Source: an uncultured Gammaproteobacteria bacterium (GTDB lineage: Bacteria; Pseudomonadota; Gammaproteobacteria; GCA-002705445; GCA-002716945). From it: a DNA stretch of 64,000 nucleotides. Shown here piece after piece: positions 1 through 64,000 of this stretch. A program made the translations under genes and the position numbers. Where the stretch lies: NCBI GenBank assembly GCA_902521725.1, contig CABYTF010000001.1, positions 186,001 to 250,000 on the forward strand. The letters are read 5' to 3'. The notes under the pieces were generated by a model. That model searched no databases, was not told the origin of the DNA, and saw only the letters and a list, made by a program, of their open reading frames with translations. How positions within the stretch are numbered: the first letter of the stretch is position 1; every line of letters begins with the position of its first letter.

Positions 1-1
1 C

Positions 2-442
2 GTTGCTATCGACATGATTTTTGAAGAAGGCCTAGAAAATATATGGAAAAGACACTATCGATTAGCGGAAGGAACAAGGCGAGCGATTACAGAAGGCTGG
101 GGATTAAATCTCTGCGCGAAAGAAGAGAAGTGGTATTCTGATACAGTGTCGGCGATAGTTGTCCCTGAGGGATTTGATGCGTCAAAAGTAATAAGTACCG
201 CATTTAACAAATACAATCTTGCGCTTGGAGCGGGTCTATCGAAAGTTGCAGGTAAAGTATTCAGAATCGGTCATCTGGGCGATTTAAATGAATGTATGCT
301 TTTCGGTGCTATTTCTGGGGCTGAGATGGCGATGTTAGATAATGGTATAAAAGTTGAGCCCGGAAGTGGAGCAGCTGCAGCGTCTAAATATTGGTCTCAA
401 AATGTAAGTGGCGAGCTCAAGTCCAAATCAGTGGCTAAATAA
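2..442 (+). CDS. sgaA: Serine-glyoxylate aminotransferase, C-terminal part
   Basis: The reading frame is open from the window edge, so the start and the PLP-lysine region lie outside. The visible 146 residues match the C-terminal domain of class V PLP aminotransferases of the serine/alanine-glyoxylate family, with RLAEGTRRAI, a variable substrate domain and the conserved KVFRIGHLGDLNE segment, whose arginine binds the substrate carboxylate in this family. The expected reaction is serine plus glyoxylate to hydroxypyruvate plus glycine. Its TAA shares one base with the ATG of the hydroxypyruvate reductase, so the two are translationally coupled. Function is inferred from family resemblance and from the two downstream genes, which continue the same pathway. 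Confidence 0.88.
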   Translation, partial: VAIDMIFEEGLENIWKRHYRLAEGTRRAITEGWGLNLCAKEEKWYSDTVSAIVVPEGFDASKVISTAFNKYNLALGAGLSKVAGKVFRIGHLGDLNECMLFGAISGAEMAMLDNGIKVEPGSGAAAASKYWSQNVSGELKSKSVAK

Positions 443-1413
443 TGGCTAAACCAAGAGCGATAGTAACGAGAAGGTGGCCATCTGCTAATGAGGAGAGACT
501 CAAGCAGAATTTTGATGTTGTATTCAATGAATCAGATGTGCCGTTTACAGGAGATCAACTCAAGGATTCTCTTAAAAACTGCGATGTTTTCATGCCAACT
601 GTAACTGACAAGGTTACAAGGGATGTCTTAAGTGTAGAGGGTAGAACAGCAAATATGATCGCTAACTTTGGTGTTGGATTCAATCACATTGATATTGATG
701 CCGCAAAAGAACTAGGAATAACTGTCTCTAATACACCATCTGTCTTAACGGATTGTACTGCAGACATTGCGATGTCGCTGTTGTTGATGGTTGCAAGAAG
801 AGTTGGCGAAGGCGAAAGAGAACTCAGATCAGATAATTGGACTGGCTGGCGACCTACACATCTTCTTGGCACAAAAGTAACTGGTAAAAAATTAGGAATT
901 ATTGGATTCGGGAGGATCGGACAAGCTGTCGCTCAGAGAGCTAAATTTGGTTTCAATATGGATATACTTTATTGGGATCCGTATGATCTACCTGAAGAAG
1001 TTGTATCAAAATACAACGCCACTAAGTTAGATACAATTGAGGACATATGCAAAGAATCTGATTTTGTATCAGTAAACTGCCCTGCGACTAAGGAGACATT
1101 TCACCTAATGAACGAGGAGAGATTTAAACTAATGAAGCCAACTGCGTTTGTAATAAACACAGCTAGGGGCGACATCATAGATGAAAAAGCATTGTTAAAG
1201 GCTCTAGCTGATAAGGAGATTGCTGGTGCAGGACTTGATGTATTTGAAACCGAACCTAATATTCCAAGTGAGTTGAAGACACTTGAAAATGTTGTGTCTT
1301 ATCCACATCTTGGAAGCGCGACAATCGAGACAAGAATAGCAATGGGTGATACTGCAATTGATAATGCTCTTGCATTCTTTGAAGGAAAAGACTTGCCAAA
1401 CAAAGTCGTCTGA
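442..1413 (+). CDS. hprA: Hydroxypyruvate/glyoxylate reductase (D-2-hydroxyacid dehydrogenase)
   Basis: This 323-residue NAD(P)-dependent 2-hydroxyacid dehydrogenase has the Rossmann motif GFGRIG at 155-160. The usual catalytic residues of the family are visible: Arg242 in NTARGDIID, Glu271 in ETEP and His289 in PHLGSAT. Full length and no gaps. Between a serine-glyoxylate aminotransferase and a glycerate kinase, its likely job is reduction of hydroxypyruvate to D-glycerate; glyoxylate reduction is a common side activity. The start is set by overlap with the upstream stop (TAATG). Coenzyme preference cannot be read with certainty. Confidence 0.92.
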   Translation: MAKPRAIVTRRWPSANEERLKQNFDVVFNESDVPFTGDQLKDSLKNCDVFMPTVTDKVTRDVLSVEGRTANMIANFGVGFNHIDIDAAKELGITVSNTPSVLTDCTADIAMSLLLMVARRVGEGERELRSDNWTGWRPTHLLGTKVTGKKLGIIGFGRIGQAVAQRAKFGFNMDILYWDPYDLPEEVVSKYNATKLDTIEDICKESDFVSVNCPATKETFHLMNEERFKLMKPTAFVINTARGDIIDEKALLKALADKEIAGAGLDVFETEPNIPSELKTLENVVSYPHLGSATIETRIAMGDTAIDNALAFFEGKDLPNKVV

Positions 1414-1424
1414 GTATTTTTTAG

Positions 1425-2711
1425 ATGACACTCAGAGATATTGCACACTCCTTGTTTGCAGAGGCGATAGCAACACAAAGTCCGTCATCTATAGTCTATG
1501 AATCTTCAAAAAAATACGATACACACTTTGACGATGCGACTAGAATTTTTCCTGTAGCAGTCGGCAAAGCATCTGTTGAAATGATGAGTGGACTTCTTGA
1601 TTACCTCAACGAAAATTATCCATCCAAGATATACAAAAAACCTATAGTTGTTAGCAATCCCCAAGAGATGATATCAACACATGACTTCAAACATATTGTA
1701 TCATCTCATCCTACTCCGGATGACAGTAGTCTAAAAGCATCTAGGGTCGTGCTCGATTATATAGATCAATCTTCCGAAAGTGATTTAGCTATCTTTCTCA
1801 TTAGTGGCGGAGGATCTTCATTATTATCTCTACCAGCAGATGGAATTTCTCTAGACGACAAAATCAAATTAACACAATTACTGTTAGCATCAGGTTGCAA
1901 TATAAATGACATTAATACGGTCAGAAAGCATGTTTCTAAGATAAAAGGAGGTAGATTAAACTCTGCTGCATTGCCCAGTAGATCTATTTCCTTACTTATT
2001 TCAGATGTTATTAATGATGATTTGAGCTCAATTGCTAGTGGTCCAACAGTTGCTGATGAAACAACATTTCATGATGCCGTTAATGTTCTTAACAAATATA
2101 ATATTTTCGAAAAATCTCCCGAATCTATTCAGAATCATCTCAAAAAAGGAGTAAACAACAGCTCTATGGAAACGCCTAAAGAATTTGACAATAACATCAT
2201 TGAAATTATCAGTAGTAACATTGTCTTTCGCAAAACACTAGCTGATCTTGCCAAAGCAAAAAATTTTAATGTAGTGAGTCTTGAAGAAACTTATGAGGGT
2301 CTAGCAATCGATGATGCAGAACGCTTATATGATAAAGTTACTAATATCAATAAACCTAATACAATTATTATTTCCGGTGGAGAAACTCTTGTAAACCTAA
2401 CCGGCAGCGGACTAGGCGGAAGGAATCAAGAGTTCGCATTGTCATTCCTAAGAAAATACGTTAAAGAAAACTCAAAACGAGAACTGTGCTTGTACTCAGT
2501 TGGGACTGATGGTATCGATGGCCCCACAGATGCAGCTGGTGCGATCGTTGATTCTGATACCATTAGAGAATATCAGTCAAGTGATTTAAATCTTGAATCC
2601 TTTCTGAGTAACAATGATTCATATAATTTTTTTAGAAAATTAAATTCACTTATTAAGACAGGCGCAACTGGGACTAATATTGCTGACATACAAATTACCG
2701 TTATTAAGTAG
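1425..2711 (+). CDS. gckA: Glycerate 2-kinase (MOFRL family)
   Basis: A 428-residue kinase of the glycerate 2-kinase/MOFRL family. It has the nucleotide-binding-like SGGGSS at 127-132, a conserved lysine in VAVGKAS (residue 48), and the C-terminal MOFRL block with SGGETLVNLTGSG and GTDGIDGPTDAAGA. Members convert D-glycerate to 2-phosphoglycerate, which would feed the product of the preceding reductase into lower glycolysis or gluconeogenesis. It starts 11 bases after the reductase stop, with no strong Shine-Dalgarno, so it is probably the last gene of the three-gene unit. Its 3' end overlaps the convergent hemL by 8 bases. It is unrelated to the GarK/GlxK type of kinase. Confidence 0.9.
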   Translation: MTLRDIAHSLFAEAIATQSPSSIVYESSKKYDTHFDDATRIFPVAVGKASVEMMSGLLDYLNENYPSKIYKKPIVVSNPQEMISTHDFKHIVSSHPTPDDSSLKASRVVLDYIDQSSESDLAIFLISGGGSSLLSLPADGISLDDKIKLTQLLLASGCNINDINTVRKHVSKIKGGRLNSAALPSRSISLLISDVINDDLSSIASGPTVADETTFHDAVNVLNKYNIFEKSPESIQNHLKKGVNNSSMETPKEFDNNIIEIISSNIVFRKTLADLAKAKNFNVVSLEETYEGLAIDDAERLYDKVTNINKPNTIIISGGETLVNLTGSGLGGRNQEFALSFLRKYVKENSKRELCLYSVGTDGIDGPTDAAGAIVDSDTIREYQSSDLNLESFLSNNDSYNFFRKLNSLIKTGATGTNIADIQITVIK

Positions 2712-3990
2712 TAAGTTTTATAAATTTATCAAATAACTTGTATACTTTTTCAAAATCTTTTTGTGTATGAGAATCAGATATGAATCCAGCTTCATATGCA
2801 GACGGTGCAAAAAAGACACCATTATCAAGCATATAATTGAAGAAATCATTAAAGGTATGCAGATTAGACTTTTCTATATCTGTTATGTTTTTTGGAATTT
2901 TACTTGTGAAATACAGTCCAAACATTCCACCCTCTGAGTCAGCAGTGAAAGGAAATCTATTTTTGCTTGCTATGTTTATCATTCCATTAACAAATTCTCT
3001 TGTCTTACTACTTAATCTTTTGAAAAATATCTTGTTTGATATGATTTTAAGCGTCTCCAGTCCACAATGCATCGCTAGAGGATTACCAGATAGTGTTCCA
3101 GCTTGATAAATCGGGCCCTCTGGTGCGAGTTCATTCATTATCTTCGCTTTACCACCGAACGCACCGACAGGCAACCCACCACCAATCACTTTACCAAATG
3201 TTGTTAAATCAGGCCTTATTCCATAAATAGCCTGTGCGCCACGAAAGTTTACCCTGAAGCCTGTCATCACTTCATCAAAAATAAGCAACGATTTTTGCTG
3301 AGTGCATAATTTTCTGGCAGTTTGAAGGAACTTCTTAGTGGATCTTACAAAGTTCATATTTCCAGCTATTGGCTCGACGATTACACATGCAATCTTATTT
3401 TTATTTTTTTTGAATATCTTCTCTAAAGCTAAATAATCATTATACGGTAGTGATATAGTATCCTGTGAGGAACCTTTTGTTACACCGCTAGAGCTAGGTT
3501 TGCCAAAAGTTGCTGCTCCTGAGCCAGCTTTAACTAGGAAAGCATCCCCATGTCCATGGTAACAACCATTAAATTTTACTATTAGGTCCTTACTAGTAAA
3601 CCCGCGCGCTAATCTGGCGGCACTCATTGTAGCTTCGGTGCCAGAGTTAACCATTCTAATTTTTTCGACTGATGGAATATTAGATATTATAAATTCTGCT
3701 ATTTCTGTCTCGGTAGTATTTGGTGCGCCGTATGTTAAACCATTTTTAGAGACCGTATTAAGTTTTTTTAGTATTCTTTTATCGCTGTGACCTAGTATCA
3801 TTGCGCCCCATGAACCAATAAAGTCAACATAAGAGTTATTGTCTATATCAATGATTTTTGAACCTATGGATTTCTTCACAATGAATGGGGTTCCAGAGAC
3901 AGCTGAGAATGATCGAACAGGTGAATTAACACCACCAGGTATCATTTTTTTTGTTTTATTGAATAGTTTGCGAGATTTAACTCTTTGCAT
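2704..3990 (-). CDS. hemL: Glutamate-1-semialdehyde 2,1-aminomutase
   Basis: This PLP enzyme converts glutamate-1-semialdehyde to 5-aminolevulinate, the C5 route to haem. It has 428 residues, the normal length. Class III aminotransferase signatures are intact: NSGTEA at 115-120, FDEVMTGFR from 238 with the PLP-binding Asp239, and the Schiff-base lysine K267 in TTFGKVIGGG. It lies downstream of thiE on the same strand, and the thiE stop region overlaps its start by 14 bases, suggesting cotranscription. A ferrochelatase gene, the end of the same pathway, is found at 40.4 kb. Confidence 0.97.
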   Translation of the reverse strand: MQRVKSRKLFNKTKKMIPGGVNSPVRSFSAVSGTPFIVKKSIGSKIIDIDNNSYVDFIGSWGAMILGHSDKRILKKLNTVSKNGLTYGAPNTTETEIAEFIISNIPSVEKIRMVNSGTEATMSAARLARGFTSKDLIVKFNGCYHGHGDAFLVKAGSGAATFGKPSSSGVTKGSSQDTISLPYNDYLALEKIFKKNKNKIACVIVEPIAGNMNFVRSTKKFLQTARKLCTQQKSLLIFDEVMTGFRVNFRGAQAIYGIRPDLTTFGKVIGGGLPVGAFGGKAKIMNELAPEGPIYQAGTLSGNPLAMHCGLETLKIISNKIFFKRLSSKTREFVNGMINIASKNRFPFTADSEGGMFGLYFTSKIPKNITDIEKSNLHTFNDFFNYMLDNGVFFAPSAYEAGFISDSHTQKDFEKVYKLFDKFIKLTT

Positions 3991-4618
3991 CTATTATTTC
4001 CTGAAATTTTTTTATTGTTTCTTTTATTTTATCTTTATCTTGATTAAATATACCATTACTGATGGCAATCATATCAGGACGATATTTCATCGCTGATTCA
4101 ATATTACTCATATCTAACCCACCTATTATACACATTGGAAGATCATTGTTATTGCAATATTTGCTTATTGTCTCATGAGTTAACTCTTCGGCATTAGTCT
4201 TGGTAAGACTTTTAGCAAAAGCACCAATTGAATAATATGAAATACCATTTTCTTTTAATTGATTTAAATCAATAATTTCTCCACCGCAAGAAAAACCAAT
4301 TAATCTATCTGAGCCGATAACGCTCTTTATTAATTTAATAGGTAAATCTCTCTTCCCTATATGGATTCCCGATCCATCATACAAGCTTGCAAGATTATAA
4401 TCGTTGTTTATCATCAACTGGACATCAAAATTTACACAATATTTATATATTTCACCTAATAAATATCTTTTCTTTCGCATTGAAAAATATGGTGATCTAA
4501 ATTGAAAAATATTTATGCCACTTGAAATAGCATTAAAGCATTTCTCAAGGTAATCATCATCTGACTTAATATAGTGTGGTGATATTGGATATATTCCTGA
4601 TAATTTTAATTTATTCAT
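3977..4618 (-). CDS. thiE: Thiamine-phosphate synthase
   Basis: A 213-residue TIM-barrel protein of the ThiE family, which couples HMP-pyrophosphate with thiazole phosphate to give thiamine phosphate. Recognisable elements are INIFQFRSPY near the N-terminus, LMINNDYNLA, the GIHIGKRDLP loop (family HLGQxDLP), a phosphate loop SIGAFAKSLTKTNAEE and a C-terminal CIIGGLDMSNI. The sequence is divergent from enteric ThiE, and the usual histidine after IGFS is replaced (FSCGG), so assignment rests on the whole pattern. It overlaps hemL; a thiE-hemL pair is a common gammaproteobacterial arrangement. No thiD is adjacent, and the 51-base gap upstream is too short for a TPP riboswitch. Confidence 0.82.
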   Translation of the reverse strand: MNKLKLSGIYPISPHYIKSDDDYLEKCFNAISSGINIFQFRSPYFSMRKKRYLLGEIYKYCVNFDVQLMINNDYNLASLYDGSGIHIGKRDLPIKLIKSVIGSDRLIGFSCGGEIIDLNQLKENGISYYSIGAFAKSLTKTNAEELTHETISKYCNNNDLPMCIIGGLDMSNIESAMKYRPDMIAISNGIFNQDKDKIKETIKKFQEIIDAKS

Positions 4619-4669
4619 TTTATCTTTATATTGATTAATTATAGCTAAGAAGTTAATCTTTACGAACTC

Positions 4670-4837
4670 ATGAAGAAGTATCTTTGTTTAATATGTGGCC
4701 TTATCTACGATGAAGAAAAAGGATGGCCCGAGGATGACATTCAGCCAGGGACAAAATGGGAGGATGTTCCTGATACTTGGATGTGCCCTGACTGTGGTGC
4801 AACCAAATCAGACTTTGACATGATTGAAATTACATAG
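4670..4837 (+). CDS. Rubredoxin
   Basis: A short gene of 55 residues starting ATG at 4670 and ending TAG at 4837. The protein has two CxxC knuckles, C6-L-I-C9 and C39-P-D-C42, and the rubredoxin body [17 protein letters not shown]. The four cysteines would bind one iron, making a small cytoplasmic electron carrier. It is divergent from thiE and followed three bases later by the MATE gene, so it may be cotranscribed with the exporter. The redox partner is not identifiable here. Length and spacing of all four ligands are typical, so identification is firm although function is general. Confidence 0.95.
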
Positions 4838-4840
4838 CAT

Positions 4841-6163
4841 ATGTTTACAACTGCCACTGACAGGCAAATACTAAAAATAGCTCTTCCATTAATATTTTCA
4901 AATTTATCAGTTCCTCTTGTAGGTTTTGTTGATAATGCAGTATTGGGCCACTTAAGTAGCCCCGTGTATCTCGCCTCCGCAGGATTGGGTGCAATCATTA
5001 TGAGCTATGTCCTGTTTAGTTTTGGATTTATTAAATCTACAACTACAGGCTTTATTTCACAAATCGATCATCTGAATCATCTAAAAAGTGTCAGAAGTAT
5101 TTATCAAGTATTTATTATTACAGCTCTGATATCTATTATCTTACTTCTGTCGAAAGATTTTCTAATAATTACATCCCTTAATATTATGGGTGAAGAGGGA
5201 GTAATAAATAGCAATGCATCCACCTATCTTGATATTAGGTTTTGGTCAATACCAGCTGTTTTTATAAGAGATATTTTTATAGGTTATTTAATTGGTATAA
5301 AGAAAGTTTCATATGCCATGAGAATAATTATTTCTATAAACTTACTAAATATAGTCTTAGATTATATATTTGTTTTTGTTTTCTCAATGACTATTGAAGG
5401 TGTAGCATATGCCTCGCTGATAGCTGAATCATCTATTTATGTCTATGTAGCATCTTTTTTAATAAAAAATAATGAATTTCTTAACAAATCGGTTTTTATA
5501 GAATCTTTTGTAGAATTATCTCACCTTAAAAACAAACTTATTGTAAATGGCAACATGTTCATTAGATCAATTATATTAATGACTTGTTTTGCAAGTTTTA
5601 TGAGTTTAAGCGCTAATTACGGTGAGGTAGTACTAGCTGCAAACACTATTTTGTTGAACTTCTTTTTTATATTTTCCTATGGTATTGACGCTTTTGCGCA
5701 TGCCAGTGAGGTTCTTATTGGTAATTCTGTTGGTGAAAGAAACTCCTCCAAGTACGACCAAGTTGTAAAATCAAGTTTCAAGTTTGTCTATAGCATACTG
5801 ACATTATTCCTAGTAATATTCTTGTTCTTTTCAACTAATATTATTAATTTGATTACAGACCATAGCGATGTGATAACAGTTGTGAAAGAAAATATTATCT
5901 TCCTTTTCTTAGTTGTTATATTTGGTTCGATCGCATTTTGTATTGATGGAATTCTTATTGGAGCTCTTCAGCACATACAAATGAGAAATATAATGATCTT
6001 GTCAGGGCTGAGTTATGCGTTGAGTATACTTCTCATTGGACAAGAGACATATATTACAATTTGGTATGCTTTCATTATCTTTTTTAGTACAAGAAGTATT
6101 CTTCTATTTCTCTCACTGAGGGGGGTGAGAAAATCAATATTTGGTCTAAAGAACTATGTCTGA
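4841..6163 (+). CDS. MATE family (DinF-like) multidrug/Na+ antiporter
   Basis: A 440-residue polytopic inner-membrane protein with about twelve hydrophobic segments in two homologous halves. The N-terminus has the MATE/DinF pattern: IALPLIFSNLSVPLVGFVDN followed by AVLGHLS. Family members export cationic compounds in exchange for Na+ or H+. The N-terminal aspartate in FVDNAVLG is the residue commonly implicated in coupling. The substrate cannot be predicted. The ATG lies three bases after the rubredoxin stop, so it belongs to the same transcript. Confidence 0.9.
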   Translation: MFTTATDRQILKIALPLIFSNLSVPLVGFVDNAVLGHLSSPVYLASAGLGAIIMSYVLFSFGFIKSTTTGFISQIDHLNHLKSVRSIYQVFIITALISIILLLSKDFLIITSLNIMGEEGVINSNASTYLDIRFWSIPAVFIRDIFIGYLIGIKKVSYAMRIIISINLLNIVLDYIFVFVFSMTIEGVAYASLIAESSIYVYVASFLIKNNEFLNKSVFIESFVELSHLKNKLIVNGNMFIRSIILMTCFASFMSLSANYGEVVLAANTILLNFFFIFSYGIDAFAHASEVLIGNSVGERNSSKYDQVVKSSFKFVYSILTLFLVIFLFFSTNIINLITDHSDVITVVKENIIFLFLVVIFGSIAFCIDGILIGALQHIQMRNIMILSGLSYALSILLIGQETYITIWYAFIIFFSTRSILLFLSLRGVRKSIFGLKNYV

Positions 6164-6225
6164 GTGTAATAGTTATGTTATAGTGACCACTTAAATATTA
6201 CTGAAATATTCATACGGAGGGAATT

Positions 6226-6567
6226 ATGGTATTCGGATTATTCAAGAAAAAAGAACCTGTGAAAGTCACAATCAAGGGAACGGGAGAGACTTTTATGTGT
6301 AACCCAGACGAACTGCTTATGAAAGCAGCATTCAGGCAAAAAGTTGATTGGCCACATTCATGCAAAGTTGGAAGTTGTGGGTCTTGCAGAGCTACAATCG
6401 TAGAAGGCGAGGGAAAGTATCCTTCAAGTCCATGTGATCCAACAACACTTCTTCATAAAGAAGAAATGGATAATGGTATGGTCATAGCCTGCCAGTGGGT
6501 TCCAACTACAGATGTAACTGTTGATGTTGAGCTAGGCAAAGAAGGCGATAAAAGAGGAATGGTTTAA
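6226..6567 (+). CDS. Plant-type [2Fe-2S] ferredoxin
   Basis: A 113-residue protein with one ferredoxin fold. The cluster motif reads C46-KVGS-C51-GS-C54, followed by a distant cysteine in IACQWVP, the CxxxxCxxC...C pattern of plant-type 2Fe-2S ferredoxins. It probably supplies electrons to a reductase or oxygenase. The gene has a very strong Shine-Dalgarno, GGAGGG at 6217-6221, five bases before ATG, unlike most genes here, which suggests high expression. It appears to be monocistronic: a 62-base gap separates it from the MATE gene, and its last four bases overlap convergent plsC. The partner enzyme is not in the window. Confidence 0.93.
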   Translation: MVFGLFKKKEPVKVTIKGTGETFMCNPDELLMKAAFRQKVDWPHSCKVGSCGSCRATIVEGEGKYPSSPCDPTTLLHKEEMDNGMVIACQWVPTTDVTVDVELGKEGDKRGMV

Positions 6568-7322
6568 GAATTCAAATTATCCAGAGCATGATTTATTTTA
6601 TCTGCTAGGACATTTGTTATTGTCTCATTTTTATAGTCTCGTGTAGATACTTTATCCAGAAATATTAGTATCACATGAGACCTTCTTCTCATTAGAAATT
6701 TTAAATATAGACTGAACATTTCACCTTTTAGACTTTTATCCGAAATAATCTCAGAGTAATTGTTATTAATTGGATATTCTGTGGGGTATCTAATTGCGAT
6801 TGGTTGGATATATAATTCTTTATTTTCGATTGATTTGAATAGCTTATAGTGGAACTTTCTCACTCTTTTACCATTCCCTATCTTTCCCTCAGGAAAAAAA
6901 ACAATTTTATTTTGAAGTTTAAATCTTTCCTCCATTTCATAAATCATTTTTGTTGATTCCACATTATCACCTCTTTTAATGAATAGAGTTCCTGTTTTTG
7001 AGGCCAGCCTACCAATTACTGGCCATGAGGAAATTTCTTCTTTAGCAATAAAATTTACTGGTAAAAGATTGTTGATAATAATAATATCTAAATACGTTAC
7101 ATGATTTGATACAAATAAATTAGCAGATTGATCTGGTATTCCTCTTATGTCAACTTTTATACCTAATATACTTGATAGGATATTCATCCATAGCATCATT
7201 ATTTTGTAGTGCGAACTTTTAAAGTTTTTTGACTCCTTAGGAAAAAAAAGTATTGTAAATAAGCCGACAAGTATATGAACTACAAGAATGGGTAATCTTA
7301 AAAGTAATAGTATTATAGACAT
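6564..7322 (-). CDS. plsC: 1-acyl-sn-glycerol-3-phosphate acyltransferase
   Basis: A 252-residue PlsC-like acyltransferase. Motif I NHVTYLD (family NHxxxxD) carries the catalytic histidine and aspartate, and motif III FFPEGKIG is the FPEG substrate-binding loop. An N-terminal hydrophobic stretch (about residues 1-27) anchors it to the inner membrane. The expected role is acylation of lysophosphatidate in phospholipid synthesis; a role on other lyso-lipids such as ornithine lipids cannot be excluded from motifs alone. It follows the DUF255 gene after six bases on the same strand. Confidence 0.9.
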   Translation of the reverse strand: MSIILLLLRLPILVVHILVGLFTILFFPKESKNFKSSHYKIMMLWMNILSSILGIKVDIRGIPDQSANLFVSNHVTYLDIIIINNLLPVNFIAKEEISSWPVIGRLASKTGTLFIKRGDNVESTKMIYEMEERFKLQNKIVFFPEGKIGNGKRVRKFHYKLFKSIENKELYIQPIAIRYPTEYPINNNYSEIISDKSLKGEMFSLYLKFLMRRRSHVILIFLDKVSTRDYKNETITNVLADKINHALDNLNS

Positions 7323-7328
7323 CTTTAA

Positions 7329-9326
7329 TTAAGTCTTTAAAGCATCTATGAAATCTTCAAAAGACAACTTTGGTGCTTGGCAAGTCATACCCTTACAGTG
7401 ATAAGATGTAAATTCACCTTTTGATTCCTTATACGCTATGTAGTCTGGGAGATTTTGTAGTTCGTTTTCAATGAATATAATACATCTACCATAGTATTCT
7501 TCTGAGTCAGTAATCTTTTTCCAAGTTTTTTTATTAGTCCTAACTATAATAATCTCCTTCTCTAGATTATCTTCATGGAGAAGATTTATAGCACTGACAC
7601 TAGATGTTAAATTATCATCAATCGATTTATAGATAAAATCTAGTGCTCGATGAGAAGCTTCTATGTATTTTTGATTTCCCGAGATGAATCCCATATACAA
7701 CAATGTATCTGCTGCATAAACAAGTCCAGATGGTACGGAGTCATCACTGATAGATTTTGGACGGTAAAATAATTGTTCGTGTTGGTTCGACGTAAAGAAG
7801 AAACCGCCTTTGTCCTTATCTTCAAAATTGTTCATCAAGTCATCACACACCCTCATGCAGGTATCATAATAATTTTGATTCCATTCTATTGAAAGATAGT
7901 CAATTAAGACTGAGCCAAGCAGCGCATAATCATCTAGATAACCAGGAAAACACGGCTCCTCATTAAAACATGAGTAAATAGTCTCGCTTGATACCATACG
8001 ATTAGTTATGAAATCTAGAGCTTCGTTGATTGCTTTATAAATATCCTCTTCTTTTGTAATTTTGTATAACTTAATGAGTCCTTTTATATATAGACAATTC
8101 CACGATAGTAGAATCTTTTTATCCACACTAGGAAGCACTTTCTGTTTTCTATTAGCAGAAAGTTTCTTAAAGATAGGCATAAACTTTTGCTTATTTTCTT
8201 TGAAATCATTTTCTTTTTTTCTATGAAGATGTAAGTGATGATTTCCTTCAAAGTTAGGTTTATTTAAATCCAAGAGGTATTCATTAAGCAAATCAATTTC
8301 TTCCTTCTCTAATGTTTTTTTAAGTTCGTCATCTGAAAAAATATAGTATTTACCCTCTGAACCCTCCGAGTCAGCATCAATTGTCGAATAAAATACACCC
8401 TCTTCAGATGTCATAAAAATCCTTGCCCAGTTATATATCTCTTTAGCTTTATCAATATAGAGAGAATCTCCAAACTTTACATAACTATCACAAAGGATAC
8501 TCATCATAGGACCATTGTCATATAACATTTTTTCAAAATGCGGAATCATCCAAAGATCGTCAACAGAATATCTGTAGAATCCGCCATCCACATAATCATT
8601 AATACCGCTGGTACACATTCTATCAAGCGTATGTTTTATTTTTTTGCTTTCAAATTTTGTTGAAGAGTTATTAATGCAGAAAGATAACGAAGGGAACTGG
8701 GGAAACTTAGGAGCAGAACCGAAACCTCCATTTATAGTATCAGTAATTGAATCAAGTTGTAATTTAAGTTTATCAACTATATCGTGATTAATTTTTACGG
8801 CTTCTGTCTCTCTCAAGTTCAGTCTTTTGAAAACTTCCAGCACATTAAGATTTTGATTTTTAATATCTTCCTTATTATTTTCATAGAACTCTATCACTCG
8901 TGTGAGGATTTTCTTGAATGACAGCATTCCATATTTATCCTCTTTTGGAAAATATGTTCCTCCAAAAAAAGGAAACTTTTCATGATCCATGAATATTGTC
9001 AGTGGCCAGCCACCATTTTTCCCAGTTATTATAGATTGTGACATTTGGTATATCTTGTCGATATCAGGCCTTTCTTCTCTGTCGACTTTGATATTAATGA
9101 AATTATTATTCAGCATATCTGCGGTTTCTTGGTCTTCGAATGATTCATGGGCCATAACATGACACCAATGACATGCTGAATATCCAATCGATAACATTAT
9201 TGGTTTATTTAATCTCTTTGCCTCTGCAAAGGCCTCATCACCCCAGGGGTACCAGAATACAGGATTATCTGCATGTTGCTTTAGGTAAAGGCTTTTCTCA
9301 CTATCAAGTCTATTTATTTGTTTCAT
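7329..9326 (-). CDS. DUF255 thioredoxin-domain protein (YyaL/SPATA20 family)
   Basis: A 665-residue protein of the DUF255 family. An N-terminal thioredoxin-like domain has the family hallmark [13 protein letters not shown] and a CHWC redox motif at 52-55, followed by [10 protein letters not shown] and GGTYFP. The rest resembles an alpha-hairpin (six-hairpin glycosidase-like) domain, with [20 protein letters not shown]. The biochemical role is not established in bacteria. It lacks a signal peptide, so it is probably cytoplasmic. It heads a two-gene minus-strand unit with plsC and is divergent from lgt. Confidence 0.93.
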
Positions 9327-9363
9327 ATATGTATATTCATACTGCTATAATCTTAAATCATCA

Positions 9364-10137
9364 ATGACATACATTCACAATATCAGTCCTATCATGCTAG
9401 AGGTTTTTGGCATAAAACTATATTGGTATGGCTTCATGTATGCAATTTCCTTCGTTATTATAGACTATTTAATTGTAAGTGCCTCTAAAAACAAAAATAT
9501 AGACTTAGAACCGCTAGCTGCTGAGAAATTGACAATAGTGATATTGTTATTTGCAATAATTGGTGGAAGACTTGGTTACGTAATTTTTTATGACTTGAGC
9601 TATTTCGCCTCAAATATTCAAAAGATATTTTATTTATGGGAGGGTGGAATGTCCTTTCATGGAGGTCTAATTGGAGCTGTTATCGGATCAGTTTATTTTT
9701 CAAGAAAATACCAAACCGATCTTTTGAATCTAACAGACATAATATCTTTATATGCGCCCATTGGTCTTTTTTTTGGAAGATTAGGAAATTTTATAAACTC
9801 TGAACTATATGGATTGCAGACTTCTGGATCATGGGGAGTCATTTTTACAAAAGTTGATGAGTATCCAAGACATCCATCTATGATTTATGAAGCATTTTTA
9901 GAGGGCATAGTATTATTTATTATTTTATCGATTATAAAATCTACAAAACCAGTTCACGGCTTCATAAGCGGTTGTTTTTTATTTTTTTACGGTATATTTA
10001 GATTTACTATAGAGTTCGTTAGAATTCCTGATGCACATATCGGATATATCTATTATGATTGGGTAACGATGGGACATCTCCTGAGCATTCCGATGATTTT
10101 GTTGGGCGTAGTTATTATGTATAGAAAGGTATCATGA
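9364..10137 (+). CDS. lgt: Prolipoprotein diacylglyceryl transferase
   Basis: A 257-residue inner-membrane enzyme that transfers diacylglycerol from phosphatidylglycerol to the lipobox cysteine of prolipoproteins. Seven or so membrane segments are visible. The Lgt signature [13 protein letters not shown] is at 138-150, and the conserved HGG is at 99-101. A TATAAT at 9346-9351 lies 12 bases upstream of the ATG, which would give a very short leader; no convincing -35 box or Shine-Dalgarno is seen. The stop overlaps thyA by four bases (ATGA). The order lgt-thyA-folA is common in gammaproteobacteria. A lipoprotein substrate is encoded at 42.6 kb. Confidence 0.96.
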
Positions 10138-10928
10138 GACAATATCAAGACTTATTGAAATTACTCTTGGAGCGAGGTGTGAAAAAGCAGGATAGAACTG
10201 GTACGGGAACAATATCTTATTTTGGACATCAAATGAGATTTAACTTATCTGAGGGCTTTCCTCTAGTTACCACGAAAAAAATTCATTTCCCCTCTATTGT
10301 TCACGAGCTCTTATGGTTTTTAAAGGGAGATTCAAACATTAAGTATCTTAATGAAAATGGTATTACAATATGGGATGAGTGGGCTGATGAAAATGGCGAT
10401 CTTGGAAGAATTTATGGAGTTCAATGGCGTTCGTGGAGAAATTCTAAGGGTGAAAGTATCGACCAAATATCAAATTTAATGAATACGCTCAAAAATGAGC
10501 CAGATTCTAGAAGACATATAGTTTCATCATGGAATGTTGGTGATTTATCTGATATGAATTTACCGCCATGCCATGCGCTATTTCAGTTTTATGTTATTGA
10601 TAACAAACTTTCTTGCCAACTGTATCAGAGGAGCGCAGATGTATTTTTAGGTGTTCCATTTAATATCGCATCATATGCTCTTTTAGCTTCGATGATCGCA
10701 AAGACTCTAAGTTTTGATCTGGGTGATTTTATACATACTCTTGGAGATGCACATCTATATACTAACCATATCGATCAAGCAAAACTTCAGTTAACACGTG
10801 AACCCAAAAAACTGCCTGAATTAGTAATTTTGAATAAGCGCGATGATATCTTTTCATATCAGTTTGACGACTTTAAACTAACAAATTATGATTCTCACGA
10901 TCATATAAAAGCACCTGTATCGGTATAA
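10134..10928 (+). CDS. thyA: Thymidylate synthase
   Basis: A 264-residue classical ThyA, the exact length of the Escherichia coli enzyme. The catalytic cysteine is C146 in [12 protein letters not shown], with the nucleotide-binding [15 protein letters not shown] following and RTGTGT near the N-terminus. It methylates dUMP using methylenetetrahydrofolate, producing dihydrofolate that FolA, encoded next, reduces. It is coupled to lgt by an ATGA overlap. ThyA together with FolA means the organism does not need a flavin-dependent ThyX. Confidence 0.98.
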
Positions 10929-10933
10929 CACTC

Positions 10934-11413
10934 GTGTCAATTAAGATTATAGCTGCTTTAAGCACTAATAGAGTAATTGGAGACAAAGGAAAAATTCCAT
11001 GGTTTATTCGTGGTGAACTTAAAAGATTTAAGGACATTACAATGGGCCACAATGTAGTAATGGGTCGTAAAACTTATGAATCTATAGGTAAAGTCCTTGA
11101 CGGAAGGAGAAACATCATAATTTCTAATAACAAATCTTTTCAAGCAGACGGTGCAATAGTCGAGAGCTCTTATAACTTGGCTCTAAGTCAATGTGATGAA
11201 GGTAAAGATATTTTCATTATAGGGGGGTCTACAATTTATGAAATGGCATTGAAGCGTTGCGATTATCTTTACCTAACAGTCATTCACAAAGCTTTTCCTG
11301 GTGACACTTATTTTCCAAAATATGATTCAAAAAAATGGACTCTCATAAACGAGACTAGGAATTATGACCTCGAGAATAAATTTTCCTATTCTTACTTATC
11401 TTACAAAGTTTAG
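10934..11413 (+). CDS. folA: Dihydrofolate reductase
   Basis: A 159-residue DHFR that regenerates tetrahydrofolate for ThyA. Motifs include IAALSTNRVIGDKGKIPW, then GELKRFK with Glu28 in the place of the catalytic acid, and VVMGRKTYESIG for NADPH binding. The start is GTG at 10934, five bases after the thyA stop; there is no ATG giving a complete N-terminus. The three-gene lgt-thyA-folA unit ends here, and the last four bases overlap the convergent apaG. Confidence 0.95.
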   Translation: MSIKIIAALSTNRVIGDKGKIPWFIRGELKRFKDITMGHNVVMGRKTYESIGKVLDGRRNIIISNNKSFQADGAIVESSYNLALSQCDEGKDIFIIGGSTIYEMALKRCDYLYLTVIHKAFPGDTYFPKYDSKKWTLINETRNYDLENKFSYSYLSYKV

Positions 11414-11781
11414 TGAATCACTCTAGGAATTGAGAGAATAAATTCTGGTATTACAGCATCAAAATAATTATCCTCATCGTCTATCATATGATAACTGCCT
11501 TTCATGGTACCAAAAGATGTTTCTATCATAGTTCCGCTAGTATATTGAAATTCCTCACCGGGTTTGATCTCAGGCTGCTCTCCTATTACACCCTCTCCTT
11601 TGACATCCTGAATCTTACCGTTATCATCTTTTATTACCCAATGTCTTGACAGCAGCTTTGTCCTTTTATCTCCATTATTTTTTATTAAAACAGTGTATAA
11701 AAAATAATATTTATTTTCTTCAGGCTTTGACTCACTACTTAAATACGTAGTTTCAACATCAATTTCTATATGGTTAGTCAC
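11410..11781 (-). CDS. apaG: ApaG domain protein
   Basis: A 123-residue protein with the ApaG beta-sandwich pattern: YLFxYT-like strands (KYYFLYTVLIKN), LLSRHWVIKDDNG, and the conserved GEQPEIKPGEEFQYTSG and GTMKGSYHM blocks. ApaG is associated with the apaH region in enterobacteria and is thought to be linked to dinucleotide polyphosphate metabolism, though its biochemical role is unclear. Here it is downstream of a Sel1 protein, whose 3' end overlaps its start by eight bases, rather than beside ksgA/apaH. Confidence 0.94.
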   Translation of the reverse strand: MTNHIEIDVETTYLSSESKPEENKYYFLYTVLIKNNGDKRTKLLSRHWVIKDDNGKIQDVKGEGVIGEQPEIKPGEEFQYTSGTMIETSFGTMKGSYHMIDDEDNYFDAVIPEFILSIPRVIH

Positions 11782-12247
11782 GCTTAATCTCCTTTTTTAG
11801 CTGATTTATAAACTTATGAACATCATAATGCATTGCAGGTGTTAAATGCATACTAGCATCATCTCTGAGTTTTTTGGAGTTATATCCATTTTCAATAGCA
11901 ATTTCCGACCATGCGTACGCTGACATATAATTCTTTTTTGTACCCAATCCTCTCATGTACATATATGCCAAATTATTCATGGCTCGTGCTGAGCCTTTGT
12001 AAGCTGCTTTTTTACAATATTCGTAAGCTAAAGGTAAATTTTTTTCAACTCCCTTTCCGAAATAATACAGTAAGGCGATATTATACATCGCCTCTCTTTT
12101 TCCTTCATTTAACTCTTCTGTCCAAACTTTCAAAGCTTTCTGATAGTCGCCCTTGAGGTAATATTTATAACCAATGTCATCATATGCAAGCACATCACTT
12201 GAGGGGCTCAACAGGATTAATAATACTAGCAAAAATACTTTAGCCAT
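11774..12247 (-). CDS. Secreted Sel1-repeat protein
   Basis: A 157-residue protein with a clear Sec signal peptide (hydrophobic residues 3-20, cleavage likely after LAY or nearby). The mature part has two or three Sel1-type TPR repeats, recognisable as MYNIALLYYFGKGVEKNLPLA and AMNNLAYMYMRGLGTKKNYM. Such proteins are periplasmic scaffolds for protein-protein contacts; no specific partner can be named. It shares a transcript with apaG. The C-terminal 35 residues fall outside the repeats and are lysine-rich. Confidence 0.85.
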   Translation of the reverse strand: MAKVFLLVLLILLSPSSDVLAYDDIGYKYYLKGDYQKALKVWTEELNEGKREAMYNIALLYYFGKGVEKNLPLAYEYCKKAAYKGSARAMNNLAYMYMRGLGTKKNYMSAYAWSEIAIENGYNSKKLRDDASMHLTPAMHYDVHKFINQLKKEIKRD

Positions 12248-12291
12248 ATTACATTGTATATCATTAGAGTAATGAGTGTATTGTACTAAAT

Positions 12292-12624
12292 ATGGATATT
12301 AATATTTTTGAAAAAATTTATTCATCTTTGACCAAAGGTAATGAAAATATCAGAGCTTCATTAGCCAAAATCAAAACTATTCTTGCAGATGAGACAAGAG
12401 AATCTAATGAAATGCTAAAGATTTATCAGAAGTACGTTACTAACAACGAAAATATTACAAAAGAAGAACTGGATCAAGCGAATAAACAGTTTTCTGATTT
12501 ACTTAAAGGTCTGGGTTTAGCTGGCGTATTTGCTCTTCCAGGCGGCTTGTTAGCTATCGCTTTTATGGTTAAGTTAGGAGAGAAGCTTGGGATAGATATT
12601 ATTCCTGAAAAGTATAAAAAATGA
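12292..12624 (+). CDS. Small LETM1-like protein
   Basis: A 110-residue protein not assigned to a characterised family with certainty. Residues 1-60 form a charged, helical, possibly coiled segment. Residues 68-106 read GLGLAGVFALPGG followed by a short hydrophobic stretch and KLGEKLGIDIIPEKY, a pattern that resembles the LETM1/ribosome-binding-like domain (hydrophobic segment, then a basic helix and an I/L-L-P motif). LETM1 proteins of mitochondria are inner-membrane proteins linked to ion homeostasis and ribosome contact, but bacterial short forms have no known function. It stands alone between a divergent Sel1 gene and a convergent membrane-protein gene. Confidence 0.7.
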   Translation: MDINIFEKIYSSLTKGNENIRASLAKIKTILADETRESNEMLKIYQKYVTNNENITKEELDQANKQFSDLLKGLGLAGVFALPGGLLAIAFMVKLGEKLGIDIIPEKYKK

Positions 12625-12625
12625 T

Positions 12626-13288
12626 TCAATCATCAAAGTAGTCGTCTTGTTTTTTAATTCTCAACCCATGTTTTTCTTGGACTTTTGTCCCTATAAATAA
12701 AGATGGTAGCAAGAAAATGAAGAATAGATCTACAAAATACCAGAAAGCGTTTACATCAAATACATTTAGTATGCCAGCCATTATGGCGTTAATCCATAGC
12801 CAAAAAAATGGTAAAAACTTATCAGGAGCAATTACCCAAGGCATGTGTTCTAGCATAAGGGTAGTGAAGTATTTCCCATGTAAGCCATAATAAACAGTTA
12901 TGAATATAGTGAAAATAACGGTACCTACTATTAATGAGTTTGCAAGAGCGGGAAATATTCCTATCATTCCAAGTGGAATTGCTAGAAACGCTAGATAGCC
13001 CTCCCAGACTAGCCAAATTAAAATCATAGAAATTATCGCAAACTTTGTTGCGCGCTTCTCATTTACATCATACGAACTTCTTTTATACAGAAGTTTGTAT
13101 AGAATAATTACTGCGATAGCATAGTAAACTATAAGCCCAAATGTTTTTGATGAGAGCAGGTCAACGAGCGAATTTGCAACCATTGAAAGATGATTTTCAA
13201 CAGTTAACCATACTAAAAGTGTTGCAATTGATGCATTTACAAAAGCTTGCACACCCTTAGGTGTAATTGATTTCCATGGATCACCCAT
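12626..13288 (-). CDS. Unknown multi-spanning membrane protein
   Basis: A 220-residue polytopic inner-membrane protein I do not recognise. About six hydrophobic segments are visible (roughly residues 14-30, 48-67, 82-104, 107-134, 158-178 and 182-200), rich in tryptophan and phenylalanine, with a charged C-terminal tail RIKKQDDYFDD. No catalytic or transport motif stands out. A strong Shine-Dalgarno (GGAGAGG on the minus strand at about 13293-13299) supports the chosen start. It converges on the LETM1-like gene one base apart and is divergent from gmk. Confidence 0.75.
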   Translation of the reverse strand: MGDPWKSITPKGVQAFVNASIATLLVWLTVENHLSMVANSLVDLLSSKTFGLIVYYAIAVIILYKLLYKRSSYDVNEKRATKFAIISMILIWLVWEGYLAFLAIPLGMIGIFPALANSLIVGTVIFTIFITVYYGLHGKYFTTLMLEHMPWVIAPDKFLPFFWLWINAIMAGILNVFDVNAFWYFVDLFFIFLLPSLFIGTKVQEKHGLRIKKQDDYFDD

Positions 13289-13343
13289 ATACCTCTCCTA
13301 TGGGACTTATGATAAACTATGAATCTAAAATTTAACAGGATAT

Positions 13344-13919
13344 ATGTCGAATATTTTCATTATAAGTGCACCGTCAGGGTGCGGGAAAACGTCCTTAGTA
13401 AGAGAACTATGTCAAACCTATTCATTCCTTGAACAGACAGTTTCTTATACAACAAGAACCATACGCTCTGGAGAAGTAGACGGTCAAGATTACCATTTCA
13501 TATCTAAAGATGAATTCATCGAGAACGAAAAAAATAATAAGTTCATCGAGTCGCAAAATGTTTATGATAACTTTTATGGCACAACTTATGATTCTATAAA
13601 TGAAATCCTTGCATCTGGAAAAGATGCTATTTTGGAGATTGACTATAAAGGGATGCTTCTGATTAAATCTAAAATACCTTCATCTCAATCTATATATATT
13701 CTTCCCCCAAGCGTAGAAGAGCTAGAAAAAAGATTGTTCGACAGAGGATTGGATAGCGATGAGGTTATTGAAAAAAGAGTTTCCCGAGCAAAAGATGAGT
13801 TAAAGTACGTTAAATTTGCTGATTATACGGTAATGAATGACAATTTTGCTGAAGCAACAAAATCATTAAAAGCCATTATTCTTAATTCGAAAATAACACC
13901 TTGTAATTTCTGTTTGTAA
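13344..13919 (+). CDS. gmk: Guanylate kinase
   Basis: A 191-residue kinase that phosphorylates GMP to GDP. The P-loop is SGCGKTS at 11-17. The GMP-binding segment is VSYTTRTIRSGEVDGQDYHF, and EIDYKGM is the guanylate-kinase counterpart of the EIDVQGA motif. It is slightly shorter than the enteric enzyme, mainly at the C-terminus. AGGA six bases before the ATG serves as Shine-Dalgarno. It begins the gmk-rpoZ-spoT block, which is conserved across gammaproteobacteria and joins GTP supply, the RNA polymerase omega subunit and (p)ppGpp metabolism. Confidence 0.97.
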   Translation: MSNIFIISAPSGCGKTSLVRELCQTYSFLEQTVSYTTRTIRSGEVDGQDYHFISKDEFIENEKNNKFIESQNVYDNFYGTTYDSINEILASGKDAILEIDYKGMLLIKSKIPSSQSIYILPPSVEELEKRLFDRGLDSDEVIEKRVSRAKDELKYVKFADYTVMNDNFAEATKSLKAIILNSKITPCNFCL

Positions 13920-13940
13920 AATAAATATACTTTAGTTGCC

Positions 13941-13968
13941 TTGCTAGGCATGGATAATCTGATATACT
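13941..13968 (+). promoter_or_regulatory. Sigma-70 promoter of rpoZ-spoT, near-leaderless
   Basis: TTGCTA (-35, 13941-13946) and TATACT (-10, 13963-13968) are separated by 16 bases. The rpoZ ATG is only eight bases beyond the -10 box, so transcription would start zero to about two bases before it. There is no Shine-Dalgarno. Seen in sequence; promoter activity is inferred. Confidence 0.55.
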
Positions 13969-13976
13969 CTTTGCTC

Positions 13977-14366
13977 ATGGCTAGAGTTACAATTGAGGAT
14001 TGCTTAAAGAAAATAGATAATGCCTATGATATTGTTTCCTTAGCAAGTCAACGCGCAAAAGACATTCTTGATGGTTCTGAACCTAAAATAGACTATCCTG
14101 GAAAGCCAAGTGTGATCGCACTAAAAGAGATTGCAGAGGGTTTAATTGATATGTCTTACTTTGAAATTCGAAGAAAACAAAAAATTGAAGAACAGTTATC
14201 AGATGCAATAGCAGAAGAAGAAGCAATTTCAGATATTGTTACTGAATCGCAACAACTTTCTCAGGCTGAATTACCTGAATCTCAGGTTGAATCAGATGAA
14301 AATGACGCTCAAATAGTTGAACCTGATTCTTTGCAGGAAGAAAATACAGAAGACAAACCCGCCTAA
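13977..14366 (+). CDS. rpoZ: RNA polymerase omega subunit
   Basis: A 129-residue omega subunit starting MARVTIEDCLKKIDNAYDIV, the near-invariant N-terminus of the family, which fixes the ATG at 13977; an in-frame TTG at 13941 is not used. The N-terminal 80 residues match RpoZ, including LASQRAKDI and KPSVIALKEIAEGLI. Residues 83-129 are an acidic glutamate/glutamine/serine-rich tail, making it about 40 residues longer than the E. coli protein. Omega assists RNA polymerase assembly and forms part of ppGpp site 1; spoT is encoded 18 bases downstream. Confidence 0.95.
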   Translation: MARVTIEDCLKKIDNAYDIVSLASQRAKDILDGSEPKIDYPGKPSVIALKEIAEGLIDMSYFEIRRKQKIEEQLSDAIAEEEAISDIVTESQQLSQAELPESQVESDENDAQIVEPDSLQEENTEDKPA

Positions 14367-14384
14367 AAATCTTATTCTAGATAT

Positions 14385-16511
14385 ATGGCTGTAGCAAAGA
14401 AGAAAAGAAATACCGAAGATATTGCTTTTGTAAACTTTAAAAAGAAACTTCAAAAGTACTTGAATTCTTATCAAGTTAAAAAAGTCGAGAAAGCGTATAG
14501 TATAGCTAAAGATGCTCATAGCGGTCAGAAGAGAAAATCAGGTGAGAATTATATAAATCATCCTCTTGACGCTGCATCATATCTGGCTGATTACGAGTTA
14601 GATCATGAGACTATAATGGCAGCCATTCTCCATGATGTTGTCGAAGACACAAATATTAGACTTGAGGATTTAGAAAAATTATTTGGAAAAAAAGTTACAG
14701 AACTCGTCGATGGCGTGAGTAAGCTCGATAAAATCAATTTTGAATCAAAAGAAGAGGCAGATGCCGCGAATTTAAGAAAGATGATTATGGCCATGAGTAA
14801 TGATATAAGAGTTTTGCTTATAAAATTAGCAGACAGGCGTCATAATTTATCTACAATAAGTGTTCTAGAAAATAAAAAAGCGCGAAGAATTGCTAGAGAA
14901 ACACTCGAAATATATGCTCCTTTAGCACTAAGGCTCGGCATACATAATTTATCAACAGAGTTAGAAAATCTCTCTTTCAAGACATATTTTCCGCTAAGAC
15001 ATCTTACTCTCGTAAAAAGTATCGACAAGGCGAGAGGTAACCGAAAACTTCTTATGAGTAAAATTCAATCAGAAGTAATAAAAAAACTCAATTCCGAATC
15101 AATTAAAAGTGTCACTAAAGCAAGGGAAAAGCACCCTTATGGAATTTATAAAAAAATGAGATCCAAAGAGCTCAAGTTTTCTCAAATAAATGATATTTTT
15201 GGAGTTCGAATTATCACTGACTCAGTAGACTTTTGTTATAGAGCACTCGGATGTATTCATAATTTATATAAACCAATTCCTGGTAGATTCAAAGATTATA
15301 TTGCAATACCAAAATCAAACGGATATCAATCTCTTCACACAACTGTGCTTGGGCCGCATAATTTACCGCTTGAATTTCAGATAAGGACACAAGAAATGGA
15401 TCAACTTGCACAATCAGGCATTGCAGCTCATTGGCTTTACAAGACAACGTCATCAATCTCAAAACTCTCCAGAGAGCAACAATGGTTAAATAATCTCTTG
15501 GATATTCAAAAGCAGTCCGGTAATCCAACAGAATTTCTTGGTAGCATAAAAGATGATTTGAATCCTGGTAAAGTTTACGTTTTTTCCTCGAAAGGTGAGA
15601 TTATAGAGCTACCAAAAAAATCTACCTTAATTGATTTTGCATATGCTATTCATACTGATTTAGGCAACAAATACTCATCTGGTAAAGTGGATGGGGAATT
15701 TAAACCTCCAAATACTATTTTAAAAAATGGTCAAAGGGTTGTAATAGAGAAATCAGAAATTGCTAAACCTGATCCATCATGGTTAAATTTTGTTACTTCA
15801 GTAAAAGCACGTACATCGATAAGAAACTACCTAAGAAGTATTCATGAGTCTGATGCTCAGAAGCTAGGAGAAAAATTACTGATGTCTAGTTTGAATGAAA
15901 TGGAAGTATCATTGAATGATGTTCCTTCTAAAACATTAAACTTCATTCTTTCGGAGTATAAATTTAAAACCATCGAGGACCTATATGTTGAAATTGGGCT
16001 CGGTAACGTTATCCCAAAATTAATTGCACTGAGGATGGCCCCATCATTCAAGCAAGATACTAGTAAGACTATATATGACATCGAAGGTTCAGAGGGATTA
16101 GTTATGTCTTATGCAAAATGTTGCCATCCTATACCTGGCGATACTATTGTTGGACACATAACTCAAGGTAAAGGAATAGTAGTTCACCGAAGTAGTTGCA
16201 AAAGCATACGTCACATTAAGCGGGATAAAGATAATATAGAATTAAGATGGAGTGAAAACGTTGATAATCTTTTCAGCGCATCTATCATGGTTGAGGTAGA
16301 GAATGTTCGTGGTGTACTCGCACAAGTATCCTCGGTAATTGCACAGAGTAATCATAATATTGAGAGCGTAAACTACACTGATACACATGAAGCTGGTCAC
16401 AATATGATGGTATTTATAATATCAGTTAAAAGTCTGAATAGCCTTAATAAACTCATAGATAAACTCAACAAAATAAAAAATGTTTACAGAGTTGAGAGGA
16501 AGAGAAGTTAA
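14385..16511 (+). CDS. spoT: Bifunctional (p)ppGpp synthetase/hydrolase
   Basis: A 708-residue RelA/SpoT homologue with the full domain series. The N-terminal HD hydrolase has HD at 83-84 in AAILHDVVEDTN, so the hydrolase is expected to be active. The synthetase domain has RFKDYIAIPKSNGYQSLHT and EFQIRT, consistent with activity. A TGS domain starts at KVYVFSSKGEIIELPKKST and a C-terminal ACT domain at SASIMVEVENVRGVLAQVSS. It probably makes and degrades the stringent-response alarmone. No relA is in the window, so it may be the only long RSH enzyme, but that is not shown here. Confidence 0.97.
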   Translation: MAVAKKKRNTEDIAFVNFKKKLQKYLNSYQVKKVEKAYSIAKDAHSGQKRKSGENYINHPLDAASYLADYELDHETIMAAILHDVVEDTNIRLEDLEKLFGKKVTELVDGVSKLDKINFESKEEADAANLRKMIMAMSNDIRVLLIKLADRRHNLSTISVLENKKARRIARETLEIYAPLALRLGIHNLSTELENLSFKTYFPLRHLTLVKSIDKARGNRKLLMSKIQSEVIKKLNSESIKSVTKAREKHPYGIYKKMRSKELKFSQINDIFGVRIITDSVDFCYRALGCIHNLYKPIPGRFKDYIAIPKSNGYQSLHTTVLGPHNLPLEFQIRTQEMDQLAQSGIAAHWLYKTTSSISKLSREQQWLNNLLDIQKQSGNPTEFLGSIKDDLNPGKVYVFSSKGEIIELPKKSTLIDFAYAIHTDLGNKYSSGKVDGEFKPPNTILKNGQRVVIEKSEIAKPDPSWLNFVTSVKARTSIRNYLRSIHESDAQKLGEKLLMSSLNEMEVSLNDVPSKTLNFILSEYKFKTIEDLYVEIGLGNVIPKLIALRMAPSFKQDTSKTIYDIEGSEGLVMSYAKCCHPIPGDTIVGHITQGKGIVVHRSSCKSIRHIKRDKDNIELRWSENVDNLFSASIMVEVENVRGVLAQVSSVIAQSNHNIESVNYTDTHEAGHNMMVFIISVKSLNSLNKLIDKLNKIKNVYRVERKRS

Positions 16512-16513
16512 AA

Positions 16514-17248
16514 ATGGAAAAAACTAAATTTGGATATAAAGAGATTGATCAAAAAGACAAACCAAGCAAAGTAAATCAAATTTTTACATCAGTATCAAAT
16601 AGATATGATTTAATGAACGATATTATGTCTTTTGGACTCCATAGGTTTTGGAAAAAACAGTTTTTGAGGTTATGCAATTTAAGTGACAAGAAAAATATAC
16701 TGGATGTTGCTTGCGGGACAGGTGACATTGCTTTAGCGATTAAAAAACAAAAAAATAGTATTAATCTCACATGCTTGGATCCTAATAAGGAGATGATAGA
16801 AATATGCAAACAAAAATTTTTAAATAGTGGTTTCACAGACATAATCTATGAAAATAGCGGGATGGAAGACTTTAAACCTTTAAGGAATAAGTATGACTTA
16901 GTTACACTTGCATTTGGATTTAGAAATTTCACAAATCATGAAAAAGGATTGCGGAATATTTATGATTGTCTGGAACCTGGTGGACTATTTTTATTGATGG
17001 ATTTCAAAAAGCCAAGAAATGAAATTTATTCGACTTTATTCAAAAATTATACACTTAAAATTATCCCAAAAATTGGTCAAATAGTTGCTGATGATCACGA
17101 GAGTTATAAATATTTAGGTGAGTCTATTCAAACATACTTCTTACCTGAGCAAATTGAAGAGATGTGTCTTGAAGTTGGGTTTGAATGCACTAAAATAGTC
17201 AATCTCTTAGAGGATGTTGCTACAATACATATTGCAAGAAAACTATGA
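16514..17248 (+). CDS. ubiE: Ubiquinone/menaquinone C-methyltransferase
   Basis: A 244-residue class I SAM methyltransferase of the UbiE family. Conserved marks are VSNRYDLMNDIMSFGLHRFWKK, the SAM-binding ILDVACGTGDIALAI at 62-76 and LVTLAFGFRNFTN. It carries out the C-methylation of the quinone ring precursor. It lies two bases after spoT and overlaps ubiJ by four bases. With ubiJ and ubiB following directly, the cluster is a ubiquinone biosynthesis operon; ubiK, another accessory factor, is at 31 kb. Confidence 0.97.
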   Translation: MEKTKFGYKEIDQKDKPSKVNQIFTSVSNRYDLMNDIMSFGLHRFWKKQFLRLCNLSDKKNILDVACGTGDIALAIKKQKNSINLTCLDPNKEMIEICKQKFLNSGFTDIIYENSGMEDFKPLRNKYDLVTLAFGFRNFTNHEKGLRNIYDCLEPGGLFLLMDFKKPRNEIYSTLFKNYTLKIIPKIGQIVADDHESYKYLGESIQTYFLPEQIEEMCLEVGFECTKIVNLLEDVATIHIARKL

Positions 17249-17817
17249 AAGAAAAGATAATAGAGAGTATAAACGAGGGCTTGAGTTCAAGTCTATCCAT
17301 CAAACTTTATAAAGAATTGGTGCCTGAAAATCTCACTAAAAAAATCATTAAACTCTATATTGAAGATATTTCACTTGAATTGCTCCTCAATTTTAGCGAG
17401 GACAAGATTAGCGTCTCAACAGATTCAGATCATCAGGACGTTGAAATATCAGGTACTCTATCATCGTTCATATTTTATGCATCCACCGGAGGTAGTGATC
17501 TTTTTTCATCAAAGATAACGATAACTGGCGACATAGAATCTGCAAATGCACTAAATAGTTTTTTCAAAGAATCTAACCTATTGCGCATCATTATTATTGA
17601 ATTGATTGGTCAAAAACCGACATCAACTCTATTCTCTATTTTTGATCCACTCAAAAACAAACTCAAAGAATACAATGAAAGTAATAATGAATCACTGTCA
17701 AACTTTTTAAAATACGATATTAACTTGATTCCTACAAAGCAAGAGATCAATGATTATCTTGATCAAGTTGATGAGATAAAAACTAGGACTGAGAAACTTG
17801 TTAAGAAATTAAAATGA
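17245..17817 (+). CDS. ubiJ: Ubiquinone biosynthesis accessory factor UbiJ (SCP2 domain)
   Basis: A 190-residue protein. The N-terminal 110 residues fit an SCP2-like lipid-binding domain, ending in SSKITITGDIESANALNSFF, the typical last strands and helix. The C-terminal part is a charged helical segment containing YLDQVDEIKTRTEKLVKKLK. UbiJ is a lipid-binding assembly factor of the aerobic Ubi metabolon. Sequence conservation is low, as is normal for this family, so placement between ubiE and ubiB, with ATGA overlaps on both sides, is the main support. Confidence 0.88.
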   Translation: MKEKIIESINEGLSSSLSIKLYKELVPENLTKKIIKLYIEDISLELLLNFSEDKISVSTDSDHQDVEISGTLSSFIFYASTGGSDLFSSKITITGDIESANALNSFFKESNLLRIIIIELIGQKPTSTLFSIFDPLKNKLKEYNESNNESLSNFLKYDINLIPTKQEINDYLDQVDEIKTRTEKLVKKLK

Positions 17818-19436
17818 AAAACTTTTTGCGCATATCGAAAATTACGTTCTTATTCTTTAAGTATGATATTGACAAATATTTAATACGATCAAACCTTATG
17901 GGTAGCAAAAAATATTTGTTTTTTCTTATTCCTTGGAATTTTTTTACTTTTAAAAAAAATATTAACATCGCAGAAAATATTAGGTTGATATGTGAAGATT
18001 TAGGTCCAATTTTTGTAAAACTGGGTCAGATGATATCAACTAGGAAAGATCTTCTAAGCGAAGACATAGCTACTGAACTTGCAAAACTACAAGATAATGT
18101 TACGCCTTTTGATGGTGAGATTGCTAGGAAACTTATTGAGGATGAACTAGGAAAAAATATAAATGACATCTTTGAATCATTTGACTCAAGCCCCATGGCT
18201 TCAGCCTCTATTGCTCAAGTCCATCCAGCTAAACTAAAAACTGGCGAAGATGTAATTGTAAAAGTTGTAAGGCCCGATATAAGATCTAAAATCATTCAAG
18301 ATATTTCACTGATGAAAAAAATTGCCAATTATCTTGAGAATCTATCTGATGATTTCAAAAGAATGCATCTAATTGACATCGTAAATGACTATGAGATGGT
18401 TATTTATGATGAGCTAAACTTAATTAAAGAAGCTGCTAATGCGAAACAGATCCGTAAAAATTTCTTAAACTCAACTAACATATATATTCCTGCAGTGTAT
18501 TGCTCTTATTTAACTAACAAAGTTATGATTATGGAACGTATCTACGGCATTCCGATAAATGATAAGAAATCATTAGAAATGGAGAATATATCTTTTGAGG
18601 ATATTGCAGAAAAATCAGTTGAACTCTTTTTTATCCAGGTCTTTGAACATAATTTCTTTCATGCTGATATGCATCCAGGCAACATATTCATCCAAAAACA
18701 TGATGATTCATTCAGATTTGTATTAGTCGATTTTGGAATAATGGGCTCCCTGAGTGAATTCGATAAAAAGTATTTAGCAGAGAATTTTATTGCTTTTTTC
18801 AATAGAGACTACGCTAGTGTGGCTAGATTGCACGTAGAGTGTGAGTGGGTTCCAAAAGATACAAATATTCCGTCATTGGAGAGCGCTATAAGAGAAAATT
18901 GTGAATGCATGTTAGATAAACCTATCAAAGATGTTTCATTAAGCGACATTATTGTCGGACTTTTTGATACAGCTAGAAGATTCAAATTAGAAGTTCAACC
19001 TCAACTTATCCTTATGCAAAAGACTTTATTATATACAGAAGGGCTTGGAAGAGAATTTAACCCTGAATTAGACCTTTGGAAAACATCGAAACCTATTCTC
19101 GAAAAATGGATGAAAGAACAAAAGGGCCCTAGGGTCATAGCCAAAAAAATATTCACGAACTTTGATGATTACTTAGAGATATTGCCAGAGGTTCCGTCTT
19201 TTTTTAGAAGAATATCAAACCACTACAGTGGAAACTCATCTGATCTAACAAAAAACTTTGAACAATTGAGAATTATCGAAGAAAAGCTTAGCTCGAACAG
19301 AAGAACAAATCATTTTTATTTCTCATTAGTTATCCTGTTGGGAACTTTACTCATACCTTTTGAATATTTTAGTTCATTCAAGGGAGAGCTACTTCTTATA
19401 ATTGCCGCATTACTGTATCTAACCAGACCCAAATGA
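17814..19436 (+). CDS. ubiB: Ubiquinone biosynthesis protein UbiB
   Basis: A 540-residue ADCK/UbiB atypical kinase-like protein required for ubiquinone synthesis. The defining KxGQ motif (KLGQ, 69-72) precedes TRKDLL; the alanine-rich loop MASASIAQVH replaces the glycine-rich loop; catalytic-loop-like HADMHPGN and VDFGIMG follow. Two C-terminal membrane segments (from about 498) anchor it. It is coupled to ubiJ by ATGA and to uvrD by another four-base overlap. Confidence 0.97.
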   Translation: MKNFLRISKITFLFFKYDIDKYLIRSNLMGSKKYLFFLIPWNFFTFKKNINIAENIRLICEDLGPIFVKLGQMISTRKDLLSEDIATELAKLQDNVTPFDGEIARKLIEDELGKNINDIFESFDSSPMASASIAQVHPAKLKTGEDVIVKVVRPDIRSKIIQDISLMKKIANYLENLSDDFKRMHLIDIVNDYEMVIYDELNLIKEAANAKQIRKNFLNSTNIYIPAVYCSYLTNKVMIMERIYGIPINDKKSLEMENISFEDIAEKSVELFFIQVFEHNFFHADMHPGNIFIQKHDDSFRFVLVDFGIMGSLSEFDKKYLAENFIAFFNRDYASVARLHVECEWVPKDTNIPSLESAIRENCECMLDKPIKDVSLSDIIVGLFDTARRFKLEVQPQLILMQKTLLYTEGLGREFNPELDLWKTSKPILEKWMKEQKGPRVIAKKIFTNFDDYLEILPEVPSFFRRISNHYSGNSSDLTKNFEQLRIIEEKLSSNRRTNHFYFSLVILLGTLLIPFEYFSSFKGELLLIIAALLYLTRPK

Positions 19437-21589
19437 GTCAACTAGATTTTGAAAACTCTCTGAATGATCAACAACTCATTGCCGTTAATTGCAATGAGGG
19501 AAACAAGCTTGTTCTAGCAGGTGCTGGCAGCGGGAAGACGCGAGTTCTGACATACAGAATTGCAAAACTGATACAAGACTTCAATGTACGTCCATCAGAT
19601 GTTTTGGCACTAACATTTACCAATAAAGCTTCCAGGGAAATGAAAGACAGGATTGAGTCTATTCTTAAAATATCATCTCAAGGATTATGGTTTGGGACTT
19701 TTCATGGTATTTGTAGAAGAATATTGAAAATACATTGGAGAGAAGCAGAACTATCTGAGAGATTTACAATACTTGATTCTCAGGATCAATTAAGACTGAT
19801 AAAAAGAATACTAAAGGGTAATAATTATGATGAAAAACTCTATGATCCCAAATCAATTCAATCCTTTATCAATCGAAAGAAAGATAATGGACATAGAAGC
19901 GATAACATTAGCGATAAAGATGATGAGGTATATGTAGCTATTTTTAAAGAGTATGAGAATATTCTGAAACAAACAATGTCTGTTGATTTTGCTGATCTAA
20001 TACTAAAAACTTATGAACTTTTTCTCTCTCACAATCAGATCTTGAATTACTACATAAAAAGATTTAAACATATCATGGTTGATGAGTTTCAAGATACTAA
20101 TCTACTGCAATTCAAGCTTTTAAAATTACTAAACAATGACACGGGTTCACTTTATGCAGTTGGTGATGATGATCAATCAATTTATGGATGGAGAGGTGCA
20201 TTGAGTAAAAATATTAGATCATTTACAGATCAATTTACTGACGTTGAAATATTTAAACTTGAACAAAATTACAGATCCACAAATAAGATACTCAAAGTTG
20301 CAAACTCACTGATTTCACATAATAAAAATAGGCTAGGCAAGGAATTATGGACAGCTTCAGAGAGAGGAGAAACAGTAAAAATATTTGAGGCTTATAATAA
20401 CGATGAGGAGTCGTCATTTATTGTGGATAAAATTAAAATGTTAGAGAGAGATGGTTACAAAAAATCAGAAATAGCTATTTTGTACAGAAATAACTTCTTA
20501 TCAAGAAGGCTTGAAGAAGAGCTAAATGGAAGAGGTATACCATACATAATCTATGGCGGTTTCCGATTTTTTGAGAGATCTGAAATTAAAGACATGATTG
20601 CTTATCTAAGGGTTATAGTAAATCCTGACGATGACTCTGCTTTTGAAAGAACCATAAATAATCCACCACGTGGTATAGGTCAAAAAACAATCGATATCAT
20701 AAGAAAATTTGCAAAAGCAGATAACCGATCATTATGGAAGACAATAAAATCTTTCCAAAATCAAAATAACGATGAAATATCATCACGTGTAAAAACATCA
20801 TTAACAAATTACATTTCACTTATTGAGATTATATCTAACGAAATTAATGACTTATCATTGGATGAGATATTGGTAAAAATTTATAAAGAATCAAAACTTA
20901 AGTCATATTACTCTGAACAAAAAGGTGAGGAGGCTATATCTAAACAGGAAAATATAGAAGAGCTGTTTATCACAGCAGAGAATTTTATAAAAAATAACTA
21001 TGATAGTGAGAATATCATTGACGATTTTCTAGATAATGCTGCTCTTGAAGCAGGTGACTACCAATCAAAATTAGATAATGATCCTGTACAACTAATGACA
21101 ATTCACTCAGCGAAAGGATTGGAGTTCCCAGTTGTATTTTTAACAGGTTTAGAAGAGGGTATTTTCCCAAACGAGAACCGAAAGAGTGGAGAAGATTTTC
21201 TCGAAGAAGAGAGAAGGCTATGCTACGTGGCTATTACAAGAGCTATGAAATCTTTGTACATTACATTTGCTAATGCTCGATATCTACATGGTTCCTATAA
21301 TTATCTTATGCCATCAAGGTTTATCAGTGAGATTCCTGATGAGCTACTAGAGAGTGTTAAATCTGATAACTACCAACATGTTAAAAGTAAAAATGTTATT
21401 CCAATGAGAAAAAAAGATGATCATAAACATGGCTTTAAGATAGGTCAGAGAGTGAAGCATCAAAAATTTGGCAGTGGTGTAGTATTGAGCTACGAGGGAG
21501 AAGATGATAATTTAAAGCTCTACATCAATTTCGAGGACTATGGATCTAAATGGCTTGTGCTCACCTACGCTCATCTTGAGTTTTTATAA
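19433..21589 (+). CDS. uvrD: DNA helicase II
   Basis: A 718-residue superfamily 1A helicase with Walker A AGAGSGKT at 29-36, motif II VDEFQDTN, motif III GDDDQSIYGWRGA, motif IV QNYRS and motif VI CYVAITRA. The C-terminal part GFKIGQRVKHQKFG...VVLSY is the UvrD Tudor-like domain used for RNA polymerase contact. It acts in mismatch and nucleotide excision repair. It is the most distal gene of the plus-strand ubi run, overlapping ubiB by four bases, and dctP follows directly without a gap. Confidence 0.96.
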   Translation: MSQLDFENSLNDQQLIAVNCNEGNKLVLAGAGSGKTRVLTYRIAKLIQDFNVRPSDVLALTFTNKASREMKDRIESILKISSQGLWFGTFHGICRRILKIHWREAELSERFTILDSQDQLRLIKRILKGNNYDEKLYDPKSIQSFINRKKDNGHRSDNISDKDDEVYVAIFKEYENILKQTMSVDFADLILKTYELFLSHNQILNYYIKRFKHIMVDEFQDTNLLQFKLLKLLNNDTGSLYAVGDDDQSIYGWRGALSKNIRSFTDQFTDVEIFKLEQNYRSTNKILKVANSLISHNKNRLGKELWTASERGETVKIFEAYNNDEESSFIVDKIKMLERDGYKKSEIAILYRNNFLSRRLEEELNGRGIPYIIYGGFRFFERSEIKDMIAYLRVIVNPDDDSAFERTINNPPRGIGQKTIDIIRKFAKADNRSLWKTIKSFQNQNNDEISSRVKTSLTNYISLIEIISNEINDLSLDEILVKIYKESKLKSYYSEQKGEEAISKQENIEELFITAENFIKNNYDSENIIDDFLDNAALEAGDYQSKLDNDPVQLMTIHSAKGLEFPVVFLTGLEEGIFPNENRKSGEDFLEEERRLCYVAITRAMKSLYITFANARYLHGSYNYLMPSRFISEIPDELLESVKSDNYQHVKSKNVIPMRKKDDHKHGFKIGQRVKHQKFGSGVVLSYEGEDDNLKLYINFEDYGSKWLVLTYAHLEFL

Positions 21590-22669
21590 ATGAATAATAG
21601 ACGCAAATTCTTCAAATCACTTGGATTATTATCAGCAACTGCATTAGTTGGTGGACTTCATCCGAAAAATTCACTAGCTAAAACAAAAATTAAATGGAAA
21701 ATGGTTACTTCATGGCCTAAGAATTTCCCAGGGCTAGGGGCAGGTGCTGAGACTCTCGCAAGATATATCAACAATTTGTCTGATGGAAGCCTAGAGGTAA
21801 AGGTCTTCGGGGCGAATGAATTAGTTCCTCCATTAGGTGTATTTGATTTTGTTTCCTCAGGCGGCGCAGAAATGGGACACTCTGGCGCATATTATTGGAA
21901 AGGCAAAACAGAAGCTGCACAATTCTTCTCGTCAGTGCCATTTGGCATGACCGCGCAAGAGATGAACTCATGGTTATATTACGGAGATGGCATAAAACTG
22001 TGGGAAGAAGTTTATGAAAATTTTAATTTAATTCCAAGGCCAGCCGGCAATACAGGTGTCCAAATGGGAGGCTGGTTTAATAAAGAGATAAATACAACTA
22101 ATGATTTAAAAGGACTTAAAATGAGGATACCTGGACTTGGTGGGGAGGTACTTGCAAGAGCTGGAGGAACACCATTTACACTGGCAGGAGCTGAGATATT
22201 CACCTCATTACAAACAGGTGTGATAGATGCGACTGAGTGGGTTGGCCCATACAATGACAGGGCTTTTGGTTTGCACAAGGCAGCAAAATACTATTACTAT
22301 CCAGGATGGCATGAACCAGGACCATCATTGGAATGTATTATCAATAAAGATGCTTACGATAGCTTATCAGATCAACATAAATCTATTATCGATATAGCTT
22401 GTAAGGCAGCAAATGTTGATATGATCTCTGATTACATGGCTAAAAACTATCAAGCTCTAGAATTTTTTAAGAAGGAAAAGGTTCAGATTAAACAGTTCCC
22501 AGCTGAAGTACTGTCAAAATTAAATAAAATCAGTGATGAGATATTACTTGAACTAAGTCAAAAAAATAATCTATCTAAGAAAGTTTATGGTTCTTATGTC
22601 AATTTTTTGAATAGGGTTAGGCCTTGGACTTTGATATCTGAGGATGCCTACTTGAGCTCATTTAAGTAG
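21590..22669 (+). CDS. dctP: TRAP transporter substrate-binding protein (TakP-like)
   Basis: A 359-residue periplasmic binding protein of the DctP/TakP class. The N-terminus NNRRKFFKSLG resembles a twin-arginine signal, with a hydrophobic run ending near NSLAKT. The mature body has WKMVTSWPKNFPGLG, ATEWVGPYND and YYYYPGWHEPG, features characteristic of the TakP group, whose studied member binds 2-oxoacids. The ligand here is an inference: 2-oxoacid or related carboxylate. It begins at the base after the uvrD stop, while the membrane subunits lie on the opposite strand, and its last 12 bases overlap dctM. Confidence 0.92.
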   Translation: MNNRRKFFKSLGLLSATALVGGLHPKNSLAKTKIKWKMVTSWPKNFPGLGAGAETLARYINNLSDGSLEVKVFGANELVPPLGVFDFVSSGGAEMGHSGAYYWKGKTEAAQFFSSVPFGMTAQEMNSWLYYGDGIKLWEEVYENFNLIPRPAGNTGVQMGGWFNKEINTTNDLKGLKMRIPGLGGEVLARAGGTPFTLAGAEIFTSLQTGVIDATEWVGPYNDRAFGLHKAAKYYYYPGWHEPGPSLECIINKDAYDSLSDQHKSIIDIACKAANVDMISDYMAKNYQALEFFKKEKVQIKQFPAEVLSKLNKISDEILLELSQKNNLSKKVYGSYVNFLNRVRPWTLISEDAYLSSFK

Positions 22670-23995
22670 TAGTTCTGGAAGGAAAGTCGCTAAGCTTGGA
22701 AAGGTAAACACACAAATCATTAAAATCACCTGGATGATCAAGAAGGGTACAATGCCTTTATAGATTTCGATAGTATTCACATCACGCGGTAAAACTCCTC
22801 TGAGGTAAAACAAAGAAAAGCCGAATGGTGGCGTTATAAATGATGTCTGTAACACAAGTGCGATTAAAATACCCAACCAGAGAGGGTCAAAGCCAAGAGT
22901 AAATAGCGCAGGACCAATTAGAGGGATTACAATAAATGTGATTTCAATGAAATCTAAGATAAAGCCTAATAAAAACATGATGATAAGCACAATAATAAGA
23001 GTTAGAGTTTTATCATTAGGCAACTCAACTAATAATTTATGAATAAATTCTTCGCCTTCTAGTCCTCTGAAGACCAGAGAGAATAAAATGGCACCTATAA
23101 GAATCATAAAAACCATCGAAGTTAGCTTAATAGAGTCATAGACGCAATTATCAAGAATATCTTTTGATAGATCCTTCCTGCCATAAGCTATTATGATTGC
23201 TCCTAGTGCACCTATACCAGCCGCCTCAGAAGGAGTAGCAACCCCAAAAATAATAGAGCCTAAAACGACAAACATCAAACCAAGCGGATAAATGATATTG
23301 AAAAGATTAAACTTTTTGTTGTTGGTTTTCTCAATTGATTTAATCTTGAGAGTTTTCAAATAAACTATATACAAAAGAGGTAGGATGAGCCCTGGTAGAA
23401 TAGCGCCAACAAATAGATCTGCGATTGTTATCGTTTCTGGGCTGAAGACTCCCATATTCAACTGAGCTTGCTGATATGATGAAGACAATACATCTGCAAG
23501 TAAGATTAAAACTAGAGACGGTGGGATAACTTGCCCTAATGTTCCCGAAGCGCAAATCGTTCCAGAGGCAAGACTGGGAGAATAACCATTTTTTATAAGT
23601 ACAGGGTAAGTTAGTAGGCCTAGGGTAACTACACTTGCTCCGACTATTCCGGTACTTGCAGCCATTAATGCTCCAACAACAACTACTGATATTGCATAGC
23701 CACTATCTGTTTCATTGAACATTGCATTCATATCATGTATGAGATTTTCTGCAATCTTTGTTTTCTCTAATATCAAGCCCATAAAAATGAATAATGGAAC
23801 TGCAAGAAGATTTTGGTTACCCATAACACCATATAGTCTATTAGGAAAGGCCATCAAAAAAGAATAGTCAAAATATCCAAAGGTTACACCTATAAGAGCA
23901 AACAAAAGTGAAATACCAGATAGAATAAAAGCTACAGGGAAACCGCTTAGAAGAAATAGAAAAGTTATGACTAAAAAAATAATAATGATTTCCAT
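22658..23995 (-). CDS. dctM: TRAP transporter large permease
   Basis: A 445-residue DctM/TrapM permease with about twelve membrane segments. Family patterns include FPVAFILSGISLLFALIG at the N-terminus, PLFIFMGLILEKT, GIVGASVVTLGLL, GTICASGTLGQVIPPS and a C-terminal VLQTSFITPPFGFSLFYLRGV. It provides Na+-coupled transport of ligand delivered by a DctP protein. It begins immediately after dctQ on the same strand and is the last gene of the thrB-dctQ-dctM unit. Confidence 0.95.
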   Translation of the reverse strand: MEIIIIFLVITFLFLLSGFPVAFILSGISLLFALIGVTFGYFDYSFLMAFPNRLYGVMGNQNLLAVPLFIFMGLILEKTKIAENLIHDMNAMFNETDSGYAISVVVVGALMAASTGIVGASVVTLGLLTYPVLIKNGYSPSLASGTICASGTLGQVIPPSLVLILLADVLSSSYQQAQLNMGVFSPETITIADLFVGAILPGLILPLLYIVYLKTLKIKSIEKTNNKKFNLFNIIYPLGLMFVVLGSIIFGVATPSEAAGIGALGAIIIAYGRKDLSKDILDNCVYDSIKLTSMVFMILIGAILFSLVFRGLEGEEFIHKLLVELPNDKTLTLIIVLIIMFLLGFILDFIEITFIVIPLIGPALFTLGFDPLWLGILIALVLQTSFITPPFGFSLFYLRGVLPRDVNTIEIYKGIVPFLIIQVILMICVFTFPSLATFLPELLLK

Positions 23996-24463
23996 TTATT
24001 TTATCTCAATTAGTCTTTTTAAAGCTTGCAATAAAATTAATAATGCAAATATATAAATAGATGCTTTTAGAAGATAAGTGAAAGGCAAACCACCTGGTTC
24101 ACTTGACCCTTCCAACATACCCCAAGATCTAAGAATCATTGGACTGCTCTCATAGATAACAAAGATACAAAAAGGAATTACGAGAAGAACCAACCCTAAC
24201 ATTTCTATTACTCTTTTTATTTTTTCATCCAGTTTATTTGAAATCACATCAATGCGAACATGTTTATCATCTTTTAAACATATTGATATACCGAAAAGAA
24301 AAACGAAAGCATGCATGTACATAACAAGTTCTTGCATAAAAATAAAGTTGATATTGAATACATATCTAAGAAAAACATTTAAAATAACTAGAGTAAACAT
24401 CACATAAAAACACTGTTTAGTAATAACATGTGACCAATGAGTAATCTTATCGAATATTTTCAC
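23996..24463 (-). CDS. dctQ: TRAP transporter small permease
   Basis: A 155-residue DctQ-type membrane protein with four hydrophobic segments, and the typical pattern LQ-like NFIFMQELVMYMHAFVFLFG followed by KDDKHVRIDV. It forms the permease complex with DctM. Its start overlaps the thrB stop by four bases (ATGA), and it ends one base before dctM, so the three are one transcript. Its substrate is set by the DctP partner, most likely the gene that converges on dctM. Confidence 0.92.
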   Translation of the reverse strand: MKIFDKITHWSHVITKQCFYVMFTLVILNVFLRYVFNINFIFMQELVMYMHAFVFLFGISICLKDDKHVRIDVISNKLDEKIKRVIEMLGLVLLVIPFCIFVIYESSPMILRSWGMLEGSSEPGGLPFTYLLKASIYIFALLILLQALKRLIEIK

Positions 24464-25386
24464 TTTTGCTCGATTCTCTTCAATAAAATATTTTCGAAAA
24501 TATTTGGGTCTTTGATGTGTGTGATTTCTCCTACTTTAGGGAAAATCATATCCGTTAACCTTGACAGATAGAATCTTAATGCGGCTGCAACCATCGCGTT
24601 ATTCATATATTTCATCTCTTTTTTATTAATTCCTCTAATTGAGTTGTAGCTTGAGATTAGATTTGTAAACCTTCCTTGATGTATTGTACCGTCTTTATTT
24701 ATACACCAGTCATTAGCTATCACTGCTAATTCATAGATTAATGGTCCGTTAAATGAATAATAATAATCTATTATCCCTGTGACTTTATTTTTACTAGCGA
24801 GTACATTATCTCTGAACAGATCAGAATGAATAACTCCATATGGTAAATCTAGATTGAAAAGTTTCTCAAAAATTCTATGCGAGTATTTAAGAAGTTCTAA
24901 TTGATCAGAGGTTATATGATTCTTAATTTTATTTATAGTCTTCTCAACCCATACTATATCTCTACTATTTGGTATTTTGGTTTTTAATTTCATTCCTGAT
25001 ATATGAAACTTTCCTATGAGCCCCCCGAGAGATTTACAAAGTTGATTACTAGTATTTTCAACAGTTTTCCCTGATAGTTTTTTCATTATTGAACAAGGCT
25101 TATTTTTGACCAGCGTAAGGATATCTCCAGTCTTCGTAGACATTATCTCTGGAGAGCATAAACCATCACTTGAAAAGAAATTCATTAACTTTAGATATTT
25201 AGTAACTTTGGATTTTTTGATATCTTCAAATATTGTCAGAACATATTTCCCGCTTGAGGTGTTTATAAAATAATTTGTGTTGGTTATTCCTTCTGAAATT
25301 CCCTTGAATGACTGTAAGGTACCAATGTCATAACTACTGAGGATTCTTATGACATCTTTGTTTTTTAGAATTGTGTATACAGACAT
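24460..25386 (-). CDS. thrB: Homoserine kinase (APH-like type)
   Basis: A 308-residue kinase of the aminoglycoside-phosphotransferase-like fold used for homoserine in Pseudomonas-type bacteria, not the GHMP kinase of enterobacteria. The family N-terminus MSVYTIL...SYDIGTLQSFKGISEGITNTNY fixes the start at 25386; an upstream ATG at 25446 would add 20 non-conserved residues and overlap polA. The Brenner motif HSDLFRDN and the magnesium-binding GIIDYYYS are intact. It makes O-phosphohomoserine for threonine. It is divergent from polA, a pairing also known to me from Pseudomonas. Confidence 0.92.
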   Translation of the reverse strand: MSVYTILKNKDVIRILSSYDIGTLQSFKGISEGITNTNYFINTSSGKYVLTIFEDIKKSKVTKYLKLMNFFSSDGLCSPEIMSTKTGDILTLVKNKPCSIMKKLSGKTVENTSNQLCKSLGGLIGKFHISGMKLKTKIPNSRDIVWVEKTINKIKNHITSDQLELLKYSHRIFEKLFNLDLPYGVIHSDLFRDNVLASKNKVTGIIDYYYSFNGPLIYELAVIANDWCINKDGTIHQGRFTNLISSYNSIRGINKKEMKYMNNAMVAAALRFYLSRLTDMIFPKVGEITHIKDPNIFENILLKRIEQK

Positions 25387-25434
25387 GTAATTATGATATA
25401 TAACTTTTAATGAACAAACGATATCTAAATTTAT

Positions 25435-28119
25435 ATGGTTTTCCAAGAAGAAAATGCCGATAATTTTATAATCATTGATGGGTCATCCTATCTCTACAGA
25501 GCATTCTATGCTCTGCCAAACCTCAAAACATCCACAGGCTTGAATTCTGGAGCGATTCATGGCTTTGCTAACATGTTGAATCGTATAATCAATGAGTACA
25601 GCCCTAAACATCTGGTTATGGTTTTTGATGCAAAAGGAAAGAATTTTAGACACGATATTTACAATGAATACAAAGCAAACAGAAATTCTATGCCAGCTGA
25701 GTTATCTGAGCAGACAGGAGCGATTATTAATCTTGTTGAAGCTCTCGGTGTAAAGGTTATACAAGAAAAAGGTGTAGAAGCAGATGACGTAATTGCGTCT
25801 ATAGCAAGACAAATTAAAATAAAGAACTCTAAAACAATCGTATCTTCTGGAGATAAAGATTTAGCTCAACTTGTAGACGATAATACTATATTAATGAATA
25901 ACTTTGATTCCAAAGTACTTGACGTTGAGGGCGTAAAAGAGAAGTTTGGAGTAAAGCCTAGTCAAATATTTGACTATCTGTGCCTTGTTGGTGATACATC
26001 AGATAATATTCCTGGGGTACCTAAAGTTGGACCTAAAACTGCAGTTACATTACTAGAACAATATAATGATCTCGATAACATAATCAAAAATTCATCTCAA
26101 CTAAAAGGTAAACTAAAAGAAAATATTGAGTCGTCACTGGAGACTATTGAGTTGGCAAAGAAATTAGTAGCTCTCAAAGATAATTTAAAGTTATCTCTTG
26201 ATCCAGATCAGCTCAAAAGGGGCTCAGCTGATAAGGCAAAACTGGAAACAATAATAAAAAAGTATGAACTCAAAACATTATCTGAAAAACTGAATATTAA
26301 ACCCAAAAAGGAGATTATAAAAAAAGATTACAATTTAATTAAAAACCTCAGAGAATTAAAAAAAATTATAAAGGAATGTAAGCTGAACAAAATATATTCT
26401 TTTGATACAGAGACTACATCGCTCGATTTCCATAAGGCAGAACTTGTTGGATTTAGTTTGAGCTATAAAAATAATTTAAGTTTCTATTGTCCTTTAAGTC
26501 ATAATTCTGCTGAGGATATCAATTTACCGTTTGATGATACCTTGGATATACTAAGAGAGTTACTCGAAGATAAAAGTTTAACCGTCATAGGCCAGAATCT
26601 TAAGTACGATATTAATGTTCTCAAAAAGTATTCTATGATTTTTAAAAACAGGATAGAGGATACGATGCTTATGTCCTATGTTATAAGTTCCAGCGGTAAG
26701 CATGACATGGATACACTATCATCAAAATTCCTTGATCATAAACCAATCTCATATGAAAGCGTTGCTGGGAAAGGTAAAGACCAAATATCTTTTGCGGATG
26801 TCGAAATATCTAAAGCAGTCGAATATGCCTGTGAAGATGCTGATTTAACATTCCTACTTTATCAAAAGTTGAGTACACTTCTTAAAAAAGACAAAAAATT
26901 ACATAAAATCTATACAGAAATTGAAATCAAGCTGATGCTGATAATTGCAGACATGGAGTATATAGGTGTCTCCTTAAATAATAAAGAATTGAGTATGCAA
27001 TCACAAAATTTAGCAAAGCGTATTGATAAGATTGAAAAAAAAATCTATAAGATTTCTGGTAGAGAATTTAACATAAGTTCTCCAAAACAAATTCAAGAAA
27101 TATTTTATGATGAATTAAAACTTCCTATTTTAAAAAAAACACCAAAAGGACAGCCTTCAACTAATGAAGATGTAATGTCACAATTAGCCGAAGATCACGA
27201 ATTACCCAATTTAGTACTGTCTTATAGGAATTTATTAAAATTAAAAAATACATATACAGATAAACTTGGTGATCAAGTCAGTAATATTTCTAATAGATTA
27301 CATACATCATATAATCAGACCATCACAATTACTGGACGTCTTTCATCTTCATCACCTAATTTGCAAAACATACCAATAAGAACAGATGATGGAAAAAAAA
27401 TCAGATCTGCATTCATTCCGCGAGAGGGGTATAAACTCTTCTCAGCAGATTACTCACAGATTGAGCTAAGAATTATGGCTCACCTAGCAAAAGATCCCGC
27501 CATGATTGAGAGTTTCTTAACCGGTGAAGATATCCACTCATCAACTGCGAGGAAAGTTTTCAACATTAAAGACGAGCCATCAAGTGATCAACGGAGAGCA
27601 GCAAAAGCAATAAATTTTGGACTAATCTATGGAATATCAGCATACGGTCTAGCTAAGCAACTGAAGATAGATAACGTTGAGGCAAAAGGTATTATTGATA
27701 CATACTTTGCTAAATACAAAAGAGTGAAAGAATTTATGGAGGAGTTAAAAGAATTAGCAAGCAAACAAGAATATGTTGAGACTATGCATGGACGCAAAGT
27801 ATTCTTGCCTAATATCAGTCACTCAAACTTTCAAGTTAGGAGCGCAGCAGAGAGGACAGCTATTAATGCACCTATTCAGGGTACTGCTGCCGATATCATA
27901 AAAATTGCTATGATCAACATTAAGGAATGGTTGATTAAAGAGGATATCCATAATGTTTTTATGATAATGCAAGTTCATGATGAGCTTGTGTTTGAAATCG
28001 AAGACTCAGATATTCATAAATATGGAGATAAAATTTCTGACCTTATGGGTTCAGCTGAAAAACTCAGTGTCCCACTCCTTGTCAACACATTCAGCGGTTC
28101 AAACTGGCAAGAGACTTAA
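25435..28119 (+). CDS. polA: DNA polymerase I
   Basis: An 894-residue three-domain polymerase. The 5' nuclease region (1 to about 290) begins IIIDGSSYLYRAFY. The 3'-5' exonuclease domain retains the DxE metal ligands (SFDTETTSLD near 323), so proofreading is likely. The polymerase domain has GRLSSSSPNLQNIP, DYSQIELRIMAHLA, RRAAKAINFGLIYGIS and the catalytic VHDELVFE. It fills gaps and removes RNA primers. It is divergent from thrB, 48 bases away, and followed by cytochrome c4 under its own promoter. Confidence 0.98.
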   Translation: MVFQEENADNFIIIDGSSYLYRAFYALPNLKTSTGLNSGAIHGFANMLNRIINEYSPKHLVMVFDAKGKNFRHDIYNEYKANRNSMPAELSEQTGAIINLVEALGVKVIQEKGVEADDVIASIARQIKIKNSKTIVSSGDKDLAQLVDDNTILMNNFDSKVLDVEGVKEKFGVKPSQIFDYLCLVGDTSDNIPGVPKVGPKTAVTLLEQYNDLDNIIKNSSQLKGKLKENIESSLETIELAKKLVALKDNLKLSLDPDQLKRGSADKAKLETIIKKYELKTLSEKLNIKPKKEIIKKDYNLIKNLRELKKIIKECKLNKIYSFDTETTSLDFHKAELVGFSLSYKNNLSFYCPLSHNSAEDINLPFDDTLDILRELLEDKSLTVIGQNLKYDINVLKKYSMIFKNRIEDTMLMSYVISSSGKHDMDTLSSKFLDHKPISYESVAGKGKDQISFADVEISKAVEYACEDADLTFLLYQKLSTLLKKDKKLHKIYTEIEIKLMLIIADMEYIGVSLNNKELSMQSQNLAKRIDKIEKKIYKISGREFNISSPKQIQEIFYDELKLPILKKTPKGQPSTNEDVMSQLAEDHELPNLVLSYRNLLKLKNTYTDKLGDQVSNISNRLHTSYNQTITITGRLSSSSPNLQNIPIRTDDGKKIRSAFIPREGYKLFSADYSQIELRIMAHLAKDPAMIESFLTGEDIHSSTARKVFNIKDEPSSDQRRAAKAINFGLIYGISAYGLAKQLKIDNVEAKGIIDTYFAKYKRVKEFMEELKELASKQEYVETMHGRKVFLPNISHSNFQVRSAAERTAINAPIQGTAADIIKIAMINIKEWLIKEDIHNVFMIMQVHDELVFEIEDSDIHKYGDKISDLMGSAEKLSVPLLVNTFSGSNWQET

Positions 28120-28129
28120 ATTGCATTCA

Positions 28130-28157
28130 TTGCACTAAAAAATTATTTCGCTATAAT
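28130..28157 (+). promoter_or_regulatory. Sigma-70 promoter of cytochrome c4, leaderless
   Basis: TTGCAC (-35, 28130-28135), a 16-base spacer and a perfect TATAAT (-10, 28152-28157). Only seven bases separate the -10 box from the ATG at 28165, so the expected transcription start is the ATG itself. No Shine-Dalgarno is present. Confidence 0.65.
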
Positions 28158-28164
28158 TAGCCCA

Positions 28165-28782
28165 ATGAAATTTCTGTTGTCTTTATTTTACATCCTTATT
28201 GTTGTAAGTAACCTTATTAATCCTGTGTATTCTTCAGACATAGCTAAGGGCAAAGAATTATCAGTGTCATGTGCTGCATGCCACGGAGATAACGGCATCT
28301 CGCTAAACCCAGTTTGGCCAAAATTGGCAGGTCAAAATCCAAAATACTTAGCTTCACAGTTATATGAATTTAGAAAAGGTGCAGAGGGTAATAGAAATAA
28401 TGCAGTCATGTATGGAATTGCTATGACACTATCAGACAGTGACATAGAGGATCTATCAGCTTACTACGCCTCTTTGGAATCTAAAGTGGGTTTAACCCAA
28501 GACGAATATCTTGATCTAGGAAGAAATATATACCGAGGGGGCAATATGGAAATCAAAATCCAAGCATGTATCAGCTGTCACGGACCAAATGGACAAGGAA
28601 ATTACGCTGCTGCCATTCCTATGCTTTCAGGTCAACATTCACAATACACATATCAACAATTGAAAAACTTTCAAGCATCTCTCAGATCAAACGACTATAA
28701 TAAAATGATGAGAAATATTGTTCACAGAATGACAGATGAAGAAATGAAAGCTGTAGCCAGCTATATTGAAGGCTTATACTGA
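28165..28782 (+). CDS. Cytochrome c4 (dihaem)
   Basis: A 205-residue periplasmic dihaem cytochrome. A signal peptide (about residues 1-23) precedes two homologous domains with haem-binding CAACH at 36-40 and CISCH at 135-139; methionines such as those in AMTLSD and HRMTDE are candidate axial ligands. Cytochrome c4 carries electrons from the bc1 complex to terminal oxidases. Its stop shares one base with the dsbA ATG. Cytochrome c4 next to dsbA and polA is an arrangement I recall from Pseudomonas. Confidence 0.95.
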   Translation: MKFLLSLFYILIVVSNLINPVYSSDIAKGKELSVSCAACHGDNGISLNPVWPKLAGQNPKYLASQLYEFRKGAEGNRNNAVMYGIAMTLSDSDIEDLSAYYASLESKVGLTQDEYLDLGRNIYRGGNMEIKIQACISCHGPNGQGNYAAAIPMLSGQHSQYTYQQLKNFQASLRSNDYNKMMRNIVHRMTDEEMKAVASYIEGLY

Positions 28783-29390
28783 TGATTAAACTACGATATC
28801 TTGCACTCACACTACTTTTAATCACGGCAGCATCTTCTGATGTTTATGCTCAAAAGTATGTTCAAATTTCAACAGAGAAACAATCAGAATCTAGAGACAT
28901 TATCATTTATGAATTTTTCTGGTACGGATGCCCTCATTGTTTCAATCTAGAACCAACTATTGATAGGATTGAAGCAGACCTAGACAAGGATGCAAGAATT
29001 GTAAAAGTTCCTGTAGCACTCAGAGAGTCATGGACGCCACATGCCAAACTTTACTATGCTTTGAGTCAGATGAATGAAATTAACGATTTACACAATTTAA
29101 TTTTTGAAGAAATACACATAGAGAATAATAGACTTGATACTGAGGAGGCTATGATTGAATTTTTAAGTAAAAGTGAAATTAATACTGAAATTTTCTCGGA
29201 AAAGTATAACAGTTATGGTACTGAAGCAAGAGTTAAAAAAGCAAGTAATTTGGCGAGGAAATATCAAATTGATTCTGTACCAACTCTGGTTGTCAACGGA
29301 AGATATTTAACAAGTGGCTCTTTCGTCTCAAGTTACGATGAACTTTATAGCGTTGTGAATTTTTTAGTTGAACGTGAAAGAAATGACTGA
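28782..29390 (+). CDS. dsbA: Thiol:disulfide interchange protein DsbA
   Basis: A 202-residue periplasmic oxidase with a signal peptide ending near VYAQ. The thioredoxin fold has the CPHC active site at 50-53 in FFWYGCPHCFNLEP and the cis-proline loop SVPTLVVNGRY. It introduces disulfides into exported proteins. It overlaps the preceding cytochrome by one base (TGATG) and is followed by folD, whose strong Shine-Dalgarno sits just after the dsbA stop. Confidence 0.96.
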   Translation: MIKLRYLALTLLLITAASSDVYAQKYVQISTEKQSESRDIIIYEFFWYGCPHCFNLEPTIDRIEADLDKDARIVKVPVALRESWTPHAKLYYALSQMNEINDLHNLIFEEIHIENNRLDTEEAMIEFLSKSEINTEIFSEKYNSYGTEARVKKASNLARKYQIDSVPTLVVNGRYLTSGSFVSSYDELYSVVNFLVERERND

Positions 29391-29402
29391 GAGGAGGAAA
29401 AT

Positions 29403-30257
29403 ATGACAGCGAAAATTATAAGTGGTCGAGAGGTTGCAGAGCACATTCTAGAAAAAGAGCTTTCCGTTAAGGTCAAAGAATTAAAAGAGAAAAATATTGT
29501 TCCTAATTTGGTCGTAATTTTAGTTGGTGAAATGAAAGCATCTGCAAGCTATGTAGCTCAAAAAGAAAAGTTTGCGGCTAAAGCGGGAATCAAGTCGGAG
29601 GTTAGACGATTTACCGCTGAGATAAGTGAGGAGGAGATTTTATCAGAAATTGATAAAATTAATAATGATTCATTAATTCATGGAGTAATAGTTCAGCTAC
29701 CTCTGCCAGACCACATTTCTGTCGCAAAAGTACTCAATAGAATCCATCCCTCAAAAGATGTAGACGGATTTACACCCAATAATGTTGGAAAATTGTTTTT
29801 AGGTGAAGATACACTGGTTTCATGTACACCTAAGGGGATAATGCAAATGTTAAGAATATCAGGAACTGATCTAAGTGGTAAAAACGTAACTGTGATAGGA
29901 AGATCCAATATCGTTGGTAAGCCTGTTTCAATATTATGTCAATCAGAAAATGCAACCGTTACGATGTGCCACTCTCGCACGAAAGATTTGAATCATAAAC
30001 TTTCTGATGCAGATGTAATAATTGTTGCTGTAGGTGTACCAAAATTTATTTCTGGTGATCAAATTCCAAATGGAGCCGTTGTAATAGATGTCGGCATTCA
30101 CAACATAGATGGTAAGCTGTGTGGAGATGTTGATTTTGAATCTGCTAAAGAAAAAGCATCTGCAATCACTCCAGTTCCGGGAGGTGTTGGCCCTATGACA
30201 GTATGTGCACTGATTGAAAATACAATAATCGCTGCCGAGAGGATAAATAGCGCCTGA
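29403..30257 (+). CDS. folD: Methylenetetrahydrofolate dehydrogenase/cyclohydrolase
   Basis: A 284-residue bifunctional enzyme that interconverts methylene-, methenyl- and formyl-tetrahydrofolate. Family landmarks are SASYVAQKEKFAAKAGI with the catalytic lysine, HGVIVQLPLPDHI, DVDGFTPNNVGKL, the cofactor loop VIGRSNIVGKPVS and PVPGGVGPMTVCALIENT. The Shine-Dalgarno GAGGAGG four bases before the ATG is one of the strongest in the window. Its stop codon region overlaps the 3' end of the tRNA-Arg gene on the opposite strand by eight bases. Confidence 0.97.
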   Translation: MTAKIISGREVAEHILEKELSVKVKELKEKNIVPNLVVILVGEMKASASYVAQKEKFAAKAGIKSEVRRFTAEISEEEILSEIDKINNDSLIHGVIVQLPLPDHISVAKVLNRIHPSKDVDGFTPNNVGKLFLGEDTLVSCTPKGIMQMLRISGTDLSGKNVTVIGRSNIVGKPVSILCQSENATVTMCHSRTKDLNHKLSDADVIIVAVGVPKFISGDQIPNGAVVIDVGIHNIDGKLCGDVDFESAKEKASAITPVPGGVGPMTVCALIENTIIAAERINSA

Positions 30258-30322
30258 GAAGATTCGAACTTCTGACCTTTAGCTTCGGAAGCTAATGCTC
30301 TATCCAACTGAGCTACAGACGC
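30250..30322 (-). tRNA. tRNA-Arg (anticodon CCG)
   Basis: A complete cloverleaf on the minus strand. The acceptor stem GCGTCTG/CAGGCGC pairs fully with one G-U; the D arm is GCTC-AGTTGGATA-GAGC; the anticodon stem TTAGC/GCTAA encloses TTCCGAA, giving anticodon CCG (reads CGG); the T arm is AGAAG-TTCGAAT-CTTCT. The base after the acceptor stem, position 73 (30249), is T, unusual for tRNA-Arg, and CCA is not encoded. The 3' end overlaps the folD stop region. A divergent cytochrome c5 gene follows. Confidence 0.95.
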
Positions 30323-30331
30323 AAATATTTA

Positions 30332-30359
30332 TTCAAATTAATATCTTTTCAAGTATAAT
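30332..30359 (+). promoter_or_regulatory. Sigma-70 promoter of cytochrome c5
   Basis: TTCAAA (-35, 30332-30337), a 16-base spacer and a perfect TATAAT (-10, 30354-30359). The expected start near 30366 gives a leader of about 40 bases with AGGGGA ahead of the ATG at 30408. It lies between this gene and the divergent tRNA-Arg. Confidence 0.6.
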
Positions 30360-30407
30360 CTAGGCAATTAAAAATATTTATAGAAAAAACACTAATTTTA
30401 GGGGAAT

Positions 30408-30887
30408 ATGAGTTCACCAACATCAGATAAAGACTTCTACACAATCTTTGGTTACATCACACTTGGTATAATCGTTCTTGCAATTATTATTGCTATCCTC
30501 TCAAAGGTTTTTGCTTCCACTATATCAAACGATGCTTACGATGAAGTTAAAACAACTGCTACTGAGCAGCGTCTAGCATCATCTGAGAAAATAAATCTTG
30601 CAAGTAATCCTACATTTAAATCTGAAGTGATTCAGGTTGCGTCATCCAAATCTGGAGAAGATGTCTATAACTCTGTTTGCATGTCTTGCCACATGAGCGG
30701 AGCTGCAGGCGCTCCAATAACTGGTCAGGCAGATCAGTGGGGTGACAGATTAGCAAAGGGTAATGACACACTTTATACTAATGCTATAAATGGAATTGGT
30801 ATTATGCCAGCTAAAGGCGGCTTAATGTCATTAAGCGATGAAGAAGTCAAACTTGCAGTAGATTATATGCTTGAAGAATCTAGATAA
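30408..30887 (+). CDS. Cytochrome c5, membrane-anchored
   Basis: A 159-residue monohaem cytochrome. A single N-terminal membrane segment (about residues 14-36) probably remains as an anchor, followed by a linker of about 50 residues and the haem domain with CMSCH at 91-95. The C-terminal GIMPAKGG holds the likely axial methionine, as in cytochrome c5. It would accept electrons in the periplasm for a terminal oxidase. A good Shine-Dalgarno (AGGGGA) precedes the ATG. It is a single gene, converging on ubiK, which ends one base away. Confidence 0.93.
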   Translation: MSSPTSDKDFYTIFGYITLGIIVLAIIIAILSKVFASTISNDAYDEVKTTATEQRLASSEKINLASNPTFKSEVIQVASSKSGEDVYNSVCMSCHMSGAAGAPITGQADQWGDRLAKGNDTLYTNAINGIGIMPAKGGLMSLSDEEVKLAVDYMLEESR

Positions 30888-31115
30888 CTATTTACCCTTT
30901 AATTTCTTCTCTATTTCATCAAGTTTACTTCTAGTTTTTTTAAGCACAGCACTTTGAGTATCAAATTCTTCCCTGGTGACTACATTAATTTTTCTCAAAT
31001 AGTCATTCAGCAATATTTTAAGATTATCTTTAAAATCGTCTTTTATTCCCTCAGTACCAGTAGGTAAGAGGCTTGCTATGTTCTCAATTAGCTCTCTGAT
31101 TTTAGGTGTTGCCAT
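30888..31115 (-). CDS. ubiK: Ubiquinone biosynthesis accessory factor UbiK (YqiC/BMFP)
   Basis: A 75-residue BMFP-family protein. The C-terminal coiled coil NVVTREEFDTQSAVLKKTRSKLDEIEKKL is the clear family signature (shown here in full only as the range 46-74), and the N-terminal half is amphipathic. UbiK helps UbiJ organise the aerobic ubiquinone complex. GGAG eight bases before the ATG at 31115 supports that start over an upstream ATG at 31133. An NtrC palindrome begins 18 bases upstream. The neighbourhood ubiK next to glnK-amtB is known from Pseudomonas. Confidence 0.9.
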   Translation of the reverse strand: MATPKIRELIENIASLLPTGTEGIKDDFKDNLKILLNDYLRKINVVTREEFDTQSAVLKKTRSKLDEIEKKLKGK

Positions 31116-31132
31116 TATTTGCACTCCAAACA

Positions 31133-31149
31133 TGCACTAATTATGTGCA
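31133..31149. promoter_or_regulatory. NtrC-binding palindrome
   Basis: The 17-base palindrome TGCACTAATTATGTGCA matches the NtrC consensus TGCAC-N7-GTGCA perfectly in both half-sites. It lies about 135 bases upstream of the -24 element of a sigma-54 promoter, a normal enhancer distance. Binding is inferred. Confidence 0.8.
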
Positions 31150-31283
31150 ATATATAAAATATGTCTAAAAAACGCTTAAATTGTTAATGTTTTATTACAA
31201 AAACCTTCCGATAAAATCCAGTATGCTGTATTATTATAACCGCAATATTATTGATCGGAGAACATTTTTCATAATATTCGATT

Positions 31284-31299
31284 TGGCATAGTTTATGCA
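31284..31299 (+). promoter_or_regulatory. Sigma-54 promoter of the barrel-glnK-amtB operon
   Basis: TGGCATAGTTTATGCA fits the sigma-54 consensus TGGCAC-N5-TTGCA, with GG at 31285-31286 and GC at 31297-31298 separated by exactly ten bases. The expected start is near 31310, about 88 bases before the first ATG. Nitrogen control through NtrC is the natural reading. Confidence 0.8.
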
Positions 31300-31397
31300 T
31301 ATCTATAACCGATAGCTCTACTTTTGTCATAGATGAATGTCGACTATCACTTAATAAACTAAAAAATATAACCATTTTACGAAAAGGGAGAAAATAA

Positions 31398-32084
31398 ATG
31401 AGAAAATTGATTAAATCATCACTTTCATTAGCTGTAGCTGCGCTGATGTCAGTTTCTATGTTGTCTCATGCAGGCGATGCTGTTGCTGAAGATCATAGTT
31501 CTGCTGTTAGCTACAACGTAGGCTATATGTCAGAGTATTGGTACAGAGGTGTCTATCAATCAGAATCCTCAGTCAGCTTCGGAGCAGACATGGAGATGGG
31601 CAACATGTACATTGGCACATGGTGGGCAGACGTAGATGAAGGTGTTGAATACGACATATACGCTGGATTTAATTTTGAGCTAATGGGACTACCTATGTAC
31701 TTAGGTGCAACAGGATACTATTACTCTGATAACTTTGATGGCGATTACGAAGAATTGAATACTGGTGTTGACCTTGGGTTCGCAGCTATTGATTATGCTT
31801 TTGCTGGCGAATACGAGGCTTTAACAACCGGAGTAAAATCTGATTACGAGCATTTCACAATTACTGCTCCACTACCAATGACATCATTTGATTTCACATA
31901 TGGTACTTTCCAGGACGAACTGACTGGACATTACTATGAAATTTCATATGGTGCGACTGTAAGTGGTGTAGATGTTGGAGTTGTACTTGGTAGAAACTCA
32001 GATGACTCAACAACCAGCAGTGATAAGGCTGGTAAAGAAAACGATACAACTTACGCTACATTTAGCCTAGGGTATAGTTTCTAA
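31398..32084 (+). CDS. Outer-membrane beta-barrel protein, TIGR02001-like
   Basis: A 228-residue secreted protein. The signal peptide is cleaved near SHAGDA (residues 24-27). The mature part alternates aromatic and small residues as in beta-barrels: YNVGYMSEYWYRGVYQ at the start and TYATFSLGYSF with a terminal phenylalanine, the outer-membrane targeting signature. It resembles the TIGR02001 family of unknown function. It is acidic, rich in tyrosine and aspartate, and has GGGAG before the ATG. As the first gene of an NtrC/sigma-54 transcript with glnK and amtB, it may let ammonium or another nitrogen compound through the outer membrane; this role is inferred. Confidence 0.85.
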   Translation: MRKLIKSSLSLAVAALMSVSMLSHAGDAVAEDHSSAVSYNVGYMSEYWYRGVYQSESSVSFGADMEMGNMYIGTWWADVDEGVEYDIYAGFNFELMGLPMYLGATGYYYSDNFDGDYEELNTGVDLGFAAIDYAFAGEYEALTTGVKSDYEHFTITAPLPMTSFDFTYGTFQDELTGHYYEISYGATVSGVDVGVVLGRNSDDSTTSSDKAGKENDTTYATFSLGYSF

Positions 32085-32112
32085 TAATTTTTAGTTTATA
32101 ATTAAGTGATAG

Positions 32113-32463
<351 letters not shown>

Positions 32464-32490
32464 TTAAACGTTTTTAATTAGGAGATTGCG

Positions 32491-33768
32491 ATGGAAGCTT
32501 TAGAAGGTAAAGTCATAGAACTTGCTTATGCTTTAGACACATTCTACTTCTTAGTCATGGGAGCCTTTGTCATGTGGATGGCAGCTGGGTTCACTATGCT
32601 GGAATCTGGACTTGTCAGAGCAAAAAATACAGCTGAAATTCTTACAAAAAATATATCCTTGTATTCGATAGCCGTCATAATGTATATGATCGTCGGATAC
32701 AATTTAATGTACCCAGGTGGTGGAACAGGTGTCATACCTGAGTTAGCATTTTTCTTGGGTGAAGATAATACAGCAGAGGCTGCAATAGCAAGTGGAGGAG
32801 ATATATATTATTCTGGTATTTCAGATCATTTCTTCCAAGTTGTGTTTGTTGCGACAGCCTGTTCAATCATATCAGGTGCTGTAGCTGAGAGAATGAAATT
32901 ATGGCCATTTCTACTATTTTGTGTAGTTATGACCAGTATCATTTATCCAGTCCAAGGTTATTGGAAATGGGGCGGTGGATTCTTAGATGAAGCTGGTTTC
33001 TCAGATTTTGCTGGGTCTGGCGTAGTACATCTTTGTGGCGCAGTAGCTGCATTAGCTGGAGTAATAGTACTAGGTGCTAGAAAAGGAAAATACGAAGGCG
33101 GAAAAGTCAATGCAATGCCTGGTGCTAATCTACCATTAGCAACACTAGGTACTTTCATATTATGGCTTGGATGGTTTGGTTTTAACGGTGGATCCGAATT
33201 AATCATATCTAACGTTGCGGAAGCAAATGCTGTATCAATGGTATTTGTAAATACTAACCTTGCTGCTGCTGGTGGCGTGATGGGTGCGTTGATTCTGTCT
33301 AAAGTTATGTTTGGTAAGTCTGATCTTACTATGGCACTAAACGGCGCTATTGGTGGTTTGGTCTCAATTACAGCTGAGCCTCTAGCACCAACTCCAGGTC
33401 TTGGATTAATCATTGGCTTTATCGGTGGTATTATAGTCGTATTGTCAATTATTATGCTAGACAAAATGAAGATTGATGATCCTGTCGGTGCGATTTCCGC
33501 TCACGGGACATGTGGTATCTGGGGATTACTCGCGGTTACATTAACTGGCGGTTCACTAGGTGCACAAATCTATGGCGCATTAATGATCTTCTTATGGACA
33601 TTTATAGTGAGCCTAATTTTCTGGTCTATCATTAAGATGTTCTTTGGATTAAGAGTAACAGAAGAAGAAGAAACTGATGGTGTTGATATATCTGAGTGTG
33701 GTTTAGAAGCATACCCAGAATTCAGCAAAGCATCAGGGGCTAAACCTTCAGTTTATCCTGAGCAATAA
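32491..33768 (+). CDS. amtB: Ammonium transporter
   Basis: A 425-residue Amt channel with eleven or so membrane helices. The twin pore histidines are visible: H180 in GSGVVHLCG and H338 in SAHGTCGIWG. The start AAGFTMLESGLVRAKN is typical, as is DDPVGAISAHG. The C-terminal cytoplasmic tail, with FFGLRVTEEEETDG, is the GlnK-interacting region. It conducts ammonium into the cytoplasm. AGGAG precedes the ATG. It is the last gene of the nitrogen-regulated operon and is followed by a hairpin terminator. Confidence 0.97.
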   Translation: MEALEGKVIELAYALDTFYFLVMGAFVMWMAAGFTMLESGLVRAKNTAEILTKNISLYSIAVIMYMIVGYNLMYPGGGTGVIPELAFFLGEDNTAEAAIASGGDIYYSGISDHFFQVVFVATACSIISGAVAERMKLWPFLLFCVVMTSIIYPVQGYWKWGGGFLDEAGFSDFAGSGVVHLCGAVAALAGVIVLGARKGKYEGGKVNAMPGANLPLATLGTFILWLGWFGFNGGSELIISNVAEANAVSMVFVNTNLAAAGGVMGALILSKVMFGKSDLTMALNGAIGGLVSITAEPLAPTPGLGLIIGFIGGIIVVLSIIMLDKMKIDDPVGAISAHGTCGIWGLLAVTLTGGSLGAQIYGALMIFLWTFIVSLIFWSIIKMFFGLRVTEEEETDGVDISECGLEAYPEFSKASGAKPSVYPEQ

Positions 33769-33783
33769 AGTAAAATCCTAGAG

Positions 33784-33809
33784 GAGCGTAGCTTATGCTA
33801 CGCTCTTTT
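33784..33809 (+). terminator. Rho-independent terminator after amtB
   Basis: A nine-base perfect stem GAGCGTAGC / GCTACGCTC with the loop TTAT is followed by TTTT. It lies 15 bases after the amtB stop. The right half of the stem also encodes the last codons and stop of convergent speE, so the hairpin is partly coding on the other strand. No T tract is seen on the minus strand, so it should act for amtB only. Confidence 0.85.
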
Positions 33810-34517
33810 AGCTGATAAAAAAGACCATGTTCCTGTCGGATACAAAGGCATAGGAAAAGGGTGTAAATTTATTTTTTTAAATCCTATGCATTCATATTTC
33901 TTCATCAATGGATTTATGATGTGATTGGTATCTTTTATTGGTGATCCTGACTGCTGTATAATTAATCCCCCATATCTTAAGGCTTTGAAGCATCCTCTCA
34001 AAAATGATTTTGAAATTAGAACCTTAGAATTATCAATCGGATCTGTAGAATCAATAATTATACAATCAAACTTCTCAGTATTCTTTCTTATAAAACGCAT
34101 ACCATCCTGTACTGTTAAACTTATTTTACTTGCATTTTTCTCACTTAATTTAAAATGTTTTGGAAAATATTTCTTGGACAAATTGATCACCTCAATATCA
34201 ATCTCAACTATTTGTATTGATTTAATCCCTCTTTGTTTGGCTAGTTTACTAGCGATCGCGTAGTCTCCACCACCTATTATTAGTATATTTTTTGCAGATG
34301 ATGGGATTAAGCTTATGCACTCGACATGATAATAATCTTGATTCCTTTCGGATAGCATGAAACATCCATCTAAATACATCGCATTGCCATATTTACCTGA
34401 ATATATTATTTCAATATTTTGATATTTACTTTGACTTTGGTATAAATATTTTTCATACTCTAGTCCAATTGATGTTCCAGTATGAATATCACGCTCGTAG
34501 TAAACTTTTTTCTTCAT
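33798..34517 (-). CDS. speE: Spermidine synthase-like aminopropyltransferase
   Basis: A 239-residue Rossmann methyltransferase-fold protein of the SpeE family. It shows YLDGCFMLSERNQDYYHVECISLI, the glycine-rich ILIIGGGDYAIASKLA, IVEIDIEVI, and the catalytic IIIDSTDPID. The usual GGGDG reads GGGDY here. At 239 residues it is about 40-50 shorter than typical enzymes. It should transfer aminopropyl groups from decarboxylated SAM to putrescine or a related amine. A SpeD-like gene is divergent, 53 bases away, supporting a polyamine role. The exact acceptor is unclear. Confidence 0.85.
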   Translation of the reverse strand: MKKKVYYERDIHTGTSIGLEYEKYLYQSQSKYQNIEIIYSGKYGNAMYLDGCFMLSERNQDYYHVECISLIPSSAKNILIIGGGDYAIASKLAKQRGIKSIQIVEIDIEVINLSKKYFPKHFKLSEKNASKISLTVQDGMRFIRKNTEKFDCIIIDSTDPIDNSKVLISKSFLRGCFKALRYGGLIIQQSGSPIKDTNHIINPLMKKYECIGFKKINLHPFPMPLYPTGTWSFLSAKRA

Positions 34518-34570
34518 ATGACAAATGAGTTATAAATTATTAATGCTGATTATATTTGAGATTGTATAAT

Positions 34571-34954
34571 ATGCAATTAGATCACAAACATCTAGTTCTA
34601 AGAGCTGAGGTTACTAATTGTCCTAAAGAGGAATCTTTACATGAGATTCTTTCATGGATGAAATTACTTATTCAAAAAATAGACATGAAGCTTATGCAAG
34701 GTCCATCTATAAGCTATGTTGATCAACCAGGTAATAGAGGTACAACATGTATGGCTTTAATAGAAACTAGTCATATTGTTATTCATATATGGGACGAACC
34801 TACACCAGGTATTCTTCAGTTAGATATTTATAGTTGCAAAGAGTTTGATTTGAATGAGGTCATTCTTCATTTAGAAGAATATTTTACAATATCAAAAATG
34901 CAGTATAAATTTCTTGACAGAACAACTGGCATGAAAATAATCGAAGAGCATTAA
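34571..34954 (+). CDS. speD: S-adenosylmethionine decarboxylase-like protein (SpeD family)
   Basis: A 127-residue SpeD-type proenzyme. The self-processing region reads ETSHIVIHIWDE, with Ser67 in the place of the pyruvoyl-forming serine, and His72 and Cys89 (DIYSCK) in place of the catalytic histidine and cysteine. The residue before the serine is Thr instead of the usual Glu, and HTWPE is changed to HIWDE. The start is taken at the ATG at 34571; an in-frame TTG at 34556 would add five residues. It lies divergent to speE. Decarboxylation of SAM is likely but a changed specificity is possible. Confidence 0.8.
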   Translation: MQLDHKHLVLRAEVTNCPKEESLHEILSWMKLLIQKIDMKLMQGPSISYVDQPGNRGTTCMALIETSHIVIHIWDEPTPGILQLDIYSCKEFDLNEVILHLEEYFTISKMQYKFLDRTTGMKIIEEH

Positions 34955-34955
34955 A

Positions 34956-35786
34956 TCATAGAAGCTCATTTGCGTACTTAATCCTGGCACTTATCATATC
35001 AATAAGTAGACATATTCTTTTGTATAGAATACCGCTTTTGGTGTAATTGGCTTCAGCAATAAAATCCACTCTTTTTGCACTTAGAAGCTCGTTTGATACT
35101 TTCATCTGCATCTTACTATTTTTTGGGTACACAGACACCGCATGACCATTTTGTTTTTTTATCAAAGCCATGCTTGGGACATCAGTAAGTCCATCACCTA
35201 TATAAATCATATTTTCAAAGGGAATGGGCCTGTGTGCTTCAGGCATATGACTATTTATAGAGTCAGAGATTTTCTCTTTTCCTTTATTTATTCTGAATAG
35301 AAACTGAGTTTTTGCTGTATCAGTCACTACATTTTTGGGAAATGTAGCGTGTCCTTTATTATCAAAATAATATTGTGAGCCAAAAACATTAGTCAGTTTA
35401 TTTCGTATAGATGTTGACTCTAGTATTTCGTGATGTCCTGCAGAGATTACATAGTGAGCTACTTTAATTTTATTATGTTTAGACTTTACATATTTATTGA
35501 TATGTTCGAACCATGAAGTAACTCCCTTGAAATATTTTATCTTTGATGCCATAGCTTTAAATTCTTCTTTTGTGATTTTAATATTCAGCGATTCTGCATA
35601 AGTAATCAGTTGTCTCATATAGATCATCATAATTTCTCCCTCTGTTTCAGCTGCTTCTGTAAGAATTGTTCTCCAAAATTTACCAGGATTTAATTTTAAG
35701 CGAGGGAAAACTGTATATTCTTGCATCGTTTTTGGAGTTAATGTCCCATCGAAGTCATATACTAATGCAATAATATTTTGCTTCAT
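34956..35786 (-). CDS. HAD-superfamily hydrolase (phosphoserine phosphatase-like)
   Basis: A 276-residue HAD phosphatase. Motif I is YDFDGTLTP with nucleophile Asp11 and acid Asp13, motif II is VISAGHHEI, and motif IV is IYIGDGLTDVPSM. A helical cap of about 60 residues follows motif I, as in phosphoserine-phosphatase-like subfamilies. The substrate cannot be named from motifs. Its ATG shares one base with the argS stop, so it is the last gene of priA-argS-HAD. One base separates it from convergent speD. Confidence 0.85.
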   Translation of the reverse strand: MKQNIIALVYDFDGTLTPKTMQEYTVFPRLKLNPGKFWRTILTEAAETEGEIMMIYMRQLITYAESLNIKITKEEFKAMASKIKYFKGVTSWFEHINKYVKSKHNKIKVAHYVISAGHHEILESTSIRNKLTNVFGSQYYFDNKGHATFPKNVVTDTAKTQFLFRINKGKEKISDSINSHMPEAHRPIPFENMIYIGDGLTDVPSMALIKKQNGHAVSVYPKNSKMQMKVSNELLSAKRVDFIAEANYTKSGILYKRICLLIDMISARIKYANELL

Positions 35787-37489
35787 TACATTGAATCCAT
35801 GGGTTTAATATCTAGAACTTTTAAACCATTTAAAATAATCTTATCAACACATTGCACCAATCTAATTCTCTCTCCTCTGATATCCTCTGTAAGTATTTTT
35901 GTTTCTGCATAGTATGAATGAAAAACTTTTGACAGTTTGTAAAGGTAGTTAGTTATGATGTCAGGCCTTATTTCAAAAATTGCTTTGTTAAGAGTTTCTT
36001 GATATTTGTCTACAATTCCTAAAATCTCAACTTCATTTTTTGATATCAGGTTATTATAGTTTTCTTCGGAAACCTTCTCGCTATCAAGATCTTTGAGTAT
36101 CTTTGTAATTCTAGCGTGTGCATATTGTATATAATATATCGGGTTGTTTTTGTTTTCCTCTCTTGCTTGATCGACATCAAATTCTAGATGCTGTTCTTTT
36201 TTCTTAATAAGATAGTAGAATTTAGTTGCGTCTCTTCCTATGTCAGCTACAAGATGTTGAATAGGGTAAAACTCTCCGCTTCTCGTTGACATTGATATAG
36301 ATTGACCTGATTTGTATAGATTCGCAAATTGCACCAAATGGATTTGTAAACAATTATCGACATCATAATCTAGAGCCTTCAATGCAGTTCTAAGCCTTTG
36401 AGCATAATCATGATGATCTGCTCCCCATATATTTATAAGTACATCATGATTTTTGAACTTGTGAACATGATATGCGATGTCAGTTGCAAAATATGTCATA
36501 TCTCCATTCTTTTTTATGAGAACTCTATCTTGGTCTTCACCAAATTGAGTATTTTTAAACCATAGCGCACCATCTTTGTTATAACTTAAATTTTTATTTT
36601 TGATATTTAAAAGAACTTCATTTAGAAGCCCTGACTCATATAATTGACTCTCTCTGAACCAACTGTCAAAGTTTATACCTACGGCCGATAGATCCTCCTT
36701 AATGTATTTATCAATAATTACATTCACCAATGCATTTCTTATTCTGGAGTAAGATTTATGTTTTTTCAAAAATGATATAAGGGAATCTATAGGTTCATTT
36801 AGTAGATCAAGAGCTGAATCCTTATCGATTTTTTCAAGATCATGACCCAATACTGTAGCAACATCATTGACGTAGCTCCCTTTGTATGTGACAAGATGAC
36901 CATCGTCATTAGACTTTTCGTCTACAAATATATGCTCATTTTTTCCTAAATGACACAATAGAACACTCACTAACAATAGATCAATTTGTCTCCCAGCATC
37001 ATTAACATAATATTCTCTTATTATGTTGTGTCCTTGATATGATAAGAATTTAGCTGTTACTTCGCCTAGAATCATTCCTCTTCCATGACCAATATGTAAA
37101 GGACCAGTAGGATTAGCTGAAACATATTCAATATGTATGTTCTTTGTGTTTTCTACATTTTGTATCAAATCATCTTTACTGTTCAGTATCATATTTATCT
37201 GATCATATTTGTTTTTAGTAGAAATAAAGAAGTTGATATAACCTGGAGCTACAGATTCAATTTTGACAATCTCACTATTGAGAGTTATTTGATCCTTGAT
37301 CTCTTCTGCAATATCTAGTGGATTTTTTTTTATAATCTTCGCAAGTTTCATTGCGATATTTGTGTATAAGTCACCATGTGACTTATCAGTAGTTCGATTA
37401 ATTTCTATATTAATAGTTGCTACCTCATTATTTGAACTATAGAGGAGCTTAAGAGCATTAGCGATTTTGTTCCTGATTTCTTCGATCAT
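35786..37489 (-). CDS. argS: Arginyl-tRNA synthetase
   Basis: A 567-residue class I aminoacyl-tRNA synthetase. The signature HIGH is at 132-135 in EYVSANPTGPLHIGHGRG, and the KMSKS-equivalent loop reads SMSTRSGEF, as is normal for many ArgRS enzymes. An N-terminal Add1-like tRNA-binding domain and a C-terminal anticodon-binding domain (YIQYAHARI onward) are present. It charges tRNA-Arg, including the CCG isoacceptor at 30.3 kb with its unusual position 73. It overlaps priA by four bases (ATGA). Confidence 0.97.
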   Translation of the reverse strand: MIEEIRNKIANALKLLYSSNNEVATINIEINRTTDKSHGDLYTNIAMKLAKIIKKNPLDIAEEIKDQITLNSEIVKIESVAPGYINFFISTKNKYDQINMILNSKDDLIQNVENTKNIHIEYVSANPTGPLHIGHGRGMILGEVTAKFLSYQGHNIIREYYVNDAGRQIDLLLVSVLLCHLGKNEHIFVDEKSNDDGHLVTYKGSYVNDVATVLGHDLEKIDKDSALDLLNEPIDSLISFLKKHKSYSRIRNALVNVIIDKYIKEDLSAVGINFDSWFRESQLYESGLLNEVLLNIKNKNLSYNKDGALWFKNTQFGEDQDRVLIKKNGDMTYFATDIAYHVHKFKNHDVLINIWGADHHDYAQRLRTALKALDYDVDNCLQIHLVQFANLYKSGQSISMSTRSGEFYPIQHLVADIGRDATKFYYLIKKKEQHLEFDVDQAREENKNNPIYYIQYAHARITKILKDLDSEKVSEENYNNLISKNEVEILGIVDKYQETLNKAIFEIRPDIITNYLYKLSKVFHSYYAETKILTEDIRGERIRLVQCVDKIILNGLKVLDIKPMDSM

Positions 37490-39450
37490 GATTCGAGAGG
37501 GTCTATATCAATGTGCCATTTTATTTTCTTATTAAGACTAGATAAGTATATCTCAAATTTGGATATATGTTCTGATAAAAGTTTGGAACTGTTTGAGCCA
37601 ATTAAGAGTTGATAGTTATATTGATTATTTCTTTTTGGTACTTTTGATTGAGCAGGCCCATATATAAAAATTGATTTATTTCTCTTAATTTCTTTTAGTT
37701 TATTTAATACCGATTTTGAGAAATTCATATTATTCGAACTTAATACTATGATGCCAATATGGCTATAGGGCGGTAAGTTGACATTTTTTCTCTGCTCTAA
37801 AGCAATGTGACTAAACTTCTCATATCCCTCCTTTAAGATTGTTTTTAGTATGCTGTGATCTGGATTATGAGTTTGAATAAGAACATTTCCATGCTCAGTC
37901 TGTCTACCTGTTCTACCAGAAACTTGAGTTATCAATTGAGCTGTTTTTTCTAGTCCCCTAAAATCAGTGCTGTAGAGACCAGCATCAATATTGAGAATCC
38001 CCACAAGAGCTATATCTTTGAAGTCATGACCTTTGACTATCATTTGTGTCCCTATGAAAATATCAATCTTATTATTGTTTGCTTTTTCAATGAAATCCTC
38101 TAGATCTTTTTTCGATGTTATGTTGTCACTATCAACACGTAGAACAGTTTTGTTCGGAAAGAGCTGCTTAACTCTATTCTCAACCCTTTGTGTTCCTATG
38201 CCTAATGGTGTGAGTACAGGATTATCACAACACTTCTTCACCTGTTCGATATTTTGTTTGAAATCACAATTATGACAAATTAATTTTTCAACATTTTTGT
38301 GATAAGTCATGTTAGTACCACATTTAGGACATTTCAAAATCGTTTTGCAATTAGTACATATAACAGAGTTGCTAAAACCCCTTCTACCTAAAAATAAAAT
38401 CACTTTTCTATTTTTCTCTAATTCAATCTTCATAGATCTTATGAGAGTATTAGTCAGTCCTTCATTTGGTCGATCTATGGATGAGTCAATGATAGTGATC
38501 ATAGGAAGTTTAGATTTGTAATATCTTTTCTCAAGTCTATATTCCTGATATTTTCCTATTTTAATGTTTCGAACTGTCTCAAAAGATGGCGTAGCGCTAC
38601 CCAGAATTACAGGGCATTTGAAGTTATGACCTCTTAATATTCCAATGTCACGAGCATTATACTTAAACATTTCTGTTTGTTTGTATGAGCTATCATGCTC
38701 CTCATCAACAACAATCAACCCCAATTTTTTAAAAGGTAAAAAAATAGAAGATCTTGTCCCTATAACAATAATTTGTTCTTCTTTGGAGCATGCTTCCCAG
38801 ACTTTATGCTTCTGAGTGGGAGTCAAATTAGAATGATATTGTAGTGGAATGATTTTTAAATATTTTTTAAATCTCTCTAAGGTTTGTGGTATCAGATTAA
38901 TTTCAGGAACCATAATCAAAATTTGGCAATGTTCTTTGATACACTTTTTTGCTAACTTTATGTAAAGCTCTGTTTTCCCTGAGCCAGTAACACCTCTTAT
39001 CACGTTAACCTTGAATTTTTTTTTGTCATTGATAAGAGAGTCGTAAATCTTTTTCTGTTCAGCATTTAATATAAGTTCATCGAAACTCTCGTTATGTTGG
39101 ATTTCTAGTTTACTAGTAGGCTCTTTTCTCTGCTTCCTGTGGAGTGGTGTCATAGCAGAAAAAATTACTTGACCTATTGGGTGGTGGTAATAGGAGGATG
39201 CCCACTTGCATGTTTTAAACATTTCTTTAGTCAGAACAGGAACTTCATCAATAAGCTCATCAATTTTTTTTATTTTATATGTTTTTGGTTTGCTATCAGC
39301 AGGGATAATATCAATTATCACACCAATTCTTGTGGCGTTACCAAATGATACTCTCACCCTTGACCCTATTTTGACTTTTTTATCCTCAGAAATATAATCA
39401 AATGATTCATTTATTGGTATATCAAAGACAACTTTAACTAGATTAGGCAT
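37486..39450 (-). CDS. priA: Primosomal protein N' (replication restart helicase)
   Basis: A 654-residue SF2 helicase that restarts stalled replication forks. Walker A is VTGSGKTELY, motif II VVDEEHDSSYK, motif III GSATPSFE and motif VI QVSGRTGR. The zinc domain has CTNC, CPKC and CHNC, but the fourth knuckle is CC instead of CxxC. The family N-terminus (MPNLVKVVFDIPINESFDY) supports the start at 39450; an upstream ATG at 39510 would add 20 unmatched residues. A TATAAT box ends seven bases before this ATG. Three DnaA boxes lie 53-87 bases upstream. Confidence 0.93.
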   Translation of the reverse strand: MPNLVKVVFDIPINESFDYISEDKKVKIGSRVRVSFGNATRIGVIIDIIPADSKPKTYKIKKIDELIDEVPVLTKEMFKTCKWASSYYHHPIGQVIFSAMTPLHRKQRKEPTSKLEIQHNESFDELILNAEQKKIYDSLINDKKKFKVNVIRGVTGSGKTELYIKLAKKCIKEHCQILIMVPEINLIPQTLERFKKYLKIIPLQYHSNLTPTQKHKVWEACSKEEQIIVIGTRSSIFLPFKKLGLIVVDEEHDSSYKQTEMFKYNARDIGILRGHNFKCPVILGSATPSFETVRNIKIGKYQEYRLEKRYYKSKLPMITIIDSSIDRPNEGLTNTLIRSMKIELEKNRKVILFLGRRGFSNSVICTNCKTILKCPKCGTNMTYHKNVEKLICHNCDFKQNIEQVKKCCDNPVLTPLGIGTQRVENRVKQLFPNKTVLRVDSDNITSKKDLEDFIEKANNNKIDIFIGTQMIVKGHDFKDIALVGILNIDAGLYSTDFRGLEKTAQLITQVSGRTGRQTEHGNVLIQTHNPDHSILKTILKEGYEKFSHIALEQRKNVNLPPYSHIGIIVLSSNNMNFSKSVLNKLKEIKRNKSIFIYGPAQSKVPKRNNQYNYQLLIGSNSSKLLSEHISKFEIYLSSLNKKIKWHIDIDPLES

Positions 39451-39456
39451 TGATAT

Positions 39457-39462
39457 ATTATA
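39457..39462 (-). promoter_or_regulatory. Candidate -10 box of priA
   Basis: A perfect TATAAT on the minus strand, six bases before the chosen priA ATG, would place the transcription start at the ATG. No clear -35 box is visible 16-18 bases further upstream, so this is weaker than the other promoters listed. Confidence 0.4.
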
Positions 39463-39502
39463 AACCTCTTTTCTAGGCGTTTTAGTGTAATGAGTTAGAA
39501 CT

Positions 39503-39537
39503 TTATCCACAGATTCTGTGGATAAATCTGTGTATAA
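39503..39537. promoter_or_regulatory. Cluster of three DnaA boxes
   Basis: TTATCCACA (39503-39511, plus), its exact reverse complement TGTGGATAA (39517-39525) and TGTGTATAA (39529-39537, minus, reads TTATACACA) all fit TTATNCACA. They lie within 35 bases of non-coding DNA upstream of priA. DnaA control of priA, a DnaA-reactivating or titrating site, or part of an origin are possible roles; none is proven. Confidence 0.65.
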
Positions 39538-39545
39538 ATCTCAAA

Positions 39546-39564
39546 TAAAATGATTATCATTATA
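39546..39564. promoter_or_regulatory. Fur-like palindrome
   Basis: TAAAATGATTATCATTATA matches 15 of 19 positions of the Fur consensus, with the central ATGAT/ATCAT halves intact. It lies just beyond the DnaA boxes, 215 bases before the HNH gene and 830 bases before hemH. In AT-rich DNA, chance occurrence is possible. Confidence 0.4.
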
Positions 39565-39778
39565 TTCTGTAATGTGTTTGTCACATTGTTCAATTTATAA
39601 TCAAAACTGTATTACCATATATTTCAATGATTTATGTATCAAATAACTAAATTGATTTATATTTTGATACTTAAATATATGAATGTCTACAATCAATGTA
39701 CAAGAGAGTTGCCTGTTAATAAATTCATCAAAATAGTGCACACATCAAATATTTGTTATATAAATTTAGGATTCTTTA

Positions 39779-40387
39779 GTGAAAATTGATGTAAAATGTA
39801 TTGATAATATGGATATTACAGAGCAGATACTTAGACTAAATTACGCCGGTTTACCTATAGAATGGATCAACTACCAAACTGCAGTAAGGTTATATTGCAG
39901 TGATCAAGTCACATATGAGTGCGGAGATAGTTCTTTAATCGTGCGTGGTGGTGTCAGCAGAATTACCGGTCAACAAAGTAAAATTGAGATAAACTCTATT
40001 ATAGCGACGAAAAACTATAGTAAAGCATCATACAAAGACTACACTCCCCCATTGACTAATCGCACCCTCTTCCAAAGGGATGCCAAGACTTGCATGTACT
40101 GCGGAGAGACTTTTGCTGTAAAAGATCTATCTAGGGACCATATTATCCCACTCTCAAAAGGAGGAGAGGATAAATGGATGAATTCTGTCACCGCATGTAA
40201 GAGATGTAATAACCAAAAGGGTAACAGAACTCCAGAACAAGCAAATATGCCACTTCTGGCTATTCCATTCATTCCATCACGTATCGAGTATCTTATCCTG
40301 AGAGGGCGGAGAATCCGAGCTGACCAGATGGATTTTTTGTTGTCTCACGTGCCTAAAACAAGTCTTATAAGAAAGAGATATAAATAA
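39779..40387 (+). CDS. HNH endonuclease family protein
   Basis: A 202-residue protein with a C-terminal HNH/zinc module: CMYCGETF, RDHIIPLSKGG, asparagine in WMNSVTACKRCNNQKG. The N-terminal half (RLNYAGLPIEWINYQTAVRLY, GGVSRITGQQSKIEI) belongs with a chromosomal HNH family widespread in gammaproteobacteria and not tied to phage or restriction systems; its role is unknown. The start is GTG at 39779; an ATG at 39809 is a possible alternative. It is probably cotranscribed with hemH, ten bases downstream. Nothing in its surroundings suggests mobility. Confidence 0.85.
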   Translation: MKIDVKCIDNMDITEQILRLNYAGLPIEWINYQTAVRLYCSDQVTYECGDSSLIVRGGVSRITGQQSKIEINSIIATKNYSKASYKDYTPPLTNRTLFQRDAKTCMYCGETFAVKDLSRDHIIPLSKGGEDKWMNSVTACKRCNNQKGNRTPEQANMPLLAIPFIPSRIEYLILRGRRIRADQMDFLLSHVPKTSLIRKRYK

Positions 40388-40397
40388 AGGTCGATAG

Positions 40398-41384
40398 ATG
40401 TCAAAAATTACGATTTTAGTCAATCTAGGCACTCCTGATCAGCCTTTCGAGAAGGAAGTTAGGACATACTTAAGAGAATTTCTATCAGACAAGTATGTGA
40501 TAAGGCTACCCAGAATTTTTTGGTTAACTTTGCTTAATCTAGTAATCCTAAGGACTAGGCCTAAGAAGAGTGCTGAGCTATACAGGAAAGTATGGACCAA
40601 GTGGGGCTCACCGTTATTGTTTCATACTTATGCTCAAACTGGACATCTAAGAAATCTAGCTGAATCCACAAAGGAAGATACATATTTTGATACCGCAATG
40701 AGATATGGTAATCCATCAATCAAAAAAATACTCTATAAATCAATAGATAATGGTTACACTGATATCACGATACTACCTATGTTTCCTCAATATTCTACTA
40801 CAACTACTTTGTCTATATTTGAGCTAATTAAGTCTATTATAAGGAAAGACAAAATTTTTTTTGAAAACGTTCGTATCTGCGCCGTGAATGATTTCCATGA
40901 TAATAATTTGTATATTGATTCTTGTGCATCAAAAATCAGAACTACACAACAACGCATAGGTAAACCTGATAAACTTTTATTCTCCTTTCATGGCATACCA
41001 CAATCATACATATGTGAAGATGAACCCTATCAAACTCAATGTCTGGTTACTGCATCACTCATAGCAAAAAAACTCAATCTTCACGAAACACAATTTGAGG
41101 TAGCTTTTCAATCGAGATTTGGAAAGGCTGAATGGATTAAACCATATTTATCATCTAGGCTTGAGGAATTACCAAAAGAGGGTATCCATAACATACATGT
41201 TTTTTGCCCTGGTTTCTCATCTGACTGCCTAGAGACTATAGATGAAATTGGAAGAGAGTCAAAAGAGGAATTTTTTGAGCATGGTGGCAAATCTTTTGAG
41301 TTTATTCCATGTTTAAACAGCGAAGATAGTTTTATAAATGCACTTATGGATATACAAAAAAAAGCAGATATAAAAATTTTATGA
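40398..41384 (+). CDS. hemH: Ferrochelatase
   Basis: A 328-residue enzyme that inserts Fe2+ into protoporphyrin IX. Marks are ILVNLGTPDQP at the start, the metal-site histidine in LLFSFHGIPQSY, and the acidic CPGFSSDCLETIDEIG near the C-terminus. The length matches non-fused bacterial ferrochelatases. It is membrane-associated in most species. It follows the HNH gene on the same strand, with AAAGG ahead of the ATG. A Fur-like site upstream of the pair would make sense for an iron-consuming enzyme but is unproven. Confidence 0.96.
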   Translation: MSKITILVNLGTPDQPFEKEVRTYLREFLSDKYVIRLPRIFWLTLLNLVILRTRPKKSAELYRKVWTKWGSPLLFHTYAQTGHLRNLAESTKEDTYFDTAMRYGNPSIKKILYKSIDNGYTDITILPMFPQYSTTTTLSIFELIKSIIRKDKIFFENVRICAVNDFHDNNLYIDSCASKIRTTQQRIGKPDKLLFSFHGIPQSYICEDEPYQTQCLVTASLIAKKLNLHETQFEVAFQSRFGKAEWIKPYLSSRLEELPKEGIHNIHVFCPGFSSDCLETIDEIGRESKEEFFEHGGKSFEFIPCLNSEDSFINALMDIQKKADIKIL

Positions 41385-42635
41385 ATTAAACTTTTTCAGC
41401 TTCTTGTTTATAGTTTTGCAATTTAAATTAGCATATCTTGGAAACCCGGTTTCGTATGTTGGATAATCCTCGCCTTGAGTAAGGTCTGTTATATAACTCA
41501 TACAGGACTTTGAAATTTCGTAACCATTTGTTTTTATAAAGTTTTTTGGAAGCATTTTTTCAAAATTTGCAACTTTATCGAGTGGCGCATGACCAACCTT
41601 CCATTTAAACTTACCTTTATGGGCAACCTTCTTTATTGTTAACATTACATCACTTATATTATCTTTGGCATATTCTATCCCACTTTTACCTAGCATGTAT
41701 GCTTGTTCCACATCAACTTTAGAACCTATGTGTCTTGCAGATCTTTGAAGATAATCTGAAACTGCCCAATGGACTTTAACATTAAGCTTAGATGTAATCA
41801 TATTTGACAACACAGGAGCTACACCTCCCAATTGCGCATGACCAAAACTATCTTTTAGTCCACTATCGCTGATGAATTTATTTTTACTTTTGATTCCTTC
41901 TGACGCTACGATTACACAGTATCCATATTTATTAATTACATTTCTCACTTTTTTTAGAAAATAACCTTGTTTAAATTCAATCTCAGGAAAAAGAATAAGA
42001 TGAGGCGGATCTTCTGCTCTTTTCTTAATAATACCAGCAGATGCAGCCAACCAACCTGCATGACGCCCCATCACTTCCAAAATGAACACTTTTGTGGATG
42101 TCTGTGACATTGATCTCACATCAAGTGAAGCCTCTAATGTCGATGTAGCAATGTATTTTGCGACTGATCCATAACCAGGACAACAATAGGTTATTGGTAA
42201 GTCATTGTCTATTGTTTTAGGCAGACCTATACATGAAATAGCATAGGCTTTTGTTTTGAAAAACTTACTTATTTTATTTGTGGTATCTTGAGAATCTCCA
42301 CCACCATTATAAAAAAAGTATCTGATATTATGTGCTTTGAAAACCTCAAATATTCTCTGAAACTGTTTTTCTGACTTAACGTAGTCCTTGAGTTTTAATC
42401 GACATGAACCAAATGCCCCTCCGGGTGTTTGCTTTAACAATTCAAGCTCTGATTTTTTTTCAGACGATATATCTATCAGTTCTTCATTTAAGGCACCTAA
42501 TATTCCATTTTTACCGGCGTAGAATTTACCGAAATATTTTTTGTTCTTGAAGTATTGTTCTATAAGACCAAAAGCAGTTGCATTAATTACTGGTGTTACA
42601 CCACCCGATTGTGCATAAAAAATATTGCCTTTCAT
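41379..42635 (-). CDS. pfp: Pyrophosphate-dependent 6-phosphofructokinase
   Basis: A 418-residue phosphofructokinase of the PPi-dependent class. GGGDSQDT at 111-118 replaces the GGDGS of ATP enzymes, and PKTIDND at 139-145 carries the lysine that marks PPi usage. MGRHAGWLAA provides the substrate site. PPi-PFKs are reversible and can replace both ATP-PFK and fructose bisphosphatase, a trait of many methanotrophs and some sulfur-oxidising gammaproteobacteria. It overlaps convergent hemH by six bases and follows the M48 gene after two bases. Confidence 0.93.
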   Translation of the reverse strand: MKGNIFYAQSGGVTPVINATAFGLIEQYFKNKKYFGKFYAGKNGILGALNEELIDISSEKKSELELLKQTPGGAFGSCRLKLKDYVKSEKQFQRIFEVFKAHNIRYFFYNGGGDSQDTTNKISKFFKTKAYAISCIGLPKTIDNDLPITYCCPGYGSVAKYIATSTLEASLDVRSMSQTSTKVFILEVMGRHAGWLAASAGIIKKRAEDPPHLILFPEIEFKQGYFLKKVRNVINKYGYCVIVASEGIKSKNKFISDSGLKDSFGHAQLGGVAPVLSNMITSKLNVKVHWAVSDYLQRSARHIGSKVDVEQAYMLGKSGIEYAKDNISDVMLTIKKVAHKGKFKWKVGHAPLDKVANFEKMLPKNFIKTNGYEISKSCMSYITDLTQGEDYPTYETGFPRYANLNCKTINKKLKKFNS

Positions 42636-42637
42636 TG

Positions 42638-44137
42638 TTACTCCACAATTTTTATTAAGTCACCAACCTTTGGCTCTCCAACAGGATAGTGTCCATTCAA
42701 AAGTCTCAGCTTTCCTTCTGCATATCTACCAAGCGGACTGTTACCAGCCAGCTCATCATATGACATTCCATTCCTAAATCTAATCACCTTTATTCGTAGC
42801 CCTTTTGCTCTCACAATTTCATCTTCAGTCATTTTCCCGAATGTCTCTTCAATAACTTTTAACTGATTATCATCATTCAAATCTTTAAATCTTTTAATAA
42901 AAATCCATGCCTTCGGTTTTTTGTCATTATCATCTATGTCAAAAAAAACAGTATATCTAATATAAGATTTTTCTGATAATGATTTAGTTTCATATAAATA
43001 TGTATAGCCAGGTAACGTATTATTAATATTTTTTTGTTCTATGAGAGTGTTCCTAGACAAAAAAGAGGTTTCATCAATATTTTGATCTAGATAATCCTTA
43101 GGTGTTAATCCATTTTCAATGTCATCTCTCAGAATGTTATCTGAAATCATTATCGCTTCAGAATTATTTTTCCTAACAATTAGTTTGTCTGGCAAGTTAT
43201 CTAAAGCCCAACCCTCTGGAAATGTAAATTTAATAGCAAAAAAAGGATGATAAAAAACATTATATCTAACATAACCCTCATCATCACTAGTTCCATATGG
43301 AAGACCGTCAATCATTTTAAGGAATTCTTCTTTGTTTTTCTCACCAGATGCACTTGCTGTTTTATTCATTGCCTCTATCCTATTTTCTGTTGAGGGATGC
43401 GTTGAGAAGATACCATGGTATCCACCGCTGGCAGGTCTTCCCTCTTTCTCAGCAATTTCCTTTTCAAGATCATCAGCACTCTTCATTGTTTCAAGAAAGT
43501 TAGCCATGGCATTTTGATTGTATCCGTTCCTTCCAAGATAATCTTTTGCAATATCATCAGCCTCAGATTCATATTTTCTGCTGTAGCCTTTGTTGACTAT
43601 TACATTAAGAAGATTAAAACCACTATCAGATATGGACCCTCCAGGAACTCTTGATGCCGCAAGACCAATCAATAGTCCTGTAACCTGGGCAGTACTCATT
43701 CCTCTGACAGCATGTCGCGCAGTAATATGTGCGATTTCGTGGCTCAACACACCAGCTAATTCAGCCTCTGAATTAAAATGTGCTAGCAAACCCCTGTAAA
43801 AATAGACATAGCCACCTGGAGTGGCAAATGCATTCATCGTTGGATCATCTATTATGGTAAATTTCCAATCCAAGTCAGGTCGATGACTCGATTTTGCTAT
43901 TTTTTCTCCCAGCTCTACATAATATTTATTGAGCTCTTTATTTTCTAAAATTTTAGAGTTTTTTATAATTTCTCTATGATAGGCTCTTCCCATCTCTATT
44001 TCTTGTTGTTCAGTTATGGTCACAAAATCAGGCATTCCTGAGACTGGATTCTTGGCACAAGATCCTAGTATAAAAGCAAAAAACAATAGCGCTAATTTTA
44101 TGTCAATTTGTCTGTACATAACTTTTGAAAAAATCAT
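42638..44137 (-). CDS. M48 family metalloprotease lipoprotein (BepA/LoiP-like)
   Basis: A 499-residue exported zinc protease. Lipobox FILGSC with Cys27 marks it as a lipoprotein. The catalytic HEIAH is at 133-137, with the third ligand in YESEADDIAKDYLG. The C-terminal half, from about residue 280, is an additional domain ending in a lysine-motif-like NGHYPVGEPKVGDLIKIV segment. Such proteases do periplasmic quality control at the outer membrane. An alternative ATG at 44119 would give a shorter, more typical lipoprotein signal. It overlaps rdgB by 35 bases from the longer start. Confidence 0.9.
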   Translation of the reverse strand: MIFSKVMYRQIDIKLALLFFAFILGSCAKNPVSGMPDFVTITEQQEIEMGRAYHREIIKNSKILENKELNKYYVELGEKIAKSSHRPDLDWKFTIIDDPTMNAFATPGGYVYFYRGLLAHFNSEAELAGVLSHEIAHITARHAVRGMSTAQVTGLLIGLAASRVPGGSISDSGFNLLNVIVNKGYSRKYESEADDIAKDYLGRNGYNQNAMANFLETMKSADDLEKEIAEKEGRPASGGYHGIFSTHPSTENRIEAMNKTASASGEKNKEEFLKMIDGLPYGTSDDEGYVRYNVFYHPFFAIKFTFPEGWALDNLPDKLIVRKNNSEAIMISDNILRDDIENGLTPKDYLDQNIDETSFLSRNTLIEQKNINNTLPGYTYLYETKSLSEKSYIRYTVFFDIDDNDKKPKAWIFIKRFKDLNDDNQLKVIEETFGKMTEDEIVRAKGLRIKVIRFRNGMSYDELAGNSPLGRYAEGKLRLLNGHYPVGEPKVGDLIKIVE

Positions 44138-44705
44138 TGAATTTCCGCAGAGCTTTACCGCGATGACTTATTTTGTGTTTTTCCGAAGAATCTAATTCTG
44201 CAGCTGTCATCCCTTTATCTGGCAAATAAAAGATAGGGTCATATCCAAAACCATTAGAACCTCTCTGATATTGTAAAATTGAACCTTTCCATGAATCTTG
44301 TGCAATAAATGGAAACGGGTCATTGTGAAACCTCATAAAAACAATTACACATCTATAACAAGCGCCTCTCTCACTATCAGCTGCCTCTTGAAGCTCGCTA
44401 AGCAATTTTAAATTATTTGCCTCATTCGTAGCGTCTGTGCCAGCATATCTTGCTGACCACACACCTGGGCGCCCTTTAAGAAAATCAACTTCAATTCCTG
44501 AGTCATCAGCAATAGATGGTAATTTTGTAGTTTCGGAAGCACTTCTCGCTTTGAGAATTGCATTTTCAACAAATGATGAACCAGTTTCATCGACATCTGG
44601 AATCTCCAAATCATTACACGTTACTAGATCTACATTCAATCCTGATAGGATTTCTCTAAATTCTGATATTTTCCCTGGATTTTTCGTTGCTAAAAATATT
44701 TTCAT
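44103..44705 (-). CDS. rdgB: XTP/dITP pyrophosphatase
   Basis: A 200-residue Ham1/RdgB protein that hydrolyses non-canonical purine triphosphates such as dITP and XTP, preventing mutagenesis. The family start MKIFLATKNPGKISEFREIL includes the T/SxNxxK motif. Also seen are SIADDSGIEVDFLKGRPGVWSARYAG, with catalytic aspartate, and GSNGFGYDPIFYLPDKGMTAAEL. C-terminal SHRGKALRKF is typical. It heads the minus-strand unit rdgB-M48-pfp and is divergent from moaC. Confidence 0.97.
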   Translation of the reverse strand: MKIFLATKNPGKISEFREILSGLNVDLVTCNDLEIPDVDETGSSFVENAILKARSASETTKLPSIADDSGIEVDFLKGRPGVWSARYAGTDATNEANNLKLLSELQEAADSERGACYRCVIVFMRFHNDPFPFIAQDSWKGSILQYQRGSNGFGYDPIFYLPDKGMTAAELDSSEKHKISHRGKALRKFNDFFKSYVQTN

Positions 44706-44762
44706 AAAACTATAAAGAGATATATTTGATATACTATTCTAGTCTAATTAGGTTGGCAAACA

Positions 44763-45245
44763 ATGGGTAATAATCATATTAATAAATCAGGCAATCTTCA
44801 TATGATTGATATTAGTGGTAAGGAGATTACAACCAGAGTTGCGAGGGCTTCTGGTACTATAACCCTTAACGATGACGCACTATCGTCGATAGTTGAATTG
44901 AATAACAAAAAGGGTGATGTATTAAACACTGCAAGACTTTCAGGTATAAACGCCGCCAAACAAACATCTAACTTAATACCGCTTGCGCATAATGTTAGTT
45001 TAAACTCTGTAGACATTGACTTTGAATTTGACAAAGATAGGAATGAAATACTATCTATTGCTCAAGTCAAGTCAGAAGGTAAAACGGGAGTTGAAATTGA
45101 GGCTATGGTAGCTGTCCAGATATCTTTGATGACCATTTATGATATGTGTAAATATCTCGATAGGGGCATGGAAATAAATAAAATCAGATTATTATCAAAA
45201 ACCGGTGGGAAGTCAGGGACTTATATTAGAGGCGATAGTGCTTAA
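44763..45245 (+). CDS. moaC: Cyclic pyranopterin monophosphate synthase
   Basis: A 160-residue MoaC, the second enzyme of molybdenum-cofactor biosynthesis. Features are LHMIDISGKEITTRVARA, the dimer-interface TSNLIPLAHNV (family IPLCHPL region) and KTGVEIEAMVAVQISLMTIYDMCK with the catalytic lysine and acid residues, ending LLSKTGGKSG. No other moa or moe gene is in the window. It begins a plus-strand series with the AsmA-like gene and mutY, and overlaps the former by eight bases. It implies at least one molybdoenzyme in the organism. Confidence 0.95.
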   Translation: MGNNHINKSGNLHMIDISGKEITTRVARASGTITLNDDALSSIVELNNKKGDVLNTARLSGINAAKQTSNLIPLAHNVSLNSVDIDFEFDKDRNEILSIAQVKSEGKTGVEIEAMVAVQISLMTIYDMCKYLDRGMEINKIRLLSKTGGKSGTYIRGDSA

Positions 45246-46035
45246 AAAAATAACACTTGCAGTTCTTTTTATTATATTTGGAATATCTGCCTACTTTATA
45301 TATATATTTGACGTAAATAATTATAAATCGGAGCTTGAGACAATAATTTCAGAAAAAAGCAATACGGAATTAAAAATATCAGGCGATCTAGAGCTTGATA
45401 TAGCAACCAACACCAAAATAAAAGCAGAGCTTTTATCAGTGCGAAAAAATGATGTTTTAATCTTGGAATCAGATATTTTTACTGCAGAAGTTTCTCTTTC
45501 CCAGATCTTGCAGGGTAAATTTGATATTAATTCTGTTAGTTTAATCGATTCAAAACTTTACGGTATTAATGTAGATGAGACAATCATACGCACATATAGT
45601 CTATTATCTGGGAAAAGGTACTCAATAAAAAATAAATCTTATTCAAATATTAAATCTATTGATGCTAAAGGTAAGTACTCAAATGGTATGTTACAGATAG
45701 ATGATATTCTCATTCGTACGGATCTTCTACAAGCAAATGGATTTGGAAAAATAATTCCAGACAGTCAATCACTTAACATATCCGTAATGTCAACCATTGC
45801 TGATGATACAGTGACGAAGGATAAGTTTGGAGAATACTATCCTAAATATCTTGAAAACACGGAAGTGCCAATTCTCATCTCAGGTAATTTTAAAAGACCT
45901 GAGATAGATGTAAAAATATCTGATGTTATTGCCCAAAAAATCCAACAGGAAATTAAAGATAAAGCAATTGAATCAATCAAGGACAAAATAAAAGACAAGA
46001 TTCAATCAGACATAAACATAAAACTTCCTTTCTAA
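45238..46035 (+). CDS. Short AsmA-like membrane-anchored protein
   Basis: A 265-residue protein starting at a GTG (45238) that overlaps the moaC stop; a GTG at 45205 would add 11 residues. One N-terminal membrane segment (about residues 5-24) is followed by an AsmA-like N-terminal region (SNTELKISGDLELDIATN, SLSQILQGKFDINSVSLID) and a later IRTDLLQANGFGKI block. The C-terminus is a lysine-rich amphipathic helix. AsmA proteins are involved in envelope lipid homeostasis. It is less than half normal AsmA length, so the middle part of the bridge-like fold is missing. AsmA before mutY is common. Confidence 0.78.
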   Translation: MLKKITLAVLFIIFGISAYFIYIFDVNNYKSELETIISEKSNTELKISGDLELDIATNTKIKAELLSVRKNDVLILESDIFTAEVSLSQILQGKFDINSVSLIDSKLYGINVDETIIRTYSLLSGKRYSIKNKSYSNIKSIDAKGKYSNGMLQIDDILIRTDLLQANGFGKIIPDSQSLNISVMSTIADDTVTKDKFGEYYPKYLENTEVPILISGNFKRPEIDVKISDVIAQKIQQEIKDKAIESIKDKIKDKIQSDINIKLPF

Positions 46036-46037
46036 GG

Positions 46038-47099
46038 ATGAGTGCTGAATTCTCAGAGAGCATGTTGCGGTGGTATGAGACGAACGGAAGAAAGAGACTT
46101 CCGTGGAAAGTCAAAGATCCTTATAAGATATGGATATCAGAGATAATGTTGCAACAAACACAAGTTGCAACTGTTATCCCATATTATAATAAATTCATAG
46201 ATACTTACCCTGATTTGCAGAGTCTATCAAAGGCAAGTTTAGATGAGCTAGTATTGCTATGGAGCGGCCTTGGTTATTATAGGAGGATAAAAAATATTTA
46301 TCTTGCGACTCAAATAATTTCTGAGAAGTATGATAATAAGTTTCCAAAAGACTATGATGCTATTTTATCTCTTCCTGGAATTGGTAGAACAACAGCCTCA
46401 GCTATATCTACATTCTCAGGTTATTCTCATAGGGCGATACTTGATGGTAATGTGAAAAGAATTTTAAGGAGATATTTTAATATTTCATATAAAAATAATT
46501 CAGAGACTGAGAGAATTCTTTGGGAAAAATCGAAATTTGTAACACCATTAAAAAAAACATCACAGTTTATACAGGCAATGATGGATCTAGGATCATTAGT
46601 TTGCACACGCTCAAAACCAAATTGTAGGATGTGCCCACTAAGGGAATTGAACTGTCTCTATACTGAGGATGTACAAAAAATATCTAAAAATAAAAAAAAT
46701 GCTAAAAAAATTAATATGTATCTGCTTACGGTTATAAATTCTCTAGACGAGGTGTATTTAGAGAAGATTGAGTCAGGCATGCTCTGGGAGAACCTTTATT
46801 CCGGACCTTTTTTCTACTCAGCGATGAAGATGAATTTATGGTTGAAAAAAAAGAGAATATCAGCTGCGAAAATAAAAAATAAATTTGAAATTAACCATAG
46901 AGTCACCAACAAAGACATAAAGATAATAAATTATGTTTATTTTTTGAAAAACAATAAAAATGTTAGTTTATCATCAGAGAATTGGTATAATTTAGCAAAA
47001 ATAAATGTTGGTATACCCAAGTATTTTGACAAAGCTATTAAGGTATATAGGTCTGAATATGAAAAAAATTATGTGCAAAAAGTTGAAAAAAGAGGCTGA
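46038..47099 (+). CDS. mutY: A/G-specific adenine glycosylase
   Basis: A 353-residue base-excision repair enzyme that removes adenine opposite 8-oxoguanine. It has ISEIMLQQTQVATVIPYY, helix-hairpin-helix LPGIGRTTASAIS, the catalytic aspartate in HRAILDGNVKR, and iron-sulfur ligands CTRSKPNCRMCPLRELNC (C-x6-C-x2-C-x5-C). The C-terminal NUDIX-like domain is shortened and divergent. It begins two bases after the AsmA-like gene, and its 3' end overlaps yggX by 41 bases. Confidence 0.95.
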   Translation: MSAEFSESMLRWYETNGRKRLPWKVKDPYKIWISEIMLQQTQVATVIPYYNKFIDTYPDLQSLSKASLDELVLLWSGLGYYRRIKNIYLATQIISEKYDNKFPKDYDAILSLPGIGRTTASAISTFSGYSHRAILDGNVKRILRRYFNISYKNNSETERILWEKSKFVTPLKKTSQFIQAMMDLGSLVCTRSKPNCRMCPLRELNCLYTEDVQKISKNKKNAKKINMYLLTVINSLDEVYLEKIESGMLWENLYSGPFFYSAMKMNLWLKKKRISAAKIKNKFEINHRVTNKDIKIINYVYFLKNNKNVSLSSENWYNLAKINVGIPKYFDKAIKVYRSEYEKNYVQKVEKRG

Positions 47100-47325
47100 G
47101 GCTCTCGATTATTTGCCATATCCTGGTGAAATGGGAAAAAAGATTCAGGAAAACATTTCAAGAGAGGGTTGGGAGTTATGGGTTAACCACCAAACTATGC
47201 TTATCAATGAGATGAGATTAACTCCAGTAGATCCAAAAGCAAGGAAATTTTTGGAGGAAGAAATGGAAAAATTTTTCTTTGGCGATGGTTCCCAAGCTCC
47301 ACAGGGTTTTGTTCCAGAAAAATAA
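47059..47325 (+). CDS. yggX: YggX family Fe(II)-trafficking protein
   Basis: An 88-residue protein with the YggX pattern: conserved cysteine in MKKIMCKKLKKEAEALD, YPGEMGKKIQENISREGW and HQTMLINEMRL. Members protect iron-sulfur clusters against oxidation and may handle iron. The family alignment fixes the start at 47059, which lies inside mutY, giving a 41-base overlap in another frame. The mutY-yggX pair is conserved; MutY itself has an iron-sulfur cluster. The tRNA-Phe gene starts six bases after the stop. Confidence 0.95.
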   Translation: MKKIMCKKLKKEAEALDYLPYPGEMGKKIQENISREGWELWVNHQTMLINEMRLTPVDPKARKFLEEEMEKFFFGDGSQAPQGFVPEK

Positions 47326-47330
47326 CACTT

Positions 47331-47403
47331 GGCCAGGTAGCTCAGTCGGTAGAGCAGTGGACTGAAAATCCTCGTGTCGGCAGTTCGATTCTGTCCCTGG
47401 CCA
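47331..47403 (+). tRNA. tRNA-Phe (anticodon GAA)
   Basis: A 73-base cloverleaf: acceptor GGCCAGG/CCTGGCC, D arm GCTC-AGTCGGTA-GAGC, anticodon arm GTGGA-CTGAAAA-TCCTC giving GAA, T arm GGCAG-TTCGATT-CTGTC and discriminator A. The anticodon stem has a T-T mismatch at 28-42. CCA is not encoded; the following bases are CAT. It lies between yggX and the TPR/2OG gene on the same strand and may share a transcript with yggX. Confidence 0.96.
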
Positions 47404-47409
47404 CATGAT

Positions 47410-48939
47410 ATGAAACAAGAAAAGAAAAAACAACTTCTGAGAAAAGCACTAGAATATCACCATAGTGGAGATTTAAATTCAGCAGATGATATTTATCTTG
47501 AAATTCTAAAACATGATGAAAATGATTTTGATGCTAATCATCTACATGCAACCATACTATCGCAAAATAAAAAATACGCAGAATCTATTAATTTCTTCTC
47601 CATTGCATATGACTATCAAACCCCAACATGCGAATTATTAAATAATTATGCCATAGCGTTGAGGAACCTGAGAGCCTACACAGAGTGTGAGAATATGCTT
47701 CTTGAAGCAATAGAGTTAGATAAAAATTTTCCTAACTCGTACATAAATCTGTCAAATTGTTACATGTCACAGAGCAAATACAAAGAAGCAATTAATATTT
47801 TAGAAAAATCTATTGAATTAGATTTAAACACACTAAAATCACATAGTGATATCGTCAGTATACTATATATGAATTCACCAAGAAGAGATGACGAACGTAA
47901 TCATGAGAAGCTCATAAAACATTTAGAGATATTAGGAAAAAGTAATGATAAAGCTGCTGTAGCAAAATCTGCACTTATATACTACAACATTGGAGAATTA
48001 GAGGAGTCTTTACGATTATTCAAAATATCTGAAAAAATGTATTCTGAATCCTTGCCAACTATAGAAACGATGAAGGCCATATCAAATAAAGATATAATAA
48101 GAACCTTTGTCAAGCACGAATATGAACAGATAAAACATATTGATTCAGATGTAGACGGCATCAGAAATATGAAAATAACCCAAAAGTTTTATGATTCGCT
48201 TGAGAAAATAAATTTGAAGTCATCAGATCAGTATAAGGATAATGATTATACATTTATATCTGATCTTCATAAGATTAAATATAATAAGCCGCCAAAAGTT
48301 AGAAATAATTATATTAATCAACAGTTAAACTTTAATGAAATTGAAATGACATATACTTCATCAAATCCAGAAATTGTTGTAATTGATGATTTTCTTACAC
48401 AAGATTTTTTGGAGGATCTGCGTGTATTTTTCAGATGTGCAAATATATTTAAATATCCGTATCCACGCGGCTATATTGGCGCTTTTCTTGGTAAAGGCAT
48501 GGCAAATAAGGCGTTGTTAGAGTTTAGTACCGAACTCAAGAAATCACTAAAGAAGATTTTCTTAAATTATTACCTATCACAAGCTTGGTCGTTCAAATAT
48601 GATGCAAAAAGAGAGGGAATTGGCGCTCATGCTGATGATGCGAGTGTGAATGTAAACTTTTGGATTACAGATAATTCGGCGAATATGAATAGTGATAATG
48701 GAGGCATGATAATTTGGAAAAAAACTCCTAGTGACAACGCAACTTTCAAGGATTTTAATTCCCTAGAGTCCATAGATAAAATAGAAGATGAGGTCAAAGA
48801 TACAGATTTTATGAGAGTCCCCTACAAATCTAATAGAGCCGTAATATTCAACTCTAAACTTTATCATGTAACAGATAAAATTGAGTTTAAGGATAACTAT
48901 AAAGATCGTAGGGTAAACATCACATTTCTGTATAAATGA
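47410..48939 (+). CDS. TPR protein with C-terminal 2-oxoglutarate/Fe(II) dioxygenase domain
   Basis: A 509-residue cytoplasmic protein. Residues 10 to about 190 contain TPR repeats (ALEYHHSGDLNSADDIYLEIL, YINLSNCYMSQSKYKEAIN). From about 325 there is a 2OG-Fe(II) oxygenase fold with the iron ligands H407 and D409 in GIGAHADDASVN and H486 in KLYHVTD, and an arginine pair near 500 (KDRRVNITF) for 2-oxoglutarate. A hydroxylase acting on a protein or small molecule held by the TPR part is likely; the substrate is unknown. Start at 47410, seven bases after tRNA-Phe; an upstream in-frame ATG lies inside the tRNA. Confidence 0.85.
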   Translation: MKQEKKKQLLRKALEYHHSGDLNSADDIYLEILKHDENDFDANHLHATILSQNKKYAESINFFSIAYDYQTPTCELLNNYAIALRNLRAYTECENMLLEAIELDKNFPNSYINLSNCYMSQSKYKEAINILEKSIELDLNTLKSHSDIVSILYMNSPRRDDERNHEKLIKHLEILGKSNDKAAVAKSALIYYNIGELEESLRLFKISEKMYSESLPTIETMKAISNKDIIRTFVKHEYEQIKHIDSDVDGIRNMKITQKFYDSLEKINLKSSDQYKDNDYTFISDLHKIKYNKPPKVRNNYINQQLNFNEIEMTYTSSNPEIVVIDDFLTQDFLEDLRVFFRCANIFKYPYPRGYIGAFLGKGMANKALLEFSTELKKSLKKIFLNYYLSQAWSFKYDAKREGIGAHADDASVNVNFWITDNSANMNSDNGGMIIWKKTPSDNATFKDFNSLESIDKIEDEVKDTDFMRVPYKSNRAVIFNSKLYHVTDKIEFKDNYKDRRVNITFLYK

Positions 48940-48960
48940 AAATATAATTATGTTAAGAAA

Positions 48961-48989
48961 TTGCCAAATACCTTTTTAGTCAATATAAT
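48961..48989 (+). promoter_or_regulatory. Sigma-70 promoter of hspQ, leaderless
   Basis: TTGCCA (-35, 48961-48966), a 17-base spacer and a perfect TATAAT (-10, 48984-48989). The hspQ ATG at 48996 lies only six bases further, where transcription would start. There is no Shine-Dalgarno. Confidence 0.65.
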
Positions 48990-48995
48990 GTATAT

Positions 48996-49325
48996 ATGTC
49001 AGATTATCTCCCAAAAAATGCTAAATTCAGTCTTGGTCAAATCGTTTATCACTCAAAGTTTAAATATAGAGGAGTTATAGTGGATGCTGATCCGAACTTT
49101 CAGGGTACAGATGAATGGTATGATTCTGTTGCTAAATCCAAACCGGATAAAAATAAGCCTTGGTACCATGTTTTAGTCCACGGTCAAGGAAATGAAACCT
49201 ATGTTGCAGAGTCAAATTTAACCACTGATGACAATATAGATCCAGTAGATCACCCGTTTGTCGATATATTTTTCTATGAATATGATAATAGTGGTCAGTA
49301 CTCACTTAAACAAACATTCAATTAA
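48996..49325 (+). CDS. hspQ: Heat shock protein HspQ
   Basis: A 109-residue HspQ/YccV-family protein. Family pattern: KFSLGQIVYHSKFKYRGVIVDADPNF, then KPWYHVLVHGQGNETYVAESNL and a C-terminal HPFVDIFF. HspQ is a small hemimethylated-DNA-binding-like fold protein that in E. coli acts as a specificity factor for Lon protease. A promoter lies directly before the start. The TerB-like gene begins two bases after its stop. Confidence 0.93.
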   Translation: MSDYLPKNAKFSLGQIVYHSKFKYRGVIVDADPNFQGTDEWYDSVAKSKPDKNKPWYHVLVHGQGNETYVAESNLTTDDNIDPVDHPFVDIFFYEYDNSGQYSLKQTFN

Positions 49326-49327
49326 TA

Positions 49328-49774
49328 TTGAAGCTTCTCAATAAACTTTTTCCCAAAATAAATAACGAAGTATCGAGTGATAACTCATCTGATATTGATC
49401 AGTTACAGATGGCTACGTGTATACTACTGATAGAGGTATCGAAAAGTGACGACGATTTTGATATCGAGGAGCAAGATAAAATAAAAGACTTAGTTAAAAA
49501 AAAATTTAATATACCCCAAGATAAAATTGATAGCATATTCATGTACTGTACTAAAGAACATGATTCGATGACTTCACTTTATGATTGGACAGAAGTAATT
49601 AACAATGAGTGTAACTACGAACAAAAATGTATGATCATTGGTTTCATGTGGGACATTGCATTTATAGACTCTAGAATAGATAAGTATGAGGATTTTACAA
49701 TACGCAAAGTTGCTGATCTCATTTACGTTAAACACAAGGATTTCATAGCTCTTAAGAATGATAGAGCTACTTAA
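49328..49774 (+). CDS. TerB-like protein
   Basis: A 148-residue acidic protein of the TerB/tellurite-resistance-like helical family: MATCILLIEVSKSDDDFDIEEQDKIKDLVKKKF is the characteristic acidic, metal-binding-like start of the domain, followed by EQKCMIIGFMWDIAFIDSRIDKYEDFTIRKVADLI. Function of such stand-alone proteins is unknown. The start is TTG at 49328; no ATG precedes the domain. It is probably cotranscribed with hspQ and overlaps convergent metW by eight bases. Confidence 0.85.
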   Translation: MKLLNKLFPKINNEVSSDNSSDIDQLQMATCILLIEVSKSDDDFDIEEQDKIKDLVKKKFNIPQDKIDSIFMYCTKEHDSMTSLYDWTEVINNECNYEQKCMIIGFMWDIAFIDSRIDKYEDFTIRKVADLIYVKHKDFIALKNDRAT

Positions 49775-50354
49775 TTCTAAAAATCGCTGAAGTACCAGTC
49801 AAATTATTTAATAAACTTGCAGAAACATTTTTTCCATTTACATTATTTATCACTTCCTCAGTAATCTGGAAGTTATTTGATATACACATCTTCTTAAAAT
49901 CTCTTATCGTGCACAGATGAATATTAGGCGTAGAATGCCAGCTGAATGGAAGCTCACTTGTCACTGGCATTTCTCCTCTGAAAAATAAATATAGTCTTGA
50001 TCTCCAATACCCCATGTTAGGGAAAGAAATAATTACTTCATTACCTATTCTGAGCATCTCCTTTATAAGTGATACAGGATTATCAACAACCTGTAACGAC
50101 TGAGCTAGAATTACATAATCAAAACTTTTGTCTTTGAAAAAATCCATATGATCGTTAATATCGGCATTTATTATATTTATTGTGTTATCGAGTGATTTTA
50201 TAGTTTTGTCAATCGATGTGTCTACCCCATACCCCGAAGTATTTCTTTTTTTATTCAAAAGTTTCAAAAGGCTACCGTCACCACAGCCAAGGTCCAAGAT
50301 TCGAGAGTCAGGTTCTACCCATTCAGTGATTAAATCAAAGTCTTTTCTAGCCAT
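49767..50354 (-). CDS. metW: Methionine biosynthesis protein MetW
   Basis: A 195-residue SAM-methyltransferase-fold protein with [15 protein letters not shown] near residue 18, and family blocks [28 protein letters not shown] and [22 protein letters not shown]. MetW pairs with MetX in many proteobacteria and is needed for efficient homoserine acylation. It overlaps metX by eight bases and is the last gene of the minus-strand series. Confidence 0.95.
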
Positions 50355-51447
50355 TCATATTAGCCTCAATATAAGTTCTCATGATTTCGAAATAATTATC
50401 ATTTTTCATGAGAAATGCATCATGTCCCCCATCAGACTTTATGCAGGCATAAGAAACATCTTTATTAAGCTTAATCAAAGTCTTTACAATTTCCTCAGAT
50501 CTCCTCGGAGGAAATCTCCAGTCTGAGGTGAATGAAATAACAAGAAATCTTGATCTAGACTTACTCATTCTCTCGATAAAATCAGTCTCATTGAAGGGAT
50601 CAAAATAATCTAATGCTTTAGTCATAAGTAGGTACGTATTTGCATCAAAAGAAGTTACAAATTTTTCACCTTGATATCTTAAATAGCTTTCTATCTGAAA
50701 TTCCACATCAAAATTAAAGTTGATTTTATCTTGTTTGAGATCTCTGCCAAATTTCTTAGCCATTGATTCATCTGACAGATACGTAATATGTCCTAACATT
50801 CTAGCGAGAGCAAGACCTCTTTTAGGTATCTTGTTTTCCTTTATATAATTACCACCACACCAATCTGGATCACTTGTGATAGCCTGTCTTGCAACTTCGT
50901 TAAAGGCGATATTCTGTGCAGTTAATTTCGGGGAAGCCGCAATTATAATTGCATTATTAACATTATCCGGATAATCAAGAGACCATTGTAATGCTTGCAT
51001 ACCACCTAAGCTACCTCCAATTATAAATTGCCATTTGTCTATATCGAACACATCCATTAACACTTTCTGACTATTTACCCAATCTTGAACTGTAACAATC
51101 GGGAACTCAAAGCCATATGGATTGTTTGTTTCTTCATTAATACTAGTAGGTCCTGTTGAACCATGACAGCCTCCTAAGTTATTCATACAGACAACGAAGA
51201 GTTTATCTGTATTTATTGGCTTACTAGGACCTATCATATTATCCCACCACCCAGGTTTTTCATCGCCTTTATGTAAACCCGCAACATGATGGTTTCCAGA
51301 AAGCGCATGACATACCAAGACTGCATTACTTTTATCATCATTAAGTTGACCATAGGTCTCATACATCAAATCATAGGCAGATAATACTTTCCCTGAGTTA
51401 AGTTCGAGCGGTTTGCTTATATGAATTTTTTTTTCTTCTACAAACAT
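50347..51447 (-). CDS. metX: Homoserine O-acyltransferase
   Basis: A 366-residue alpha/beta hydrolase that acylates homoserine, the first committed step of methionine synthesis. The nucleophile elbow is [13 protein letters not shown]; the acid is in [12 protein letters not shown] and the histidine in [20 protein letters not shown] and [14 protein letters not shown] are typical. Whether it uses acetyl- or succinyl-CoA cannot be settled here; MetX-MetW systems of gammaproteobacteria often prefer succinyl-CoA. It starts one base after yggT. Confidence 0.95.
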
Positions 51448-51448
51448 A

Positions 51449-51997
51449 TTATATAATATAGCCCAGTTGTACGATTCTCGGGATGAATATTATCTCTACA
51501 ATTTGTAAAAAAAATAAAAGTACAATAGGAGAAAAATCTATTCCGGAGAACGTCGGTAATATATTTCTTACAATTCTGTATAATGGCTCACAAAGTTCAT
51601 CTATTAGTGCAAATATAGGGTGACTGACGAATACATTGAACCAGCTTTTTATAGCTGAAATTATGATAAGGTACCAGTATATGTTTGTTAAATCTTTCAT
51701 TAAATAACCAAATGTTATTATTAAAAAACCTGTCGAAGGGTATGACTCAACAGAATGTAGCATAGGTAAATATAATTTGCCTAGCGTGAATAAATACAAG
51801 ATTACAAATAAAAAATACGTATTTGAATTCAGATTAAGTATATTAAAAGGTGCAAGAATATACCCACTCATCTTAACAATGGATTGAGTTACAGGATTGT
51901 AATAGTTAACATTCAGTATCTGGCATATAAATCTTAATAGGATAATAAATTGAAGCAAGCTTAGTATCAGGTAAATTATAGGCGTAATTTGTGACAT
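51449..51997 (-). CDS. yggT: YggT family membrane protein
   Basis: A 182-residue inner-membrane protein with two YGGT repeats: the first has [18 protein letters not shown], the second [31 protein letters not shown] with [16 protein letters not shown]. Two pairs of membrane helices are visible. Its function is poorly known, possibly in osmotic or division-related processes. It sits between proC and metX in the conserved yggS-proC-yggT order, with a one-base overlap to proC. Confidence 0.92.
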
Positions 51998-52791
51998 TAT
52001 TTACTTAATATTTTCTTTGATTTTTTATAAGCTTGTTGGACCGCACGTCGAACACTCAAGTCTACTTTATCCTTCTTTAACTGTGACAAAGCGGCTTCAG
52101 TTGTTCCTCCCTTTGAGGCAATGGCTTTGAGTAAATGTTGTGAATCACTTATTCCTAAGAGTTCTGAAGAGTCCAGCATCAAGCTGAGGGTATATTTATC
52201 TGACTCTTTCTTGTTGAAACCCATTTGTTCAAAGGATTTTTTAATTATACTATTGAAGAAAATATAATAAGCTGGTCCACTACCGTATAGCGCTGTAAGT
52301 TTATTAATGTGGTTTTCTTCAGAGCATTTCTTCGTAGCAGAAAAAGTTAGCAGGAATTTATTAATTTTATCGACAACTTCCTTTGAGCCCTTTCTCATGA
52401 AATAGAACATATATGACTGTCTTTCACTAATAGCTAAATTTGTCATGCATCTAACAATATTGACATTAGCTGCAAGAAGTTTTTCAATTTGATTCACGCT
52501 TATCCCAGCAATAAAGCTCAGTATTATTGTTTGACTATTCACATACGGATCAATTGACTTCAGTGCCTGGACGTAATCTTTTGGCTTAACAATAAGTAAT
52601 ATTATTTTTGATTTTGATATCTTATCATCATAAGTTGTATTTAATTTAACACCAAACTTCTTTAATTGAGAGGATTTCTTTTTATCAATATCTACAACAT
52701 TGATTGTGAATTTATCTCTAGATCTTCTTATTGCCCCAAGTATCGACATAGTCAAGTTACCTGCTCCAATAATTGTAATGTGTTCCTTCAT
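51997..52791 (-). CDS. proC: Pyrroline-5-carboxylate reductase
   Basis: A 264-residue NAD(P)H enzyme of the last step of proline synthesis. The Rossmann loop IIGAGNLTMSILGAI is at the N-terminus. The C-terminal catalytic region has YGSGPAYYIFF and IASKGGTTEAALSQL. It is coupled to yggS upstream by a four-base overlap and to yggT by one base. Confidence 0.96.
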   Translation of the reverse strand: MKEHITIIGAGNLTMSILGAIRRSRDKFTINVVDIDKKKSSQLKKFGVKLNTTYDDKISKSKIILLIVKPKDYVQALKSIDPYVNSQTIILSFIAGISVNQIEKLLAANVNIVRCMTNLAISERQSYMFYFMRKGSKEVVDKINKFLLTFSATKKCSEENHINKLTALYGSGPAYYIFFNSIIKKSFEQMGFNKKESDKYTLSLMLDSSELLGISDSQHLLKAIASKGGTTEAALSQLKKDKVDLSVRRAVQQAYKKSKKILSK

Positions 52792-53444
52792 GTTCTTTTG
52801 CCAAATATTTCTTGTCCTATTCTAAGCATATTTGCACCATTTTCAATTGCAGTTACAAAGTCGCTACTCATACCCATTGATAGAGTATCTAAATAATCAT
52901 TTTTTTTATATAAATCATACATCCTAGCAAATGACTCTTCACTTGGAATGCCACTTCTAGGTATTGTCATCAGTCCTCGTAATTTAATATTTTGAAGACC
53001 ATGAAGACTTGAGCTAAACTTCTCATACTCTTCTAGTGTAATACCTCCTTTAGTTTGTTCATTATCGATATTGATTTGTATACAGACATTCATGACTTTG
53101 TTTATGCTTTTAGACATCTCATCAATTTTCTTTACATGTTTCTCGGATGAGACAGTATGCACCCAATCGAAAAGTTTACAAATTATTTTTATTTTATTTG
53201 ATTGAATCTTCCCTATGAAATGCCATGTGATATTACTATTCCCTATAGAATTGATTTTCTCACGAGCCTCATCTACATAATTCTCCCCAAAATCTGTTTG
53301 TCCTAAATTATTCAAAGTTATTATTTTTTCAGAATTTTGAGTCTTTGAAACAACAATTAATCGAATTTTTCTATCATAGAGCGTTTCTAAATCATTAATC
53401 CTTGTTTTTAGATCTTTATATTTATCCACATAATTAGCTAGCAT
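52788..53444 (-). CDS. yggS: YggS/PLPBP family pyridoxal phosphate homeostasis protein
   Basis: A 218-residue PLP-binding protein of the YggS/alanine-racemase N-terminal fold. The PLP lysine is in LIVVSKTQNSEKI; FGENYVDEAREKI, WHFIGKIQSNK and LSMGMSSDFVTAI are family hallmarks. It balances PLP and amino-acid pools. The start is taken at 53444, where family length begins; an ATG at 53495 would add 17 residues inside pyrB. Even so it overlaps the pyrB stop by 11 bases. The usual neighbour pilT is absent. Confidence 0.94.
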   Translation of the reverse strand: MLANYVDKYKDLKTRINDLETLYDRKIRLIVVSKTQNSEKIITLNNLGQTDFGENYVDEAREKINSIGNSNITWHFIGKIQSNKIKIICKLFDWVHTVSSEKHVKKIDEMSKSINKVMNVCIQINIDNEQTKGGITLEEYEKFSSSLHGLQNIKLRGLMTIPRSGIPSEESFARMYDLYKKNDYLDTLSMGMSSDFVTAIENGANMLRIGQEIFGKRT

Positions 53445-54381
53445 GGTGATTATCAAATAGTATTGACATAATTGCCATCCTAACAGAGATACCATAGGAC
53501 ACCTGATTTAGTATTACAGAGTTAGGACCATCTGCAACTGAAGATTCTATCTCTACACCCCTATTGATTGGGCCCGGGTGCATTACAATGACATCCTTCT
53601 TAGCTAATTGCATTCTAGATTGATTCAATCCATATTCATCATAGTAAGTATCTAATGATATAAGTGCATCGTGCATTCTCTCTTTTTGTAATCTAAGCAT
53701 GATTATTACGTCGGAATAGCTTATTCCTTCGCTCATATCCTCAAAATATTTCACATTCATCTCGGTATAATTATCAGGAATTAATTTTTTAGGACCCACA
53801 ATATTAATTTGTTTTGCTCCAAGCGTGTTAAGTGCAAAGATTAGTGATTTAGCAACACGTGAATGGAGAATATCACCGACAATAGAGATTTTTAAGTCCC
53901 CAAATGAGCCTTTATGTCTCTTTATTGTAAACATATCTAACATTGCCTGAGTAGGATGCTCGTTTGATCCATCTCCTGCATTTATTACAGCTATATCATT
54001 GCTAACTGACTCAGCTATAAAATGTGCTGTTCCTGGAACAGAGTGCCTGACTACGAACATATTACACTTCATCGCTTCGATTGTCTTTATCATATCAATG
54101 ATTGACTCACCTTTAGATGTAGATGAGTTGGCAATATCTATATTTATAAAATCTGATGATATTTTTTTTGTTGCTAATTCAAAGGTTGTTTTAGTTCTAG
54201 TACTAGGTTCAAAAAAAAGACTTGCCACAACCTTGCCAGTGTATTTAATAATCTCAGAGTTATCATGAAACTCTTCTGCTCGATTGATGATATCTTCAAT
54301 GATAGATTTTGGCAGTTTATTTATATTTAAGAGATGTTTTAGCTTTCCATCTGAAAGTTGAATATCATGATTAATTTTCAT
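53434..54381 (-). CDS. pyrB: Aspartate carbamoyltransferase catalytic subunit
   Basis: A 315-residue ATCase catalytic chain. The carbamoyl-phosphate site is FFEPSTRTKTTFELA, and NAGDGSNEHPTQAMLDMFT and VMHPGPINRG are conserved aspartate-site regions. It carries out the first committed pyrimidine step. No pyrI, pyrC or pyrR-like gene is next to it, whereas a dihydroorotase-like pyrC follows it in Pseudomonas. It abuts ruvX with no gap. Confidence 0.96.
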   Translation of the reverse strand: MKINHDIQLSDGKLKHLLNINKLPKSIIEDIINRAEEFHDNSEIIKYTGKVVASLFFEPSTRTKTTFELATKKISSDFINIDIANSSTSKGESIIDMIKTIEAMKCNMFVVRHSVPGTAHFIAESVSNDIAVINAGDGSNEHPTQAMLDMFTIKRHKGSFGDLKISIVGDILHSRVAKSLIFALNTLGAKQINIVGPKKLIPDNYTEMNVKYFEDMSEGISYSDVIIMLRLQKERMHDALISLDTYYDEYGLNQSRMQLAKKDVIVMHPGPINRGVEIESSVADGPNSVILNQVSYGISVRMAIMSILFDNHHAS

Positions 54382-54807
54382 TTAGTCCATAATATTTTCA
54401 TTGATCCAGCTTTGCAAGATAATAGAAGCAGATATATCATCATAATCAGAATATTTTTTTCTAGTGAAACCCAGATTTCTCATTTCAGCAAAATCATTTT
54501 TCGCGAGTTCACTTGAAAGCTGCTCATCGAATAAAATAACTTTAATGGATGGATTAACCTTATTCTTTAGACTAGTCACAAAATTATTAATTTCATCATG
54601 AATCTTGCTCTTTTTTCTACCGACGCGACTAGGAAATCCTACTATGATTTTATCTATGTCCCATTCTTCAAGTATCTTATCAATCTCATCGATATAGTTA
54701 TTATAAATAATCTTCAATGGTCTTGATTTATTTGTTACTTTCTGTGCTATAGCGACTCCTGTTTTTTTAATTCCATAATCAATACCAAGATAAAATTTAT
54801 CTGCCAT
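54382..54807 (-). CDS. ruvX: YqgF/RuvX family nuclease
   Basis: A 141-residue RNase H-fold protein. The first catalytic aspartate is in LGIDYGIKKTGVAIA; FDEQLSS and a C-terminal DDISASIILQSW supply the other acidic residues. In E. coli the protein processes the 5' end of 16S rRNA and has been called a putative Holliday junction resolvase. It lies five bases after gshB and directly before pyrB. Confidence 0.94.
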   Translation of the reverse strand: MADKFYLGIDYGIKKTGVAIAQKVTNKSRPLKIIYNNYIDEIDKILEEWDIDKIIVGFPSRVGRKKSKIHDEINNFVTSLKNKVNPSIKVILFDEQLSSELAKNDFAEMRNLGFTRKKYSDYDDISASIILQSWINENIMD

Positions 54808-54812
54808 TTCTA

Positions 54813-55748
54813 TTATGTATAATAGTTGTCAATATTTTTAATGAGCTCATTAGCTATTTTCGAGGGTAATCGGTTACCAATTTGTTGTATCCCAGTTGGA
54901 GAAGTAATATTAATCTCGGTAATATAGTCTCCTATCATATCTACACCAGCAAAAAATATCCCGTGATAACTCAAATAAGATGCAACTTTTTCTATATTAG
55001 GCAGGTACTTTTTTTTAAGAGTTTTGATCTCATACATTCCACCGTTTGCGAGATTTGCAATAAAGTCTCCCTCAGGTGGATATCTAGTTAAGATATTTTT
55101 TTCTATTATTCCATTATAAATTATAATTCTATTATCGCCATTTTTTATCTCATTCAAATACTTCTGAGCCATAACTATCCCATTATTCTGGATGTAACTA
55201 GATATTAAGTATTTGCTATTATCTGATAAGCTGAGTTTGATTATTCCTTGACCTCCCATCAAATTCATTGGTTTTAGTACAATAACATCATGCAGCTTAA
55301 GAAAATCATTAATTTGTTTCGAGTCGGATGAAATTATTGTAGGTATTTTAGGCATTGATAATTGACATCCCAGAACTTTCTCATTGAATCTTATAAGGGA
55401 TTCTGGAGAATTAATCACAAGCGTATCTTGATATTCTAATTCTCTTAGCATTTGAAGAATAGAGATATATTTTTGATCAACTGGAGGATCTTTTCTAAAA
55501 AAAATACAATCTAATTTATTAAGATTCATTCTTTTACTATTTTTCTGCACATATTTTTTCTTTTTTAAAGAGATAATTTCTAAGTCACACAAGCTGCCAA
55601 AAACATTATTTGAATCATAATTAATTGAATCTGCAATAATCAGCTTGATTTTTGCTTTTCTCTGGAGATTCTTAATAATTGCAACTGTCGAGTCTTTTGA
55701 AAAATCAATCTCATCAATAGGGTCCATGTATATACCAATGCTATACAT
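54813..55748 (-). CDS. gshB: Glutathione synthetase
   Basis: A 311-residue ATP-grasp ligase that adds glycine to gamma-glutamylcysteine. The start IGIYMDPIDEIDFSKDST is typical, with FFRKDPPVDQKYI, the ATP-binding VLKPMNLMGGQGI and TEINITSPTGIQQI at the C-terminus. It follows gshA after one base, completing the glutathione pathway. Confidence 0.97.
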   Translation of the reverse strand: MYSIGIYMDPIDEIDFSKDSTVAIIKNLQRKAKIKLIIADSINYDSNNVFGSLCDLEIISLKKKKYVQKNSKRMNLNKLDCIFFRKDPPVDQKYISILQMLRELEYQDTLVINSPESLIRFNEKVLGCQLSMPKIPTIISSDSKQINDFLKLHDVIVLKPMNLMGGQGIIKLSLSDNSKYLISSYIQNNGIVMAQKYLNEIKNGDNRIIIYNGIIEKNILTRYPPEGDFIANLANGGMYEIKTLKKKYLPNIEKVASYLSYHGIFFAGVDMIGDYITEINITSPTGIQQIGNRLPSKIANELIKNIDNYYT

Positions 55749-55749
55749 A

Positions 55750-56982
55750 TTATTCTAAGTTAAAGAGCTCTTTTGCAGCAGAGAGAATCGCTAATCTAGC
55801 AATTACCCCATATACATAGTACCTGTTAATTTGAGAGTCAACAGGTGTGCTCATATCAGGCGAAATACAAATATCGTTTAGTGGTATAGGATGAAATATC
55901 ATTCCTGGGGAGTTAAGGTTTTCATTATTAGCTTTGTTTTCATGAGCCCTATAAAAACCTCCAATGAGGTAATTCGAAAATGAATATATTACTGGTTCAG
56001 CAACACTATTAGTGTTCTTGATTTCTTCAAAAGAGTAGACACCCTCTTGAAGTATAACTCTGTTAGGAATAATATTTCCTTTAGAGGAGAGCATTTTATT
56101 CCTTTGCTTCCTATTAAGATTTCTTATTTGATTGATATTATCTATGGTAATGACACCCATTCCATATGTACCTGAATCAGCTTTTATGATTATATATGGT
56201 CTCTCATCAATATTATATTTCTCATATTTTTCCGAGATAATTTTAAATAATTTCTCTGCATTGTAAATCAAACATTCTTCACCTTTTTTCGTTTTGAAAT
56301 CTATTTCTCCGCAATTTCTAAATTCAGGTTCAATAAGCCATGAATCAAAACCAAGAAGCTTACTAAAGTTGCCACACACATTGCTATAATAATTAAAGTG
56401 TTCAGATTTTAATCTAGAAGTCCATCCGATGTTCTTGGAGGGCAGAATTACTTGTTTTACATTATCAAGAAAAGAAGGGATACCCGATGATAAATCATTA
56501 TTTAGCAAAATCGCATCTGGAATAAATCCATCATATTCAAGCAATGAGTTAGTATTCTTAAATTTATTGTCATTAATACTTGGTTTGGATACCTTTACTT
56601 CATATCCTGCTTTTTTAATCAGTGATGATAAGTAGCTTAAGCTTTCTTGATAATGTAAGTTTCTAGTATGATCTTCAGGAATAATGAGAATTCTATCAAT
56701 CCTAGTTTTTAAACTATCCAAAGAGTGCTTTACAGCTGTAATATACAATGACTCGAAATCTTTATTCAAATTATTAAATCCCGCTGGGAACAGATTCGTA
56801 TCTACAGGGGAAATTTTGAATCCAGAATTTCTAATATCAATTGATGAATAAAATGGTGCAGGATATTTTAACCACTGATTTCTGAACCAACCTTCAATTT
56901 TTTGATGATGATCAATAATTATTTCATGAATATTTTCATGATTTTTTCTGTTGCTATAAACTATGTCTTGAAAGGATGTCAT
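55750..56982 (-). CDS. gshA: Glutamate-cysteine ligase, ferrooxidans-type
   Basis: A 410-residue ligase of the type first defined in Acidithiobacillus ferrooxidans (TIGR02049-like), distinct from the enteric and plant GshA forms. Recognised by EGWFRNQWLKYPAPFYSSIDIRNSG near the N-terminus (range about 33-57), ADSGTYGMGVITI and GGFYRAHENKANNENLN. It makes gamma-glutamylcysteine. It starts inside rsmE with a 29-base overlap and precedes gshB by one base. Confidence 0.92.
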   Translation of the reverse strand: MTSFQDIVYSNRKNHENIHEIIIDHHQKIEGWFRNQWLKYPAPFYSSIDIRNSGFKISPVDTNLFPAGFNNLNKDFESLYITAVKHSLDSLKTRIDRILIIPEDHTRNLHYQESLSYLSSLIKKAGYEVKVSKPSINDNKFKNTNSLLEYDGFIPDAILLNNDLSSGIPSFLDNVKQVILPSKNIGWTSRLKSEHFNYYSNVCGNFSKLLGFDSWLIEPEFRNCGEIDFKTKKGEECLIYNAEKLFKIISEKYEKYNIDERPYIIIKADSGTYGMGVITIDNINQIRNLNRKQRNKMLSSKGNIIPNRVILQEGVYSFEEIKNTNSVAEPVIYSFSNYLIGGFYRAHENKANNENLNSPGMIFHPIPLNDICISPDMSTPVDSQINRYYVYGVIARLAILSAAKELFNLE

Positions 56983-57685
56983 AATTATTTAAAAGTGTTA
57001 ATGCTGAAATACATGCTGTTTCAGTTCTGAGTATATTCACATTTATTGTTTTCGTTTTCCATCCATTTGCATCTAAACAATCAATTTCAAGATCATCGAA
57101 GCCACCCTCCGGACCAATTAGTAGAGTTATATCACTAGATTCTAGTTCTTCATACTTGAATTTATCACCGTTCTGATGAAGAAGGAACTTTGAAGAACTC
57201 TGATAAACGTTATCGAAATCACTCAATGAGACTGGACGAGATAGATTCATTATATCCAGTCTACCACACTGTTCTGTTGCATGAATGACTGTCTTCTCCC
57301 AATGATCCAGTTTCTTATCTACATTATTATATTGACTTCGTTGGGTATAAATGGGGATAAAGTTTGTAACACCTAATTCTACAGATTTTTGAATTATTAG
57401 ATCCATCAATTTCATATTAATTATTGAAACGCATAGGCTAATTTTCTTCGATCTATCTATCCCACTTTTAATCTCTTTTGATAGATTTAAAACAACTTGT
57501 TTCTCTTCAATAGATACTCTAGATAAACATTCTTGTCCCTTGTTATTAAATATAGAAATCGTCTCATTATTTTTTATTCTTAAAACATTCAATATCCTAT
57601 GAGAAAGATCCACCGAACATCTATGCATGTCAGATTTTAAATCTATAGCAAGGTAAATCCTATGAATTTTTTTTTGTTGCTTCAT
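56954..57685 (-). CDS. rsmE: 16S rRNA m3U1498 methyltransferase
   Basis: A 243-residue SPOUT methyltransferase. The SAM-binding knot is visible as LIGPEGGFDDLEID and VNILRTETACISAL; the N-terminal PUA-like part has RILNVLRIKNNETISIFNNKG. It methylates U1498 in the decoding region of 16S rRNA. The start near the family N-terminus gives a 26-base overlap with bioA upstream and a 29-base overlap with gshA downstream; both look genuine. Confidence 0.94.
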   Translation of the reverse strand: MKQQKKIHRIYLAIDLKSDMHRCSVDLSHRILNVLRIKNNETISIFNNKGQECLSRVSIEEKQVVLNLSKEIKSGIDRSKKISLCVSIINMKLMDLIIQKSVELGVTNFIPIYTQRSQYNNVDKKLDHWEKTVIHATEQCGRLDIMNLSRPVSLSDFDNVYQSSSKFLLHQNGDKFKYEELESSDITLLIGPEGGFDDLEIDCLDANGWKTKTINVNILRTETACISALTLLNNYDILSRHSL

Positions 57686-59015
57686 CTACACCTTCTTTCA
57701 TTATCTCAGATACAAAGGAGATCTCTTTTTTTGTAATCACGTAAGGAGGCATGAAATAAAGCACATTCCCAAGGGGGCGCATTAAAACATTATTTTTAAG
57801 ACCATGCAGGTAGGCTCTTATACCTCTTCTCTCTTTCCAGTCGTAGGAAAGCTTTCTCTTTTTATCCTTAATTAACTCTATTGCAAGGACCATACCTTTT
57901 TGCCTAACATCAGATACATGCGGGTGATCTTTAAGAGATTCAAAACATTTTTTCATATGAGCCGATAGTATTTTATTTTTTTTGATCACATTTTTATCTT
58001 TAAAAATATCGAGTGTTGCATTCGCGGCTGAACATGCAATAGGATTTGCTGTATAACTATGTGAATGCAAGAAAGCATTCAACTTTTCATATTCATCATA
58101 GAAAGCGTCATAAATATCATCTGTAGTCAGGATCGTTGAAAGAGTCATATATCCACCTGTTATGCCTTTAGATAAACAGATGATGTCTGGTGTAATTTTT
58201 GCTTGTTGAAATCCAAACATAGTCCCTGTTCTACCAAATCCTACTGCAATTTCATCTGCTATTAAATGAATGTTAAATTTACGACATGCCTCACTCAATA
58301 GCTCGAGATATTTATGATGATACATCCTCATATAACCCGCACATTGTATAAGCGGTTCAATGATTACAGCACATACTTCATGATGATTTTTTTTGATAGT
58401 TTGGTACATTTTATCAAACATGATCTCTACATGTTTTTCCTCAGACATATTTTCTGCTTTATTGTAGCTATCAGGAGAGTCTACTATGATGGTTTCTTTC
58501 AGAATGCTCTCATAAGTTTTCTTATACAAGTCAATGTTACTTACTGATAAAGACCCCAGAGTTTCACCATGATAACTATTTGATAATGCTATGAATTTAA
58601 CTTTAGATTTTTTCTTTTTATTCTGCCAGTAGTGATAACTCATCTTCATCGCTGCATCTATAGACGATGAGCCATTGTCAGTAAAGAAACATTTAGTGAT
58701 TTTAGGTGGCGTTAATTTTATTAACCTCTCTGAGAGATTTATAGCAGGCTCATGAGTAAAACCAGCGAGGAGGACATGCTCTAGCTGTGATAATTGATTT
58801 TTAATACTTTTATTTATATATGCATTTGAATGACCAAAAAGATTAACCCACCATGAGCTTATGGCATCAAGGTATTTTACTCCTTCAAAGTCGTACAACC
58901 ATACTCCCTTACCTGATTTGATTGGAATCATCGGGATTTTTTCATGGTCCTTCATTTGAGTACAAGGATGCCAAACAACTTTTAAGTCTTTTTTAACTAG
59001 CTGTGATGATTTCAT
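57660..59015 (-). CDS. bioA: Adenosylmethionine-8-amino-7-oxononanoate aminotransferase
   Basis: A 451-residue class III PLP aminotransferase of biotin synthesis that uses SAM as amino donor. BioA hallmarks: VWHPCTQMKDHE at the N-terminus, ISSWWVNLFGHSN, HLIADEIAVGFGRTGTMF, the PLP lysine in CLSKGITGGYMTLST and HSHSYTANPIACSAANA. No other bio gene is adjacent. It sits next to SAM-related ahcY and metK, which supports the SAM-dependent assignment. Confidence 0.96.
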   Translation of the reverse strand: MKSSQLVKKDLKVVWHPCTQMKDHEKIPMIPIKSGKGVWLYDFEGVKYLDAISSWWVNLFGHSNAYINKSIKNQLSQLEHVLLAGFTHEPAINLSERLIKLTPPKITKCFFTDNGSSSIDAAMKMSYHYWQNKKKKSKVKFIALSNSYHGETLGSLSVSNIDLYKKTYESILKETIIVDSPDSYNKAENMSEEKHVEIMFDKMYQTIKKNHHEVCAVIIEPLIQCAGYMRMYHHKYLELLSEACRKFNIHLIADEIAVGFGRTGTMFGFQQAKITPDIICLSKGITGGYMTLSTILTTDDIYDAFYDEYEKLNAFLHSHSYTANPIACSAANATLDIFKDKNVIKKNKILSAHMKKCFESLKDHPHVSDVRQKGMVLAIELIKDKKRKLSYDWKERRGIRAYLHGLKNNVLMRPLGNVLYFMPPYVITKKEISFVSEIMKEGVDEATKKNS

Positions 59016-59032
59016 AATTAGTTCGGTACTAA

Positions 59033-60355
<1,323 letters not shown>

Positions 60356-60358
60356 TCA

Positions 60359-61519
60359 TTAAATTGCAGATCTTAGTATATCAACCTTATCTGTTTGTTC
60401 CCATGTAAAATTTATATCATTTCTCCCAAAATGGCCAAATCCAGCTGTCGGTTTGTATTCAACATTGAGTAGATTCAGAGTAGTGATTATCCCATAAGGA
60501 GTAAGATCAAAAATATCATTAATAATACTAGATAATTTATCATCTGAGACAGTGCCTGTTCCAAATGTATTAACTAGTGTTGATGTTGGTTGTGCAACTC
60601 CTATTGCATAAGATATTTGAATTTCACATCTATCAGCAAGTCCAGCTGCAACGATATTTTTTGCAATATACCTTGCTGCATATGCCGCAGACCTATCGAC
60701 TTTAGAGGGATCTTTGCCTGAAAATGCTCCTCCACCATGTCTTGCCATACCGCCGTATGTGTCGACAATGATCTTCCTACCTGTCAGTCCAGAATCACCA
60801 AGTGGTCCCCCCTCAACAAAATTACCGGTAGGGTTTATAAAAATCCTTGTATTATCATTAATCAAATTTTCCGGAAGAACATCAAATATGATCTCTTTTT
60901 TTACATACTCTCTAAGATCTTCCAAACTTATATCATTGGAGTGCTGTGTTGACAAAACAACAGTATCTACGAATGTAGGCTTATCCTTTTCATATTGAAA
61001 TGTAACTTGGCTTTTGGCATCAGGTCTCAACCAACTCACAGCTCTAGTTTTTAAAAGATTTGTTTGTTTCTCAACCAAACGATGAGAATAATATATTGGT
61101 GATGGCATAAGAAACTCAGTCTCATTTGTGGCATATCCAAACATTAGACCTTGATCACCTGCTCCTTGATTTTTTTTCTCTTCTCGATCAACCCCCATTT
61201 GTATATCAGGCGATTGTTTCGTTAGTAATTTGATAATGTTGCATTCATTTCCATTAAAACCAAGTTCATTTGAGTTGTATCCTATTTCTAGAATAGTTTC
61301 TCTTATTAGTTCATCTATATCGAGATTTGCTTGAGTAGTTATTTCTCCGCCCACTACTACAGTCCCAGCATCATCAGCTTTACCCTTTACAAAAGTTTCA
61401 CATGCAACACGTGATTCTTTATCTTGTGAGAGAACATGATCTAAAATAGCATCTGATAAGTGATCACATAATTTATCTGGATGGCCAGGTGATACGCTTT
61501 CAGATGTAAAATAATACAT
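60359..61519 (-). CDS. metK: S-adenosylmethionine synthetase
   Basis: A 386-residue MAT enzyme. N-terminal [20 protein letters not shown] holds the ATP-binding histidine; [16 protein letters not shown] and [19 protein letters not shown] are family signatures. It makes SAM for bioA, rsmE, ubiE, metW-type and other methyltransferases, and for speD. It precedes ahcY. The 55-base gap upstream is too short for a SAM riboswitch and shows none. Confidence 0.98.
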
Positions 61520-61574
61520 CTGTGCAGTTTATATTACAATCGAGTGGTAATAAAGCAGATGTTTATTCATATAA

Positions 61575-63257
61575 CTATTTCTTGAAATTTTTAATGAATT
61601 TTCTCTCATTATCAGATAATTTTTGACCTTCAGTATATCTATTTAGCAGGTCAAAATAGATTTTCTCTTTAGAACTCAGCTCTAATTGATGAAATATCTC
61701 TTTGATTGTAACTCTTGCAGAATCTTCAGACTTCTCATTTGATTCAAAAGAAACTATAGTTTTGATAGTCTCATTATTAGGAAATAACTTTAATAGATGT
61801 GCAGCTGTAAAATTCTTATTATGGCTAATTTCTTCTTTGATGATATCATAAATATTTATCAATGAGGTTTCTGAAATCATGTTCTTACAATCAAATTCTT
61901 CGACTAACCTTGGATATTCTATAAATAAACTTAGAAGTGTAAGTTCTTTGATATCAAATTCTTGATTCGTGTTCGATGAAGTTATTTTTTCTTTGTTGTT
62001 TGATATTTGGTTCTCCTTTGGTATCACATTTCCTGTTATTTCCTGTATCTCTTCTCTAAGTATATCTGTATACATGATATCGGGCATTTGATTGAGAACT
62101 TTCTTTGCTTCTAACGCGAAAGAGGTTTTTCCTTCTACAGTCTTAGTATCTTTATTAGATTTGAGATATTCAATTATGTATTGCGACAACGGCATAGAAT
62201 TATTTATTAAATTATCAAAATTTTCTCTATCAGTTTTAACATACGAATCTGGATCACACCCTTCGGGTAGAAAAACTAAAGATAGTTGTATTTCATCTTT
62301 TAACTCAGTTAGACAATTTGTTATGGCCTTCCATGCTGCAGATTTACCTGCAGTGTCACCATCAAAACAAAATATAATCTTATTTGTATACCTCTTTATT
62401 TTATTGAAGTGGTGCTTGGTAAATGCTGTTCCCAATGTGGCGACGCAGTTCCTTAATCCAGATTTATATAACCCAATCACATCAGTATATCCCTCAACAA
62501 TGATGACTGATTTTTCTTTGCTTATATCTTTTTTACATTCATACAGACCATATAGCTCAAAACTTTTGTGAAATAGCTTAGTTTCTGGAGAGTTTAAATA
62601 TTTAGCTCCTTCTTCTGAATTATAAACTCTTGCTCCAAAACCAATAATATTTCCAGTTGAGTTCCTTATAGGAAACATAATTCTATTTCTGAAACGGTCA
62701 TATGTTTTGTTATTAGATTTAACTATCAGTCCAGCCTCAACCGCATTATTCATAATTTTTTCTTTTGCGAACAAATTAGTTAGATCATCCCACTTATTAT
62801 TAGATAGTCCTAAGTGAAAAACATCTATCATATCTTGATCGATACCTCTGCTCATGAGGTAGGTCTTTGCTTTTGGGTTATTTTTCAGAGAACGACTATA
62901 AAAGTCAGCGGCAAGTTTATTTGATATAAAAAGGTTGTAGTGAGCGTCATTTTGTTTTGTCTTTTCTGGAAGCTCAAGTCCTGCTGTTTGCGCTAATTTT
63001 GTCAGTGCTTCAATGAAAGTAAGATTATCATGCTCCTGCAAAAATTTTATAGCATCACCGTGAGCACCACAACCAAAGCAATGATAAAATTGTTTTGAGG
63101 AAGAGACATTGAATGAAGGTGTTTTTTCGTTGTGAAATGGACACAGACCCTTAAAGTTAGCTCCATTCTTTGTAAGGTTAACTTTTTCTTTTATTACATC
63201 AACTATGTCGGTTGAAGACAGAACCTGATCAATGAATGCTCTATCAAAATTTGCCAT
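61575..63257 (-). CDS. dnaG: DNA primase
   Basis: A 560-residue primase. The zinc domain reads LCPFHNEKTPSFNV then FYHCFGCGAHGD (CHC2 type). The TOPRIM domain has VIIVEGYTDVIGL, ATLGTAFTKHH and ICFDGDTAGKSAAWKA with the metal-binding acidic residues. The C-terminal DnaB-interaction region is present but weakly conserved. It shares one base with the gltB stop. In most gammaproteobacteria dnaG lies between rpsU and rpoD; here it does not. Confidence 0.97.
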   Translation of the reverse strand: MANFDRAFIDQVLSSTDIVDVIKEKVNLTKNGANFKGLCPFHNEKTPSFNVSSSKQFYHCFGCGAHGDAIKFLQEHDNLTFIEALTKLAQTAGLELPEKTKQNDAHYNLFISNKLAADFYSRSLKNNPKAKTYLMSRGIDQDMIDVFHLGLSNNKWDDLTNLFAKEKIMNNAVEAGLIVKSNNKTYDRFRNRIMFPIRNSTGNIIGFGARVYNSEEGAKYLNSPETKLFHKSFELYGLYECKKDISKEKSVIIVEGYTDVIGLYKSGLRNCVATLGTAFTKHHFNKIKRYTNKIIFCFDGDTAGKSAAWKAITNCLTELKDEIQLSLVFLPEGCDPDSYVKTDRENFDNLINNSMPLSQYIIEYLKSNKDTKTVEGKTSFALEAKKVLNQMPDIMYTDILREEIQEITGNVIPKENQISNNKEKITSSNTNQEFDIKELTLLSLFIEYPRLVEEFDCKNMISETSLINIYDIIKEEISHNKNFTAAHLLKLFPNNETIKTIVSFESNEKSEDSARVTIKEIFHQLELSSKEKIYFDLLNRYTEGQKLSDNERKFIKNFKK

Positions 63258-64000
63258 TATGCGACTTTATTAATCACATTCTTCTTGATATCTTCCATTG
63301 ATGCATTTATTGGCTTAATTAATTTAATATTACTAATTTCATTTTTAAAATTCATTAATATTTCCTTAGCCTTGATACTTTTTGTTTCTTTTACGTAATC
63401 TTTGATAATCTTTTTAAAGTAACTGATTGCTGTCTTGTCAGCTCTTGAGAGCTCTACAAGTTCTACAGAGCTTTTGTTGAGGTTCTTATCTAACCTATGT
63501 GATTTATCATAAACAAAGGCAACTCCACCTGTCATGCCAGCTCCAAAATTGTTTCCAACCTCTCCTAAAATAGTTACAGAGCCTCCTGTCATGTATTCAC
63601 AACAATGGTCGCCTGCTCCTTCAATGGTAGCGATGGCACCTGAGTTTCTGACAGCAAATCTCTCACCCGCTTTACCTTCAGCGTAAAGTATGCCACCTGT
63701 AGCACCATATAGACATGTATTTCCAATGATACTATTTTTATCAGCAATATTTTTGAAAGGCGACGAAGCGTTGATAATTATTTTACCGCCAGACATTCCC
63801 TTACCGACATAATCGTTTGCATCCCCAGTAAGATGGATTTCAACACCACCTGCATTCCATACTCCCAGACTTTGACCAGCAGTTCCATTTAAATTTAACC
63901 TTATGGGTGTATTGGAGAAACCATGATTTCCATATCTTTTAGCTATCTCTCCTGAGAGACTAGCACCTATAGAACGATCAAGATTCTTTATGTCATATTC
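63257..64000 (-). CDS. gltB: Glutamate synthase large subunit, C-terminal part
   Basis: The frame is open to the window edge, so only the last 247 residues are seen. They are the GltS C-terminal beta-helix (GXGXG) domain: GTAGQSLGVWNAGG, LTGDANDYVGKGMSGGKIII, CLYGATGG, FAVRNSGAIATIEGAGDHCCEYMTGG and NFGAGMTGGVAFV. With a small subunit GltD it converts glutamine and 2-oxoglutarate to glutamate. The next gene downstream is dnaG, not gltD. It links functionally with the ammonium uptake operon at 31-34 kb. Confidence 0.95.
   Translation of the reverse strand, partial: EYDIKNLDRSIGASLSGEIAKRYGNHGFSNTPIRLNLNGTAGQSLGVWNAGGVEIHLTGDANDYVGKGMSGGKIIINASSPFKNIADKNSIIGNTCLYGATGGILYAEGKAGERFAVRNSGAIATIEGAGDHCCEYMTGGSVTILGEVGNNFGAGMTGGVAFVYDKSHRLDKNLNKSSVELVELSRADKTAISYFKKIIKDYVKETKSIKAKEILMNFKNEISNIKLIKPINASMEDIKKNVINKVA

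Follow-up and report, generated by a model that had tools for sequence, protein, structure and literature searches.

The barrel-glnK-amtB locus and its control region

The assembly of this uncultured gammaproteobacterium comprises 970,813 bases (0.97 Mb) and is 92% complete. The window, i.e. the whole 64-kb stretch of DNA that was analysed, carries an operon of three genes, for an outer-membrane barrel, PII and ammonium transport, divergent from a ubiK-like gene. The features of the locus are as follows:

30888-31115, - strand: ubiK-like gene of the BMFP family (PF04380), divergent from the operon
31120-31136: second NtrC site, imperfect (9/10), overlapping the perfect site with TGCA in common
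31133-31149: perfect NtrC palindrome TGCAC-N7-GTGCA, TGCACTAATTATGTGCA (10/10), about 160-175 bp upstream of the predicted start
31284-31299, + strand: sigma-54 -24/-12 element TGGCATAGTTTATGCA, matching the GG/GC consensus
31310-31397, + strand: predicted 5' leader of 88 nt; strong conservation within the genus, hairpin predicted near 31314-31351
31398-32084, + strand: outer-membrane barrel, TorF-type putative porin (Gcw_chp); PF09694 above and TIGR02001 just below cut-off
32125-32463, + strand: glnK, the sole PII gene found, with the T-loop Tyr51 kept
32491-33768, + strand: amtB ammonium transporter, marine subtype (PF00909; TIGR03644 at 640 bits for a cut-off of 514)

For ubiK the ATG at 31115, which has a GGAG motif 8 bases ahead, is more likely to be the start than that at 31133, so that the gap between the divergent genes would measure about 282 bp. 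This agrees with the length of about 280 bases given in the preliminary description, whereas the statement that this is one of only two long gaps in the window was only nearly right. The window has five gaps longer than 200 bp when ORFs of 110 aa or more are considered. Two of them are not empty, that with 48996-49325 containing a YccV/HspQ-like gene and that with 4619-4840 a rubredoxin-like small frame (recognised by eye); three remain, 31134-31397, 39511-39778 and 47100-47330. Flanked by priA and a gene for an HNH endonuclease, the gap 39511-39778 has three DnaA-box-like 9-mers within 35 bp at its edge (39503-39537), and a palindrome resembling a Fur box, ATGATTATCAT, was recognised in it by eye.

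Both control elements are present as first described. The GG (31285-31286) and GC (31297-31298) of the sigma-54 element are 12 bases apart, the spacing that such boxes require, and from this box a transcription start is predicted at about 31310. The perfect palindrome stands about 143 bp upstream of the -24 element, which is an enhancer distance, and has no other exact match in the entire genome. By order-2 Markov simulation of the 64-kb window (300 simulated windows), 0.017 exact palindromes and 0.25 exact sigma-54 boxes are expected per 64 kb; a palindrome and a box 50-250 bp apart occurred in none of the 300.

Genome-wide there are ten exact sigma-54 boxes, two of which belong to glnA and to the barrel-glnK-amtB operon. 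Five others (L108, L110, L111, L113 and L115) are all inside likely genes, one (L107) overlaps an ORF of doubtful status, one (L112) lies where a small ORF begins, and one (L114) is intergenic but on a strand that points away from the flanking genes shown. Among the candidate boxes read, only the glnA box and that of the present operon have both NtrC-like sites nearby and a fitting gene. The further near-matches to the palindrome that were inspected (L005, L008, L009 and L010) fall inside ORFs. The other expected target, glnA-ntrBC, has the same sigma-54 box; its NtrC sites reach 8/10 at best.

Regulators and conservation of the sites in the order

RpoN, NtrB and NtrC were identified by the NCBIfam equivalog cut-offs TIGR02395, NF008293 and TIGR01818. 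The genome has one rpoN, adjoining PTS-Ntr genes, whose product scores 382.7 bits (cut-off 277) and contains the ARRT RpoN box. An ntrB-ntrC pair is located behind glnA, with scores of 249.6 for NtrB (cut-off 240) and 618 for NtrC (cut-off 558.6). The absence of rpoN and ntrC had been named beforehand as an observation that would refute the promoter; all three genes are present.

We compared 25 genomes of the order, namely this one (G000) and 24 relatives, family-level and order-level searches giving the identical set. Their completeness ranges from 68 to 100%; 11 of the 25 reach 90% or more, among them G014 (99%) and G017 (100%). No account of nitrogen regulation in this order was found in the literature. 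rpoN was detected in 24/25 genomes. Our genome has one strong sigma-54 activator, and none of the relatives has more than one; a second, weak PF00158 match in an 875-aa frame was set aside, its size and score looking like those of a ClpB-type AAA protein. The sigma-54 contact motif of NtrC has the form GSFTGA within this genus, whereas most of the other genera have GAFTGA.

A glnK match was obtained in 19 genomes belonging to six genera. The sigma-54 box lies upstream of the operon in all 19, and an NtrC site of at least 9/10 in 17 (the exceptions are G009 and G010), so both elements are conserved in relatives, which the preliminary description had named as an outcome that would support its reading. 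Within the genus, the spacer between them diverges while both its ends are kept. At glnA-ntrBC the box is found in 21/21 loci, with NtrC-like sites of at least 8/10 in all. In G015, G017 and G018, which represent three genera, amtB is missing from the operon and a convergent speE comes directly after glnK; the barrel gene, glnK, the sigma-54 box and the NtrC site all remain. These amtB-less loci are L146 (G015), L144/L197 (G017) and L141 (G018), and in G017 two tandem barrel genes precede glnK.

Could the palindrome and the box be chance matches or inherited relics, the operon being driven by a sigma-70 promoter that escaped notice? This AT-rich DNA is full of sigma-54-like matches with one mismatch, and some sigma-70-like hexamers do occur near the operon. 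But the sigma-70-like matches in the region number 10 for 12.0 expected, with none on the + strand within the gap; moreover both elements are kept across six genera while the rest of the spacer diverges, and a genome of 1 Mb has retained rpoN and ntrBC. We consider this explanation very improbable.

The NtrC sites could also serve chiefly the divergent ubiK, for example by repressing it, with control of barrel-glnK-amtB being secondary. They overlap the start region and Shine-Dalgarno of ubiK: the likely Shine-Dalgarno, GGAG, falls within the 9/10 site, where it appears in reverse complement as CTCC (31124-31127), so that the conservation of this site may partly belong to ubiK. Furthermore, a sigma-70-like match for ubiK on the - strand (31167-31140) overlaps the palindrome, hence NtrC binding might also affect ubiK. 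The sigma-54 box, in contrast, is directed at the barrel gene and is conserved in 19/19 loci, and the operon of G017 keeps the box and an NtrC site with no ubiK neighbour in the stretch read around it. A principal role at ubiK therefore appears unlikely, though less so than relic sites; a dual role, at ubiK and at the operon, is possible.

A functional NtrC-activated sigma-54 promoter very probably drives barrel-glnK-amtB, as the preliminary description had proposed from the letters of the locus. The presence of rpoN and ntrBC, the conservation of the sites and the box of glnA-ntrBC all support this reading. The NtrC sites of no more than 8/10 at glnA, and the two relatives (G009 and G010) in which this locus has no site of 9/10, count against it.

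The predicted leader is, within the genus, more conserved than the spacer between the NtrC sites and the box, and the hairpin predicted in it recurs in several genera. An Rfam scan of the window returned two tRNAs only, the leader matching neither a known riboswitch nor a glnA RNA motif, and RNAalifold gave no consensus structure for 12 leaders aligned by sequence. With the hairpin set by hand in seven leaders from two genera, 87.5% of the cells are paired, vs 32-39% when it is slid. Covariation is not demonstrated, because just one pair of the hairpin changed on both sides. The modelled hairpin is suggestive only; the leader could be an RNA control element.

A probable nitrogen circuit with unmodified PII

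On the E. coli paradigm, NtrB would phosphorylate NtrC under nitrogen shortage. NtrC~P would then bind the paired sites at 31120-31149, oligomerise and, by DNA looping, activate the sigma-54 RNA polymerase at 31284-31299, so that transcripts would begin near 31310. Being the sole activator, NtrC would serve glnA-ntrBC as well. Since glnK sits behind the NtrC promoter, the PII made on starvation would provide negative feedback and shut AmtB once nitrogen returns.

The features of an enteric-type Ntr cascade are found here in part. The PII T-loop Tyr51 is present, while GlnD/GlnE, Tyr397 of GlnA and a pair of PII proteins (GlnB and GlnK) were not found. PF08335, which covers both GlnD and GlnE and is the single domain model applied to these incomplete genomes, matches none of the 25, although 11 of them are at least 90% complete. 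Positive controls (E. coli, Caulobacter and Corynebacterium) do match. At the GlnA position that aligns with the adenylylation site of Salmonella, Tyr397, 19 of the 20 genomes read have Phe and G016 alone keeps a Tyr; the motif MDKNLY of Salmonella becomes MDKDLF and similar in the 19. We found one PII gene in our genome and, with a GlnK query, no second intact PII in the relatives.

With neither GlnD nor GlnE detected, NtrB would most likely receive its signal from the one PII, which would read 2-oxoglutarate, ATP and ADP directly, without uridylylation. Experiments in E. coli have established that GlnK associates with AmtB, and departs from it, according to nitrogen status even when its uridylylation is prevented (PMC4274968), which makes such a mode feasible for AmtB. 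We infer that unmodified PII may also control NtrB.

An ordinary enteric circuit with uridylylation would follow if GlnD and/or GlnE were present and either too divergent for PF08335 or located in assembly gaps. The use of a single domain model on genomes 68-100% complete leaves some room for this, and Tyr51 of PII is conserved in 18/18 proteins; Tyr51 is also kept in lineages without uridylylation. However, PF08335 has no match even in G014 and G017, rpoN, NtrC and PII score strongly in the same genomes, and the adenylylation Tyr of GlnA is lost in 19/20. Hidden modifying enzymes are in our view rather unlikely, if somewhat less so than a primary role of the sites at ubiK.

A circuit lacking both GlnD and GlnE is the probable state in this genome. 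The same reading, with the same good but not full confidence, extends to the whole order: RpoN would be kept for one activator, NtrC, in a minimal Ntr circuit with neither uridylylation of PII nor adenylylation of GlnA. Its parts would be RpoN, NtrBC, one PII, glnA and barrel-glnK with or without amtB, and NtrB would stand under an unmodified PII that senses 2-oxoglutarate and energy charge alone.

Comparison with known systems

In E. coli, NtrC sites of the TGCAC-N7-GTGCA type lie upstream of a TGGCA-type sigma-54 box at glnK-amtB and glnAp2. The present promoters resemble these in the types of sites and in their targets, glnK-amtB and glnA-ntrBC. They differ in that a barrel gene heads the operon, behind a conserved leader of 88 nt, and that the whole genome has one PII and one sigma-54 activator, with GlnD/GlnE undetected.

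The arrangement of genes recurs in other gammaproteobacteria, where a divergent ubiK, a TorF-type barrel, glnK and amtB are likewise found together (for example at loci L030, L034, L043, L053 and L088). Many such loci have NtrC sites and few match the strict sigma-54 pattern used; unlike this order, they belong mostly to non-streamlined lineages. Among 80 named loci with AmtB, glnK is near amtB in 77, a ubiK match occurs in 29, a strong NtrC site in 26 and a barrel match in 18, counts which make the arrangement an ordinary one for gammaproteobacteria. The promoter itself is textbook, another example of a known gammaproteobacterial arrangement.

The wider circuit matters because a review describes glnD as ubiquitous among proteobacteria (PMC4285133), and because whether PII has to be modified is considered an open question (PMC4274968). 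A published parallel is SAR11 IIIa/LD12. In the part of the source available, no NtrBC/RpoN-controlled glnK operon is described for this group, in contrast to the present order; like it, these proteobacteria are aquatic and streamlined and have a PII gene, glnB, but no glnD (PMC10030771). In the lineage studied here NtrBC, RpoN and PII are kept, both modifying enzymes are apparently lost and the adenylylation Tyr of GlnA is replaced. If this reading is true, the order would provide a natural test that ligand binding by PII alone suffices to run an Ntr system.
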